Shown here: piece by piece, positions 1 through 52,697 of the stretch
Layout of the letters: each line of letters starts with the position of its first letter
Position numbering within the stretch: the first letter of the stretch is position 1
Source of the DNA: Cupriavidus gilardii J11
GTDB lineage: Bacteria; Pseudomonadota; Gammaproteobacteria; Burkholderiales; Burkholderiaceae
NCBI RefSeq assembly: GCF_007829435.1
Contig: NZ_VLJN01000023.1
Coordinates: 132,029 to 184,725 of the forward strand
DNA: 52,697 bases
Reading direction: 5' to 3'
Program-made: the position numbers and the translations under genes
Notes under the pieces: generated by a model
What the model saw: only the letters and a program-made list of their open reading frames with translations
Database searches by the model: none
Told to the model about the DNA's origin: nothing

Positions 1-24
1 CCTGCCATTGACCCAGGACGGATC

Positions 25-711
25 GTGGCCGCGAAGAAAACATCCGCGCTCAAGACCTGGTTTCTGACCGGCCTGCTGGTGCTGGTGCCGCTCGGCATCA
101 CGCTGTGGGTGTTGAGCCTCATCATCGGCACCATGGACCAGAGCCTCGCGCTATTGCCCGAGGCCTGGCAGTTCGACCGCCAGCTGTTCGGCATGCGCGT
201 GCCCGGCCTGGGCGCGATCCTGACGCTGCTGTTCATCCTGCTGGTGGGCGTGCTTGCGCACAACTTCATCGGCCAGCGCCTGGTGCGGTGGTGGGAGGCG
301 CTGCTGCACCATATCCCGGTGGTCGGTCCGATCTACTCCAGCGTCAAGCAGGTGTCCGACACGCTGCTGTCGTCGTCGGGCAACGCCTTCCGCAAGGCGC
401 TGCTGGTGCAGTACCCGCGCGAGGGCTCGTGGACCATCGCCTTCCTGACGGGCCGCCCGGGCGGCGACGTTTCCAATCATCTGCAGGGCGAATACGTCAG
501 CGTTTACGTGCCGACCACGCCGAATCCGACCTCGGGCTTTTTCCTGATGATGCCCAAGGCGGACACGATCGAACTCGACATGACCGTGGACGCCGCCCTC
601 AAGTACATCGTATCGATGGGTGTGGTAGCGCCGGCCGACCTGCCACGCAAGCCGGCTCCCGAACGCGCCGCGGGCGCGATCGCGGCCACCGACCCCTCGC
701 ATTCCAATTGA
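25..711 (+). CDS. DUF502 family integral membrane protein
   Basis: The 228-residue protein has two hydrophobic segments near residues 11-35 and 61-82, followed by a soluble C-terminal half with the conserved HHIPVVGPIYSSVKQ-type stretch typical of the DUF502 family. Members are inner-membrane proteins of unknown function, about 200 residues long, so this looks complete. The start is GTG, preceded by an AGGACGG element, and no upstream ATG fits. It lies 42 bases before aspS in the same direction, an arrangement common in Burkholderiaceae. The tail after residue 205 is low-complexity and Ala/Pro-rich. The function is not known and none is inferred. Confidence 0.85.
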   Translation: MAAKKTSALKTWFLTGLLVLVPLGITLWVLSLIIGTMDQSLALLPEAWQFDRQLFGMRVPGLGAILTLLFILLVGVLAHNFIGQRLVRWWEALLHHIPVVGPIYSSVKQVSDTLLSSSGNAFRKALLVQYPREGSWTIAFLTGRPGGDVSNHLQGEYVSVYVPTTPNPTSGFFLMMPKADTIELDMTVDAALKYIVSMGVVAPADLPRKPAPERAAGAIAATDPSHSN

Positions 712-753
712 CCGCGGGCCGTGCCGCGGCCGTGCTTTTCCGGGAATTCTCCA

Positions 754-2562
754 ATGTCCTCCATGCGTACTCACTACTGCGGTCTCGTGACCGAACAACT
801 GACGGGCCAGGAAGTGGCCCTGACCGGCTGGGTGCAGCGCCGCCGCGACCACGGCGGCGTGATCTTCATCGACCTGCGCGACCGCGAGGGCCTGGTGCAG
901 GTGGTCTGCGATCCCGATCGTCCGGAAATGTTCAAGGTTGCCGAGGACATCCGCAATGAGTTCTGCATTCGCGTGACCGGCAAGGTTCGCGCCCGTCCGG
1001 CCGGCACGGAGAATGCCAACCTGACCTCGGGCAAGATCGAGGTGCTGTGCCACGAGCTGTCGGTGCTGAACCCGTCGGTGACGCCCCCGTTCCAGCTCGA
1101 CGACGACAATCTGTCGGAAACCACGCGCCTGACGCACCGCGTGCTCGACCTGCGCCGCCCGCAGATGCAGTACAACCTGCGCCTGCGCTACAAGGTCGCG
1201 ATGGAAGTGCGCAAGTATCTGGACGCCCAGGGCTTCATCGACATCGAGACCCCGATGCTGGGCAAGAGCACGCCGGAGGGCGCGCGCGACTACCTGGTGC
1301 CGTCGCGCGTCAACCCGGGCCACTTCTTCGCGCTGCCGCAGTCGCCGCAGATCTTCAAGCAGATGCTGATGGTGTCGGGCTTCGACCGCTACTACCAGAT
1401 CACCAAGTGCTTCCGCGACGAGGACCTGCGCGCCGACCGCCAGCCGGAATTCACGCAGATCGACTGCGAGACCTCGTTCCTGACCGAGCAGGACATTCGC
1501 GACCTGTTCGAGAACATGATCCGCACGGTGTTCAAGAACGCGATCGACGTGGACCTGGACGCCACCTTCCCGGTCATGGAGTTCCGCGAGGCGATGGCCC
1601 GCTTCGGGTCCGACAAGCCCGACCTGCGCGTCAAGCTCGAATTCACCGAGCTGACCGACGTCATGAAGGATGTCGACTTCAAGGTGTTCTCGGGCCCGGC
1701 CAACAGCGACAACGGCCGCGTGGTCGCGTTGCGCGTGCCCGGCGGCGGCCAGATCTCGCGCGGCGAGATCGATGCCTATACGCAGTTCGTTGGCATCTAT
1801 GGCGCCAAGGGCCTGGCCTGGATCAAGGTCAACGAGGTCGCCAAGGGCCGTGATGGCCTGCAGTCGCCGATCGTCAAGAACCTGCACGACGCCGCCATCG
1901 CCGAGATCCTGAAGCGCAGCGGCGCGCAGGACGGCGACATCCTGTTCTTCGGCGCCGACAAGGCCAAGGTCGTCAACGACGCGATCGGCGCGCTGCGCCT
2001 GAAGATCGGCCATTCGGAGTTCGGCAAGAACAACGGCCTGTTCGAGGACGCGTGGAAGCCGCTGTGGGTGGTCGACTTCCCGATGTTCGAGTACGACGAG
2101 GAGGATGCACGCTGGGTCGCGATGCACCATCCGTTCACCAGCCCCAAGGACGAGCACCTGGAGTACCTGGAAACCGATCCGGGCAAGTGCATCGCCAAGG
2201 CCTACGACATGGTGCTCAACGGCTGGGAAATCGGCGGCGGCTCGGTGCGGATCTATCGCGAGGACGTGCAGAGCAAGGTGTTCCGCGCGCTGAAGATCAA
2301 CGAGGAAGAGGCGCGCGCGAAGTTCGGCTACCTGCTGGACGCGCTGCAGTACGGCGCGCCCCCGCACGGCGGCATCGCATTCGGCCTGGATCGTATCGTC
2401 ACCATGATGGCCGGCGCCGATTCGATCCGCGACGTGATCGCGTTCCCGAAGACACAGCGTGCGCAGGACCTGCTGACGCAGGCGCCAAGCTCGGTGGACG
2501 AGAAGCAGCTGCGCGAGCTGCATATCCGCCTCCGTACGCCCGAGCCGAAGGCTTCGGCGTAA
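754..2562 (+). CDS. aspS: Aspartyl-tRNA synthetase (bacterial type, probably non-discriminating)
   Basis: This 602-residue class II synthetase charges tRNA with aspartate in the cytosol. An N-terminal OB-fold anticodon-binding domain contains RRRDHGG at about residues 29-35. Class II motif 2 ([16 protein letters not shown]) begins near residue 220 and motif 3 (GGIAFGLDR) near 539, with the bacterial GAD insertion between them. The start at 754 ([10 protein letters not shown]) matches the usual N-terminus; ATG at 763 is an alternative. The reading frame also opens further upstream at 721, but that extension has no family support. His33 corresponds to His31 of the Pseudomonas aeruginosa enzyme, a residue linked to relaxed tRNA specificity, where E. 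coli has Leu. Confidence 0.97.
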
Positions 2563-2586
2563 TGCCGGTGGCGGGGTAGCGTCGCG

Positions 2587-2617
2587 AACGGCCGTGCGGG
2601 AGCGCGGCCGTTTTTTT
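2587..2617 (+). terminator. Rho-independent terminator after aspS
   Basis: Stem arms AACGGCCG (2587-2594) and CGGCCGTT (2605-2612) enclose a ten-base loop and run into seven T residues. It lies 25 bases after the aspS stop codon and separates aspS from the next gene. Confidence 0.9.
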
Positions 2618-2785
2618 GTTTGTGTGGGCTGTTGAGGGTGGGTTTTGGGGGGAGAAGGCAGTCACGAAGGGCGGTCACAGCAACCCCCCAAGTTTCCAAT
2701 TGTTTCCCATGGGAACGATCGGCCACCCCGCAAGGTCTTCCATCCGGCTGCCCACGCAGCACGCACCTGACAAGGGAGAACAAAG

Positions 2786-3699
2786 GTGACACTGGATATC
2801 GAACTGATCCGCCAATTCCTGCTTGACCATGCCGAGACGATCCTGACCTGGCTGGTGGCCGGACTGATCATGATGTTGCTGGCGCGGTTCGAGTTGCGGC
2901 GGGCCGTGCGCCGGTCCGCGCAGGCGATGTCGGAATCGGTGGCCACCACCGTCGCGGCGTGCGTGCCCGATATCGCGCAGGCCGCGCAGGCCGGCGCAGG
3001 CGAGGGCGGTGCGGTGCAGCTGCAACGCGCCGAGGCGCTGCGCCGCGTGGCGCTGGATACCGTCGCCGCCGTGATGGCCCGGGGCCGCTGGCTGGAAGAG
3101 GTGGGCAACCTGCGCCTGGCGGAGGACGCCCTGCTGCCCGGACGTCGGGGCAGCGGCGCCGATCCGCTGCTGGTGGTGGCACCGCAGCCGGTGGTGCAGG
3201 CCTATCTGGCGGCCCAGCGCAGTTTCGAGGCGGAGGCCAGCCGGCTGCAGGCGCTGCGCCGCGAGGCACTGTCGCTGCAGGAAGCGGCACAGGCATTGCA
3301 TGCGGAGGCCAGCCAGATCGAGCAGGAAACGGCCAGCATCGTGCTGCGCTTCGAGCAGGTCAACGCGCAGCCAGCGGCGCCCGCCGAGGCCGGGGACTAT
3401 CAACGTTTCCTGATCCAGAAATACCACGCGCTGGGCCAGCGCGAGAAGGAAGTCGCGCAGGCCCGCGCCGAGATGCAGGGACGGGGGGGCGGCGCCGCCC
3501 CGGGGGGGGGGGGGGGGGGGGGCCCCCCCCCCCCGCGGGGGGGCTGGCGACCGAGGCGCAAGCCGCGTCGGTGCGCTATACCGAGGCGCTGGCCCCGCTG
3601 ATGCAGCAACTGCGCGCGGCATGGGGCCATGGCGATTCGGCCGACGTGTTCGACGACTGGGTGCGCCAGAACGGCGCCCGGCGCGAGGAACAGGCATAA
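2786..3699 (+). pseudogene. Membrane-anchored coiled-coil protein interrupted by an abnormal G/C homopolymer (frameshifted as given)
   Basis: Translation from GTG at 2786 (good GGGAG seven bases upstream) gives a transmembrane segment near residues 17-36 and then a long Ala/Gln/Glu-rich helical region, reading normally to about residue 232. At 3483-3543 the DNA becomes G7, then G21 directly followed by C12, then another G7. The frame is lost, and the original-looking protein resumes in another frame (LATEAQAASVRYTEAL) and ends at 3699. The span is not a multiple of three. Codon usage on both sides is that of one gene of roughly 300 residues. The tract looks more like a sequencing or assembly artefact than biology, so the living gene is probably intact. 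The family is not recognised. Confidence 0.7.
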
Positions 3700-3799
3700 G
3701 GCGTCACTTCGCGGCGCGATCATGCCGATTTGTCAGACTGACGCCGGTGTTCGTGCGCGGCGCCTGCGTTAAGCTGTCAGCCTGTCTGCCCACGAGCCC

Positions 3800-4291
3800 A
3801 TGCCTTACAAGATTCCCGAATCCGTCCTGGTCGTGATCCACACGGCCGATTTGCAGGTGCTGCTGCTGGAACGTGCCGATCGCCCCGGCTTCTGGCAGTC
3901 CGTGACCGGAAGCCTTGATGCCCCGGACGAACCGTTGGCCCTGACCGCCGCCCGCGAGGTCGCCGAGGAGACCGGCATCGTCGCCGCCGAGCATCTGCTG
4001 GAGGACTGGGGCCACCATATCGAGTACGAGATCTATCCGGAGTGGCGCCATCGCTACGAGCCGGGCGTCACGCGCAACGTCGAGCACTGGTTCGGATTGC
4101 GGCTTCGCCAGCCGGTACCGGTCACGCTGGCGCCGCGCGAGCACCTGCAATACGTGTGGCTGCCGTGGCAGCAGGCCGCGGAGCGGTGCTTTTCCAGCAG
4201 CAATGCCGAGGCGGTGCGTCAGCTGGCGTGGCGCGCGGCCGCCGCGGGCGACACGACCGCCGCAGCGGGCGCCATGGGGGGCGCGCGATGA
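3800..4291 (+). CDS. nudB: Dihydroneopterin triphosphate pyrophosphatase (Nudix)
   Basis: This 163-residue Nudix hydrolase probably removes pyrophosphate from dihydroneopterin triphosphate in folate synthesis. The Nudix box lies at residues 37-60: G37, then E44, then REVAEETGI at 52-60. Six residues rather than five separate the first Gly from the first Glu, a one-residue insertion relative to the textbook pattern. The WQSVTGSL lead-in and the WRHRYEPGVTRNVEHWF stretch match NudB. It follows aspS with one gene between, the common order in this group. Its stop overlaps the next start (ATGA at 4288), which suggests translational coupling. The tail from about residue 150 is Ala/Gly-rich and weakly conserved in appearance. 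Confidence 0.88.
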   Translation: MPYKIPESVLVVIHTADLQVLLLERADRPGFWQSVTGSLDAPDEPLALTAAREVAEETGIVAAEHLLEDWGHHIEYEIYPEWRHRYEPGVTRNVEHWFGLRLRQPVPVTLAPREHLQYVWLPWQQAAERCFSSSNAEAVRQLAWRAAAAGDTTAAAGAMGGAR

Positions 4292-5079
4292 AGCTGCGCG
4301 TGGTCACCTACAACATTCACAAGGGCCTGACCGGCCTGTCTCGCAAGCCGCGCATCCAGCACGTGCGCGCCGGGCTGCAGACCGTCGATGCCGATATCGT
4401 GTTCCTGCAGGAAGTGCAGGACCGCAACGACAGGCTGGTGGCCGCCGCGCTGTTCGACTCCGACTACACGCAGCTGAACTACCTCGCCACCGACGCCTAC
4501 CCGCATTCGGTCTACGGCCGCAACGCGGTCTATGACCACGGACACCACGGCAACGCGATCCTGTCCCGTCATCCGATCCTGATGTCGGAAAACCTCGATA
4601 TCTCGGATCATCGCTTCGAGCAGCGCGGCCTGCTGCACGCGGTGGCGGATATCCACGGCATCGAGGCGCACCTGATCTGCGTGCATTTCGGCCTGTTCGC
4701 GCGCAGCCGCGCCCGCCAGGCGGAAGCGCTGGTGGACCGCGTGCGCACGGTCGTGCCGGCCGACGCGCCGCTGGTGATCGCGGGCGACTTCAACGACTGG
4801 AATCACCGGCTGGATGCGTTGATCTGCAATACGCTGGGCGCGCTGGAGGCATCGCAGGCGCGCGGCGCGCGGTTGCACACCTTTCCGAGCCACATGCCGT
4901 GGTGGCAGCTGGACCGCATCTATGTGCGGGGCTTCGAGATCGAGCGCGCCAGCGTGCTGACCGGCCGCGACTGGGCGCAGCGGTCCGACCATGTGCCGCT
5001 GGTGGCCGAACTGGCCCGGCCGCAGGTGCCCGAGCGCAATCCAGTGCATGTGGGCGAGGTCGCAGGGGCGCAGTCCTGA
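4288..5079 (+). CDS. Endonuclease/exonuclease/phosphatase (EEP) family hydrolase
   Basis: The 263-residue protein carries the EEP metal-dependent fold: TYNIHKG near residues 7-13, LQEVQ with the metal-binding Glu at 42, HFGLFARSR and GDFND in the middle, and the terminal SDHVPL histidine motif. The family includes DNases, phosphodiesterases and sphingomyelinase-like enzymes, and the exact substrate cannot be read from sequence. The start at 4288 overlaps the nudB stop by four bases. Gene order next to a cardiolipin synthase raises the possibility of a role in phospholipid turnover, but this is inference. No signal peptide is visible. Confidence 0.85.
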   Translation: MKLRVVTYNIHKGLTGLSRKPRIQHVRAGLQTVDADIVFLQEVQDRNDRLVAAALFDSDYTQLNYLATDAYPHSVYGRNAVYDHGHHGNAILSRHPILMSENLDISDHRFEQRGLLHAVADIHGIEAHLICVHFGLFARSRARQAEALVDRVRTVVPADAPLVIAGDFNDWNHRLDALICNTLGALEASQARGARLHTFPSHMPWWQLDRIYVRGFEIERASVLTGRDWAQRSDHVPLVAELARPQVPERNPVHVGEVAGAQS

Positions 5080-5113
5080 CCCTGTGGTCCGCCGGCCAGG
5101 CCGCGGCCCGGCG

Positions 5114-5623
5114 TCAGAGGTCCATGCGGGCGCGCACGAACGCGTAAATGCCGTCGATATCGTCGAGGTGGAATACCGGCAGGCCAGTGACCGCGGCCAC
5201 TTCGGCGGGCGAGTCCGTCGCTACTGCAACGACGCCCGGCAACGTCGGCCACAGCGGCGCGCGGCCATGGCCCGGGCGGTACACCTCCAGTTTCGGCACG
5301 CCGCTGTGCTTGTAACCCTCGACCAGCACCAGATCGGTATCGGCCGGCAGCACCGCCAGTGCGTCTTCCAGTTCCGGTGATGGATCGTCCTCGGCATAGC
5401 GCCGCATCAGCGTCAGGTGTCTCGCGCCCACCAGCACGACGTTGGCGCAGCCGGCCTCGCGCATCCGCCAGGAATCCTTGCCCGGGGTATCGGGGTCGAA
5501 CCCATGATGGGTGTGCTTGACGCCCGCGACGCGGCAACCCGCCTGCACGAAGCGCGGAATGAGTTGGTCCAGCAAGGTTGTCTTGCCGCTGCCTGAACTG
5601 CCGGTGATACCGAATACCTTCAC
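5114..5623 (-). CDS. mobB: Molybdopterin-guanine dinucleotide biosynthesis adaptor protein MobB
   Basis: This 169-residue P-loop GTPase-like protein starts at GTG (VKVFGITGSSGSGKTTL), with Walker A at residues 8-15. KHTHHGFDPDTPGKDSW and the LVEGYKHSG motif identify MobB, which assists MobA in attaching GMP to molybdopterin. The frame is open further upstream, but MobB proteins begin directly at the beta strand before the P-loop, so 5623 is chosen. It is transcribed against its neighbours and is divergent from the cardiolipin synthase gene with about 100 bases between them. No other molybdenum cofactor gene is in the window. Confidence 0.92.
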   Translation of the reverse strand: MKVFGITGSSGSGKTTLLDQLIPRFVQAGCRVAGVKHTHHGFDPDTPGKDSWRMREAGCANVVLVGARHLTLMRRYAEDDPSPELEDALAVLPADTDLVLVEGYKHSGVPKLEVYRPGHGRAPLWPTLPGVVAVATDSPAEVAAVTGLPVFHLDDIDGIYAFVRARMDL

Positions 5624-5723
5624 GATGGAACGTCGACCGAGGGGCGAAACCGCCACGATAGCAGAGCCGGATGCGCCGCGCCCCGCAATGGCCGGCAGGC
5701 GGCGTGTGCCTGATAATAGCGCC

Positions 5724-7067
5724 ATGTCGAGAATGGACAACACCACCGAACGCAGGGCGGGGCTCGCGGGCGAAGCTGACCGGAAAGGGGAAGGCGAGCC
5801 GGCACCTCCCGTGCCGATGGCGGCCGCTTCCCGGGCCCGCGCCGGCGCGATGCCGCGCATCACGCGCTCGGACATTGGCCGCGCCGTGCCGGGCAACCGT
5901 GTGGAGTTGCTGCGCGGTGGCCGTGAGTTCTTTCCGGCGCTGATCGAGGCCATCGATCAGGCGGTGCTGACCGTATCGCTGGAAACCTATATCTATGCCG
6001 ACGATGACGTGGGCCGTGCCGTTGCCGATGCACTTGTTCGCGCGGCCGAGCGCGGCGTCGCGGTGCAGTTGCTGGTCGACGGCTTCGGCGCCGGCGACAT
6101 GCCGGAGCCGCTGGCGGAGCGCCTGCACCGGGGCGGCGTGAAGCTGCGGGTCTATCGGCCCATCCGGGGCTTTCGCCTCGGGCGCCGCCACCTGCGTCGC
6201 CTGCACCGCAAGCTCGCCGTGATCGACCGGCAGATCGGCTTCGTCGGCGGCATCAATATCATCGACGACCACAACCATGGCCCCTTCGAGCTGGCGGACA
6301 TCGGGCCGCGCTACGACTTCGCCGTGAAGGTGACCGGGCCGCTGGCGGGCCAGATTGCGCTCACCGCGGAGCGCCTGTGGTGGCGGCTGGCGCTGGGCGG
6401 CGAGATGCGGCAGTCGGGACTGGCCGGCGTGGCCGCCGAGTTCCCGTTGCCGACCGATCTGCCGCCAGCGCGCCCGGAGCCCGACGGTGTCCGGGCGAGC
6501 CTGCTGTTGCGGGACAATCTGCGCAACCGCCGCACGATCGAGCGGGCCTATCTCCAGGCCCTGGGGGCGGCACGTCAGGATGTGATCATCGCGAACGCGT
6601 ATTTCCTGCCCGGTGCCAAGCTGCGCCGCGCGCTGCTGGCCTGCCGGGAGCGCGGCGTGCGCGTGCGGCTGCTGCTGCAGGGCATGGTCGAGTACAGGCT
6701 GCAGCACTATGCCACCCACTCGCTGTACAGCACGCTGCTGTCGGCCGGCGTCGAGATCCACGAATACAGCGAGAGCTTCCTGCACGCCAAGGTAGCCGTG
6801 GTGGACGACACCTGGGCCACGGTGGGGTCGAGCAATATGGATCCGTTCAGCCTGCTGCTGGCGCGCGAGGCCAATGTCGCGGTCCACGACGCCCGCTTTG
6901 CCGCCCTGCTGCGGACCGAGCTGGAGCGCGCGATCGCCGGACGCAGCCTGCAGGTGGTCGCGGAAACCCATGCGCGCCGGGGTGCCTTGCGCCGCTGCGT
7001 GGACTGGACCGCCTATATGCTGTTGCGCTTCGGCGTCATCGTCGCCGGGGTCACGGGACGCTACTGA
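5724..7067 (+). CDS. clsB: Cardiolipin synthase (phospholipase D family, ClsB-like)
   Basis: The 447-residue protein carries two HKD catalytic motifs: HRKLAVID at about 161-168 and HAKVAVVD at about 354-361, each followed by the expected Gly-Gly/Gly-Ser segment (FVGGINI, VGSSNMDP). There is no N-terminal pair of transmembrane helices, which fits ClsB rather than ClsA. It should condense a phosphatidyl donor with phosphatidylglycerol at the inner membrane. The first 45 residues are variable and low-complexity; an internal ATG (MPRITRSD, near residue 43) could be the true start. The C-terminus has a hydrophobic stretch (YMLLRFGVIVAGV) that may anchor it. Confidence 0.88.
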   Translation: MSRMDNTTERRAGLAGEADRKGEGEPAPPVPMAAASRARAGAMPRITRSDIGRAVPGNRVELLRGGREFFPALIEAIDQAVLTVSLETYIYADDDVGRAVADALVRAAERGVAVQLLVDGFGAGDMPEPLAERLHRGGVKLRVYRPIRGFRLGRRHLRRLHRKLAVIDRQIGFVGGINIIDDHNHGPFELADIGPRYDFAVKVTGPLAGQIALTAERLWWRLALGGEMRQSGLAGVAAEFPLPTDLPPARPEPDGVRASLLLRDNLRNRRTIERAYLQALGAARQDVIIANAYFLPGAKLRRALLACRERGVRVRLLLQGMVEYRLQHYATHSLYSTLLSAGVEIHEYSESFLHAKVAVVDDTWATVGSSNMDPFSLLLAREANVAVHDARFAALLRTELERAIAGRSLQVVAETHARRGALRRCVDWTAYMLLRFGVIVAGVTGRY

Positions 7068-7195
7068 CCGCGCACGCAGCCGTGTTGCCGTGCGCCAAAA
7101 TGCGACCCGTTGATGCCGTCATCCGGTTCATGTCGTGGTGTCGGCGTCCCTTGCTGCGGCGCAGTCGTTTTAGAAAACCGGGTCTAATTTAAAAC

Positions 7196-7224
7196 TTGAT
7201 GCCAGCCCGCCGCGCCAGAATAAT
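7196..7224 (+). promoter_or_regulatory. Sigma-70 promoter for the TetR/beta-oxidation operon
   Basis: TTGATG (7196-7201), a 17-base spacer and AATAAT (7219-7224). The expected transcription start near 7231 falls inside the palindromic operator, which fits a repressor blocking this promoter. It lies in the 331-base gap between clsB and the regulator gene. Confidence 0.55.
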
Positions 7225-7226
7225 CT

Positions 7227-7238
7227 GAACGACCGTTC
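7227..7238. promoter_or_regulatory. Perfect palindromic operator, probably for the adjacent TetR-family regulator
   Basis: GAACG-AC-CGTTC is a perfect 12-base inverted repeat directly after the -10 element. TetR proteins bind such palindromes, and its position over the start site predicts autorepression together with control of the downstream genes. I did not see a second copy in the window. Confidence 0.6.
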
Positions 7239-7398
7239 TTTTTTGGCTTAGACTGCGTGCAACGGCGGTACCGGAATCGCGTACATTGCGCGGTTAAATA
7301 ACCGGTCCGACACGCCGTTGAAGCAAGGGCAAATGCCACGCGGACCATGGGTGCCGCGGGGCGCTCAGGTCGGCCCAAGAAAGTACGGAGAAAACATT

Positions 7399-8043
7399 AT
7401 GCGACACCAGTCAGCCCGTCTCGAATCCGCCCCATCCGCTTCCCCCGCGCCGATGCGCAAGGGGGAAATGACGCGAGTGGCGATTCTCGACGCCGCACTG
7501 GAACTGTCGTCCCGCGATGGGCTGGAGGGTTTGACCATCGGGCTGCTCGCGGAACGCATGCAAATGAGCAAGAGCGGCGTGTTCGCGCATTTCGGTTCGC
7601 GCGAAGACCTGCAGGTCGAGGTGGTGCGGGAGTATCACCGACGCTTCGAGCAGGAGGTGTTCTACCCCTCGCTGAAAGAGCCGCGCGGATTGCCGCGGCT
7701 GTGGTCGATGGTGCGACGCTGGATGGAAAAGCGCATCCAGGAAGTCACCACCGGCTGCATCTATATCAGCGGGGCGGTGGAATACGACGACCGCGCGGAG
7801 AGCTCCGTGCGCGACGAACTGGTCAAGAGCGTCACGATCTGGCGGGCGGCGCTGACGCGCGCCATCGATCAGGCCAAGGAAGAGGGCCATCTGCGCGCGG
7901 ATTGCGATCCACGCCTGATGCTGTTCGAGATGTACAGTCTGGAGCTTGGACTGCATCACGACGCCCGCTTCCTGCGGCTGCCCGACAGCGCCGAGCTTGC
8001 CATGGTCGCGCTGAACAAATTGATCGAGTCTTACCGTACCTGA
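7399..8043 (+). CDS. TetR/AcrR-family regulator of the fatty-acid degradation operon
   Basis: The 214-residue protein has an N-terminal helix-turn-helix at about residues 45-67 (TIGLLAERMQMSKSGVFAHFGSREDL), then a ligand-binding domain resembling the TetR_C domain of fatty-acid regulators. The start at 7399 has a GGAG eight bases upstream; a longer frame from 7318 lacks a ribosome site. It is followed 70 bases later by acyl-CoA dehydrogenase and appears to head that operon. A betaproteobacterial TetR regulator of fatty-acid degradation named FadP has been inferred by comparative genomics; identity with it is plausible but not proven here. The ligand is likely a long-chain acyl-CoA. Confidence 0.85.
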   Translation: MRHQSARLESAPSASPAPMRKGEMTRVAILDAALELSSRDGLEGLTIGLLAERMQMSKSGVFAHFGSREDLQVEVVREYHRRFEQEVFYPSLKEPRGLPRLWSMVRRWMEKRIQEVTTGCIYISGAVEYDDRAESSVRDELVKSVTIWRAALTRAIDQAKEEGHLRADCDPRLMLFEMYSLELGLHHDARFLRLPDSAELAMVALNKLIESYRT

Positions 8044-8113
8044 CGCCGCCGTGGCGTTGCGTGCCTCGGGCACGAAGCGGCGTGGCGGCTTTGACAACTT
8101 CAAGGAGATCTTG

Positions 8114-9901
8114 ATGGGCCAGTACACCGCTCCGTTGCGCGACATGCAGTTCGTGCTTCATGAACTGCTCGGCGTCGAGGCCGAACTCAAGGCCATGCCG
8201 CGCCACGCCGATATCGACGCCGAGACCATCAACCAGGTCATCAAGGAAGCCGGCAAGTTCTGCACCGAGGTCATCTTTCCGCTGAACCAGAGCGGCGACC
8301 GCGAAGGCTGTACCTATCACGGCGACGGCGTGGTGACCACGCCGTCGGGCTTCAAGGAAGCCTACCGCCAGTACATCGACGCCGGCTGGCCGGCGCTGGC
8401 CTGCGATCCCGAATATGGCGGCCAGGGGTTGCCGATCCTGGTCAACAACGCGCTGTTCGAGATGCTGAACTCGGCCAACCAGGCGTGGACGATGTATCCG
8501 GGCCTGTCCCATGGCGCCTACGAGGCGCTGCACGCGCATGGCACCCCCGAGTTGCAGCAGCGCTATCTGCCCAAGCTGGTGTCGGGCGAGTGGACCGGCA
8601 CCATGTGCCTGACCGAGCCGCACTGCGGCACCGACCTCGGCATCCTGCGCACCAAGGCCGAGCCGCTGGACGACGGGTCCTACAGCCTCACCGGCACCAA
8701 GATCTTCATCTCCGCCGGCGAGCACGATCTGGCCGAGAACATCATCCATCTGGTGCTGGCGCGCCTGCCCGACGCGCCGCAGGGGACCAAGGGAATCTCG
8801 CTGTTCGTGGTGCCGAAATTCATTCCCGACGCCGACGGCAATCCCGGCGAGCGCAACGGCATCCGCTGCGGTTCCATCGAGCACAAGATGGGCATCCACG
8901 GCAATGCCACCTGCGTGATGAACCTGGACGGCGCGCGCGGCTGGCTGGTGGGCGAGCCTAACAAGGGCCTGAACGCGATGTTCGTGATGATGAATGCCGC
9001 ACGGCTCGGCGTGGGCATGCAGGGCCTGGGTTTGACCGAGGTGGCCTATCAGAACTCGGTGGCCTACGCGAAGGAGCGCCTGCAGATGCGTTCGCTGACC
9101 GGCCCGAAGGCGCCGGACAAGCCGGCAGACCCGATCATCGTGCATCCGGACGTGCGCCGCATGCTGCTGACGCAGAAGGCCTATGCGGAGGGCGGGCGTG
9201 CATTCAGCTACTGGACCGCGCTGCAGATCGACCGCGAGCTGTCCCATCCCGACGAGGCCGTGCGCAAGCAGGCCGGCGACCTGGTGGCGCTGCTGACGCC
9301 GGTGATCAAGGCGTTCCTGACGGACAACGCGTTCGCCGCGACCAACGAGGGTCTGCAGGTGTTCGGCGGCCATGGCTATATCGCCGAATGGGGCATGGAA
9401 CAGTACGTGCGCGATGCCCGCATCAACATGATCTACGAGGGCACCAACACCATTCAGGCGCTGGACATGCTGGGCCGCAAGATCCTGGGCGACATGGGCG
9501 CGAAGATGAAGGCCTTCGGCAAGATCGTGCAGGAGTTCGTCGAGGCCGAAGGGACCAACGAGGCGATGCAGGAGTTCATCAATCCGCTGGCCGACCTGGG
9601 CGACAAGGTGCAGAAGCTGACGATGGAAATCGGCATGAAGGCGATGGGCAACCCCGACGAGGTGGGCGCCGCCGCGGTGCCGTACCTGCGCGTGGTGGGC
9701 CATCTCGTATTTGCCTATTTCTGGGCACGCATGGCCAGGATCGCGCTGCAGAAGCAGGACAGCGGCGACAAGTTCTATATCGCCAAGCTGGCGACCGCGC
9801 GCTTCTATTTCGCCAGGCTGCTGCCCGAAACCGCCGCGCAGATCCGCATGGCGCGCGCCGGCGCCGCGCCGCTGATGGCCCTGGACGCGGAATTGTTCTG
9901 A
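8114..9901 (+). CDS. Acyl-CoA dehydrogenase, long form with C-terminal extension
   Basis: This 595-residue flavoenzyme catalyses the first step of beta-oxidation. It has the extra N-terminal cap (MGQYTAPLRDMQFVL), the usual N-terminal, middle and C-terminal acyl-CoA dehydrogenase domains, and the C-terminal extension seen in the approximately 600-residue subgroup. MCLTEPHCGTDLG lies in the middle domain, and the catalytic-base Glu is at about residue 442 in YEGTNTIQ. A good AAGGAG precedes the start. It is the first enzyme gene after the TetR regulator. It probably acts on medium- to long-chain acyl-CoA; chain length cannot be read. Confidence 0.94.
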   Translation: MGQYTAPLRDMQFVLHELLGVEAELKAMPRHADIDAETINQVIKEAGKFCTEVIFPLNQSGDREGCTYHGDGVVTTPSGFKEAYRQYIDAGWPALACDPEYGGQGLPILVNNALFEMLNSANQAWTMYPGLSHGAYEALHAHGTPELQQRYLPKLVSGEWTGTMCLTEPHCGTDLGILRTKAEPLDDGSYSLTGTKIFISAGEHDLAENIIHLVLARLPDAPQGTKGISLFVVPKFIPDADGNPGERNGIRCGSIEHKMGIHGNATCVMNLDGARGWLVGEPNKGLNAMFVMMNAARLGVGMQGLGLTEVAYQNSVAYAKERLQMRSLTGPKAPDKPADPIIVHPDVRRMLLTQKAYAEGGRAFSYWTALQIDRELSHPDEAVRKQAGDLVALLTPVIKAFLTDNAFAATNEGLQVFGGHGYIAEWGMEQYVRDARINMIYEGTNTIQALDMLGRKILGDMGAKMKAFGKIVQEFVEAEGTNEAMQEFINPLADLGDKVQKLTMEIGMKAMGNPDEVGAAAVPYLRVVGHLVFAYFWARMARIALQKQDSGDKFYIAKLATARFYFARLLPETAAQIRMARAGAAPLMALDAELF

Positions 9902-9927
9902 ACGCGGTCCGCTTTCCCCACGGTTTG

Positions 9928-9960
9928 CTCCCCTCTCCCGCACGCGAGAGAGGGGAGGGG
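9928..9960. repeat. REP-like palindromic element
   Basis: CTCCCCTCTCCCGC and a partly degenerate GAGAGAGGGGAG arm form a hairpin in the 97-base gap between the acyl-CoA dehydrogenase and hydroxyacyl-CoA dehydrogenase genes. The lead-in CGGTTTGCTCCCCTCTCCC is also found at the right end of the window. Confidence 0.75.
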
Positions 9961-9998
9961 ACGAACGACAACTTCAACGCTCACTTTCAGGAGCGAGC

Positions 9999-12425
9999 AT
10001 GTCAAATTTCATCGTCAAGAAAGTCGCGGTGCTCGGCGCCGGCGTGATGGGCGCGCAGATCGCCGCGCAGCTGGTCAATGCCCGCGTGCCCGTGGTGCTG
10101 TTCGATCTGCCGGCCAGGGAAGGCCAGAAGAACGGCATCGTGCTGCGTGCCATCGACAATCTGAAGAAGCTGTCGCCCGCGCCGCTGGGCGTCAAGGATG
10201 ACGCCGCGCTGATCCAGGCGGCCAACTACGAGGACGATCTCGCGCTGCTGAAGGAATGCGACCTGGTGATCGAGGCGATCGCCGAGCGCATGGACTGGAA
10301 GCATGACCTGTACCGCAAGATCGCGCCGCACTTGTCGTCCAATGCGATCTTCGCGACCAACACATCGGGCCTGTCGATCGAGGCGCTGTCGCAAGGCTTT
10401 GACGCCGAGCTGAAGGCGCGCTTCTGCGGCGTGCACTTCTTCAACCCGCCGCGCTACATGCATCTGGTCGAACTGATTCCGACCGTCGACACCCGCCCCG
10501 ATATCCTGGATCGCCTCGAAGCCTTCCTGACCACCACGGTCGGAAAAGGCGTGGTGCGCGCGAAGGACACGCCCAACTTCATCGCCAACCGCGTCGGCAT
10601 CTTCTCGATCCTCGCGGTGTTTGCCGAAGCCGGGAAGTACGGCATTGGCTACGACGTGGTGGACGACCTGACCGGTTCCAAACTGGGACGCGCCAAGTCG
10701 GCGACCTTCCGCACGGCGGACGTGGTGGGCCTGGACACCATGGCGCATGTCATCAAGACCATGCAGGACAACCTGCGCGACGATCCCTTCGCACCGGTCT
10801 ACCAGACCCCCGCGGTGCTGCAGAAGCTGGTCGACGCCGGCGCGCTCGGGCAGAAGTCCGGCGCTGGCTTCTACAAGAAGGAAGGCAAGCAGATCAAGGT
10901 GCTGGATCCGAAGACCGGCCAGTACATCGATTCGGTCGGCAAGGCCGACGAGATCGTGGCGCGCATGCTGAAGAAGGCGCCTGCCGAGCGCATCAGGCTG
11001 CTGCGCGAGTCCACCAACCCGCAGGCGCAGTTCCTGTGGGCGGTGTTCCGCGACGTGTTCCACTACATCGCGGTGTACCTGGAGCAGATCGCCGATTCGG
11101 CGGCCGATATCGACCTGGCCATCCGCTGGGGCTTCGGCTGGAATGCCGGGCCGTTCGAGGACTGGCAGGCCGCCGGCTGGCAGCAGGTCGCGCAGTGGGT
11201 CAAGGAAGATATCGAGGCCGGCAAGGCGCTGGCCAATGTGCCGCTGCCGGACTGGGTGTTCTCCGGCCCGGTTGCCGACAACCAGGGCGTGCATGGCGCC
11301 AAGGGCTCGTGGTCGCCCGCGCGGCAGGCGTTCGTCGAGCGCAGCGCGCTGCCGGTGTACCGCCGGCAGGCGTTCCGCGCATCGCTGGCGGGCACGGGCG
11401 TGGCGGACGCGCGTCAGGCCGGCCGCACCGTCGAGGAGAACGACGCCGCGCGCATCTGGGTCAACGACGGCTACGACGATGTGCTGGTGATCTCGTTCAA
11501 GAGCAAGATGAACACCATCGGGCCCGACACCATCGACACGCTGATCCGGGCCATCGACCTGGCCGAGGCCGAATACAAGGGCCTGGTGGTGTGGCAGCCG
11601 GCCTCGCTGCAACTGGGCGCGCCGGGCGGACCGTTCTCGGCCGGCGCCAATCTGGAGGCCGCCATGCCGGCCTTCATGATGGGCGGCGCCAAGGGCGTCG
11701 AACCGTTCGTGCAGAAATTCCAGGACGGCATGATGCGCGTCAAGTACGCGGCGGTGCCGGTGGTGGCGGCGGTATCAGGCATCGCGCTCGGCGGGGGCTG
11801 CGAGCTGATGCTGCATTCGGCGCGGCGCGTGGCGGCGATGGAAAGCTATATCGGGCTGGTGGAGGTCGGCGTGGGTCTGGTGCCGGCCGGCGGTGGCCTC
11901 AAGGAAGCGGCGCTGGCCGCCGCGCGCGCCGCGCAGGCGGCGGGCAGCACCAACTATCTGCAGTTCGCGACGCAACGCTTCCAGAACGCGGCGATGGCCA
12001 AGGTGTCGGGTTCCGCGCTGGAAGCCCGGCAGATGGGCTATCTGCAGCCGGACGATCCGATCGTCTTCAACGTGCACGAGCTGCTGCATGTCGCGGCGAG
12101 CCAGGTCCGCGCGCTGGCCGAAGCCGGTTACCGGCCGCCGCTGCGCGGCACGCTGGTGCCGGTGGCGGGACGCTCGGGCATCGCCACGATCCGCGCATCG
12201 CTGGTCAATATGCGCGACGGCGGCTTTATTTCGGCGCATGACTACCTGATCGCGTCGCGCATCGCCGAGGCCGTGTGCGGCGGCGATGTCGAAGCGGGCG
12301 CCATGGTCAGCGAGGAATGGCTGCTGGCGCTGGAGCGCCGCGCCTTTATCGAGCTGCTCGGCACGGCCAAGACGCAGGAACGCATCATGGGCATGCTGCA
12401 GACCGGCAAGCCGGTGCGCAACTAA
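9999..12425 (+). CDS. 3-hydroxyacyl-CoA dehydrogenase / enoyl-CoA hydratase bifunctional protein
   Basis: This 808-residue fusion carries the dehydrogenase first: the NAD-binding GAGVMG is at residues 13-18, HFFNPPRYMHLVE is near 146, and a second 3HCDH helical domain reaches to about 400. A crotonase-fold hydratase domain follows at about 490-690 with GIALGGGCELMLH and a catalytic Glu in VEVGVGLVPAGGG. This order is the reverse of E. coli FadB and typical of the FadB-like proteins of Cupriavidus. It converts enoyl-CoA to 3-ketoacyl-CoA. It precedes the thiolase gene by 20 bases, so the two are surely cotranscribed. Confidence 0.95.
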   Translation: MSNFIVKKVAVLGAGVMGAQIAAQLVNARVPVVLFDLPAREGQKNGIVLRAIDNLKKLSPAPLGVKDDAALIQAANYEDDLALLKECDLVIEAIAERMDWKHDLYRKIAPHLSSNAIFATNTSGLSIEALSQGFDAELKARFCGVHFFNPPRYMHLVELIPTVDTRPDILDRLEAFLTTTVGKGVVRAKDTPNFIANRVGIFSILAVFAEAGKYGIGYDVVDDLTGSKLGRAKSATFRTADVVGLDTMAHVIKTMQDNLRDDPFAPVYQTPAVLQKLVDAGALGQKSGAGFYKKEGKQIKVLDPKTGQYIDSVGKADEIVARMLKKAPAERIRLLRESTNPQAQFLWAVFRDVFHYIAVYLEQIADSAADIDLAIRWGFGWNAGPFEDWQAAGWQQVAQWVKEDIEAGKALANVPLPDWVFSGPVADNQGVHGAKGSWSPARQAFVERSALPVYRRQAFRASLAGTGVADARQAGRTVEENDAARIWVNDGYDDVLVISFKSKMNTIGPDTIDTLIRAIDLAEAEYKGLVVWQPASLQLGAPGGPFSAGANLEAAMPAFMMGGAKGVEPFVQKFQDGMMRVKYAAVPVVAAVSGIALGGGCELMLHSARRVAAMESYIGLVEVGVGLVPAGGGLKEAALAAARAAQAAGSTNYLQFATQRFQNAAMAKVSGSALEARQMGYLQPDDPIVFNVHELLHVAASQVRALAEAGYRPPLRGTLVPVAGRSGIATIRASLVNMRDGGFISAHDYLIASRIAEAVCGGDVEAGAMVSEEWLLALERRAFIELLGTAKTQERIMGMLQTGKPVRN

Positions 12426-12445
12426 TCGGCACGCGAGGAACCATC

Positions 12446-13642
12446 ATGAAACAACTGCAAGACGCCTATATCGTTGCCGCGACCCGCACGCCGATCGGCA
12501 AGGCGCCCAAGGGCGCGTTCAAGCACTATCGTCCCGATGATCTGCTGGCGACCATCCTGAAGGCCGCGCTCGCCCAGGTGCCCAATCTGGATCCGGCGCT
12601 GATCGAGGATGCCATCGTCGGCTGCGCGATTCCCGAGGCCCAGCAGGGCCTGAACGTCGCGCGGATCGGCGCGCTGCTATCGGGGCTGCCGACCTCGGTG
12701 GGCGGCATCACCGTCAACCGCTTCTGCGCGTCGGGGCTGTCGGCGGTGGCGATGGCGGCCGACCGGATCCGCGTCGGCGAGGCCGACGTGATGATCGCGG
12801 CCGGCGTCGAATCGATGAGCATGGTGCCGATGATGGGCAACACGCCATCGATGTCGCCGTCGATCTTCGCGCGCGATGAGAATGTCGGCATCGCGTACGG
12901 CATGGGGCTGACCGCCGAACAGGTCGCGCGCAAATGGCAGGTCAGCCGCGAGGACCAGGACGCCTTTGCGCTCGCCTCGCACCAGCGCGCGCTGGCCGCG
13001 CAGCAGGCAGGCGAATTCGGCGACGAGATCACGCCGGTCGAGATCGTGGAGAAGATGCCCAACCTCGTCACCGGCGAAGTCGAGCACAAGACCCGCACAC
13101 TCGCGCTCGACGAGGGCCCGCGGCCCGATACCTCGCTGGAGGGGCTGGCGAAACTGCGCCCGGTGTTCGCCAACAAGGGCAGCGTCACCGCCGGCAACAG
13201 CTCGCAGACCTCCGATGGCGCGGGTGCGCTGATCCTGGTGTCCGAGAAGATCCTGAAGGCGTGCAACCTGGTGCCGCTGGCGCGCTTCGTGTCGTTCGCC
13301 GTGCGGGGCGTGCCGCCCGAGATCATGGGCATCGGCCCGAAGGAAGCGATTCCCGCCGCGCTGAAAGCCGCCGGCATGACGCTGGACCAGCTGGACTGGA
13401 TCGAGCTGAACGAGGCCTTCGCCGCGCAGGCGCTGGCGGTCGTGCGCGATCTGCAACTGGATACCGCCAAGGTCAATCCGATGGGCGGCGCGATCGCGCT
13501 GGGGCATCCGCTGGGCGCAACCGGTGCGATCCGTTCGGCCACCGTGGTGCATGCGCTGCGCCGGCGCAATCTCAAGTACGGCATGGTGACCATGTGCGTG
13601 GGCACCGGCATGGGCGCGGCGGGTATCTTCGAGCGCGTCTGA
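12446..13642 (+). CDS. Acetyl-CoA acyltransferase (beta-ketothiolase, FadA-like)
   Basis: The 398-residue thiolase has all three catalytic residues: Cys94 in NRFCASGLS, His354 in GHPLGATG and Cys384 in MCVGTGMG. It cleaves 3-ketoacyl-CoA to acetyl-CoA and a shortened acyl-CoA. Its position directly after the hydroxyacyl-CoA dehydrogenase gene, in the FadB-FadA order, argues for degradative rather than biosynthetic thiolase. A longer frame upstream is the overlap with the preceding gene; ATG at 12446 preceded by GAGGAA is chosen. The length matches the family. Confidence 0.94.
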   Translation: MKQLQDAYIVAATRTPIGKAPKGAFKHYRPDDLLATILKAALAQVPNLDPALIEDAIVGCAIPEAQQGLNVARIGALLSGLPTSVGGITVNRFCASGLSAVAMAADRIRVGEADVMIAAGVESMSMVPMMGNTPSMSPSIFARDENVGIAYGMGLTAEQVARKWQVSREDQDAFALASHQRALAAQQAGEFGDEITPVEIVEKMPNLVTGEVEHKTRTLALDEGPRPDTSLEGLAKLRPVFANKGSVTAGNSSQTSDGAGALILVSEKILKACNLVPLARFVSFAVRGVPPEIMGIGPKEAIPAALKAAGMTLDQLDWIELNEAFAAQALAVVRDLQLDTAKVNPMGGAIALGHPLGATGAIRSATVVHALRRRNLKYGMVTMCVGTGMGAAGIFERV

Positions 13643-13748
13643 GATGCCATCCCCCGTGTCGCGGCCACGCGGCACGGGCAATGAACGACCGGGCAGCAGC
13701 GTTCCACCACCAGCGTCCAACGACAAGCGGTATCAGAGAGGAGACATC

Positions 13749-14522
13749 ATGAGCATCCTGACCACCACGGACCAAGGCGTGCTAACCATCGAGTTCGACC
13801 GCCTGGACAAGAAGAACGCGATCACCGCGGCGATGTATCAGCAGATGGCCGACGCGCTGCGCGAGGCCGCCCGCAGCGACGCGGTGCGTGCCATCGTGAT
13901 CCGCGGCAAGCCGGAGATTTTCACCGCGGGCAACGATCTCGACGACTTCATGCAGCGCCCGCCGGTCGAGGGCGAGCCGTCGAAGGCGCCGGTGTTCCAG
14001 TTCCTGCACGAGATCAGTCATGCGGCCAAGCCGGTGATCGCCGCGGTCAGCGGCGCGGCGATCGGCATCGGCACCACGATGCTGCTGCATTGCGATCTGG
14101 TCTACGCGGGCGACAACGCGAAGTTCTCGCTGCCGTTCGTGCAACTGGGCCTGTGCCCCGAGGCGGCGTCGAGCCTGTTGCTGCCGCGTCTGGCCGGCTA
14201 TCAGGGCGCCGCTGAAAAGCTGCTTCTCGGCGAGCCGTTCGATGCGCAGGAGGCGCTGCGTATGGGACTGGTCACGCGCGTGGTGCCGGCCGCCGGGCTG
14301 CACGACTTCACGCTCGCGCAGGCCCGCAAGCTGGCCGCGCTGCCGGCGTCGTCGCTGCGGGAAACGAAGCGACTGATGAAGGGCGCCGATATCGCGGCGA
14401 TGGAGCAGCGGATGGACGAGGAGGGCGCGGTGTTCCGGCGCATGCTGCAGGCGCCGGAGGCGAAGGAGGCGTTCACGGCGTTCTTCGAGAAGCGCAAGCC
14501 GGATTTTTCACGGTTTGGTTGA
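13749..14522 (+). CDS. Enoyl-CoA hydratase/isomerase family protein (active site suggests isomerase)
   Basis: This 257-residue crotonase-fold protein is preceded by a strong AGAGGAG. The oxyanion-hole segment GAAIGIGTTMLLHCD lacks the first catalytic Glu of hydratases (usually GGGCE), whereas LCPEAASSLLLPR keeps a Glu at about residue 138. One retained Glu in a PE-x-ASS context is typical of delta3-delta2-enoyl-CoA isomerases, which handle unsaturated fatty acids. It is the last gene of the beta-oxidation operon. Hydratase activity is not excluded, but the isomerase role would complement the hydratase domain already encoded upstream. Confidence 0.85.
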   Translation: MSILTTTDQGVLTIEFDRLDKKNAITAAMYQQMADALREAARSDAVRAIVIRGKPEIFTAGNDLDDFMQRPPVEGEPSKAPVFQFLHEISHAAKPVIAAVSGAAIGIGTTMLLHCDLVYAGDNAKFSLPFVQLGLCPEAASSLLLPRLAGYQGAAEKLLLGEPFDAQEALRMGLVTRVVPAAGLHDFTLAQARKLAALPASSLRETKRLMKGADIAAMEQRMDEEGAVFRRMLQAPEAKEAFTAFFEKRKPDFSRFG

Positions 14523-14526
14523 TACG

Positions 14527-14553
14527 CCCCTCTCCCGCCTTGCGGGAGAGGGG
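14527..14553. repeat. REP-like perfect hairpin at the end of the beta-oxidation operon
   Basis: CCCCTCTCCCGC and GCGGGAGAGGGG form a perfect 12-base stem around CTT. It sits between the stop codon of the crotonase gene and the convergent thioesterase gene and could act as a transcript end or mRNA-stabilising structure. Confidence 0.85.
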
Positions 14554-14558
14554 AGATT

Positions 14559-14963
14559 TCAGACCTTCGGTAAGACTCGGGGTTGGCGCGCGTCGTTGGT
14601 CGCCACATAGGTCAACGTCGCCTCGGTCACCTTGACGATCTCATTGCTGTGCCGCATGCGCTGCGCATACACCTCGACCGACACGGTGATCGACGTGCGG
14701 CCCGTCTTGACGATGTCGGCATAGAAGCTGACCAGATCGCCGACGAACACCGGATGGTGGAACACGAACGAATTGACCGCGACCGTGGCGACACGTCCCT
14801 GCGCACGCTCGACTGCCGGGATCGATCCGGCGATGTCGACCTGCGCCATGATCCAGCCGCCAAATACATCGCCATGGACGTTCGCATCGGCGGGCATCGG
14901 CATCACGCGCAGGGCGGGGTTCTTGCCGGGCGGCAGGCAAGGTACGGTTTCGGTCTGGCTCAT
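14559..14963 (-). CDS. Acyl-CoA thioesterase, hotdog fold (YciA-like)
   Basis: The 134-residue protein has the YciA/acyl-CoA thioester hydrolase pattern: PADANVHGDVFGGWIMAQVD at about 23-42, with the catalytic-region Asn/Asp and the GG turn, followed by NSFVFHHPVFVGD and the TEATLTYVA strand. It hydrolyses acyl-CoA to free acid and CoA. It is convergent with the beta-oxidation operon and bracketed by palindromic repeats on both sides. The substrate range is not readable, but the neighbourhood suggests a link to fatty acyl-CoA balance. Confidence 0.9.
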   Translation of the reverse strand: MSQTETVPCLPPGKNPALRVMPMPADANVHGDVFGGWIMAQVDIAGSIPAVERAQGRVATVAVNSFVFHHPVFVGDLVSFYADIVKTGRTSITVSVEVYAQRMRHSNEIVKVTEATLTYVATNDARQPRVLPKV

Positions 14964-14989
14964 CGGTGAAATCGGGAAGGTATTCGACT

Positions 14990-15031
14990 CCCCTCTCCCG
15001 CTTGCGGGAGAGGGGCAGGGAGAGGGCAGTC
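14990..15031. repeat. REP-like hairpin with GAGGGCAGTC tail
   Basis: CCCCTCTCCCGC and GCGGGAGAGGGG (14990-15015) form a perfect stem with a TT loop, followed by CAGGGAGAGGGCAGTC. The tail recurs at other copies. Confidence 0.85.
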
Positions 15032-15071
15032 GCAGCCATGGGAAGGCTTGCGGCTGCTGCTGTTGCGGACT

Positions 15072-15116
15072 CCCCTCACCCCCGGCCCCTCTCCCGCAAG
15101 CGGGAGAGCGGAGAGG
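15072..15116. repeat. REP-like element, partner copy
   Basis: CCCCTCACCCCCGGCCCCTC leads into CTCCCGCAAGCGGGAG and GCGGAGAGG. With the copy about 40 bases upstream it forms a pair between the divergent thioesterase and exporter genes. Confidence 0.75.
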
Positions 15117-15162
15117 AATCGGGAACTCTGCGACAATCGCATATTGGCCCGAATTCTACCGT

Positions 15163-17061
15163 ATGCGACGCTATTCCACGTCCGCCGAGCCCGCCCCGGC
15201 CACCTCGTCTCCTTCCCTGTTTTCCGGTTCGCCAGGCCAGCGTAGCGACTGGCAAACCGTGCGGAACCTGCTGCCTTACATCTGGCACTACAAGTGGCGC
15301 GTGATCTTCGCGCTGGTGTGCCTGGTGGCAGCCAAGGGCGCCAATCTCGGCGTCCCGGTGCTGATGAAGCGGCTGGTCGACAGCATGAACATCGCGCCGG
15401 GCGACCCGGCCGCGCTGCTTGCCGTGCCGGTCGGGCTGATCGTCGCCTACGGCATGCTGCGGCTGTCGGCGACGCTGTTTACCGAGCTGCGCGAAATCCT
15501 GTTCGCCAAGGTCACGCAGAGCGCGGTGCGTGAGATCGCGCTGCAGGTGTTCCGGCATCTGCACGCGCTGTCGCTGCGCTTCCATCTGGAGCGGCAGACC
15601 GGCGGCATGAGCCGCGATATCGAGCGCGGCACGCGCGGCATCCAGTCGCTGATCTCGTATTCGCTGTACAGCATCCTGCCCACGCTGGTCGAGATGGCGC
15701 TGGTGCTCGGCTTCTTCCTGCTGCACTACGATATCTGGTTCGCCGGCATCACGGGCGGCGCGCTGCTGGCCTATATCGTCTTCACGGTGCTGGTCACCGA
15801 GTGGCGCACGCATTTCCGCCGTCGCATGAACGAGCTGGATTCGCGCGCGAACCAGAAGGCCATCGACTCGCTGCTCAACTTCGAGACCGTCAAGTATTTC
15901 GGCAACGAGGCCTACGAGGCGGCCCGCTATGACGAGAACCTGCGCACCTACCGGTCGGCCGCGATCCGCTCGCAGAACTCGCTGTCCCTGCTGAACTTCG
16001 GCCAGCAGGCCATCATTGCCGTCGGCCTGATCCTGATCCTGTGGCGCGCCACGGCAGGCGTCGCGGCCGGACAGCTGACACTGGGCGATCTGGTGCTGGT
16101 CAATACGCTGATGATCCAGCTGTACATTCCGCTGAATTTCCTCGGGGTGATCTATCGCGAGATCAAGCAGGCCACCACCGACATGGACCGGATGTTCGTG
16201 CTGCTCGGCACGCAGCGCGAAGTGGCCGATGCCCCGGACGCCGCGCCGCTGCAGGTGGGCGGCGCCGAGGTCCGCTTCTCGCACGTCAGCTTCGGCTACG
16301 ACAGCAACCGCCGCATTCTGGACGATGTCGATTTCACCATTGGCGCGGGGACAACGACGGCAGTGGTCGGCCACAGCGGCTCGGGCAAATCCACGCTGGC
16401 GCGGCTGCTGTTCCGCTTCTACGACGTGGGCAGCGGCGCGGTGCTGGTCGACGGGCAGGACATTCGCACGGTCACGCAGGACAGCCTGCGGCGGGCAATC
16501 GGCATCGTGCCGCAGGATACGGTGCTGTTCAACGACAGCATCTACTACAACATCGCCTACGGCCGGCCCGATGCCACGCGCGAGGAAGTCATCGAGGCGG
16601 CGCGCGCCGCGCAGATCGACAGCTTTATCCGCGAGCTGCCGCAGGGCTACGATACGCCCGTGGGAGAGCGCGGGCTCAAGCTGTCGGGCGGCGAGAAGCA
16701 GCGCGTCGCGATCGCGCGCACGCTGCTGAAGAACCCGCCGATCCTGATCTTCGACGAGGCCACTTCCGCGCTCGATTCACGCACGGAGCAGGCGATCCAG
16801 GCCGAGCTGATGCGGCTGGCGCAGAATCGCACGACGCTGCTGATCGCGCACCGGCTGTCCACGGTGGTGCATGCCGACCAGATCCTGGTGATGGACCGCG
16901 GCCGCATCGTCGAGCGGGGGACGCATGCCGAACTGATGCGGGCGAACGGCCGCTACGCCGAGATGTGGCGCATCCAGGCGCGCAGCGCCCGGCGGGGTGA
17001 GGCCATCGAGGGCGAGGCGGCCGTTGTGGCCGACTTGGGGGATGAGACGCAGGATGCTTGA
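15163..17061 (+). CDS. Atm1/HMT-type ABC exporter (fused membrane and ATPase half-transporter)
   Basis: The 632-residue half-transporter has a type I exporter membrane domain over about residues 40-330 (NLLPYIWHYKWRVIFALV to the loop before 350), with the Atm1-like RHLHALSLRFHLERQTGG coupling region. The ATPase follows: Walker A GHSGSGKST near 403, signature LSGGEKQR at 507, Walker B ILIFDEATSALD near 527 and the switch His in LIAHRLS. Bacterial homologues export glutathione-linked metals or related thiol compounds; the exact substrate is unproven. The open frame extends upstream to 14773, but that part translates the repeats and the antisense of the thioesterase, so 15163 is chosen. Confidence 0.9.
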   Translation: MRRYSTSAEPAPATSSPSLFSGSPGQRSDWQTVRNLLPYIWHYKWRVIFALVCLVAAKGANLGVPVLMKRLVDSMNIAPGDPAALLAVPVGLIVAYGMLRLSATLFTELREILFAKVTQSAVREIALQVFRHLHALSLRFHLERQTGGMSRDIERGTRGIQSLISYSLYSILPTLVEMALVLGFFLLHYDIWFAGITGGALLAYIVFTVLVTEWRTHFRRRMNELDSRANQKAIDSLLNFETVKYFGNEAYEAARYDENLRTYRSAAIRSQNSLSLLNFGQQAIIAVGLILILWRATAGVAAGQLTLGDLVLVNTLMIQLYIPLNFLGVIYREIKQATTDMDRMFVLLGTQREVADAPDAAPLQVGGAEVRFSHVSFGYDSNRRILDDVDFTIGAGTTTAVVGHSGSGKSTLARLLFRFYDVGSGAVLVDGQDIRTVTQDSLRRAIGIVPQDTVLFNDSIYYNIAYGRPDATREEVIEAARAAQIDSFIRELPQGYDTPVGERGLKLSGGEKQRVAIARTLLKNPPILIFDEATSALDSRTEQAIQAELMRLAQNRTTLLIAHRLSTVVHADQILVMDRGRIVERGTHAELMRANGRYAEMWRIQARSARRGEAIEGEAAVVADLGDETQDA

Positions 17062-17107
17062 GGGGGCCGGGAAGAGGGCAGTCCCAGCAAACCACCGCAC
17101 GCCCCAC

Positions 17108-17119
17108 ATTGTCGACAAT
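17108..17119. promoter_or_regulatory. Perfect 12-base palindrome upstream of the ABC importer operon
   Basis: ATTGTCGACAAT is a perfect palindrome about 92 bases upstream of the sigma-54 promoter. The TTGTCGACAA core resembles operators of FCD-type GntR regulators, but no such regulator is encoded nearby, so the binding protein is unknown. Confidence 0.35.
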
Positions 17120-17210
17120 CCCCTCCAACCAACCCCACCCCCACACCCCCTTGCACAACTTTGGGCAGACAGCCCAATGCGGCCACGCCCCAATGCGGGG
17201 CGTTCTTCGC

Positions 17211-17226
17211 TGGCATACCGCTTGCA
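17211..17226 (+). promoter_or_regulatory. Sigma-54 (RpoN) promoter of the ABC importer operon
   Basis: TGGCATACCGCTTGCA carries the invariant GG and GC separated by exactly ten bases and matches the TGGCAC-N5-TTGCA consensus except for one base. It ends 39 bases before the start codon of the substrate-binding protein. Sigma-54 control points to an enhancer-binding activator, such as NtrC under nitrogen limitation. No convincing NtrC site was found. Confidence 0.7.
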
Positions 17227-17265
17227 GACGCTTCTCCACCAGAACGCAGGAAAAGGAGAGCCAAC

Positions 17266-18387
17266 ATGCCGCAGTACCGAGCCAAACACCACCCCTTCCC
17301 CCATGGCGCCAGCGCGGGCGCCGCTTCCATCGGTGAACGCCCGGCACCGGCACGGCGCCGGCTGATGCAGCTGGCGCTGGCCGCCGGCACCGCGATGGTG
17401 CTGTCGACACAGTTCGTCGGCGAGGCCCATGCGCAGACAAAGATCCGCTTCCAGCTCGACTGGCGCTTCGAAGGCCCGTCGGCGCTGTTCCTGCTGGGCG
17501 AGCAGAAGGGTTACTACAAGGCCGAGAAGCTCGACGTGTCGATCGACGCCGGCAATGGGTCGGGCAACGTGGTCAATCGCGTGGCGTCGGGCACCTATGA
17601 CATGGGCTTCGCCGACCTGGCTTCGGTGATGGAGTTCCACGGCAACAATCCCGATGCGCGCAACAAGCCGGTGGCCGTGATGATGGTCTACAACAACACG
17701 CCGGCCGCGATCCTGGCATTGAAGAAGTCCGGCATCCGGACGCCGAAGGACCTGAACGGCAAGAAGCTCGGTGCGCCGGTGTTCGACGCCGGCCGCCGCG
17801 CCTTCCCGATCTTCGCCAAGGCCAACGGGCTGTCGGCGCCGGCATTCCAGTGGCAGGCGATGGACCCGACGCTGCGCGAGACCATGCTGGCGCGCGGCGA
17901 TCTCGATGCGATCACCGGCTTCTCGTTCACGTCGATCCTCAATCTCAACGCGCGCGGCGTGAAGGACGAGGACATCGTGCTGATGCCGTACCCGCAATAC
18001 GGGGTCAAGCTGTATGGCAACGCCATCGTTGCCTCCGAGGAGTTCCTGAAGAAGAATCCGGAAGCGGTGAAGGCCTTCCTGCGTGCCTTCGCCAAGTCGG
18101 CGCGCGACGTCATCGCCAGGCCGGAGGAAGGCGTCAGGGCCGTCAAGGCGCGCGATGGCATCATCGACGAGAAGCTGGAAACCAGACGGCTTAAGCTGGC
18201 GCTCGACAGCGTGGTCAAGTCGCCCGACGCGAAAGCCGAGGGCTTCGGCCGCGTCAGCAAGCCACGCTTGTCGCTGATGGCCTCCCAGGTCGCCGATGCG
18301 TTCGCCACCAAGGGCCGTATCAATCCCGACGTGCTGTGGACCGATGCCTATCTGCCGTCGGCGACGGAACTGGACGTGCTGCGATGA
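17266..18387 (+). CDS. ABC transporter periplasmic substrate-binding protein (NMT1/THI5-like)
   Basis: The 373-residue precursor has a long N-terminal signal with a twin-arginine-like ARRRLMQLALAAG at about 25-37 and probable cleavage after AHA. The mature protein begins KIRFQLDWRFEGPSALFLL, followed by KGYYKAEKLDVSIDAGNG, typical of the family that binds pyrimidine precursors, nitrate, sulfonates or similar small molecules. An AAAGGAG precedes the ATG. It heads an operon with an ATPase and a permease, overlapping the ATPase start by four bases. The sigma-54 promoter suggests a nitrogenous substrate, which is inference. Confidence 0.87.
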   Translation: MPQYRAKHHPFPHGASAGAASIGERPAPARRRLMQLALAAGTAMVLSTQFVGEAHAQTKIRFQLDWRFEGPSALFLLGEQKGYYKAEKLDVSIDAGNGSGNVVNRVASGTYDMGFADLASVMEFHGNNPDARNKPVAVMMVYNNTPAAILALKKSGIRTPKDLNGKKLGAPVFDAGRRAFPIFAKANGLSAPAFQWQAMDPTLRETMLARGDLDAITGFSFTSILNLNARGVKDEDIVLMPYPQYGVKLYGNAIVASEEFLKKNPEAVKAFLRAFAKSARDVIARPEEGVRAVKARDGIIDEKLETRRLKLALDSVVKSPDAKAEGFGRVSKPRLSLMASQVADAFATKGRINPDVLWTDAYLPSATELDVLR

Positions 18388-19259
18388 CGCTGGAACAACA
18401 GCACGCCGACATCGCCGCGGCCGCCGCGCCGTCCGCAGCAGGGACGGTCGCGGCAGCACCCGAGGCGGCGCCCTTCGTCGACTTCAATCGCGTCTGGCTT
18501 GCCTACAACGACGAGCTTGCGCACAAGGGCGAATTCGCGGTCGAGGATATTTCCCTGCAGGTGCGGCAGGGCGAATTCATCGCCATCGTCGGCCCGTCCG
18601 GCTGCGGCAAGTCCACATTCATGAAGCTGGCCACCGGGCTCAAGCCCGCCACGCGCGGCGTGGTGCGCATCGCGGGCGAGAAGGTCACGGGGCCGCTGAA
18701 GATGGTGGGCATGGCATTCCAGGCGCCGACGCTGCTGCCGTGGCGCACCACGCTGGACAACGTGATGCTGCCCCTGGAGATCGTGCAGCCCTACCGCTCA
18801 ACGCTGCGGGCACGGCGCGACGAATACGTCGAGCGGGCCCGCACGCTGCTGCGCACCGTGGGGCTGGCTGGCTACGAGGACAAGTATCCATGGCAGCTGT
18901 CCGGCGGCATGCAGCAGCGCGCATCGATCTGCCGCGCGCTGATCCATGAGCCGCGCATGCTGCTGCTGGACGAGCCGTTTGGCGCGCTGGACGCCTTCAC
19001 GCGCGAGGAGCTGTGGTGCGTGCTGCGCGACCTGTGGCAGGCGCAGCGCTTCAACGTGATCCTGGTCACCCACGATCTGCGCGAGGCGGTGTTCCTGGCC
19101 GATACGGTGTACGTGATGAGCCAGCGCCCCGGCCGCATCCTGATGCGCAAGCAGATCGACCTGCCGCGCCCCCGCGACCTCGAACTGACCTATACCGAAC
19201 CCTTTGCCGACATCGTGCACACGCTGCGCGAGAAGATCGGCCATGTCCGCCAGCATTGA
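18384..19259 (+). CDS. ABC transporter ATP-binding protein (SsuB/TauB/ThiZ-like)
   Basis: The 291-residue ATPase has Walker A GPSGCGKST near residue 70, a Q-loop in FQAPTLLPWRTTLDNV, signature LSGGMQQRASICRAL near 172, Walker B LLLDEPFGALD near 193 and the His switch in VTHDLREAVFLAD. The LLPWRTTLDNV pattern is typical of nitrate/sulfonate/taurine-type importers. The first 30 residues are an Ala-rich extension. The start codon overlaps the stop of the binding protein gene, and its 3' end overlaps the permease gene, so the three are one transcription unit. Confidence 0.93.
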   Translation: MTLEQQHADIAAAAAPSAAGTVAAAPEAAPFVDFNRVWLAYNDELAHKGEFAVEDISLQVRQGEFIAIVGPSGCGKSTFMKLATGLKPATRGVVRIAGEKVTGPLKMVGMAFQAPTLLPWRTTLDNVMLPLEIVQPYRSTLRARRDEYVERARTLLRTVGLAGYEDKYPWQLSGGMQQRASICRALIHEPRMLLLDEPFGALDAFTREELWCVLRDLWQAQRFNVILVTHDLREAVFLADTVYVMSQRPGRILMRKQIDLPRPRDLELTYTEPFADIVHTLREKIGHVRQH

Positions 19260-20034
19260 GATGACTACGCTTTCGACCCAACAGCAACGGCGCGTCGAGC
19301 GCGTCGCGCCCTGGCTGCTGCTCGCGGCCTGCCTGCTGCTCTGGCAGGGCATCTGCATGGCCTTCGACGTGTCGGACTTCATCCTGCCCAGTCCGAGTGC
19401 GATCGTGACCTCGCTGTTCGAATACTGGAGCGTGATCGCCGCGCATGCGTGGCGCACGTTCTGGACCACGATGGTGGGCTTCGCGGTGGCAATCGCCGTG
19501 GGTGTGGTCCTGGGCCTGCTGATGGGGTCGTCGCGGCTGGCCTATGCGGCCGGTTACCCGCTGATGACGGCCTTCAACGCGCTGCCGAAGGCGGCCTTCG
19601 TGCCGATCCTTGTGGTGTGGTTCGGCCTTGGCGCGGGCCCGGCCATCCTCACCGCCTTCCTGATCTCGTTCTTCCCGATCATGGTCAACATCGCGACCGG
19701 GCTGGCCACGCTGGAGCCGGAGCTGGAGGACGTGCTGCGCGTGCTCGGCGCGCGGCGCACCGATGTGCTGCTGAAGGTGGGCCTGCCGCGTGCGATGCCG
19801 TATTTCTTTGCGTCACTGAAGGTCGCGATCACGCTGGCGTTTGTCGGCACCACCGTGTCGGAGATGAACGCCGCCAACGAGGGCATCGGCTACCTGCTGG
19901 TGTCGGCCGGATCGGCGATGAAGATGCCGCTGGCCTTCGCGGGACTGGTGGTGATCGCGGTGATGGCGATGGCGATGTACGAACTGTTTGCGCTGCTGGA
20001 GAAGCGGATGACGGGGTGGGCGCATCGGGGGTAG
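19243..20034 (+). CDS. ABC transporter permease (nitrate/sulfonate/taurine-type)
   Basis: This 263-residue permease has about six transmembrane segments and the BPD inner-membrane motif that contacts the ATPase, around LEPELEDVLRVLGARRTDVLLKV. GLLMGSSRLAYAAGYPLMTAFNALPKAAFVPILVVWFG matches this class. The start at 19243 overlaps the ATPase gene by 17 bases; ATG at 19261 just after the ATPase stop is an alternative. The last gene of the sigma-54-driven operon; no clear terminator follows. Confidence 0.92.
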   Translation: MSASIEMTTLSTQQQRRVERVAPWLLLAACLLLWQGICMAFDVSDFILPSPSAIVTSLFEYWSVIAAHAWRTFWTTMVGFAVAIAVGVVLGLLMGSSRLAYAAGYPLMTAFNALPKAAFVPILVVWFGLGAGPAILTAFLISFFPIMVNIATGLATLEPELEDVLRVLGARRTDVLLKVGLPRAMPYFFASLKVAITLAFVGTTVSEMNAANEGIGYLLVSAGSAMKMPLAFAGLVVIAVMAMAMYELFALLEKRMTGWAHRG

Positions 20035-20065
20035 GGGCATGGGTTTGCCTGTGACTGCCCACCCC

Positions 20066-20524
20066 TCACACATACTCCAACGGCAACGCCGTCGTGTACT
20101 TGATCTGCTCCATCGCGAAACTCGAGCTGACATCGGCAAGCTCCGCCCCCTGGATCAGCCGCTTGTACACGCGGTCGTAGGCGGCGATATCGGGCACCAC
20201 CACGCGCAGCAGGTAGTCGGTATCGCCGGCCATCCGATAGAACTCGGTGACCTCCGGAATTGACGCCACCAGGCCGTGGAAGGTTTTCAGCCACTTGGCG
20301 TTGTGCTGGTTGGTGCGGATCGACACGAACACCGTCACGCCGACATTGAGCTTGCCGGCGTCCAGCAGCGCCACGCGCTTGCGGATCACGCCGGCTTCCT
20401 GCAGCTTCTGCACGCGGCGCCAGCAGGGCGTGGCGGTCAGCCCGACCCGTTCAGCCAGCTCGGCGATCGGAAGGTCGGCGTTCTGCTGCAGTTCGGCCAG
20501 GATCTGGCGGTCGTATCGGTCCAT
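20066..20524 (-). CDS. Lrp/AsnC-family transcriptional regulator
   Basis: The 152-residue protein has an N-terminal winged helix-turn-helix (DRQILAELQQNADLPIAELAERVGLTATPCWRRVQKL) and a C-terminal RAM domain (EFYRMAGDTDYLLRVVVPD), the amino-acid sensing part of Lrp proteins. The start MDRYDRQIL at 20524 is the usual one; an in-frame ATG 18 bases upstream is possible. It lies 63 bases downstream of, and in line with, the cysteine-dioxygenase-like gene, so the two may be one transcription unit. Its ligand could be an amino acid connected to that enzyme, which is inference. Confidence 0.92.
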   Translation of the reverse strand: MDRYDRQILAELQQNADLPIAELAERVGLTATPCWRRVQKLQEAGVIRKRVALLDAGKLNVGVTVFVSIRTNQHNAKWLKTFHGLVASIPEVTEFYRMAGDTDYLLRVVVPDIAAYDRVYKRLIQGAELADVSSSFAMEQIKYTTALPLEYV

Positions 20525-20586
20525 GGTATTGCCTTGCTCCATTGCTCCATGTGCGGCCGCCAGGCCGGTATCACGCGCTGCCGCGA

Positions 20587-21177
20587 TCAGGCCGTGTCGA
20601 CCAGCAGGTTCACACCGGTGGCGATGCGTTCCGCATCGACGCCGTACAGATGCAGCGAAATCGCGACCGACGGGCCGTCGTTGCCAAGCGCATGCACATG
20701 GCCCAGTCCGGCCGGCACGCTGAAGACATCGCCCGCCTCGCGCACCACGCTGCCGGTGAGCCGGGCCACGCGACCGTCGGCGTCCCAGCGATAGTGCCGC
20801 TCGCGCAGCGTGCCCTGCAGGACACGGTAGGCACACCACGTGCGATGCCCATGCACGGGGCTGGCCTGGCCCGGCCGCCATACCAGCAGCATCGCCGAGA
20901 ACCGGGCCAGCGGATCCGCATGGATCAGGTGCCGGGTATAGCCATCCGGGCTGCCGGCGCGCTGCTCCTCCGGCAGCAACGCCAGCAGCGCATCGTCATC
21001 GGGCAACGTCCCGCGCAGCTGCGCTGCCACGTCGCGCGCGCATGCGGCGAACAGCCCGCCGAGCTTGCCACCCAGGTCGCTCCCTGACGGCAACAGCGGC
21101 AGCTGGGGCGGCATGTGGGGCAAGGCGACAGGGTGACAGGAACGGTTGGCGGCCGGCTCGGCGCTCTGCGCATGCAT
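20587..21177 (-). CDS. Cysteine dioxygenase family protein (cupin, thiol dioxygenase)
   Basis: The 196-residue cupin has the iron-binding pattern SPVHGHRTWC (His109, His111) and GLGHVHAL (His160 or 162). This fits type I cysteine dioxygenase or the related 3-mercaptopropionate dioxygenase, which oxidise a thiol to a sulfinate. A Cys at 115 sits close to the metal motif, similar to the crosslinking Cys region of cysteine dioxygenase. The frame continues far upstream of the ATG at 21177 but is antisense to the LysR gene and unlikely to be translated. It is divergent from the LysR gene, suggesting that regulator controls it. Confidence 0.8.
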   Translation of the reverse strand: MHAQSAEPAANRSCHPVALPHMPPQLPLLPSGSDLGGKLGGLFAACARDVAAQLRGTLPDDDALLALLPEEQRAGSPDGYTRHLIHADPLARFSAMLLVWRPGQASPVHGHRTWCAYRVLQGTLRERHYRWDADGRVARLTGSVVREAGDVFSVPAGLGHVHALGNDGPSVAISLHLYGVDAERIATGVNLLVDTA

Positions 21178-21194
21178 GGTCGGACTCCGGGATG

Positions 21195-21204
21195 GGAATA
21201 TTCC
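21195..21204. promoter_or_regulatory. Palindrome upstream of the thiol dioxygenase gene
   Basis: GGAATATTCC is a perfect ten-base palindrome 17 bases upstream of the minus-strand start, within the 183-base divergent promoter region. It could be an operator for the LysR or Lrp regulator nearby. Confidence 0.3.
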
Positions 21205-21323
21205 GATCATAGCGGGCATAAACGAGCATGCCGATCCAAATCGGCCTGCGCAAGGCGCGATCCGTGCAATGATATTCCTCATATTGGCGAGATGTAGGAA
21301 AATTCTTGCACCGCGGCGCGCCG

Positions 21324-21337
21324 CTGTCACCTGACAG
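21324..21337. promoter_or_regulatory. Inverted repeat upstream of the LysR gene
   Basis: CTGTCA-CC-TGACAG lies 23 bases before the LysR start. The two-base spacer makes an RNA hairpin unlikely, so a protein-binding DNA site is the simpler reading. Confidence 0.35.
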
Positions 21338-21360
21338 CCGCCCGCGCGATAATGCGCGCC

Positions 21361-22344
21361 ATGGAAATCAAATGGCTTGAAGACTTCGTCAGCCTGGCGG
21401 AGACGCACAGCTTCTCCCGCTCGGCGGAGCTGCGGCACGTGACCCAGCCGGCGTTCTCGCGGCGCATCCAGTCGCTGGAGGCGTGGCTCGGCTCGGAACT
21501 GATCGACCGCTCCAGCTACCCGACCCGGCTGACCCCGGCCGGCAAGGTGTTCTACGAGCAGGCGCTGGCGATGCTGGCCCAGGTCAGCGAAACCCGCGCG
21601 CTGATGCGCGGCCAGCGTTCGGCCAATGCGCAGATGCTGGAATTCGCCGTGCCCCATACGCTGTCGCTGACCTTTTTCCCCGAATGGCTGAAGGCGCTGG
21701 AGCGGCAGGTTGGCACGCTGCCATGCCGGCTGCGCGCGCTGAACGTGCATGATGCGGTGCTGATGCTGGTCGAGGGCGGCTGCGACCTGGTGATGGTCTA
21801 CCACCATCCGCGCCAGGCCATCCAGCTCGATCCGTCGCATTACGACATGCTGGTGCTCGGCGTGGAGAGGATGTCGCCGTTCAGCGTGCCGGATGCCAGC
21901 GGCAAGCCCCTGTACCGTCTGCCCGGCTCCGACAAAAAGCCCGTGTCCTTTCTCAGCTATACGTCCAGCGCATTCCTCGGCCGCATGGTCGACATGCTGC
22001 TGTCCGATACCAGCGAATCGTTCAAGCTAGACAAATGCTACGAGACCGATATGGCGGAGGCGCTGAAGGTGATGGCGCTGGCCGGCCACGGTCTTGCGTT
22101 CCTGCCGGAAAGCGCCGTGCGCGACGAGGTGGCGCAGGGCCGGCTGGTGCGTGCCGAGCCGGCCCGCGCCAGCACGCCGCTGTCGATCGACATGGAGATC
22201 CGCCTGTATCGCGCAAAGCCGGGAGACCATGCGGTGGACCGGCGCAGCGGCCAGCAGCGCCGCAAGCGCGAACTGGTCGACCGGGTATGGACGAGCCTGG
22301 CCGGGCAGGCTGCTTCCGAAGCGCCGGACGGCGGCGGACGCTGA
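21361..22344 (+). CDS. LysR-family transcriptional regulator
   Basis: The 327-residue regulator starts with a typical LysR helix-turn-helix (LEDFVSLAETHSFSRSAELRHVTQPAFSRRIQSLEAWLG), followed by an effector domain (MLEFAVPHTLSLTFFPEWL and onward). The C-terminal 40 residues (DHAVDRRSGQQRRKRELVD) are basic and longer than usual. It is divergent from the thiol dioxygenase gene with a shared promoter region of 183 bases, the usual layout for a LysR protein and its target. The effector is unknown. Confidence 0.93.
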   Translation: MEIKWLEDFVSLAETHSFSRSAELRHVTQPAFSRRIQSLEAWLGSELIDRSSYPTRLTPAGKVFYEQALAMLAQVSETRALMRGQRSANAQMLEFAVPHTLSLTFFPEWLKALERQVGTLPCRLRALNVHDAVLMLVEGGCDLVMVYHHPRQAIQLDPSHYDMLVLGVERMSPFSVPDASGKPLYRLPGSDKKPVSFLSYTSSAFLGRMVDMLLSDTSESFKLDKCYETDMAEALKVMALAGHGLAFLPESAVRDEVAQGRLVRAEPARASTPLSIDMEIRLYRAKPGDHAVDRRSGQQRRKRELVDRVWTSLAGQAASEAPDGGGR

Positions 22345-22363
22345 CAACGCGCGACGCGGCTCG

Positions 22364-22620
22364 CTACAGGCGCATGCCGACGGCGCGCGCGAACCGCTCC
22401 ACGGTCCACCCGCGTCCGAGCAGCACCATGCGGCAGTGCAGGTCGTCCAGCGCGTGCCACAGCGCGTTGGCGGCGGCCGGTTGCCGCGCGCCGGTGATCC
22501 GGATTCGAGTGCCGGGATGCCATGCAGGCAATCGCCCGGTGTGTACAGCCGGTCGTGCGGCGCGCGGAGTTCCTGCTCGATCGCGGCCCGGCTGTGATCG
22601 ACGTCGATCACAGCTCCAGG
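22364..22620 (-). pseudogene. Frameshifted remnant of an unrecognised coding sequence
   Basis: On the minus strand, codons with G/C-rich third positions read AVIDVDHSRAAIEQELRA and onward until about 22505, then the protein-like reading shifts frame to RIRITGARQPAAANALWHAL, ending in GWTVERFARAVGMRL and a TAG at 22364. The two halves look like one gene broken by a shift near 22500. No family is recognised and no convincing start is visible, so this may also be chance. It lies in the otherwise gene-poor stretch after the LysR gene. Confidence 0.3.
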
Positions 22621-22698
22621 GGGGGATGGCACCCGCGACGCGAGCCGGCATGGGCGGCACGATGGAGGTGGATCGCGGCCAGCCCGATGCGGGCCGGC

Positions 22699-22797
22699 CT
22701 ACTCCACGCTAAAGGCGAGGTACAGAAGAGCGACGGCGGCTATCGCGCAGAGCGCGCGGCGATACACGGCAAGGGTCTTGCGGTCGAGCGATGACAT
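22699..22797 (-). CDS. Small single-pass membrane protein (32 residues)
   Basis: The peptide begins MSSLDRKTLAVYRRALC and continues into the hydrophobic AIAAVALLYLAFSVE, ending at TAG. This gives a basic N-terminus and one short transmembrane helix, the usual form of bacterial small membrane proteins. GGGAGA lies eight bases before the ATG. The same frame is open further upstream to 23181, but that longer reading is Pro/Arg-rich and looks non-coding. Function unknown. A strong palindrome and a long hairpin lie just upstream in its presumed leader. Confidence 0.5.
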   Translation of the reverse strand: MSSLDRKTLAVYRRALCAIAAVALLYLAFSVE

Positions 22798-22826
22798 CTG
22801 GGTCTCCCGTTTGCACGTTGAACAGC

Positions 22827-22913
22827 GGACCGTCGTCGACGACGGTCCCCGGGCAAAGTGCCGTGCGGGGAGAAAAGCCGGACTGGGGGTCAGTCCCTGG
22901 CTCCCCGCACGGC
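22827..22913 (-). other. Structured leader: 22-base palindrome and 54-base two-stage hairpin
   Basis: GGACCGTCGTC (22827-22837) is followed by its exact complement, a perfect 22-base palindrome. At 22860-22913, GCCGTGCGGGGAG pairs perfectly with CTCCCCGCACGGC, and inside it GGACTG pairs with CAGTCC around GGGGT. Both lie 30-116 bases upstream of the small membrane protein on the minus strand. They could be a 5' regulatory structure for it, or operator and terminator elements. No known riboswitch consensus is recognised. Confidence 0.5.
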
Positions 22914-23321
22914 TGAGAGAAGCACGGCGGGGATGGGGGCGGGCTGGGCGACCTCGGTTCGCGGCGTGGCGAGGCCACGTTGCACCGTGCACGCACGCGC
23001 GACGGCAACATGGCGGGCATGCTGTCGGTTGGCGTTGCGGGACGGTACGAAGCGCATGGGGTCGCGTGGATGGGATAGGGATTGGGATTGGGCCGGTTTC
23101 AGGGTCCGGGCCGTCGACAGCGCGGTGGTCTGCTATTGCGCTGCGGCGGCATGGACAGGGCGAGTATTCCATAGAGAACAAGAATGCTCAACCGGGCGCG
23201 CGTACCGCCGGGCGGTACCGCCGCAACGTTATGCATTTCATGCATGACGGGATGAACAAACGGCATTGGATTCGCCCGCGCGCCGACCCTAAGCTTGCTG
23301 CAACTTCATCCTCGGAATCCA
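22914..23321. other. Gene-free region upstream of glutamate dehydrogenase with two palindromes
   Basis: No convincing gene is seen. GTACCGCC-G-GGCGGTAC (23202-23218) is a perfect inverted repeat, and ATGCAT-TTC-ATGCAT (23231-23245) is another, 75-120 bases before the gdhA start. Both could be operators for glutamate dehydrogenase. No standard promoter can be assigned with confidence. Confidence 0.4.
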
Positions 23322-24629
23322 ATGATGTCCGCCGAATCACCGATCATCACCGGCTCGTCGCATGCCGTCCCGTCGTATCTGAATACCAACGACCTTGGCC
23401 CGTGGGGCATCTACCTGCAGCAGGTCGACCGTGTCACCCCCTACCTGGGCTCGCTGGCCCGCTGGGTCGAAACGCTGAAGCGCCCCAAGCGCGCGCTGAT
23501 CGTCGACGTGCCGATCGAGATGGACAACGGCACCATCGCGCATTTCGAGGGCTACCGGGTCCAGCACAATACGTCGCGCGGTCCGGGCAAGGGCGGTGTG
23601 CGTTTCCACCAGGACGTGACGCTGTCCGAGGTGATGGCGCTGTCGGCGTGGATGTCGGTCAAGAACGCGGCAGTCAACGTGCCCTACGGCGGTGCAAAGG
23701 GCGGTATCCGGGTCGACCCGCGCAAGCTGTCGCGCGCCGAACTGGAGCGCGTGACGCGCCGCTACACCAGCGAGATCAACTTCATCATCGGGCCGAACAA
23801 GGACATTCCGGCTCCGGACGTCAACACCAATGAACAGGTGATGGCGTGGATGATGGACACCTATTCGATGAATTCCGGCAGCACGTCCACCGGCGTGGTC
23901 ACCGGCAAGCCGATCTCGCTGGGCGGTTCGCTCGGCCGCCGCGAGGCCACCGGCCGCGGCGTGTTCGTGGTCGGCTCGGAAGCGGCACGCAACCTGGGCC
24001 TGGACATCCAGGGCGCGCGAGTTGTGGTGCAGGGCTTCGGCAATGTGGGCAGCGTGGCCGCCAAGCTGTTCCATGAGGCCGGCGCCAAGGTCATCGCGGT
24101 GCAGGATCACCGCACGTCGCTGTATGACCCGGCCGGTCTCGACATCCCGAAGCTGGTCGACCATGCCGCCAGCAACGGCACCATCGAGGGCTTCCGCGCG
24201 GAAACCATCAGCGGCGACCAGTTCTGGCAGATCGAAAGCGACATCCTGATTCCGGCCGCGCTGGAAGGCCAGATCACGGCGAAGAACGCGCCGCACATCA
24301 AGACCCGCATGGTGATCGAAGGCGCCAACGGCCCAACCACGCCCGAGGCCGACGACATCCTGCGCGAGCGCAATATCCTTGTGGCGCCCGACGTCATCGC
24401 CAACGCCGGCGGCGTGACGGTGTCCTATTTCGAATGGGTGCAGGACTTCTCCAGCTTCTTCTGGACCGAGGACGAGATCAACCAGCGCCTGGTACGGATC
24501 ATGCAAGAGGCGTTCCGGTCGATCTGGCAGGTGGCGCAGGACAACAAGGTGACATTGCGCACCGCGGCGTTCATCGTGGCCTGTACCCGCATCCTGCAGG
24601 CGCGCGAAATGCGCGGCCTCTATCCCTGA
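23322..24629 (+). CDS. gdhA: Glutamate dehydrogenase (Glu/Leu/Phe/Val dehydrogenase family)
   Basis: The 435-residue enzyme has the substrate-binding N-terminal domain with [10 protein letters not shown] at about 90-99 and the catalytic lysine in PYGGAKGGI (Lys126), then a Rossmann domain with GFGNVGS near residue 238. It interconverts glutamate and 2-oxoglutarate plus ammonia. The 430-residue length and the sequence type suggest the NAD-linked catabolic form, but coenzyme choice is not certain. ATG at 23322 or the adjacent 23325 may be used. It is followed by a strong terminator and then the glutamate/aspartate importer operon. Confidence 0.94.
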
Positions 24630-24706
24630 TCGTGACAAAGGGATGAAGGGCGGCCCCGGCAATGCATTGTGTTGCAATGCACCAACCCGGGGCTCCGTGC
24701 CCAGGC

Positions 24707-24746
24707 AAGGCGGCAGCCGGTTGATCCGGCTGCCGCCTTTTTTGTT
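24707..24746 (+). terminator. Rho-independent terminator after gdhA
   Basis: A 14-base stem (AAGGCGGCAGCCGG at 24707-24720 with CCGGCTGCCGCCTT at 24726-24739), loop TTGAT and a run of T residues. It separates gdhA from the glt operon. Confidence 0.95.
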
Positions 24747-24824
24747 TGACGGGTCAATGGGGACGATGGGTGAGGATCGTCGGCGCAGCCGATTGCCGGT
24801 TAGCGGCAGTTAGGGAAACACCCG

Positions 24825-24853
24825 TTGTAACAAAGCATCGGCTTGCGCAATAC
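24825..24853 (+). promoter_or_regulatory. Possible sigma-70 promoter for gltIJKL
   Basis: TTGTAA (24825-24830), a 17-base spacer and CAATAC (24848-24853; AATACT one base on) lie 64 bases before the gltI start. The match is moderate and other choices exist. Confidence 0.35.
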
Positions 24854-24916
24854 TATTTCGTCGGCGGCATGTTTCTTGTTAGAGTCCCGCCTTTCTCTCA
24901 TGGTCAAGGAGATGTT

Positions 24917-25816
24917 ATGAACGTTGCGAAGTTGTCTTCGCTGATGATTGCCGCGGGCCTGCTGTGCGGAACCGCCGCGCAGGCTCAAGAACTGACGGGC
25001 ACGCTGAAGAAAATCAAGGATACCGGCGTGATCACCCTCGGCGTGCGGGAATCGTCGATTCCGTTCAGCTACAACCTCGGTGGCGTTCGCACGGTCGGCT
25101 ATTCCTATGACATCAACGTCAAGATCGTGGAAGCGATCAAGGATCAGCTGAAGCTGCCGAACCTGCAGGTCAAGGAAATCCCGATCACCTCGCAGAACCG
25201 CATTTCGCTGCTGCAGAACGGCACCATCGATATCGAGTGCGGTTCGACCACCAACAACCTCGAACGCCAGAAGCAGGTTTCCTTCAGCAACACCATCTTC
25301 ATCATCGGCACCCGCTTCATGACGAAGAAGGACAGCGGCATCAAGGACTGGGCCGACCTGAAGGGCAAGAACGTGGTGACCACCGCGGGCACGACCTCGG
25401 AACGCCTGCTGCGCCGGATGAACGACGAGCAGAAGCTGGGCATGAACATCATCAGCACCAAGGACCATGGCCAGTCGTTCCTGACGCTGGAGTCGGGCCG
25501 CGCCGCCGCCTTCATGATGGACGACGCGCTGCTGTACGGCGAGCGGGCGAAGGCGCGCAACCCGGCCGACTGGGTCGTGACGGGCAAGCCGCAGTCGCGC
25601 GAATCGTATGGCTGCATGCTGCGCAAGGACGATGCGCCGTTCAAGAAGGTCGCCGACACGGTGATCGCCAACATGATGAAGAACGGCGAGATCAACACCC
25701 TTTACACCAAGTGGTTCATGCAGCCGGTGCCGCCGAAGGGTCTGAACCTCGATTTCCCGATGTCGGACGACATGAAGGCGCTCATCAAGAACCCGAACGA
25801 CAAGGCGCTCGACTAA
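24917..25816 (+). CDS. gltI: Glutamate/aspartate ABC transporter, periplasmic binding protein
   Basis: The 299-residue precursor has a Sec signal peptide (cleavage after AQA, about residue 23), then TLKKIKDTGVITLGVRESSIPFSY typical of family 3 solute-binding proteins. GYSYDINVKIVEAIK, ECGSTTNNLERQKQVSFS and GTTSERLLRRMND match E. coli GltI. It binds L-glutamate and L-aspartate for the GltJKL importer. AAGGAG lies six bases upstream of the ATG. The gene leads the gltIJKL operon, which follows the glutamate dehydrogenase gene. Confidence 0.95.
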   Translation: MNVAKLSSLMIAAGLLCGTAAQAQELTGTLKKIKDTGVITLGVRESSIPFSYNLGGVRTVGYSYDINVKIVEAIKDQLKLPNLQVKEIPITSQNRISLLQNGTIDIECGSTTNNLERQKQVSFSNTIFIIGTRFMTKKDSGIKDWADLKGKNVVTTAGTTSERLLRRMNDEQKLGMNIISTKDHGQSFLTLESGRAAAFMMDDALLYGERAKARNPADWVVTGKPQSRESYGCMLRKDDAPFKKVADTVIANMMKNGEINTLYTKWFMQPVPPKGLNLDFPMSDDMKALIKNPNDKALD

Positions 25817-25892
25817 AGTCGGCTTAAGTCAGGTGCGAAACGGAAGGCGTGTCGGGAAGGCATGTCCTTCCGTTTCTTTTTGAGGACGCATC

Positions 25893-26621
25893 ATGAATTA
25901 CAACTGGCATTGGGGTGTATTCCTCGAAGAAGCCGCGATGAACGAGACCTATCTGGACTGGATGATTTCCGGTCTGAAGGTCACCATCGCGCTGGGTTTG
26001 ACCTCGTGGGTCATCGCCCTCGCCATCGGGTCGGTGCTCGGCGTGCTGCGCACGGTCCCCAATAAATTGCTGCAGGGTTTCGCCGCGACCTACGTCGAGA
26101 TCTTCCGCAACATTCCGCTGCTGGTGCAGCTGTTCATCTGGTATTTCGTCGCGCCCGAACTGTTGCCGTTCGGCGAGACCATCAAGCAGATGAATCCGTT
26201 CATGCAGCAGTTCCTGGCCGCAATGATGTGCCTTGGCACGTTCACCGCCGCGCGGATCTGCGAACAGGTGCGCTCGGGCATCAATTCGCTGCCGCCGGGC
26301 CAGCGCAATGCCGGGCTCGCCATGGGCTTCACGCTGCCGCAGACCTACCGCTATGTGTTGCTGCCGATGTCGTTCCGCGTCATCGTGCCGCCGCTGACGT
26401 CGGAATTCCTGAACATCTTCAAGAATTCGGCGGTGGCGTCGACCATCGGCCTGCTGGAACTGGCCGCGCAAGGGCGCCAGCTGGTCGACTACACCGCGCG
26501 GCCCTATGAGTCGTTCATCGCCGTCACGCTGATGTACGCGTTGATCAATATCGTGGTGATGCTGGGCATGCGGTGGGTGGAAAAGCGTTCGCGCGTCCCT
26601 GGCCTCATCGGCAGCAAGTAA
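25893..26621 (+). CDS. gltJ: Glutamate/aspartate ABC transporter permease GltJ
   Basis: This 242-residue inner-membrane protein of the HisMQ family begins MNYNWHWGVFLEEAAMNETYLDWM, characteristic of GltJ, and has about five transmembrane helices. The conserved cytoplasmic loop is around GINSLPPGQRNAGLAMGFT. It pairs with GltK to form the translocation channel. It starts 76 bases after gltI and ends nine bases before gltK. Confidence 0.95.
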   Translation: MNYNWHWGVFLEEAAMNETYLDWMISGLKVTIALGLTSWVIALAIGSVLGVLRTVPNKLLQGFAATYVEIFRNIPLLVQLFIWYFVAPELLPFGETIKQMNPFMQQFLAAMMCLGTFTAARICEQVRSGINSLPPGQRNAGLAMGFTLPQTYRYVLLPMSFRVIVPPLTSEFLNIFKNSAVASTIGLLELAAQGRQLVDYTARPYESFIAVTLMYALINIVVMLGMRWVEKRSRVPGLIGSK

Positions 26622-26630
26622 GGAACAGCC

Positions 26631-27310
26631 ATGGCCTATTCATTCGATTTCAGCTCGATCAACGCCGACACGCTGCATGTGCTCGGCGAAGGCATGATGG
26701 TTTCCCTGAAGATCACGGCCACCGCCGTGGTGGTCGGCATCGTCTGGGGCACCATCCTGGCCATGATGCGGCTGTCGTCCATCAAGCCGCTGAACTGGTT
26801 CGCGCAGGGCTACGTCACCATCTTCCGCTCGATTCCGCTGGTGATGGTGCTGCTATGGTTCTTCCTGATCATTCCGCAGGTGCTGCAGGGGCTGTTCAAC
26901 CTGTCGCCGGCCACCGACCTGCGCATGACGTCGGCGCTGGTCGCCTTCGCACTGTTCGAGGCCGCGTACTACTCCGAGATCATCCGCGCGGGTATCCAGA
27001 GCGTGTCGCGCGGCCAGATGTTCGCGGCGCAGGCGCTGGGCATGACCTACGGACAGACCATGCGGCTGGTGGTGCTGCCGCAGGCGTTCCGCAATATGGT
27101 GCCGCTGCTGCTGACTCAGGGCATCATCCTGTTCCAGGATACGTCGCTGGTGTACGTCAGCGCGCTGGCCGACTTCTTCGGCCAGGCGTATGGCATCGGC
27201 GAACGCGATGGCCGCATCGTCGAGATGCTGCTGTTCGCGGGACTTTGCTATTTCGTGATCTGTTTCTCCGCGTCGTTGTTGGTCAAGCGATTCCAGAAGA
27301 AGGTGGCTGT

Positions 27311-27314
<4 letters not shown>
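26631..27314 (+). CDS. gltK: Glutamate/aspartate ABC transporter permease GltK
   Basis: The 227-residue HisMQ-type permease begins [18 protein letters not shown] and carries the ATPase-contact motif around [19 protein letters not shown]. It forms a heterodimer with GltJ in the inner membrane. Its stop overlaps the gltL start (ATGA at 27311), which implies coupled translation. Confidence 0.95.
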
Positions 27315-28045
<731 letters not shown>

Positions 28046-28075
28046 TGGTGTTGGGGCGGGGGCTGATATTGCACT

Positions 28076-28120
28076 CACCCCCGCCCGCCTTGCGGGAGAG
28101 GGGCGGGGGAGAGGGCAGTC
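28076..28120. repeat. REP-like element after gltL
   Basis: CACCCCCGCCCGCCTTGCGG leads into GGGAGAGGGGCGGGGGAGAG and GGCAGTC. It shares the core and the GAGGGCAGTC tail with the other copies and lies between the convergent gltL and amidotransferase genes. Confidence 0.75.
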
Positions 28121-28148
28121 CTCCGCCATGCGGAACCCCAGCGTCCCC

Positions 28149-28979
28149 TCAGGTACAAGCCGAATTCACCGCATTCCGTGCCTGCACCTCCGGCGGAATC
28201 GGGATCGTCAGCGTCATGGTCGGCTGCCCGGCCTCGAACATCATCAGCTCGCCTGGCGAAAACGGCGTCCACACCTCGTCGTCCGTCAGCGGCACCGTCG
28301 CGATCACGGCAACGCGGTCTTCCGGCGTCGTGACCTGCGCGAAGTCGATCGACAGGTCCGCATCGATCAGGTGCGCGGTGGAGAATGGCCACTGCCTGAC
28401 CAGGTAATACAGCCGCGTCGAGCAGTGCGCGAACAGCGCCTGCCCATTGCTCAACAAGAAGTTGAACACCCCGTATTGGGTGATATCGCGCGTGATGTCC
28501 GCCAGCGCGTGGCATAGCTCGTTCAATGGCGGCTGCGAGCCGGGAAAGCGCTTGCGCACGCCCTGCATCAGCGCGCAGAACGCGACCTCGCTATCGGTGT
28601 CGCCCACCGGCTGGTAGACGCCGGACAGGAAAGGCGAAAACCCCTTCAGGTCGCCGTTGTGCGCGAAGATCCAGTGCCGGCCCCACAGCTCCCGCATGAA
28701 CGGATGGCAGTTCTCCAGCCGCACCGAACCCTGCGTCGCCTTGCGGATATGCGAGATGACGTTCTTGGACTTGATCGGGTAGCGCTTGATCAGGTCGGCG
28801 ACAGGCGATGTGCCGGCCGACTGGTTGTCGATGAACAGCCGGCAGGCCTTGTCCTCGAAGAACGCCACGCCGAAGCCGTCGGCGTGGTGATCGGTCAGCC
28901 CGCCGCGCGCGGCGAAGCCGGTGAAGGAGAACGTCACGTCGGTCGGCGTGGCGCAGTTCATGCCGAGCAACTGGCACAT
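28149..28979 (-). CDS. Class II glutamine amidotransferase (YafJ-like)
   Basis: The 276-residue protein starts MCQLLGMNC, with the nucleophile Cys at position 2 after methionine removal, and has the class II pattern HADGFGVAFFEDKACRLF, then IFAHNGDLKG and GDTDSEVAF. It belongs to the GATase_4/YafJ group, which lacks an attached synthase domain; the ammonia-accepting partner is unknown. The upstream frame extends to 29018 but would remove Cys2 from the N-terminus, so 28979 is chosen. It is divergent from the tartrate dehydrogenase gene, 122 bases away. Confidence 0.9.
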   Translation of the reverse strand: MCQLLGMNCATPTDVTFSFTGFAARGGLTDHHADGFGVAFFEDKACRLFIDNQSAGTSPVADLIKRYPIKSKNVISHIRKATQGSVRLENCHPFMRELWGRHWIFAHNGDLKGFSPFLSGVYQPVGDTDSEVAFCALMQGVRKRFPGSQPPLNELCHALADITRDITQYGVFNFLLSNGQALFAHCSTRLYYLVRQWPFSTAHLIDADLSIDFAQVTTPEDRVAVIATVPLTDDEVWTPFSPGELMMFEAGQPTMTLTIPIPPEVQARNAVNSACT

Positions 28980-29101
28980 GGCGGGGGCCGGCGGCGTTGG
29001 AGGGCCGCGCGATTGCAATAGAATGCGTCATTATCCCGCCTGGCCGGCGGTTCTGCCAAGGCTGCCCGGCCCGTATCTTTTCCCTCCGACGAGCCCCGAC
29101 A

Positions 29102-30175
29102 ATGAGCCAATACAAGATCGCCGTCATTCCCGGAGACGGAATCGGCACCGAGGTGATGCCCGAAGGCGTCCGCGTGATGGACGCCGCCGCGCGCCGCTTC
29201 GGCATCGACCTGCAATGGGACCATTTCGATTTCGCCAGCTGCGACTACTACGCGCGCCACGGCAAGATGCTGCCGGACGACTGGTTCGACACGCTGACCC
29301 GCTATGACGCGATCTACTTCGGCGCGGTGGGCTGGCCCGCCACGGTGCCGGACCATATCTCGCTGTGGGGCTCGCTGCTGCAGTTCCGCCGGGCCTTCGA
29401 CCAGTACGTCAATCTGCGTCCGGTCCGGCTGATGCCCGGCATCCGCAGCCCGTTGGCCGATCGCAAGCCGGGTGACATCGACTTCTACGTGGTGCGCGAG
29501 AACACCGAGGGCGAGTATTCGAGCATCGGCGGCCGCATGTTCCCGGGCACCGAACGCGAGGTCGTGATCCAGGAAACGGTGATGAGCCGCGTCGGCGTCG
29601 ACCGTATCCTGAAGTTTGCCTTCGAGCTGGCGCAGAAGCGTCCGAAGAAGCACCTCACGTCGGCCACCAAGTCCAACGGCATCTCGATCACGATGCCGTA
29701 CTGGGACGAGCGCGTGGAAGCGATGGCGGCCAACTATCCGGGACTGAAGGTCGACAAGTACCACATCGACATCCTGACCGCGAACTTCGTGCTGCATCCC
29801 GACTGGTTCGACGTGGTGGTGGCAAGCAACCTGTTCGGCGACATCCTGTCGGACCTGGGCCCCGCCTGCACCGGCACCATCGGCGTCGCGCCGTCGGCCA
29901 ATATCAATCCGGAACGCACCTATCCGAGCCTGTTCGAGCCCGTCCATGGCTCGGCGCCCGATATCGCCGGCCGCGGCGTGGCCAATCCGATCGGCCAGAT
30001 CTGGTGCGGCGCGATGATGCTCGAACACCTTGGCCATGCCGATGCGGGCGCGGCCGTGCTCGGCGCCATCGAAAAGGTGTTGTCGGCGGGGCCGGCGCAT
30101 GCGCCGCTGACGCGCGATATCGGTGGCACGGCCGGCACCGTGGACCTTGGCCGCGCCATTGCCGAGGCGGTATGA
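29102..30175 (+). CDS. ttuC: Tartrate dehydrogenase/decarboxylase family (isocitrate/isopropylmalate dehydrogenase fold)
   Basis: This 357-residue NAD-dependent enzyme begins YKIAVIPGDGIGTEV and has the decarboxylating-dehydrogenase signature (NLFGDILSDLGPACTGTIG) around residues 244-262. VRENTEGEYSSIGGR and FGAVGWPATVPDHISLWGSL match tartrate dehydrogenase TtuC rather than LeuB. Such enzymes also act on D-malate. Its stop overlaps the start of a glycerate kinase gene, and tartrate decarboxylation yields glycerate, so the pair forms a short route. D-malate dehydrogenase (DmlA) is the main alternative. Confidence 0.88.
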   Translation: MSQYKIAVIPGDGIGTEVMPEGVRVMDAAARRFGIDLQWDHFDFASCDYYARHGKMLPDDWFDTLTRYDAIYFGAVGWPATVPDHISLWGSLLQFRRAFDQYVNLRPVRLMPGIRSPLADRKPGDIDFYVVRENTEGEYSSIGGRMFPGTEREVVIQETVMSRVGVDRILKFAFELAQKRPKKHLTSATKSNGISITMPYWDERVEAMAANYPGLKVDKYHIDILTANFVLHPDWFDVVVASNLFGDILSDLGPACTGTIGVAPSANINPERTYPSLFEPVHGSAPDIAGRGVANPIGQIWCGAMMLEHLGHADAGAAVLGAIEKVLSAGPAHAPLTRDIGGTAGTVDLGRAIAEAV

Positions 30176-31473
30176 GCGCCGCCGGTCTCGATCCACGCGC
30201 GCTGCTGCGCGCGAGCTTCGACGCCGCGGTGGCCGCGGCCGATCCGCTGCGCATCGTCGCGGCCCATCTGCCCCCGCCGTCGCCGCATGGCCGCACGCTC
30301 GTGGTGGGGGCGGGCAAGGCGGCGGCATCGATGGCGGTGGCCGTCGAACAGGCTTACGCCGGCACCCCGCTGGAGGGGCTCGTCGTGACGCGGTACGCGC
30401 ACGGGCTGCCGACGCGCCATGTGCGCGTGATCGAGGCCGGTCACCCGGTCCCGGACGAGGCCGGCGAGCGGGCCGCCGCCGAGATCCTTGACCGCGTCCG
30501 CGCACTGCGGCCGGAAGACCATTTGATCGTGCTGGTGTCGGGCGGCGGCTCCAGCCTGCTGTCGCTGCCGGCCGACGGCGTGTCGATGGCCGATTTGCGC
30601 GCGACCACGCGGGAGCTGCTGCGCTGCGGCGCGCCGATCACCGGCATGAACGTGGTGCGCAAGCATCTGTCGCGCATCCAGGGCGGCCGGCTGGCGCAGG
30701 CGACGCTGGCGCGGGTAACCACGCTGATCGTGTCCGATGTGGCCGGCGACGACCCGAGCGCGATCGCGTCGGGTCCGACGGTGGCCGATCCCAGCACCTT
30801 CGACGATGCGTTGGCCGTGCTGCGTCGCTACGGCGCCCAGGTGCCGCCCGCCGTGCTGTCCTATCTGGAGGCCGGCGCACGTGGCGAGCATCCGGAAACG
30901 CCCAAGTCCGGCGATCCGCTGTTCGCCCGCGTGGACAACCGGATCATCGCCACCGCGCATCGCAGCCTCGAAGCCGGCGCCGCCGTTTTCCGCGAGCACG
31001 GCATCACGCCGGTGATCCTGGGTGACACGGTGACGGGCGAAGCGAGCGAAGTGGCGCGCGTCTACGCCGCGCTGGCGCGCGAGATTCGCGCGTACAATGC
31101 GCCGTTTGCCGCGCCGGTCGCGCTGATCTCCGGTGGCGAATGCACGGTGACGCTGAACGCTGGCAGCGGCGGCGCGCGGGCACGCGGCGGCCGTTGTTCC
31201 GAGTTCCTGCTGTCGCTGGCGGTGGAGCTGGACGGCGCCCCCGGAGTCTTCGCCATCGCCGCCGATACCGACGGCATCGACGGCTCCGAGGACAATGCCG
31301 GCGCGTTCGCCGATCCCACCACGCTGGCGCGCGCCAGCGAGGCCGGCGTGCCGGCGCGGCGGCAACTCGAGGCGCACGACGCCTGGGGCCTGTTCGACGC
31401 GATCGGCGACCTGGTGGTAACCGGCCCGACCCGCACCAACGTCAACGACTACCGCGCCATCCTGATTCTCTGA
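30172..31473 (+). CDS. ttuD: Glycerate 2-kinase, MOFRL family (TtuD-like)
   Basis: The 433-residue protein has the N-terminal DUF4147 domain ([19 protein letters not shown], then [16 protein letters not shown]) and the C-terminal MOFRL domain ([15 protein letters not shown], then [17 protein letters not shown]). These proteins phosphorylate glycerate at position 2, although older annotations call them hydroxypyruvate reductase. It overlaps the tartrate dehydrogenase gene by four bases (ATGA), so the two are translationally coupled, consistent with tartrate degradation through glycerate to 2-phosphoglycerate. Confidence 0.9.
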
Positions 31474-31516
31474 AACGTCTCCTAGCCGGCCGCCTCAAGT
31501 GCCCGGCCGCCATGCC

Positions 31517-32551
31517 ATGACCCAGACCCTGACCATCACACGCCCCGACGACTGGCACCTGCATCTGCGCGACGGCGCGGCATTGTCGGCGGTGCTGCCC
31601 GATACCGCGCGCCAGTTCGCCCGCGCCATCGTGATGCCCAACCTGAAGCCGCCGGTGACCACGGTGGCGCAGGCGCGGGCCTATCGGGAGCGCATCGTTG
31701 CCGCGCTGCCGGCCGGCATGGCGTTCGAGCCCTTGATGACGCTGTACCTGACCGACAACACGCAGCCCGATGAAATCGTCGCGGCCCGCGACAGCGGCTT
31801 TGTCCATGCGGTCAAGCTGTATCCGGCCGGCGCCACCACCAACAGCGACGCGGGCGTGACCGACATCCGGCGCTGCGCCGCGGCGCTGGAAGCGATGCAG
31901 AAGGTCGGCATGCCGCTGCTGGTGCATGGCGAAGTCACCGATCCCGCGATCGATATCTTCGACCGCGAGGCGGTCTTCATCGAACGCGTGATGACGCCGC
32001 TGCGCCGCGATTTCCCGGCGCTGAAGGTGGTGTTCGAACACATCACCACCAAGGATGCCGCCGAATACGTGCGCGACGCGGAAGGTCCTGTCGCCGCCAC
32101 GATCACCGCCCATCATCTGCTGTACAACCGCAACGCCATCTTCACCGGCGGCATCCGGCCGCATTACTACTGCCTGCCGGTGCTCAAGCGCGAAACGCAC
32201 CGCCAGGCGCTGGTGGCCGCGGCGGTGTCCGGCAGCCCGCGCTTCTTCCTGGGTACCGACAGCGCCCCGCACGCCAAGGGCCTGAAGGAGCACGCCTGCG
32301 GCTGCGCCGGCTGCTATACCGCGCTGCATGCGATGGAGTTGTACGCCGAAGCCTTCGATGCGGCCGGCGCGCTGGACAAGCTGGAGGGCTTCGCCTCGTT
32401 CCACGGGCCCGACTTCTACGGCCTGCCGCGCAACACCGGCACGCTGACGCTGCGCCGCGAACCGTGGCAACTGCCCGAATCGCTGCCCTACGGCGACACC
32501 AGCCTCGTGCCGCTGCGCGGCGGCGAAACCATCGCGTGGAAGACCGTCTGA
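31517..32551 (+). CDS. pyrC: Dihydroorotase, class II
   Basis: The 344-residue zinc enzyme of pyrimidine synthesis converts carbamoyl aspartate to dihydroorotate. [10 protein letters not shown] carries the first metal ligands (His14, His16), the carboxylated lysine is Lys100 in HAVKLYPAG, followed by LVHGEV, EHITT and the catalytic Asp in GTDSAPHA. The start [14 protein letters not shown] is the usual one; the frame opens 18 bases earlier without support. Length matches E. coli PyrC. Confidence 0.96.
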
Positions 32552-32562
32552 CCCAGGAAAAC

Positions 32563-32607
32563 TCCCCGCTCCCGCAACGCGGGAGGGGGGCCGGGGGAGA
32601 GGGCAGG
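32563..32607. repeat. REP-like element supplying the ribosome site region of the next gene
   Basis: CCCCGCTCCCGCAACGCGGG forms a short stem and continues as GGGGCCGGGGGAGAGGGCAG. The G-rich tail ends directly at the proposed GTG start of the DUF3025 gene. Confidence 0.7.
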
Positions 32608-33411
32608 GTGGGAGAGCGCAGCATCGTCAGCCCCCTGTCCTCCATCGACTGGACCCGCCCATACTTCGCCCCCTTCGCCGCGATTGGCGTACCCCTTGCC
32701 GAACGCATCGCGCAAGGCGAGCCGGTTCACGCGGCACTCGATGCCGCCGCCGCGCGGCTCGCCATTCCCGGCGCAACCGGCCAGCCCCTTCGCTTCGTCC
32801 CGCAGCAAGCCCTGCCTCCAGGCTTGCCCTACGAGTCGCACATTCACGACCGCGCCGAAGTCCCCACCCGCGACAACCTGCATGACTTCTTCAACGGCCT
32901 GATCTGGCTGCACTTCCCGCAGGCCAAGGCCGCGCTGAACCGCTTGCAGGCCGGCGCCATCCGCCAGCAGGGGATCGGTGCCGTGCGGGGACCGTTGCGC
33001 GACGCCGCCACGCTGTTCGACGAGAATGCGGTGCTGTTCATCCACGCACACGGCGATTGCGAGCAATGGCTGCGGGACTTCCGCTGGCAGCAACTGTTCG
33101 TCTCCCATCGAGCGGCATGGGGCGAACAATGCACGGTAGTGCCGTTCGGGCATGCGCTGCTGGAGAAGTTGGTGAGCCCTTACAAGGCCGTGACGGCACA
33201 TGCGTGGCCTATCGTGGGCGACCCGCAACAGGCAACGCCGGCAAGGCTCGATGTGCCGCTGGCCGGCACGCTGTCACCCGACCGGCTTAGCGCCCGGGCC
33301 TTCGCGCCGCTGCCCGTGCTGGGCATTCCCGGATGGTGCGACGCCAATGCGATGCCGGGCTTTTACGACGACCCGGCCGTATTCCGGGCGGGCCGACGCC
33401 AAAGGTGCTAG
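32608..33411 (+). CDS. DUF3025 family protein
   Basis: The 267-residue protein contains the DUF3025 pattern: IDWTRPYFAPFAAIG at about 13-27, then SHIHDRAEVPTRDNLHDFFNGLIWLHFPQAK and LFDENAVLFIHAHGD. Its function is unknown. No ATG is available near the conserved start; GTG at 32608 is the best choice, with the purine-rich end of a repeat acting as ribosome site. The stop codon TAG is part of the -10 element of rnpB. The order pyrC-DUF3025-rnpB is typical of the group. Confidence 0.8.
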   Translation: MGERSIVSPLSSIDWTRPYFAPFAAIGVPLAERIAQGEPVHAALDAAAARLAIPGATGQPLRFVPQQALPPGLPYESHIHDRAEVPTRDNLHDFFNGLIWLHFPQAKAALNRLQAGAIRQQGIGAVRGPLRDAATLFDENAVLFIHAHGDCEQWLRDFRWQQLFVSHRAAWGEQCTVVPFGHALLEKLVSPYKAVTAHAWPIVGDPQQATPARLDVPLAGTLSPDRLSARAFAPLPVLGIPGWCDANAMPGFYDDPAVFRAGRRQRC

Positions 33412-33414
33412 ACT
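33406..33414 (+). promoter_or_regulatory. Extended -10 promoter of rnpB
   Basis: TGCTAGACT is an extended -10 (TGN-TAGACT) about ten bases before the first base of the RNase P RNA. TAG is also the stop codon of the upstream gene. No good -35 element is present at the right distance. Confidence 0.5.
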
Positions 33415-33423
33415 GCCCGCCGC

Positions 33424-33756
33424 AAAGCAGGCCAGACAACCGCTGCTTGCCCGGCAACGGGCAAGGGGAGGAAAGTCCGGACTCCACAGGGCAGGGTGGT
33501 GGCTAACAGCCATCCACGGCAACGTGCGGAATAGGGCCACAGAGACGAGTCTTCGCGCTGGCTTGCCGGCGCGAAGGGTGAAACGCGGTAACCTCCACCC
33601 GGAGCAATCCCAAATAGGCAGACGATGAAGCGGCCCGCCGAGTCTGCGGGTAGGGAGCTGGAGCCGGCCGGTAACGGCCGGCCTAGAGGAATGGTTGTCA
33701 CGCGGCGCGGCGCAAGCTGCAGCCGTGCACAGAATCCGGCTTATCGGCCTGCTTTG
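33424..33756 (+). ncRNA. rnpB: RNase P RNA, bacterial class A
   Basis: The P4 and core signature GAGGAAAGTCCGGACTCCAC lies at about 33470-33489, and the 3' conserved AGAATCCGGCTTATCGGCC at about 33731-33749. The 5' end AAAGCAGGCC pairs with the 3' GGCCTGCTTT to form P1. The length of about 333 bases and these elements identify the catalytic RNA that matures tRNA 5' ends. Exact ends are inferred from P1 pairing. Confidence 0.96.
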
Positions 33757-33767
33757 CCTGTCTTCCC

Positions 33768-33790
33768 GGCGCCCGCCTTGCACGGGCGCC
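33768..33790. terminator. G/C hairpin between rnpB and the convergent osmC-type gene
   Basis: GGCGCCCG and CGGGCGCC form a perfect eight-base stem around CCTTGCA. There is no T-run, so it may be an intrinsic terminator of low strength or an end-protecting hairpin for either transcript. Confidence 0.45.
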
Positions 33791-33803
33791 GCCCGCCAGG
33801 GCT

Positions 33804-34226
33804 TTACGCCTCGACGATCTCGACGCTGTGCGACAGCTCCGCCGTCTTCGCCAGCATGATCGACGCCGAGCAATATTTGTCGTGTGAAAGCTGGACCGCG
33901 CGTTCCACCACCGCCGGATTCAGATTGCGGCCCGTGACCGTGAAGGTGAAGTGGATCTTCGTGAACACCTTCGGGTCCTCACCGGCACGTTCGGCGGAAA
34001 GCTTCACGCTGCAGCCGCGTACATCGTGCCGCCCGCGCTTGAGGATCAGCACCACATCGTAGGCGGTGCAGCCGCCGGTTCCCAGCAGCACCATTTCCAT
34101 CGGCCGGGGCGCGAGATTGTGGCCGCCGCCCTCTGGCGCCCCATCCATCGCGACGATATGGCCGCTGCCGGTCTCGGCGACGAAACTCATGCCTTCCGGC
34201 CCCATCCAGGTGACTTTGCATTCCAT
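33804..34226 (-). CDS. OsmC/Ohr-family peroxiredoxin-like protein
   Basis: The 140-residue protein has the OsmC fold pattern: MECKVTWMGPEGMSF, RPMEMVLLGTGGCTAYDVV with Cys53, and a second Cys in HDKYCSASIM near residue 119, followed by HSVEI. Two reactive cysteines fit thiol-dependent peroxide reduction, as in OsmC and Ohr; this subgroup resembles YhfA-type proteins. The frame extends upstream beyond 34226 without supporting similarity. It is convergent with rnpB. Confidence 0.88.
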   Translation of the reverse strand: MECKVTWMGPEGMSFVAETGSGHIVAMDGAPEGGGHNLAPRPMEMVLLGTGGCTAYDVVLILKRGRHDVRGCSVKLSAERAGEDPKVFTKIHFTFTVTGRNLNPAVVERAVQLSHDKYCSASIMLAKTAELSHSVEIVEA

Positions 34227-34367
34227 GGTGTTGCGCTTCCTGTTCGAATCGGCGAAGGCACGCATTTTCTCACCGTCCTCGCCAACTTGCCTGCACGGGC
34301 ATGAAGTGACGGCATGTTGCCATTTATTTTTCACATTGCAAAACACCATTGCGCCATGCAAATTTTC

Positions 34368-34395
34368 TTGCGTCGCACAAGCCGTCATGTATAAT
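34368..34395 (+). promoter_or_regulatory. Sigma-70 promoter of the candidate small RNA
   Basis: TTGCGT (34368-34373), a 16-base spacer and a perfect TATAAT (34390-34395). It lies upstream of no gene but a terminator 130 bases later, so it drives a short transcript. Confidence 0.65.
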
Positions 34396-34401
34396 TCAAG
34401 C

Positions 34402-34556
34402 CATTGAACGACGGGGCTTTCCGCGGTCCAGCAGTGTCCCGAGTGCGATATCCGCACCGACACCATCGATCCCCGCACCGTCGCTCGCCAAGTGTCTCCT
34501 CCACCCTCCTCCTTTGGTGGATTCAAACCCAAGCCAAACCGGCTTGGGTTTTTTTT
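34402..34556 (+). ncRNA. Candidate small RNA with anti-Shine-Dalgarno loop
   Basis: A promoter with perfect -10 predicts a start near 34402, and a rho-independent terminator ends at about 34556, giving an RNA of about 155 bases. Before the terminator, CCACC (34501-34505) and GGTGG (34516-34520) present the loop CTCCTCCTTT, which contains CCTCCTTT, identical to the anti-Shine-Dalgarno core of the 16S rRNA 3' end. A second CTCCTCC lies just upstream. No convincing reading frame is present. rplM has its own promoter downstream of the terminator, so this is not merely its leader. Toxic small RNAs with such motifs have been reported from betaproteobacteria; identity with them is unproven. Confidence 0.6.
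34525..34556 (+). terminator. Rho-independent terminator of the candidate small RNA
   Basis: AAACCCAAGCC (34525-34535) and GGCTTGGGTTT (34541-34551) form a perfect 11-base stem with loop AAACC and run into a T tract of eight or more bases. Confidence 0.93.
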
Positions 34557-34612
34557 CGCCGCCGTCCCCGTGCGACTCGAGCCACACTCTTGACGGCGCG
34601 CGCATTGTTTGC

Positions 34613-34642
34613 TTGTGCGACACGTCGCTTCGCCCGTATAAT
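34613..34642 (+). promoter_or_regulatory. Sigma-70 promoter of rplM-rpsI
   Basis: TTGTGC (34613-34618), an 18-base spacer and a perfect TATAAT (34637-34642). The predicted start near 34649 is about 167 bases before rplM. Confidence 0.6.
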
Positions 34643-34648
34643 CGAAAG

Positions 34649-34815
34649 CTTTTCCGTCATGCCCGCGGAAAAGAATTCAGGGAGAGCCTGCACATACAAG
34701 CAGGAAGGCCAGATCCCAAGGGTCGGCCGCACGACCGAACGCCCAGGAGCGCAGTAGCGAAGCCACCAGGCGGGGAGTCACATTCGGGCAGGTTCTACAA
34801 GTTTCAGGAAAAATC
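34649..34815 (+). other. Untranslated leader of rplM-rpsI mRNA
   Basis: The leader begins with a hairpin exactly at the predicted start (CTTTTCCG at 34649-34656 with CGGAAAAG at 34666-34673), followed by CCTGC...GCAGG and other short stems. Long leaders before ribosomal protein operons often mediate feedback by the encoded protein; a known L13 leader is not recognised here. Confidence 0.4.
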
Positions 34816-35244
34816 ATGAAGACCTTTTCCGCCAAGCCTCATGAGGTAAAGCGCGACTGGTTCGTGATTGACGCGACGGACAAAGTCCTCGGCCGTGTCG
34901 CCAGCGAAGTGGCACGCCGTCTTCGCGGCAAGCACAAGCCGGAGTTCACGCCGCACGTCGACACGGGCGACTACATCATCGTCGTCAACGCGGCCAAGCT
35001 GCGTGTCACCGGTGCCAAGGAAACCGACAAGAAGTACTACCGTCACTCGGGCTACCCCGGCGGTATCTACGAAACCACGTTTGGCAAGATGCAGCAGCGC
35101 TTCCCGGGCCGTGCCCTGGAAAAGGCTGTCAAGGGCATGCTGCCGAAGGGTCCGCTGGGCTACGCGATGATCAAGAAGCTGAAGGTTTACGCCGAAGGCG
35201 AGCATCCGCATGAAGCGCAGCAGCCCAAGGTGCTGGAAATCTAA
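34816..35244 (+). CDS. rplM: 50S ribosomal protein L13
   Basis: The 142-residue protein begins [20 protein letters not shown] and has the L13 segments [20 protein letters not shown] and [18 protein letters not shown]. It is an early assembly protein of the large subunit. Length equals that of E. coli L13. It is cotranscribed with rpsI 11 bases downstream, as in most bacteria. Confidence 0.98.
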
Positions 35245-35255
35245 GGGGGCCATCC

Positions 35256-35648
35256 ATGATCGGAAATTGGAATTACGGTACTGGCCGCCGCAAGAGCGCT
35301 GTGGCTCGTGTCTTCATCAAGTCGGGTAAGGGCGACATCGTCGTCAACGGCAAGCCCATCAACGAGTACTTCGCCCGCGAAACCTCGCTGATGATCGTGC
35401 GCCAGCCGCTGGAGCTGACCTCCCACGCCGAGACCTTCGATATCAAGGTCAACGTGACGGGCGGCGGCGAAACCGGCCAGGCCGGTGCGGTTCGTCACGG
35501 TATCACCCGTGCGCTGATCGACTACGATGCCACGCTGAAGTCCGCGCTGTCGAAGGCCGGCTTCGTGACGCGCGATGCGCGTGAAGTCGAGCGGAAGAAG
35601 GTCGGTCTGCACAAGGCCCGTCGCCGCAAGCAGTTCTCGAAGCGCTGA
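35256..35648 (+). CDS. rpsI: 30S ribosomal protein S9
   Basis: The 130-residue protein begins [15 protein letters not shown], carries [15 protein letters not shown], and ends in the basic tail [11 protein letters not shown] whose final residues reach the ribosomal P site. Length equals that of E. coli S9. It is followed by a terminator. Confidence 0.98.
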
Positions 35649-35691
35649 TGCGCGCCGCTGGCAGGGTGCTGGTCACCTTGCCGCAGCCTGG

Positions 35692-35725
35692 AAAACCGCA
35701 CGCTTGCCGTGCGGTTTTTCTTTTT
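35692..35725 (+). terminator. Rho-independent terminator after rpsI
   Basis: AAAACCGCACG (35692-35702) and CGTGCGGTTTT (35708-35718) form a perfect 11-base stem with loop CTTGC and a T-rich tail. It ends the rplM-rpsI transcript. Confidence 0.93.
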
Positions 35726-35831
35726 CGGCTGGCGCGGCGTTGCATGGCTGTAACAGATAACGGCCGCCATCGGGCGAATAATGCATCTCGGCGGATACAA
35801 TGGCGGCCTTACCGTTGCTTGCGAGGCCGCG

Positions 35832-36245
35832 ATGCTGTTCTCGAAGAAAAAGGGTTTGACGATCGATACCCTGATCGCTCGCCAGACCGTCGTCGAAGGC
35901 GACCTGAAATTTTCCGGCGGGCTCCGCCTGGACGGCCGGGTGCGCGGTAATGTCACGGCGCTGCCGAACGAGGCCAGCATGCTGGTCATCAGCGAGAACG
36001 GCGTGGTCGAGGGCGAGGTGAAGGTTGGCCATCTGGTGTTGAACGGCACCGTGACCGGGCCGGTCCACGCCACCGAACTGCTGGAGCTGCAGTCGCAGGC
36101 CAAGGTGCAGGGAGAAGTGCATTATGCGGCCCTGGAAATGCACCAGGGCGCGATTGTCGAGGGCCGATTGGTACCGCTCGGAAACTCCGAGCCCAAGGCC
36201 CTGCCCAACCTCACAGTGACCGAAGCCAGCGAGGAAGCCGCCTGA
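35832..36245 (+). CDS. Bactofilin (polymer-forming cytoskeletal protein)
   Basis: The 137-residue protein has the bactofilin beta-helix core: TLIARQTVVEGDLKFSGGLRLDGRVRGNV at about 11-39, then repeated hydrophobic/Gly units to about residue 113. A short basic N-terminus (MLFSKKKGL) could serve membrane contact. Bactofilins self-assemble without nucleotide and place cell-wall enzymes or other partners. The earlier in-frame ATG at 35781 is not supported. It lies between rpsI and erpA and has no neighbouring M23 peptidase gene in the same operon, although one occurs 2 kb downstream. Confidence 0.9.
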   Translation: MLFSKKKGLTIDTLIARQTVVEGDLKFSGGLRLDGRVRGNVTALPNEASMLVISENGVVEGEVKVGHLVLNGTVTGPVHATELLELQSQAKVQGEVHYAALEMHQGAIVEGRLVPLGNSEPKALPNLTVTEASEEAA

Positions 36246-36344
36246 GGCAGGGCGCACGGAATCGGGTACCCCTTGAAACGATAGGGTTCGGCACGATCTT
36301 TCCGATGCGCTTAGAATTACGGCGTATCTAAATAGGAGAACCCC

Positions 36345-36713
36345 ATGAACGCAGTCGCAGAGGCACCTGTTACCGAGGACGTGCCGGCCCCGTTCGTCTT
36401 TACCGACAGCGCCGCCGACAAGGTCAAGCAGTTGATCGAGGAAGAGGGCAATGCCGATCTGAAGCTGCGCGTCTTCGTGCAGGGCGGCGGTTGTTCCGGC
36501 TTCCAGTACGGCTTCACGTTCGACGAGGACGTGAACGAGGACGACACCACGATGGTCAAGAACGGTGTCACGCTGCTGATCGACTCGATGAGCTACCAGT
36601 ATCTGGTGGGCGCCGAGATCGACTACAAGGAAGACATCAACGGCGCGCAGTTCGTCATCAAGAATCCGAACGCCACCACCACGTGCGGTTGCGGCTCGTC
36701 GTTCTCGGTCTGA
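36345..36713 (+). CDS. erpA: Iron-sulfur cluster insertion protein ErpA
   Basis: The 122-residue A-type carrier has the three cluster-binding cysteines: Cys50 in [11 protein letters not shown], and Cys114 and Cys116 in [11 protein letters not shown]. It transfers Fe-S clusters to target enzymes. A GGAG lies eight bases before the ATG. The N-terminal 15 residues are a variable extension common in this group. A terminator follows 20 bases after the stop. Confidence 0.95.
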
Positions 36714-36733
36714 CGGCTGGCGGACGTCGGTTG

Positions 36734-36766
36734 AAAAAAAGCGCACCTGCGGGTGCGCTTTTTGTT
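36734..36766 (+). terminator. Rho-independent terminator after erpA
   Basis: AAAAGCGCACC and GGTGCGCTTTT form the stem with loop TGCG, followed by TGTTTTTG. Confidence 0.92.
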
Positions 36767-36767
36767 T

Positions 36768-36921
36768 TTGGGATTGCGGTGACTGCCCTCTCCCCCGCCC
36801 CGCGAGCGGGAGAGGGGAGAAAACCGATGGCGTTTGAACCGCGACGGCGTGCTCCCCTCTCCCGCAAGGCGGGACAGGGGTGGGACAGGGGCGGGGGAGA
36901 GGGCAGTCACCGCAATCCCAA
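36768..36921. repeat. Composite repeat: two REP-like units inside 34-bp perfect inverted repeats
   Basis: The left arm 36768-36801 and right arm 36888-36921 are exact reverse complements over 34 bases (ends TTGGGATTGCGG and CCGCAATCCCAA). Inside are two hairpin units, GCGAGCGGGAGAGGGGAG and CTCCCCTCTCCCGCAAGG, separated by a spacer with AAACCG and GACGGCGTGC. The window right end carries a related, cut-off copy. It lies between the convergent erpA and anmK genes. It has no reading frame and could be a non-autonomous repeat mobilised or maintained by a host factor. Confidence 0.85.
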
Positions 36922-36933
36922 CAAAGCCGCCCA

Positions 36934-38055
36934 TCACCGGGGATAAATCGCCCCCAGCACCCGCGGACCCGCCGCGCCAGTGACCGTGGCGAGGTTACCA
37001 GGCAACCGCAGCAGGCACTGCCGCGCCAGCCATGCGAACGCCAGCGCCTCCACCTGCGACACCGGCACGCCGAAATCGGCCGTGGTCTGCACCGTCATGC
37101 CGGGCAGCGCGGCGGCCAGCCGCCGCATCAGGTAGCCATTGTGGGCGCCGCCGCCGCACACGATGACGCGGCGCGCATCCTCCGCGTGTTGCCGCACCGC
37201 GAGCGCGATGGCGTCCGCGGTCAACGCGGCGAGCGTGGCCTGTACATCCTCGGGGCGCCGCTGGACGTTGCCAAGCCTGGCTTCCAGCCAGTCCGCATGG
37301 AACAGATCCCGTCCGGTGCTTTTCGGCGCCGGCAGCGCGAAGTAGGGTTCGGCGAGCAGGTCCGCCAGCAGCGCGGCATCGACGCGGCCCGTGTCTGCCC
37401 ACGCGCCGCCGTCGTCGTAGGGCAGGCCGCGATGGCGATCGATCCAATGGTCGAGCAGGGCATTGCCCGGGCCGCAGTCGAAGCCGATCACCGGTGCGTC
37501 GGCGCTTGCCGGCAGCACGCTGATATTCGAGATGCCGCCGATATTGCAGACCACGCGGGTTTCATTCGCATCGGCAAACAAGGCTTGATGCAGCGCGGGC
37601 ACCAGCGGCGCACCCTGGCCGCCGGCTGCAACGTCGCGGCTGCGGAAATCGGCGACCACGTCGATGCCTGTCAGCTCGGCCAGCAGGGCCGGGTGCTGGC
37701 TCTGCCGCGTGTAGCCGATGCCATCGTAGCGGCCCGGCCGGTGGCGGATGGTCTGCCCGTGAGCGCCGATCGCGGCGACCGCGTCCGGTTCGAGGCCGCC
37801 ATCAGTCAGCAGCATGGCCACGCAGTCGGCATACGCCCGTGCGAGCATGTTGGCGGCCAGCGCCTCCCGGTGGATCTCGTCGTCGCCCGGCTGCTGCAGG
37901 GCGGCGTAGGCCTCGCGCAACGGGGCGTCGAAGGGCCTGTGCGCGGCGCAGCGGATAGCGGGCCGCAGGCCCGACCAGTCGACCAGCACGCCATCGACCC
38001 CGTCCATGCTGGTGCCGGACATCAGGCCGATGAAGTGCTGGGGCGTGGCTGCCAT
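36934..38055 (-). CDS. anmK: Anhydro-N-acetylmuramic acid kinase
   Basis: The 373-residue kinase begins with the family motif [18 protein letters not shown] at about 10-27, followed by [25 protein letters not shown] and [14 protein letters not shown] of the ASKHA fold. It converts anhydro-MurNAc to MurNAc-6-phosphate during cell-wall recycling. The sugar route continues with AmgK and MurU encoded at the right end of the window; the required MurNAc-6-P phosphatase (MupP) is not in the window. The M23 peptidase gene lies 10 bases upstream in the same direction, so both may share a transcript. Confidence 0.95.
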
Positions 38056-38065
38056 GTGATGGCGA

Positions 38066-39442
38066 TCAGTTGCCGTTCGACGCGACGTTGTAGGTGCGCA
38101 GCGCGTTGATACGGCTCAGCACGCCGCTGGTGTAGCTGAGAAACTGCTGTCGGGCCTTGCCTGTGAGCGCCGGCGCTTCCATCAGCGTGATCGTCAGCGG
38201 GTTCTGCGGCACGTCGTTGTGGCGGAACTCATAGTGCAGGTGCGGACCCGTGGCCCAGCCGGTGGCGCCGACATAGCCGATCAGCTCGCCCTGCGACACC
38301 CGTTGCCCGCGCTGCACGTTGGCGAAGCGGGACAGGTGCGCGTAGAAGGTGGAATAGCCGTTGCCGTGCTTGATCACGATGATGTTGCCGTAGCCGTTCT
38401 GGCGGCCGACGAAGTCGATCTCGCCGTCGCCGGTGGCAAACACCTTGGTGCCGGTGGGCGCTGCGAAGTCGACGCCCTTGTGCTGCGCCCACTGGTGGTG
38501 CAGCGGGTGATTGCGGCCGCCGAAGCCCGACGACATGCGCGAGAACTCCACCGGCGACCGCAGGAACGGCCGCTTCATGCTGCGGCCATCGAAGGTGTAG
38601 TAGGCGCCGTTCTCGCCGTCGGGCGCGTACCACAGCGCCTGGTGCAGCTGGTTGCGGTTGATCAGTTCGATCGCCACCACGCGGCCGTTGCGCACGAAGG
38701 CGCCGTCGCGGTAACCGGACTCGTAGACGATGCGAAAGCGGTCGCCCTTGACGATGTCGTGATGGAAGTCGATCACGCCCGAGAAGATCGAGATCATCTG
38801 CTGCACGATCTCATCCGGCACGTTGGCGGCGTCCATGGCCTTGAAGAAGCCGCCGGGACCGATCACGCCCGAGCCCATGTCGTAGTGCAGCTCGTTCTTG
38901 ACGAGCTGGATGCGGGCCTTGTAGTCGGGGTCGGCAAGATCGCCGGTGCGCTCGATCACCAGCTGGCGCGACACCGACACGTCGCCGCCCAGGTTGGCCT
39001 GCAGCGACACCAGCAGATTGTTCGAATCGACTTCCGCCTGCACCACCTGGCCCGGTTCGAGCTTGAACAGGCCGCGTGCGGTGGGGTTCTTGTGGATGAA
39101 AGCCTGCGCGTCGGGATCGTCGATGCCCAGGCGCTTGAGCAGCGTGGCGATGGTGTCGCCGCGCTGCATGCGTTCCTCGCGTACATAGGTGGCGCGCACA
39201 TCGGTGAGCCGTTCGAGCTGGTCGCGCAGATCGGGCAGGCGCATGCTTTCCTGCACGCGCGGTGCATCGGGATCGTCGTAAGCCGTGCGCGGCGCGACGC
39301 CCATCGCGGCGGCCATGCCGAGCGTGAAGACGGCGGCCACCGAGGCTGTCACCTGCTTGCGTCGACGCGCATGCAACGCATGCGTCGGATCGACGAGCAC
39401 AACGAGCTCACGCGCGAAAACTTCGCGGAGTCTGGACCACAT
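38066..39442 (-). CDS. M23-family peptidoglycan peptidase (MepM-like)
   Basis: The 458-residue protein has a cytosolic N-terminus, a transmembrane anchor ([18 protein letters not shown], about residues 31-48), a middle OapA/LysM-like region ([16 protein letters not shown]) and a C-terminal M23 metallopeptidase domain: [20 protein letters not shown] with the His and Asp ligands, [16 protein letters not shown] and [10 protein letters not shown]. It should cleave peptide crosslinks in the wall during growth. A longer upstream frame has no support; MWSRLREVF is chosen. It is divergent from tyrS, 213 bases away. Confidence 0.92.
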
Positions 39443-39655
39443 CACGTAAAATTCAACCTTGGTTCGGGCTACGCTGCCGCGACGATCTGCTTCGTCTGCC
39501 TTCCTCCCCCGAGGTGCGGCGCGGGCTGTATTCGAATGCCGCCTACAATGGCGGATGGCCGCGCGGGATGTCACCGCATGGCCTAATCGGCGGATTATAC
39601 CAAATCGTTCCTCGGTGTCCGCTCAAGTTTTTCAAGTATTTCAACGACTTAAGTC

Positions 39656-40897
39656 ATGACTGACGTTTCCTCCGGCGCTGCGAAGTCCTATCCATTGACA
39701 CCGTCCGTGATGCACGCGCTGGAATTGTCCAAGCGCGGCTGCGACGAACTGCTGATCGAATCCGAGTGGGCCCAGAAGCTGGCCCGCAGCGAGGCCACCG
39801 GCGTGCCGCTGCGCATCAAGCTTGGGTTGGATCCCACCGCGCCGGACATCCACATCGGCCATACCGTCGTGCTGAACAAGATGCGCCAGCTGCAGGACCT
39901 GGGCCATCACGTGATCTTCCTGATCGGCGACTTCACCTCGACCATCGGCGACCCTTCCGGCCGCAACGCCACGCGACCGCCGCTGACCCGCGAGCAGATC
40001 GAGGCCAATGCGCAGACCTATTACCGGCAGGCGAGCCTGGTGCTGGACCCGGCCAGGACCGAGATCCGCTACAACAGCGAGTGGTGCGATCCCCTCGGCG
40101 CACGCGGCATGATCCAGCTGGCCGCCAGGTACACCGTGGCCCGCATGATGGAGCGCGACGACTTCACGAAACGGTACCGGTCTGGGATTCCGATTTCGGT
40201 CCATGAGTTCCTTTACCCGTTGATGCAGGGCTACGATTCGGTCGCGCTGAAGGCCGACCTGGAGCTGGGCGGCACCGACCAGAAGTTCAACCTGCTGGTC
40301 GGCCGCGAACTGCAGAAGGAATACGGACAGGAGCCGCAGTGCATCCTGACCATGCCGCTGCTGGTCGGCCTGGACGGCGTCGAGAAGATGTCGAAGTCCA
40401 AGGGCAACTATGTCGGCGTGACGGAGCCGGCGAACGAGATGTTCGGCAAGCTGATGAGCATCTCCGACGACCTGATGTGGCGTTACTACGAGCTGCTGTC
40501 GTTCCGGCCGATGTCGGAGATCGACCTGATGAAGCAGGAAGTGGCGCTGGGCCGCAATCCGCGCGACTGCAAGGTCATGCTTGCCCAGGAGATCGTCACC
40601 CGCTTCCACAGCGCGGCCGACGCCGGGCGCGCGTTGGAGGACTTCAACCACCGTGCCCGCGGCGGGGTGCCGGACGACATCCCGGAAGTGACGCTGGCCG
40701 GCGCGCCGCTGGGCATCGCGCAATTGCTCAAGCAGGCCAACCTGGTGCCGTCCACGTCGGAGGCCAACCGCAATATCGAGCAGAACGGCGTACGCGTCGA
40801 CGGTACCGTCATCAGCGACAAGGCCCTGAAGCTCGACGCCGGCACCTATGTGGTGCAGGTGGGCAAGCGGCGCTTTGCCCGCGTCACGCTGTCGTAA
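39656..40897 (+). CDS. tyrS: Tyrosyl-tRNA synthetase (TyrZ-type, class I)
   Basis: The 413-residue class I synthetase has the HIGH motif at 66-69 (PDIHIGHT) and KMSKS at about 244-248 ([13 protein letters not shown]), with a C-terminal S4-like RNA-binding domain ([21 protein letters not shown]). The spacing and [16 protein letters not shown] fit the TyrRS subgroup found in many betaproteobacteria. It is followed closely by dtd, which clears D-tyrosine from tRNA, a functionally sensible pairing. Confidence 0.96.
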
Positions 40898-40913
40898 GCA
40901 CGGGTCGGGCGCG

Positions 40914-41402
40914 ATGATTGCATTGATCCAGCGTGTGGCGCGGGCCAGTGTGACGGTCGAGGGCCGGCTCACCGGCGAGATCGGCGCGGGACTGCTGGCG
41001 CTGGTCTGCGCCGAGCGCGGCGACGGCGAGGCCGAGTGCGAACGTTTGGTCGGCAAGCTGCTGGGCTATCGGGTGTTCTCGGACGATGCCGGCAAGATGA
41101 ACCGGTCGCTGATGGACATCGATGGGCACGGCACGTCGGGCGGCCTGCTGGTCGTGTCGCAGTTTACGCTTGCCGCCGATACCAACAGTGGCACCCGTCC
41201 CAGCTTCACGCCTGCCGCGTCGCCAGAGGTGGGCCGTCGCCTGTACGAGCACTTCGTCGACCGCTCGCGCGCCGTGCTGCCGTGCGTGCAGACCGGCGAG
41301 TTTGGCGCGGCGATGCAGGTCAGTCTCGTCAACGACGGTCCGGTCACGTTCTGGCTGCGGGTCGCGCCCCCGGCTCCCCCGCGCGCCATACCGGCCACCT
41401 AG
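40914..41402 (+). CDS. dtd: D-aminoacyl-tRNA deacylase
   Basis: The 162-residue enzyme hydrolyses D-amino acids from tRNA. It has the two family motifs [17 protein letters not shown] and NDGPVTFWL with the Gly-cisPro pair that excludes L-amino acids. ATG at 40914 gives the canonical [13 protein letters not shown]. It lies 16 bases after tyrS. The last 15 residues are a Pro/Ala tail. Confidence 0.95.
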
Positions 41403-41450
41403 CCTTCATGCCGCCACCGGCGGCTCACCCTTGATCGCAAGGAGACAAGC

Positions 41451-42098
41451 ATGAAACTGTGGAGCAACGCCTTCGCCGACATGGCGCCGATTCCGGGCGA
41501 GTTCGCCTTCGCCGTGCCCGATGCGGCCAATCACGTGCAACTGTCGTCCAACCGCAATCCGGACCTGCACTGGGAGGGCGCGCCGACGGAAACGCGTTCG
41601 TTCGTGCTGATCTGCCACGACCCCGACGTGCCCAGCCGCGGCGACGATGTCAACCAGGAAGGGCGCGAGGTCCCGGCGGACCTGCCGCGCGTGGACTTCT
41701 TCCACTGGGTGCTGGTGGACATTCCGCCGGGCCTGACCACGATTTCTGCCGGCTCGCACAGCGACGGCGTGATCGCGCGCGGCAAGCCGGGCCCGGAGGC
41801 CACCGGCGGCACCGCGGCCGCGGGCGGGCTGCGTCATGGCGTCAACGACTACACCAGCTGGTTCGCCAGCGACAAGGACATGGCCGGCGACTACTACGGC
41901 TACGACGGTCCCTGCCCGCCGTGGAACGACACCATCGTGCACCGCTACATCTTCACCATCTACGCGCTCGACATCGACCGCGTGCCGCTCGAAGGCAAGT
42001 TCACCGGCGCGCAGGTTCGCGAGGCGATCCAGGGCCATGTGCTTGCCCAGGCCAGCCTCACGGGCACGTACACGCTCAACCCCAAGCTGGCCGGCTAA
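41451..42098 (+). CDS. YbhB/YbcL family phosphatidylethanolamine-binding protein
   Basis: The 215-residue protein has the PEBP pattern: ICHDPDVPSRGDDVN, RVDFFHWVLVDIPPG, the anion-pocket YDGPCPPWNDTIVHRY and FTIYALDID. No signal peptide is visible. Bacterial members have no firmly established role. It follows dtd by 48 bases and precedes the histidine phosphatase by 49 bases. A good AAGGAG precedes the start. Confidence 0.93.
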   Translation: MKLWSNAFADMAPIPGEFAFAVPDAANHVQLSSNRNPDLHWEGAPTETRSFVLICHDPDVPSRGDDVNQEGREVPADLPRVDFFHWVLVDIPPGLTTISAGSHSDGVIARGKPGPEATGGTAAAGGLRHGVNDYTSWFASDKDMAGDYYGYDGPCPPWNDTIVHRYIFTIYALDIDRVPLEGKFTGAQVREAIQGHVLAQASLTGTYTLNPKLAG

Positions 42099-42147
42099 GG
42101 CGGCTCAATCGACAGCATGCGCGCCGCCGGCGCGCGAAGGAAACGGC

Positions 42148-42822
42148 ATGACGCTGACGCCCGGGCCCCAGTCTTTGGCCATTACCCACCTGATCGTGAT
42201 CCGACACGGCGAGACGGCGTGGAACCGCGAGCGGCGGCTTCAGGGCCAGCTCGACATTCCGCTGAACGACACGGGCGTGGCCCAGGCCCGCGCGCTGGCG
42301 GCATCGCTGGCGGCCGAGCCCATCGACGCGGTGTACTCGAGCGACCTGTCGCGCGCGATGCAGACCGCCGCGCCGCTGGGCGACGCGCTGGGCCTCACGG
42401 TGCAGCCGGACGTGCGCCTGCGCGAACGCAGCTATGGCAATCTGGAAGGCATGACGTATGCCGAAGTCGCGCAGCGTTGCCCCGAGGATTTCGCGCTATG
42501 GCAGGCGCGCGTTCCCGACTACGCGCCGCTCGGTGGCGAGACGTTGCGCAACTTCCATGAGCGCGCGGTCGAAGGGGTATTGGCGCTGGTGCGTCGGCAT
42601 CCCGGCGAGCGCATTGCGCTGGTGGCACACGGCGGCGTGCTGGACTGCCTGTATCGGGAGGCGACCGGCATGACGCTGGAAGCGCCGCGCGAGCACGAGC
42701 TGCTCAACGCGAGCGTGAACCGGCTGCGCAGCGACAGCTACCGGCTGATCCTGGCGCAATGGGCCGATGTCAGCCACCTGGCATCGCTGACGCTGGACGA
42801 GGTGGATCGGCGGGTGCCTTGA
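42148..42822 (+). CDS. Histidine phosphatase family protein (GpmB/CobC-like)
   Basis: The 224-residue protein has the catalytic RHGE motif with His20 (LIVIRHGETAWNRERRLQGQ), the SDLSRAMQTA arginine region, LRERSYGNLEGMTYAE and the second catalytic His in LVAHGGVLD. It belongs to the cofactor-independent branch annotated as phosphoglycerate mutase-like, but such proteins are often general or specific phosphatases. The in-frame ATG upstream is within the PEBP gene and not chosen. The substrate cannot be read. Confidence 0.9.
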   Translation: MTLTPGPQSLAITHLIVIRHGETAWNRERRLQGQLDIPLNDTGVAQARALAASLAAEPIDAVYSSDLSRAMQTAAPLGDALGLTVQPDVRLRERSYGNLEGMTYAEVAQRCPEDFALWQARVPDYAPLGGETLRNFHERAVEGVLALVRRHPGERIALVAHGGVLDCLYREATGMTLEAPREHELLNASVNRLRSDSYRLILAQWADVSHLASLTLDEVDRRVP

Positions 42823-42835
42823 ATTTCAGCATGGA

Positions 42836-42855
42836 GTTCCCGCGAAGGCGGGGAC
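42836..42855. repeat. Short palindromic repeat, different from the CCCCTCTCCC family
   Basis: GTTCCCGC and GCGGGGAC pair with one G-T wobble around GAAG, in the gap between the convergent histidine phosphatase and transporter genes. Similar TTCCCGCGAAGGCGGG units are common between genes in this group. It may end both transcripts. Confidence 0.5.
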
Positions 42856-42902
42856 CGAGTGACTTGAAGCCGCTGCGCGTCCGCTTGCGCGGGGGCGACG
42901 GG

Positions 42903-43628
42903 CTACACCCGCAGCCGGAACGGCGTGAAGTTGGTGTCGCGGTCGTACCAGTCCTCGTTTTCCGCGCGCTTAAGAAACGCCACGACGCGATAGGTGACCG
43001 GCGTCATCACGACTTCCCAGCCGGTCTTCAGCACGTATTGCGCCACCGCGACCTGGATTACCTTTTCCAGCGGCCAGATGCCGTAGAACGCGATCACGTA
43101 GAACAGCGACGAGTCGACCAGCTCCCCGGCGAGCGTCGAACCGATCGTACGAGTCCATAGCCAGCGGCCCTGCGTCCACACCTTCATCTTGGCGAGCACA
43201 TAGCTGTTGGTGAAGCTGCCGCAGCAGAAGGCGATCAACGAGCCGAGCGCGATGCGCCAGGTGTTGCCGAACACGTCCTGCAGGCTCTTCTGGTAGTCCG
43301 CCATGAACGGTGCCACGGGCATCGACAGCACGACCACGCTCATGAAGGTGGCGAAGGCCAGCGCGGCGAAGCCCGCCCATACCACCCGCCGGTCGCGGCC
43401 ATAGCCATAGACCTCGGTGAGCACGTCGCCGAAGATGTAGGAGACCGGGAAAAACAGCACGCCGGCGCCGAAGGTCACCGGGCCGATCCACGGCAGTGTG
43501 ACCTGGGCCGCCTTGGCCGCGCCGATCAGGTTCGAACACAGCAGCACGGTGACGAAGGCCGCCATCACGAAGTCGTAGTACCGGTAGACGCGACCGGTGT
43601 AGCGGACGCTGCCGCCGGGCTCGGACAT
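42903..43628 (-). CDS. yhhQ: Queuosine precursor transporter (YhhQ/VUT family)
   Basis: The 241-residue protein has about six transmembrane segments and the VUT_1 patterns FPVSYIFGDVLTEVYGYGRDRRVVW, GSFTNSYVLAKMKVWTQGRW and GELVDSSLFYVIAFYG. Members import preQ0/preQ1 for tRNA queuosine. GGGGAAC precedes the ATG. It is transcribed towards the histidine phosphatase gene. No preQ1 riboswitch was recognised upstream. Confidence 0.92.
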   Translation of the reverse strand: MSEPGGSVRYTGRVYRYYDFVMAAFVTVLLCSNLIGAAKAAQVTLPWIGPVTFGAGVLFFPVSYIFGDVLTEVYGYGRDRRVVWAGFAALAFATFMSVVVLSMPVAPFMADYQKSLQDVFGNTWRIALGSLIAFCCGSFTNSYVLAKMKVWTQGRWLWTRTIGSTLAGELVDSSLFYVIAFYGIWPLEKVIQVAVAQYVLKTGWEVVMTPVTYRVVAFLKRAENEDWYDRDTNFTPFRLRV

Positions 43629-43712
43629 GGGGTTCCCCTTGTTGTTTGGGGGTGGATTATGCCGGAGGTGGGGGCGGGGTGCTGGGGTGGGGGAGAGGGC
43701 CCGGGGGTGAGA

Positions 43713-44522
43713 TCAACTCACCCGCTTGGCCAGCTCCACATACTCCGCCACCGACACCTCTTCCGCGCGACGGCCCAGGTTGAAGCCGATGGCGTCGAAG
43801 TCCACATGGTCGCGCAGCATCGACAGCGTGTTGCGCAGCACCTTGCGCCGCTGCGAGAAGGCGGCGGTGACCAGGTCGCCCAGCACCGTCATGTCGCAAT
43901 CGCCGTATGGGGAGCGCAGCCGGCCATCGGATTGCCTTGGCCAAGGAATCATGCGCACCACGGCCGAATCAACCTTCGGCGGCGGATTGAACGATGACGG
44001 CGGGACGTCGAGCACGTATTCCATGTGATAGCGGACCTGCAGCATGATGGACAACCGCCCGAACGCCTTGCTGCCGGGCTCCGCCACCATGCGTTCGACG
44101 ACTTCCTTCTGCAGCATGAAGTGCTGGTCGCGGACGTCGTCGGCGAAGTCCATCAGGTGGAACAGCAGCGGGCTGGAGATGTTGTACGGCAGGTTGCCGA
44201 CGATGCGCAGCGGCCGGCCTGCCTCCTTCAGCTTGCCGAAGTCGAAGTCCAGCGCGTCGCCGGCATGGATGCTCATGCGCTCGCCATGGCGGCGCTGCAG
44301 CCGTTGCACCAGGTCGCGGTCCAGCTCGACCACGTGCATATGGCGCACGCGTTCCAGCAGCGGTTCGGTCAGCGCGCCAAGGCCGGGGCCGATCTCGACC
44401 AGCAGGTCGTCCGGTTGCGGCGAAATCGCGTTGATGATGCCGTGGATGATGGCGTCGTCGACCAGGAAGTTCTGGCCGAAGCGCTTGCGGGCGGTATGGC
44501 CCTGATGCACGTTGGAACGCAT
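43713..44522 (-). CDS. rsmA: 16S rRNA (adenine1518/1519-N6) dimethyltransferase
   Basis: The 269-residue methyltransferase (KsgA) begins with [15 protein letters not shown], the SAM motif is [16 protein letters not shown] at about 41-56, and the catalytic [15 protein letters not shown] is near 116. It modifies the 16S rRNA 3' end during small subunit maturation. It is the last gene of lptD-surA-pdxA-rsmA, the conserved operon order. PdxA ends 10 bases upstream. Confidence 0.96.
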
Positions 44523-44532
44523 CGATGTCTCT

Positions 44533-45588
44533 TCAAAGGCGGCGCGGCAGGCTGCCGTTGGCGTGGCGCGCCATCGCCACCGCGCAGCGGATCGCCTCGA
44601 TCATGCTGCCATGCTCGGCCTGGCCGGTCGCGGCCAGCGGCAGCGCCGTGCCATGGTCGACCGAGGTGCGGATAAAGGGCAGGCCCAGCGTGATATTGAC
44701 GCCGTGGCCGAAGGTGCCGTACTTGAGCGGCGCAAGACCCTGGTCGTGGTACATCGCCAGCACGCAGTCGGCGTCGCGCAGCAGGCGCGGCTGGAACAGC
44801 GTATCGGCGGGGTAGGGGCCGCGCGCATCGATGCCAAGGTCGGTGGCGCGGGCCAGCGCCGGGGCAATGACGTCGATCTCCTCGCGCCCGAGGTGGCCGC
44901 TCTCGCCGGCATGCGGATTCAGTCCGGTCACCAGGATGCGCGGCCGCGAGATGCCGAAGTGCTGGCGCAGGTCGCGATCGACGATGGCGAGCGTTTCCAC
45001 CAGCATCGGCACATCGAGCGCGTCGGGCACCTCGCGCAGCGGCAGGTGCGTGGTGGCCAGCGCCACGCGCAGCATCGCGTTGTCGTGCGCCGGCTGGGGA
45101 CCCGCCAGCATCATCACCACGCGCGGCACGCCGGCGTTCTCCGCCAGGTATTCGGTATGGCCGGTGAACGGGACGCCCGCGTCGTTGATCGTGCTCTTCT
45201 GCACGGGCGCGGTCACCATGGCGGCGAAGCGCGCGGGCTGGCCGCGGCCCGGCATCAGGCCTGCCAGCGCCGTATCGAGCAGCGCCAGCACATAGCGGCC
45301 ATTGCGGGCATCGAGCTGCCCGGGATGGCATGCGGCGGCCAGCGGGATATCGTCGATCGTCACGTCGCCACTGGCAAGGCGTCGGGCCCATGCATCGGCA
45401 ACGCCCAGCGAGGCCGCGCGCCCTGCCAGCATCCGCGCGTCGCCGATCACGTGAAAACGCGCGGGCGCGTGCTGCCCCGCCAGCTGCAGCACGGCCGCGA
45501 TGGCGATGTCCGGGCCAATGCCGGCCGGTTCGCCGGTGGTGATGGCGATCGGCAGCGGCAGGGGCGGAAGGGCGGCCGGCGAGGTCAT
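44533..45588 (-). CDS. pdxA: 4-hydroxythreonine-4-phosphate dehydrogenase
   Basis: The 351-residue NAD enzyme of pyridoxal phosphate synthesis has [12 protein letters not shown] near the start, GHTEYLAEN with a metal His, [15 protein letters not shown] and [19 protein letters not shown] followed by [11 protein letters not shown]. These are the metal and substrate residues of PdxA. It lies between surA and rsmA, as in E. coli. The 24-base gap after surA supports cotranscription. Confidence 0.96.
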
Positions 45589-45611
45589 GGGCGAGCTGCG
45601 CGACGAGGCGC

Positions 45612-47093
45612 CTAGCGGTTGATCCGGTATTCGACGTAGGCGGCCTCGCGCAGCTGGCGCACCCAGTCCTCGTAGGCGGCGCGCAGCTTCTGCTCGCGCA
45701 CCTCGGCGCGCGCGAAGTCGCGCCGTTTTTCAGGCGATACCTCGATCTCGCGGCGGTCCTGCACCTGGATCAGGTGCACGCCGAACTGGCTGACCACGGG
45801 CTCCGAGACTTCGCCGGGGCGCAGCCGGTTCATCGCCTGCTCGAACGCCGGCACCAGTTCGCCGGGCGACACCCAGCCCAGGTCGCCGCCCTTGGCCGCC
45901 GAGCCGTCCTGCGAATAACGGCGCGCGATGTCGGCGAAGTTGCCGCCATGGGTGATGCGGTCGCGCAGCGTGGCCAGTTGCCGGCTGGCTTCGGCCTCGG
46001 GCATGTTCGGACCGGTGCGAATCAGGATATGGCGCACCTGGGTCTGCGTGATTCGGCCCGGCGCGGCGTCGCCGCCGCCCTGGCGTTTGCCGGCCAGCTT
46101 AAGCACATGGAAGCCGTTGGCGCTTTCCAGCACCTCGGGCACCACGGTGCCGGGCTGCAGGTCGACCACGGCATTGGCGAAGATGGCCGGCAGCCGGCCG
46201 ATTTCGCGATAGCCCAGCGAGCCGCCCTTGGGCGCCTCGGCGCCGTCGGAATTGTTCTGCGCCAGTTGCGCGAAGTCGGCGCCGCCCTGGGCCTGCTTCA
46301 GCAGGCCCTCGGCCTTGGCGCGCAGCTGCGCCTTCTGCGCGTCGGTCGCGTCTTCGGGCACGCGCACGAGGATCTGCGCGACGTCATACTCCACCGGGCC
46401 TGCCGCGGCGCCGGACTGCTCGGCATGGGCGGCCAGGTAGTTGTCGATCTCGCCGTCGTAGACCTGGATCTTGGAATCGACTTCGCGCTCGCGCAGCCGG
46501 ATCACCTGCACCTGCTTGCGCAGTTCGTCGCGGTACTTGTCCCAGGTCAGTCCGCTGCGTTCCACCTGCGCGCGCAGGGCCGCGACGCTGACGCGGTTCT
46601 GCTGGGCCACCGATTCGATGGCCCGGTCGACCTCTTGGTCGGTCACGCGGATGCCGGCTTCCTGGGCGGCCTGCGTCTGCACCCGTTCCATCACCAGCCG
46701 TTCGAGCACTTCGTGCAGCAGTTCATCGCGCGGCGGCATGGGACGGCCGGCGGCGCGCAGCTGCGCCTCGATCTCGTCGGAGCGATCGAGCAGTTCACGG
46801 CGCGTGATGACGCTGTTGTTGACCACCGCCACCACTTCGTCGACCAGTTGCGAGCGTCCGTTGCGGCGCGATTGGGATGGGTCCGCCGCGGGCTGGCCTG
46901 GCGCCGCCGACGGCTGCGCCTGCGGCACGAAGATGCCGGTCGCGCGCGGCGCGTTGGGCGCCTTCAGCTGCGCCAGCGACGGGGTGGCCGCGATGGCCAG
47001 CATTGCGGACAGCACGATGCCGCGCGTGCGCCGCGACGAGCGGGCGCTGAGGGAGGGAACAGAGACTGCGTGACGCTTCATCATGTCCGTCAT
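45612..47093 (-). CDS. surA: Periplasmic chaperone/peptidyl-prolyl isomerase SurA
   Basis: The 493-residue precursor has a hydrophobic signal region near residues 20-40 ([17 protein letters not shown]), an N-terminal SurA chaperone domain ([22 protein letters not shown]), and two parvulin domains ([13 protein letters not shown] and onward; [13 protein letters not shown] and onward). It guides outer-membrane proteins, including LptD. Its ATG overlaps the lptD stop (ATGA at 47090-47093), so the two are translationally coupled. Confidence 0.95.
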
Positions 47094-49537
47094 TGGTATT
47101 GGTCGAACTGGGTCTGAGGGATCGGCGCGGCCGTGGCAGGTTCATAGCCAGGCACGTTCAGCCTCAGGATATCCAGCGGATTGGAGCCGATCTTCGACAG
47201 CCCGCGGAATTCCACTTGCAGGAAGATCCGCCCGGTATAGCCCTGGGTGGTATTGCGGAAACGCTGGTACGCGACCCGGCCGACCCAGCAGTCTGCCGCG
47301 TACTCGAGGCCCAGCAGCGTATCGACCAGCTCGTTGCCAGAGAGATCGTACGCTACGCGGCCGATGCCATAGGTGCGCCGGGTTAGCGGCCACTGGCTCG
47401 AGATCTCGAACTGGTCGATCGCGGTATTGTCGGTAACGGTGGTGGGGCGCCGGTAGCGGTAGCCGATATTGAGCAGCTTGCGCGCCTCGGGGCGCCAGGC
47501 GAACGCGATGTTCGACTGCACCACGCGGTCGTTTTCGGGGTTGTACTGCATGCCGGCATTGACATAGTAGCCACGGAACAACTGCACCGTGGTGGCGGCC
47601 AGCAGGTCCGAGTAGCCGCTTTCGGCATCATCGAGCGTGCCGGTCAGCTGCACCCGCTGGCCCGACATGTCAAAGCGCTGCGCCAGCGTGGCGCGGAAGC
47701 GTTCGATGCCGCTGGACGATTCGATCAGGCGGGTGGTCAGGCCCGCGGTCAGCTTGTTGTTGTCCGCGATGCGGTCGTAGCCGGTGAAGGGGTTCTCGGT
47801 GAAGATCTGCCCGTAGCCGAAGTCGGACTGCACCGTATCGAACAGCGGGAAGTTGCTCTGGTTGCGGAACGGCGTGTAGACATAGAACAGCCGCGGTTCC
47901 AGCGTCTGCAGGTAGTTGACCCCGAACAGGCGGCTGATGGTCGGCGCCTCGCGCTCGAAGGTCATGCCCGAATCGAGGCTGAAGGTCGGCACGGCGCGCG
48001 TCAGCGTGTTTGGCGCGCCCGGCGTATTGGTCGACGGCTCCATCTGGTACTGGGCCGCGTTGAACATCACCTTCGGCACGACGAACCAGCCGGGCCGCAC
48101 GATCGGGTAGCTGACCGACGGCTGGATGAAGAACCGTTCCCCCTGCGGCTGTTGATAGCCCCAGGTCGTCAACGGAATGCGGAAGCGGCTGTAGTCCGCT
48201 TCCACCTGCACGTCGAAGCCGCCCCAGTTGTAGCGGGTGAAGCGGCCGTTCAGCTGCGGCACCCGCTCGTACGAGGGCTGGCTCGGCGCCAGCGTCTGGA
48301 ACCGCTGCACGCGCGCCAGCACCGTGAAGTCGCCCCAGTTGTAGCTGACCCCGCCTTCCTGCGTGTACTGGCGCAGCGTGGACTGCGCGACGGTGCGGGT
48401 CAGGTCGTCGGGATAGCGGTCGTCCGATACCCGGTTCAGGTTCAGGTAGGCGTTCAGGCCCTGCGCCAGCCTCTGGCTGTGCTGTATGGAGTAGGACCAG
48501 CGATCGGTTTTGGTCTGCTGGTCGTTCGGCAGGAACTCGCCGACGATGCGGCCGGAATAGCCGTCGCCCAGGTAGCGGTAGTCGGCGCCCAGCTGCACGC
48601 CGCGCGAGGTCATCACGCGCGGATACACCGTCAGGTCGCGGTTCGGCGCGATATTGAAGTAGTACGGCACGGTCAGGTCGAAGCCCGAACGCGAGCCGTA
48701 CGCGAACAACGGCGCCAGCACGCCGCTCTGGCGCTCGTCGGTCAGCGGGAAGCTGACCACCGGCGCGGCCATGATCGGCACGTCGAAAAAGCGCAGCACC
48801 GCGCCATGGGCCACGCCGACCTGCCGGTCGCTGTCCATGTCGAGCTGGCGGGCGCTGAAGTACCAGTCGGCGTTGTCCGGCGAGCAGGTGGTGTAGGTGG
48901 CCCGCTGGATGGTGCTTTGGTTCTTGTTGATGAAGTCGATGCGTTCGGCCGAGCCCGAGCCTCCGGTCTGCTGGAAGTAGTAGTCCGGCGACAGCATGTA
49001 GCCTTCGTTCGCCTCGACGCGCAGCTTGGCCTCGGGACCGACCGCCAGCGTGCCCGAACGCGACATCCGCACGTTGCCGGTCGCCAGCGCCTCGTCGGTG
49101 TCCTGGTCGTAGGCAAGCCGGTCGCCCTTGATCACGGCGCCGTCGCGGCGCAGCTCGGCATTGCCCTCCAGCTCCACGCCACGCTCGTTATAGCCGGTCA
49201 GGCGGTCGCCGGAGACGTAGGTCGGCGCGTCCTCGTCGCCGCCCGGCGAGACCGGGTCGCGCCACGTGGCGGGCTCGGACAGATAGGGAATCAGTTCGCC
49301 GGCGCGCGGGGGCTGCCTGGGGTCGACTTCCTCGGCGGCCGCTTCGGCGGTTGGCATCGCGGGAATCGCCGAGCCGACCGCCTGCCCCTGGGCGTGCGCC
49401 CCGAGCGACCAGCCGGCCATCGCCAGCACCAGCGGCCGCAGCGCATGAACTGGCCGGCGCGCGGGCGGGCGCGAAGGCAGGCGGACCTGTGCGCGAAGGG
49501 CTGCGATGATGTTCGGTGATCGTCGTTGTTCGGTCAT
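47090..49537 (-). CDS. lptD: LPS-assembly protein LptD
   Basis: The 815-residue outer-membrane precursor begins with a basic, hydrophobic N-terminus (LRPLVLAMAGWSLGAHAQG), then the LptA-like domain with RLTGYNERGVELEGNAELRR and GDRLAYDQDTDEALATGNVRMS, and a large C-terminal beta-barrel with many alternating strands. Cys residues occur in TTCSPDNADWY and near the C-terminus in YAADCWVGRVAY, able to form the disulfides needed for function. With LptE it inserts LPS in the outer leaflet. It leads the lptD-surA-pdxA-rsmA operon. Confidence 0.95.
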   Translation of the reverse strand: MTEQRRSPNIIAALRAQVRLPSRPPARRPVHALRPLVLAMAGWSLGAHAQGQAVGSAIPAMPTAEAAAEEVDPRQPPRAGELIPYLSEPATWRDPVSPGGDEDAPTYVSGDRLTGYNERGVELEGNAELRRDGAVIKGDRLAYDQDTDEALATGNVRMSRSGTLAVGPEAKLRVEANEGYMLSPDYYFQQTGGSGSAERIDFINKNQSTIQRATYTTCSPDNADWYFSARQLDMDSDRQVGVAHGAVLRFFDVPIMAAPVVSFPLTDERQSGVLAPLFAYGSRSGFDLTVPYYFNIAPNRDLTVYPRVMTSRGVQLGADYRYLGDGYSGRIVGEFLPNDQQTKTDRWSYSIQHSQRLAQGLNAYLNLNRVSDDRYPDDLTRTVAQSTLRQYTQEGGVSYNWGDFTVLARVQRFQTLAPSQPSYERVPQLNGRFTRYNWGGFDVQVEADYSRFRIPLTTWGYQQPQGERFFIQPSVSYPIVRPGWFVVPKVMFNAAQYQMEPSTNTPGAPNTLTRAVPTFSLDSGMTFEREAPTISRLFGVNYLQTLEPRLFYVYTPFRNQSNFPLFDTVQSDFGYGQIFTENPFTGYDRIADNNKLTAGLTTRLIESSSGIERFRATLAQRFDMSGQRVQLTGTLDDAESGYSDLLAATTVQLFRGYYVNAGMQYNPENDRVVQSNIAFAWRPEARKLLNIGYRYRRPTTVTDNTAIDQFEISSQWPLTRRTYGIGRVAYDLSGNELVDTLLGLEYAADCWVGRVAYQRFRNTTQGYTGRIFLQVEFRGLSKIGSNPLDILRLNVPGYEPATAAPIPQTQFDQYQ

Positions 49538-49693
49538 GCGAGCGGGTCGTCGGTCGGACGGCGGGGCGGCTGGGAGCGTGGCCCCGCCCGCCGTCCAAAC
49601 AGGCTGCCGGGCACGTGCCGGCCCGCCTGGGAGCCGCCCGGCGCCCGGGTCTGGTCGGGTATTATACGGGGCAACTTATCGACCCCTTCCGGC

Positions 49694-50728
49694 ATGGCAG
49701 CACTTCCCCTCGACCCGCGCCAGGACCAGCTCAAAGCGTGGGTGTCCGGACTCGCTCCGGACTGGTCCGTCGACCCCGATTCCTGCGCGCCGGCTTCCGC
49801 CGACGCCAGCTTTCGCCGCTACTTCCGTTTGCGTACCGATGATCCGCGCCACCCGACCGTGATCGCGATGGACGCGCCGCCCTCGCACGAGGACTGCCGG
49901 CCCTTCATCCATGTCGCCGGGCTGTTCGGCGCGGCCGGCGTGACGGTGCCGCGGGTGCTCGCGCAGGACCTGTCGCAAGGTTTCCTGCTGCTGTCCGACC
50001 TCGGCAACACCACGTACCTGTCGCGGCTGGACATCACCAATGCGCGTACGCTTTACGGCGACGCCGCCGCGGCACTGGTGAAGTTGCAGGGCGCGACGCA
50101 GCCGGGCACGCTGCCCGCGTACGACCGCGCGCTGCTGCAGCGCGAGCTGGACCTGTTCCCGCAGTGGTATATCGCGCGGCATCTGGGCGTGACGCTCGAT
50201 GCCGCGCGGCAGGCGGACCTGGCCGAGGTCATGGAGACGCTGCTGGCCAACAACCTGGCCCAGCCGCAGGTCTATGTCCATCGCGACTACCACTCGCGCA
50301 ACCTGATGGTGCTCGACGGCGAGGCCAATCCCGGCATCCTGGACTTCCAGGACGCGGTGATCGGGCCGATCACCTACGACGCGGTATCGCTGTGGCGCGA
50401 TGCCTATATCGAATGGGACGAGGAGCTGCAGCTGGACTGGCTGATCCGCTACTGGGAACGCGCGCGCAAGGCCGGCCTGCCGGTGGCGTCGGATTTCGGC
50501 GAGTTCTACCGGGACTTCGAATGGATGGGCCTGCAGCGCCATCTGAAGGTGCTGGGCATCTTCGCGCGGCTCTACCACCGCGACGGCAAGGACGGTTATC
50601 TCGCCAATATGCCGCTGGTGTGGAAGTACGCGCGATCGGTGGCCGGGCGCTATGGCGAGCTGCGCAAGCTGGTGCGCCTGTTCGATGCGCTGGAAGGCGT
50701 CGAGCGGCCGGCGGGCTACACCTTCTGA
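49694..50728 (+). CDS. amgK: N-acetylmuramate/N-acetylglucosamine anomeric kinase AmgK
   Basis: The 344-residue aminoglycoside-phosphotransferase-fold kinase has ASFRRYFRL near residue 38, the catalytic YVHRDYHSRNLMVLDG near 194-209 and the metal-binding LDFQDAVIGPITYDAVSLW. Context identifies AmgK: it is divergent from lptD and upstream of murU, as in Pseudomonas. It phosphorylates MurNAc at C1 so MurU can make UDP-MurNAc, bypassing de novo synthesis and thus fosfomycin's target. ATG at 49694 is the natural start; the upstream frame extends antisense to lptD. Confidence 0.9.
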   Translation: MAALPLDPRQDQLKAWVSGLAPDWSVDPDSCAPASADASFRRYFRLRTDDPRHPTVIAMDAPPSHEDCRPFIHVAGLFGAAGVTVPRVLAQDLSQGFLLLSDLGNTTYLSRLDITNARTLYGDAAAALVKLQGATQPGTLPAYDRALLQRELDLFPQWYIARHLGVTLDAARQADLAEVMETLLANNLAQPQVYVHRDYHSRNLMVLDGEANPGILDFQDAVIGPITYDAVSLWRDAYIEWDEELQLDWLIRYWERARKAGLPVASDFGEFYRDFEWMGLQRHLKVLGIFARLYHRDGKDGYLANMPLVWKYARSVAGRYGELRKLVRLFDALEGVERPAGYTF

Positions 50729-50730
50729 CG

Positions 50731-51474
50731 ATGTCCGGTACCGTCACCACCCGTCGCTCGGAATGGTGGGCCGGCGTGCGCGCGCTGGCCCCGATGCTGC
50801 TCGGCGTGGCGCCGTTTGGCCTGATCTACGGCGTGCTGGCCGTGGGCGCCGGCATGCCGGCGTGGCTGGCGTGCGCGATGAGCGCGGTGGTGTTTGGTGG
50901 CGCGTCGCAGATGATCCTGACCCAGCTTTGGGCCGCCGGCACGCCGGCGCTGTTGATCGCCGCCACGGTGGCGATGGTGAACCTTCGCCATGCCTTGTAT
51001 TCGGCCACGATCGCGCCAGCGCTGGCGCACCTGCCGGCGCGCTGGAAAATGCTGATCGCTTACCTGCTGACCGACGAGGCCTTCGCCGCGATGACGCAGC
51101 GCCTGGGCGACGACGCACAGCACCGGCGCTACCGCCACTGGTTCTTCTTCGGCGCCGGCTTCTCGCTATGGGCGAGCTGGCAGCTGTCCACGCTGGCCGG
51201 TGTGCTGGTGGGCGCGCAGGTGCCCCGTGGCCTGCCGCTCGACTTCTTCCTGCCGCTGACGTTCATCGCCATCATCGTGCCGGGCCTCCGGCACCGCGCG
51301 CACGTTGCCGCGGCGGTGGCGTCCAGCGCCCTGGCGGTGGCCTGTTTCGGCCTGCCGCACAAGCTGGGCCTGATGGCCGCCGCGCTGGGCGGCATTGCCA
51401 TCGGCATGCTGGTGCTGGGCGGCAAGCCCGGTGGCAAGCGTGGCGGCAAGGTCGGCAAGGAGAGCACTGCATGA
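50731..51474 (+). CDS. azlC: AzlC-family transporter subunit
   Basis: The 247-residue membrane protein has the AzlC pattern: GVAPFGLIYGVLAVGAGMP, VVFGGASQMILTQLW and NLRHALYSATIAPAL, with about seven transmembrane segments. AzlC with AzlD exports branched-chain amino acids in Bacillus; substrates in other bacteria vary. It starts two bases after the amgK stop and overlaps azlD by four bases. The C-terminal tail GGKPGGKRGGKVGKES is basic and Gly-rich. Confidence 0.92.
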   Translation: MSGTVTTRRSEWWAGVRALAPMLLGVAPFGLIYGVLAVGAGMPAWLACAMSAVVFGGASQMILTQLWAAGTPALLIAATVAMVNLRHALYSATIAPALAHLPARWKMLIAYLLTDEAFAAMTQRLGDDAQHRRYRHWFFFGAGFSLWASWQLSTLAGVLVGAQVPRGLPLDFFLPLTFIAIIVPGLRHRAHVAAAVASSALAVACFGLPHKLGLMAAALGGIAIGMLVLGGKPGGKRGGKVGKESTA

Positions 51475-51815
51475 GCGGCATGACGGGCATCGGTGGCGAA
51501 TGGATGCTGCTCGCTGTGATGGCCGCCGCGGGCCTGGCCACCTATCTGATCCGGCTGTCCTTCATCGCCGTGGAGGGCAAGCTGCGGCTGCCGGCATGGT
51601 TCCGTACCGCGCTGCAGTTCGTGCCGGCGGCGATGCTGTCGGCGCTGATCGCCCCCGATCTGCTGATGCGCGATGGCGAGCTTGCGCTGTCGCCGGACAA
51701 TGCGCGCCTGATCGCGGGCGTGGTGGCGATACTGATCGCCGCGCGCACGCGCAGCATCGGCTGGACCATCGCGGGCGGCATGGCCACGCTGGTCGCCCTG
51801 GAGACCCTGATTTGA
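51471..51815 (+). CDS. azlD: AzlD-family transporter subunit
   Basis: The 114-residue hydrophobic protein with about four transmembrane segments has the AzlD pattern GLATYLIRLSFIAVEGKL, LQFVPAAMLSALIAPDLL and GVVAILIAARTRSIGWTI. It is the small partner of AzlC. It overlaps azlC (ATGA at 51471) and its stop overlaps the TTG start of murU. Confidence 0.92.
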   Translation: MSGMTGIGGEWMLLAVMAAAGLATYLIRLSFIAVEGKLRLPAWFRTALQFVPAAMLSALIAPDLLMRDGELALSPDNARLIAGVVAILIAARTRSIGWTIAGGMATLVALETLI

Positions 51816-52573
51816 AAGCGATGATCTTCGCCGCGGGCCGCGGCGAGCGCATGCGGCCGTTGACCGACGGCTGTCCCAAGCCCCTGCTGAAGGCCGGCGG
51901 CAAGCCGCTGATCGTGTGGACCATCGAAGCGCTGGCGCGGGCCGGGCTCACCGACATCGTGATCAATCACGCGTGGCTTGGCGGGCAGATCGAGGCCGCG
52001 CTGGGCGACGGCAGCCGCTACGGGGTGCGCATCGCCTACTCGGCGGAGGGCGAGGCGCTGGAGACGGCGGGCGGCATCGCGCGCGCGTTGCCGCTGCTGC
52101 GTGGGGCCGATGACGCTGCCACGGCGGACGGTCGCGGCGAGATCTTCGTGGCGGTGTCCGGCGACGTCTATGCCGAATACGATTTCCACGCGCTGCTGCC
52201 CAGGGCGCGCGCGATGGCGGCCGCCGCCGAACCCGGCATGCATCTGGTGATGGTGCCGAATCCGCCGTTCCATCCGCGGGGCGACTTCGTGTTGGGCGCG
52301 GACGGGCGGCTTGCGCTGCCATCCGGCGACGCGGGAGAGCCTGGACAGGGCCTGCCGCTGACCTTCGGCAATATTGGGCTCTATGACACGCGGACCTTCG
52401 CCGACATCGCGCCGGGGCAGAAGGTCGCGATGACGCCGTACTATCGCGCCGCCATCGCGGCGGGGCGGGCGACCGGCGAATGCTTCGACGGGCGCTGGGA
52501 GAATGTCGGCACGCCGGCGCAGCTCGCCGCCCTGGATGCAGAACTGACCAGGGTGGCTGCGCGGGCTGGCTAG
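51812..52573 (+). CDS. murU: N-acetylmuramate alpha-1-phosphate uridylyltransferase MurU
   Basis: The 253-residue nucleotidyltransferase begins KAMIFAAGRGERMRPLTDG with the UTP-binding Gly-rich loop, then CPKPLLKAGGKPLI, VSGDVYAEYDF with the metal Asp, and NIGLYD. It converts MurNAc-1-phosphate and UTP to UDP-MurNAc. TTG at 51812 gives the canonical MKAMI-type start and overlaps the azlD stop; ATG at 51821 is the alternative. It is the last gene of amgK-azlC-azlD-murU. Confidence 0.9.
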   Translation: MKAMIFAAGRGERMRPLTDGCPKPLLKAGGKPLIVWTIEALARAGLTDIVINHAWLGGQIEAALGDGSRYGVRIAYSAEGEALETAGGIARALPLLRGADDAATADGRGEIFVAVSGDVYAEYDFHALLPRARAMAAAAEPGMHLVMVPNPPFHPRGDFVLGADGRLALPSGDAGEPGQGLPLTFGNIGLYDTRTFADIAPGQKVAMTPYYRAAIAAGRATGECFDGRWENVGTPAQLAALDAELTRVAARAG

Positions 52574-52602
52574 TTGTTGGTGGGCCGGTACCGCCCTCTT
52601 TT

Positions 52603-52697
52603 CCCTGCCCCTCTCCCCCGCCCCTCTCCCGCGAGCGGGAGAGGGGAGAACACCGTTGGAGCTTCAAACGCTGTCGGTTTGCTCCCCTCTCCCGCAA
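52603..52697. repeat. Composite REP-like repeat, cut by the window end
   Basis: CTGCCCCTCTCCCCCGCCCC is followed by CTCCCGCGAGCGGGAGAGGG, a spacer with GAACACCG and GCTGTCGG, and CTCCCCTCTCCCGCAA. The order of units matches the composite between erpA and anmK, with the spacer diverged. Confidence 0.8.

What the first reader, a model, noticed from the sequence alone, without database searches (positions are those of the whole stretch)
34368..34556. Independent small RNA with a copy of the 16S anti-Shine-Dalgarno sequence in a hairpin loop
A promoter with a perfect TATAAT, about 155 transcribed bases, and an 11-base-stem terminator stand alone between a minus-strand gene and rplM, which has its own promoter after the terminator. 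The last hairpin before the terminator presents CTCCTCCTTT between CCACC and GGTGG. CCTCCTTT is the core of the 16S rRNA 3' end that pairs with ribosome binding sites. An RNA displaying this motif could bind ribosome-binding sites of many mRNAs, or be a betaproteobacterial toxic or regulatory RNA of the type already reported.
Basis: partly seen in the sequence, partly recalled or inferred. Interest (0 to 1): 0.72.

Follow-up and report, generated by a model that had tools for sequence, protein, structure and literature searches.

The report
Storage-polymer-controlled small RNA blocking uptake genes
This is a known type of small regulatory RNA that probably blocks translation of many nutrient-uptake genes, and its promoter carries what looks like the binding site of the repressor that senses the carbon-storage polymer PHB, a link I did not find in the papers I could search.

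Summary
Confirmed: window 34493-34557 is a full-length match to Rfam RF02278, Betaproteobacteria toxic small RNA (69 bits, cut-off 50), the osmC-rplM copy that fits NcS27 of Burkholderia by position and is related to Bordetella S17. A 31-base core is invariant in 32 of 32 same-genus copies (30 distinct). The constant part is the single-stranded UGUCUCCUCC before the hairpin.

Two results go further. (1) The -35 overlaps a palindrome fitting the Cupriavidus PhaR operator at 16 of 17 positions; both paralogs fit 17 of 17. Of RF02278 promoters sampled from Burkholderiales, 50 of 67 from phaR-positive genomes have a site with at most 2 mismatches, against 2 of 38 from phaR-negative ones. (2) 18 of 30 sampled TctC uptake-protein genes have a ribosome-binding site complementary to UGUCUCCUCC, against 5 of 109 others.

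Best reading: PhaR represses the RNA; PHB granules capture PhaR; the RNA then blocks uptake genes. Sinorhizobium MmgR is a PhaR-repressed precedent. Against: 24 of 30 same-genus copies of this locus lack the palindrome. Expression, processing and binding were not tested.

The parts
34365..34381 (+). PhaR-type palindrome TTCTTGCGTCGCACAAG overlapping the -35 element
   Evidence: 16 of 17 positions of YTKNTGCRNYGCANMAR; consensus from PMC12849132
34368..34395 (+). Promoter: TTGCGT, 16-bp spacer, TATAAT
   Evidence: TTGC and TATAAT conserved in 30 of 30 distinct same-genus copies
34402..34492 (+). 5' leader of the predicted long form, presumably removed by processing; conserved start CAUUGAACGACGG and closing stem CGACGG/CCGUCG
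   Evidence: start position is inferred from the -10
34493..34502 (+). Site 1, seed UGUCUCCUCC
   Evidence: invariant in 32 of 32; its first seven bases unpaired with probability 0.93-1.0 in the short form and 0.68-0.96 in the long form
34500..34521 (+). First hairpin UCCACC-CUCCUCCUUU-GGUGGA; loop is Site 2
34493..34557 (+). RF02278 match (short form, double-hairpin RNA)
   Evidence: 69 bits, model 1-64 of 64
34525..34557 (+). Intrinsic terminator, 11-pair stem and U run
   Evidence: changes on both sides at 2 of 10 pairs counted in the genus alignment
33804..34226 (-). OsmC-family gene flanking the RNA (start codon not curated)
   Evidence: PF02566, 62.7 bits
34816..35244 (+). rplM (ribosomal protein L13) flanking the RNA
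   Evidence: PF00572, 155.7 bits

Best explanation
The feature is a trans-acting, RBS-blocking small RNA of family RF02278. A sigma-70 type promoter makes a long form of about 155 nt; processing at the GUGU before the core (as for S17) would leave a double-hairpin RNA of about 65 nt. Its single-stranded UGUCUCCUCC (helped by the CCUCCUUU loop) pairs with GGAGACA-type ribosome-binding sites, chiefly of periplasmic solute-binding proteins of uptake systems, and lowers their translation. Transcription of this copy and of its two paralogs is repressed by PhaR, which binds a palindrome over the -35 region. Shown here by sequence: family membership, structure, conservation, promoter palindromes, their co-occurrence with phaR, and RBS complementarity of TctC genes. 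Inferred: transcription, processing, Hfq dependence, PhaR binding and direction of control, target repression.
For: RF02278 match. Three matches in this genome (two over the cut-off, one 2.4 bits below), a match in 60 of 60 sampled genomes of the genus (58 over the cut-off) and in 188 of 300 of the order (114 over the cut-off). Palindrome: 7 perfect sites in 4.88 Mb, 2 of them the promoters of the two paralogs and 1 the promoter of the phasin gene; this copy has 1 mismatch. phaR is present (PF07879, 109 bits). Promoters of 105 RF02278 loci: site with at most 2 mismatches in 50 of 67 from phaR-positive and 2 of 38 from phaR-negative genomes (Fisher p 1e-12). In the part fetched after the hypothesis was formed: 28 of 40 against 2 of 36, shuffled 1.8%. 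Of 13 genes with a GGAGGAGAC site before the start, 6 are TctC, 3 Peripla_BP_6, 1 MFS transporter. TctC genes picked by family: 18 of 30 with a 7-base RBS complement, against 5 of 109. Published on relatives: processing, Hfq, 32 transporter-related genes or operons among the S17 candidates (PMC11722255); NcS27-type RNAs up in glucose medium and starvation (PMC5688073); MmgR repressed by PhaR through sites that shift in EMSA (PMC12542648).
Against: No expression or binding data for this organism. In 24 of 30 distinct same-genus rplM-linked copies there is no palindrome over the -35, the best site near the promoter having 3-5 mismatches, so PhaR control of this particular copy is not universal; 14 of 25 genus paralogs scored have only 3-5 mismatch sites. 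17 of 67 phaR-positive promoters have more than 2 mismatches, and in family f43 both phaR-positive genomes lack the site. phaR and lineage are confounded; only f4 and f10 give clean within-family contrasts. Presence of the RNA itself follows phaR only weakly (138 both, 50 RNA only, 65 phaR only, 47 neither; p 0.007). The RBS test is softer at 6 bases, where the best of 500 permuted seeds equals the observed count, and the plain GGAG core is itself commoner in TctC genes. The authors of the B. cenocepacia work do not link the RNAs to PHB (term absent from the text). The phasin mRNA itself pairs with Site 1 over only about 6 bases (by eye).
Confidence: 0.73

Rival explanations
1. RBS-blocking RNA of family RF02278, but the promoter palindrome is read by another regulator than PhaR.
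For: TGC-N3-GCA palindromes are simple; no binding was tested here.
Against: The consensus is that of PhaR from the same genus (PMC12849132); the phasin promoter in this genome carries two such sites; the site is rare in phaR-negative genomes (2 of 38 loci).
Confidence: 0.15
2. Growth-inhibiting (toxic) RNA that blocks translation in general by occupying Shine-Dalgarno sites or competing with 16S rRNA.
For: Rfam name; growth attenuation on NcS27 overexpression (PMC5688073); the loop holds CCUCCUUU.
Against: The loop is lost in both paralogs here and in two Polynucleobacter copies; RBS complementarity is concentrated in TctC genes (18 of 30 against 5 of 109); S17 did not impair exponential growth of E. 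coli.
Confidence: 0.08
3. Untranslated leader of rplM rather than an independent RNA.
For: Same strand, about 260 bases upstream of rplM.
Against: Terminator with U run before a second conserved TATAAT; paralogs in this genome without rplM nearby; relatives are independent RNAs by Northern blot and 5' mapping.
Confidence: 0.02

Closest known systems
Rfam RF02278, Betaproteobacteria toxic small RNA (Kimelman et al. 2012; not held, known only through the papers that cite it)
   Same: Full-length match with both hairpins
   Different: The Rfam model covers only the 64-nt short form, not the 5' leader or promoter
NcS27 and the other double-hairpin RNAs ncS03, ncS05, ncS62 of Burkholderia cenocepacia (PMC5688073, PMC4603805; passages)
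   Same: CU-rich seed and loop; one longer, processed copy plus short copies; two Burkholderia loci examined (L068, L073) have the copy between osmC and rplM
   Different: Leader of 62-119 nt in this genus against about 30 for the 92-nt NcS27; PhaR and PHB do not occur in the text of PMC5688073; a shared upstream motif in three of the four is mentioned there but its figure was not available
S17 of Bordetella pertussis (PMC11722255)
   Same: -35 TTGCAT, long form cut to 67 nt, Sites 1 and 2, transporter targets
   Different: Lies beside coq7, not rplM; its postulated repressor is unknown; PhaR is not mentioned; the palindrome there was not tested (record not available)
MmgR (alpha-r8) of Sinorhizobium meliloti (PMC12542648, PMC8401924; passages)
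   Same: Hfq-dependent small RNA repressed by PhaR/AniA through a dyad in the promoter
   Different: Alphaproteobacterial; reported effect on phasins and PHB content; homology was not tested
NmsRb/RcoF1 of Neisseria (RF02877)
   Same: Similar arrangement of CU-rich stretches and terminator
   Different: 28.1 bits against a cut-off of 52: not a member

Membership tests
RF02278 Betaproteobacteria toxic sRNA | Covariance-model score over the gathering threshold | tested here: met
   69 against 50 bits, full length
RF02278 Betaproteobacteria toxic sRNA | Two hairpins, the second a terminator | tested here: met
RF02278 Betaproteobacteria toxic sRNA | Growth inhibition on overexpression | not testable with these tools
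   Literature is divided: NcS27 attenuates growth, S17 hardly
S17/NcS27-type long form | sigma-70 type promoter upstream and GUGU cleavage context at the core | tested here: met
   Promoter conserved in 30 of 30 distinct copies, though the scan's strict rule missed it; AAGUGUCUCC at 34490-34499. Cleavage itself not tested
S17/NcS27-type long form | Hfq dependence | not testable with these tools
   Only a U-rich terminator tail is seen
PhaR regulon | Operator palindrome in the promoter | tested here: met
   1 mismatch here, 0 in both paralogs
PhaR regulon | phaR in the genome, with a phasin control promoter | tested here: met
PhaR regulon | Operator conserved at the same locus in close relatives (supporting, not defining) | tested here: not met
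   6 of 30 distinct same-genus rplM-linked copies; PhaR control is kept as an inference for this genome, its clade and its paralogs
PhaR regulon | PhaR binding and change in a phaR mutant | not testable with these tools
   No binding or expression data
NmsRb (RF02877) | Score over the gathering threshold | tested here: not met
   28.1 against 52 bits

The most novel reading that the evidence does not exclude
Across the Burkholderiales, RF02278 RNAs are a core output of the PHB sensor PhaR: when the storage polymer appears, PhaR leaves their promoters, the RNAs rise and silence, through one shared seed, a large post-transcriptional regulon of periplasmic uptake proteins (in this genome perhaps dozens of its roughly 110 TctC/Bug genes). 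A filled carbon store thereby closes carbon import. With MmgR in alphaproteobacteria, PhaR control of small RNAs that block translation would be a recurrent circuit, and PhaR would be a candidate for the unknown repressor of S17.
Probability: 0.65. Interest if true: 0.75.

Novelty: new member of a known kind. Interest (0 to 1): 0.6.

Why it matters
The RNA family is named for toxicity, and in the papers I saw no transcription factor is shown to act directly on its promoters (for S17, in vitro transcription was unchanged by BvgA and a repressor is postulated; PMC11722255). A PhaR operator would give it a signal (PHB granules), a logic (store full, stop importing) and a place in a genus much used for bioplastic. 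A 2021 review states that the role of riboregulation in PHB synthesis of Cupriavidus necator remains undeciphered (PMC8401924, passage). The prediction makes that question directly testable.

Tried and rejected
Judging by the loop motif alone: one CCTCCTTT in the window is close to what chance gives. Long seed TGGAGGAGACA before ATG: only 2 sites, one of them the antisense of a paralog. 16S 3' end in the own genome by pattern: no match, perhaps missing from the draft, so identity with this organism's own 16S rests on general knowledge. Open reading frame in the leader: leader lengths fall in all three frames across the genus, so a conserved peptide is unlikely. Exact pattern TTGCRNYGCACAA: 3 sites in the genome, one of them this promoter, one about 170 bases downstream of a paralog, one near the start of a transporter-like gene; too narrow, replaced by the published consensus. 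Plasmid collection: no match. Presence of the RNA against presence of phaR: only weakly associated; promoter against phaR was the informative comparison. First RBS test read some loci on the wrong strand; replaced. Phasin RBS as a target, as for MmgR: only a weak match. Literature: six searches with PhaR or PHB among the terms and four others listed no paper that links PhaR to RF02278 RNAs as far as titles, abstracts and the passages opened show; most listed papers were not opened. The library lacks most subscription papers, including the 2019 NcS27 paper (not looked up, known from reference lists) and Kimelman 2012, so an earlier statement there cannot be excluded.

Full report
Observation. 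TATAAT lies at 34390-34395, the predicted start is near 34402, the anti-Shine-Dalgarno-like loop CTCCTCCTTT is at 34506-34515 and an 11-pair terminator at 34525-34551. The only part that a simple scan does not support is the -35 element, yet TTGC and TATAAT at fixed spacing are present in 30 of 30 distinct same-genus copies.

Identity. Rfam assigns 34493-34557 to RF02278 with 69 bits (cut-off 50), end to end. The genome has three matches: this one, C26:3985 (53 bits) and C1:252953 (47.6 bits, just below the cut-off). In the genus 60 of 60 sampled genomes have a match (58 over the cut-off), in the order 188 of 300 (114 over the cut-off), in 14 control genomes none. In 29 of 30 same-genus loci examined (L001 and L004-L032) both osmC and rplM lie within the locus; L028 ends before rplM. 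Among 80 named rplM loci a pattern search hit upstream of rplM in 33, among them Pandoraea, Paraburkholderia, Burkholderia, Herbaspirillum, Limnobacter, Polynucleobacter and Thauera; one of the 33 (L064) looks degenerate, and a second pattern found two more (L119, L122). Of 20 of these loci given to Rfam, 12 have RF02278 over the cut-off. B. cenocepacia ncS27 lies between BCAL3348a and BCAL3349 (PMC4603805, passages), which fits the same place; that BCAL3348 is rplM is recalled.

Anatomy. Positions 34493-34523 are invariant in 32 of 32 aligned copies (30 distinct); the terminator averages 0.90, the -35/-10 region 0.80, the leader 0.76 and neighbouring non-coding stretches 0.54-0.67. The short form folds into two hairpins (z -5.0) with UGUCUCC unpaired (probability 0.93-1.0; 0.68-0.96 in the long form) and the loop unpaired. 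The leader keeps its first bases (CAUUGAACGACGG) and a closing stem; pairing of that stem is 97.9% with no change on both sides, so its structure is plausible rather than proven. S17 is cut by RNase E at GUGU to a 67-nt form (PMC11722255); the same GUGU stands at 34492-34495. The loop with CCUCCUUU is not essential to the family: both paralogs here have ACCUC instead, and two Polynucleobacter copies have an unrelated loop (L124, L136), while UGUCUCCUCC is kept.

Promoter. The -35 element lies inside TTCTTGCGTCGCACAAG. PMC12849132 (passages) gives YTKNTGCRNYGCANMAR for the PHB-responsive regulator PhaR of Cupriavidus necator (repressor of phaP1, activator of phaP3) and accepts up to three mismatches; here there is one. 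In the whole genome there are 7 perfect sites and 70 with at most one mismatch (31 for the reversed pattern). Of the 7 perfect sites, two are the promoters of the two RF02278 paralogs and one is upstream of the only phasin gene over its Pfam cut-off, which has a second site as well; two others are intergenic and two lie inside apparent genes. phaR itself is present.

Test across the order. In a first set, 22 of 29 order-level RF02278 loci and 24 of 30 named rplM-linked loci outside Cupriavidus have a site with at most 2 mismatches in the 150 bases upstream, against 2.1% and 4.5% of shuffles. Rows dropped in that call because the script found no core: 48 of 78 named loci, 5 of 30 genus paralogs, 1 of 10 order paralogs. 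Eleven of 25 genus paralogs have a perfect palindrome, each exactly 37 bases before the core; the other 14 have 3-5 mismatches; of 9 order paralogs 7 have at most 2. PF07879 was then sought in the same 300 genomes (203 positive). Further promoters were fetched from phaR-negative and phaR-positive genomes: 2 of 36 against 28 of 40 with at most 2 mismatches in 180 bases, 1.8% of single-base shuffles, Fisher p 3.5e-9. With the first 29 added: 2 of 38 loci (29 genomes) against 50 of 67 loci (66 genomes), p 1e-12. By family, 13 of 13 phaR-positive-only families have at least one such promoter and 0 of 6 phaR-negative-only families do; families f4 and f10 show the contrast within the family, f43 goes against it (2 phaR-positive loci without a site, and the phaR-negative G102 with one), and the other exception, G182 of f36, is an 85%-complete genome. 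In 31 of the 50 a -10-like hexamer lies 16-18 bases from the NTGCRN hexamer of the palindrome, in 24 of them exactly 17 (no control run). These loci were taken from the places listed, whose list is cut, and are not all matches. The counts are not corrected for phylogeny beyond this.

Against. In the genus itself only 6 of 30 distinct rplM-linked copies keep the palindrome over the -35 (L001, L006, L027-L030; 1 mismatch each); the other 24 have 3-5 mismatches at best near the promoter. The defensible general claim is that RF02278 promoters in phaR-positive lineages often carry the site, not that every copy does.

Targets. GGAGGAGAC followed by ATG at 2-10 bases occurs 18 times in the genome, the reversed pattern never. 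One is the antisense of a paralog; 13 of the remaining 17 open frames of at least 200 aa. Six of the 13 are TctC/Bug solute-binding proteins (coordinates; three also), three Peripla_BP_6 and one an MFS transporter; the others are an acetyl-CoA-synthetase-like enzyme, a LysR regulator and a cysteine-dioxygenase-like protein. With 112 TctC matches in the genome (111 used in the sum) and an assumed 4400 genes, 6 of 13 has p 4e-7. Chosen by family score alone, 20 of 29 TctC genes have a 7-base complement of UGUCUCCUCC within 20 bases of a candidate start, against 0 of 40 window genes; permuted seeds reach at most 14 of 29 at 7 bases, but 22 of 29, equal to the observed count, at 6 bases (L314 left out of the 30). 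With other criteria, 18 of 30 against 5 of 109 other genes of the same genome; 19 against 14 at 6 bases, 6 against 2 at 8 bases; GGAGACA in 11 of 30 against 1 of 109 (genes of the 18 motif-chosen loci left out). Start codons were not curated, TctC genes are paralogs and may share leaders by descent, and the plain GGAG core is also commoner in them (23 of 30 against 30 of 109), so part of the signal could be ordinary RBS strength.

Known context. S17: 91 candidate genes in the text (92 in the abstract), 70 with complementary sites, 32 transporter-related genes or operons, and a postulated unknown repressor of its promoter. NcS27-type RNAs rise in glucose medium, starvation and biofilm. MmgR of S. 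[quoted passage not shown] Papers were seen as passages, except PMC11722255, of which the abstract, Results, Discussion and figure legends were read. PhaR and PHB do not occur in PMC11722255, PMC10987360 or PMC5688073, nor PhaR as the gene in PMC4603805. No link of PhaR to RF02278 RNAs turned up in searches.

Verdict. The RNA is a new member of a known family; the inferred wiring (PhaR in, uptake genes out) is the part worth testing.

Noticed in passing
33424-33759: RNase P RNA (rnpB, RF00010, 251 bits) next to osmC; loci of Pandoraea, Paraburkholderia, Caballeronia, Polynucleobacter and Cupriavidus gilardii also hold rnpB together with the sRNA and rplM.
   Followed up: partly
24669-24685: A second PhaR-like palindrome in the window (GTGTTGCAATGCACCAA, 1 mismatch) between a glutamate-dehydrogenase-type gene (PF00208) and a solute-binding protein gene (PF00497). 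Two such sites in the window are not significant by themselves (15 of 100 shuffles).
   Followed up: partly
34402-34492: The leader removed by the presumed processing has a conserved start (CAUUGAACGACGG) and a conserved internal GUGCG/CGCAC helix in the genus; function unknown.
   Followed up: partly
L195, L197, L201, L205-L209, L211: A class of RF02278 paralogs in the genus without the PhaR palindrome; seven share the upstream stretch CCGGCGAATGGCGCAAG and two differ from it by one base; probably under another regulator.
   Followed up: no
L166 1501-1517; L171 1501-1517: Two further perfect PhaR palindromes between genes: one between a Rieske-type ring-hydroxylating oxygenase gene and an EamA transporter gene, one upstream of a GNAT acetyltransferase gene.
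   Followed up: partly
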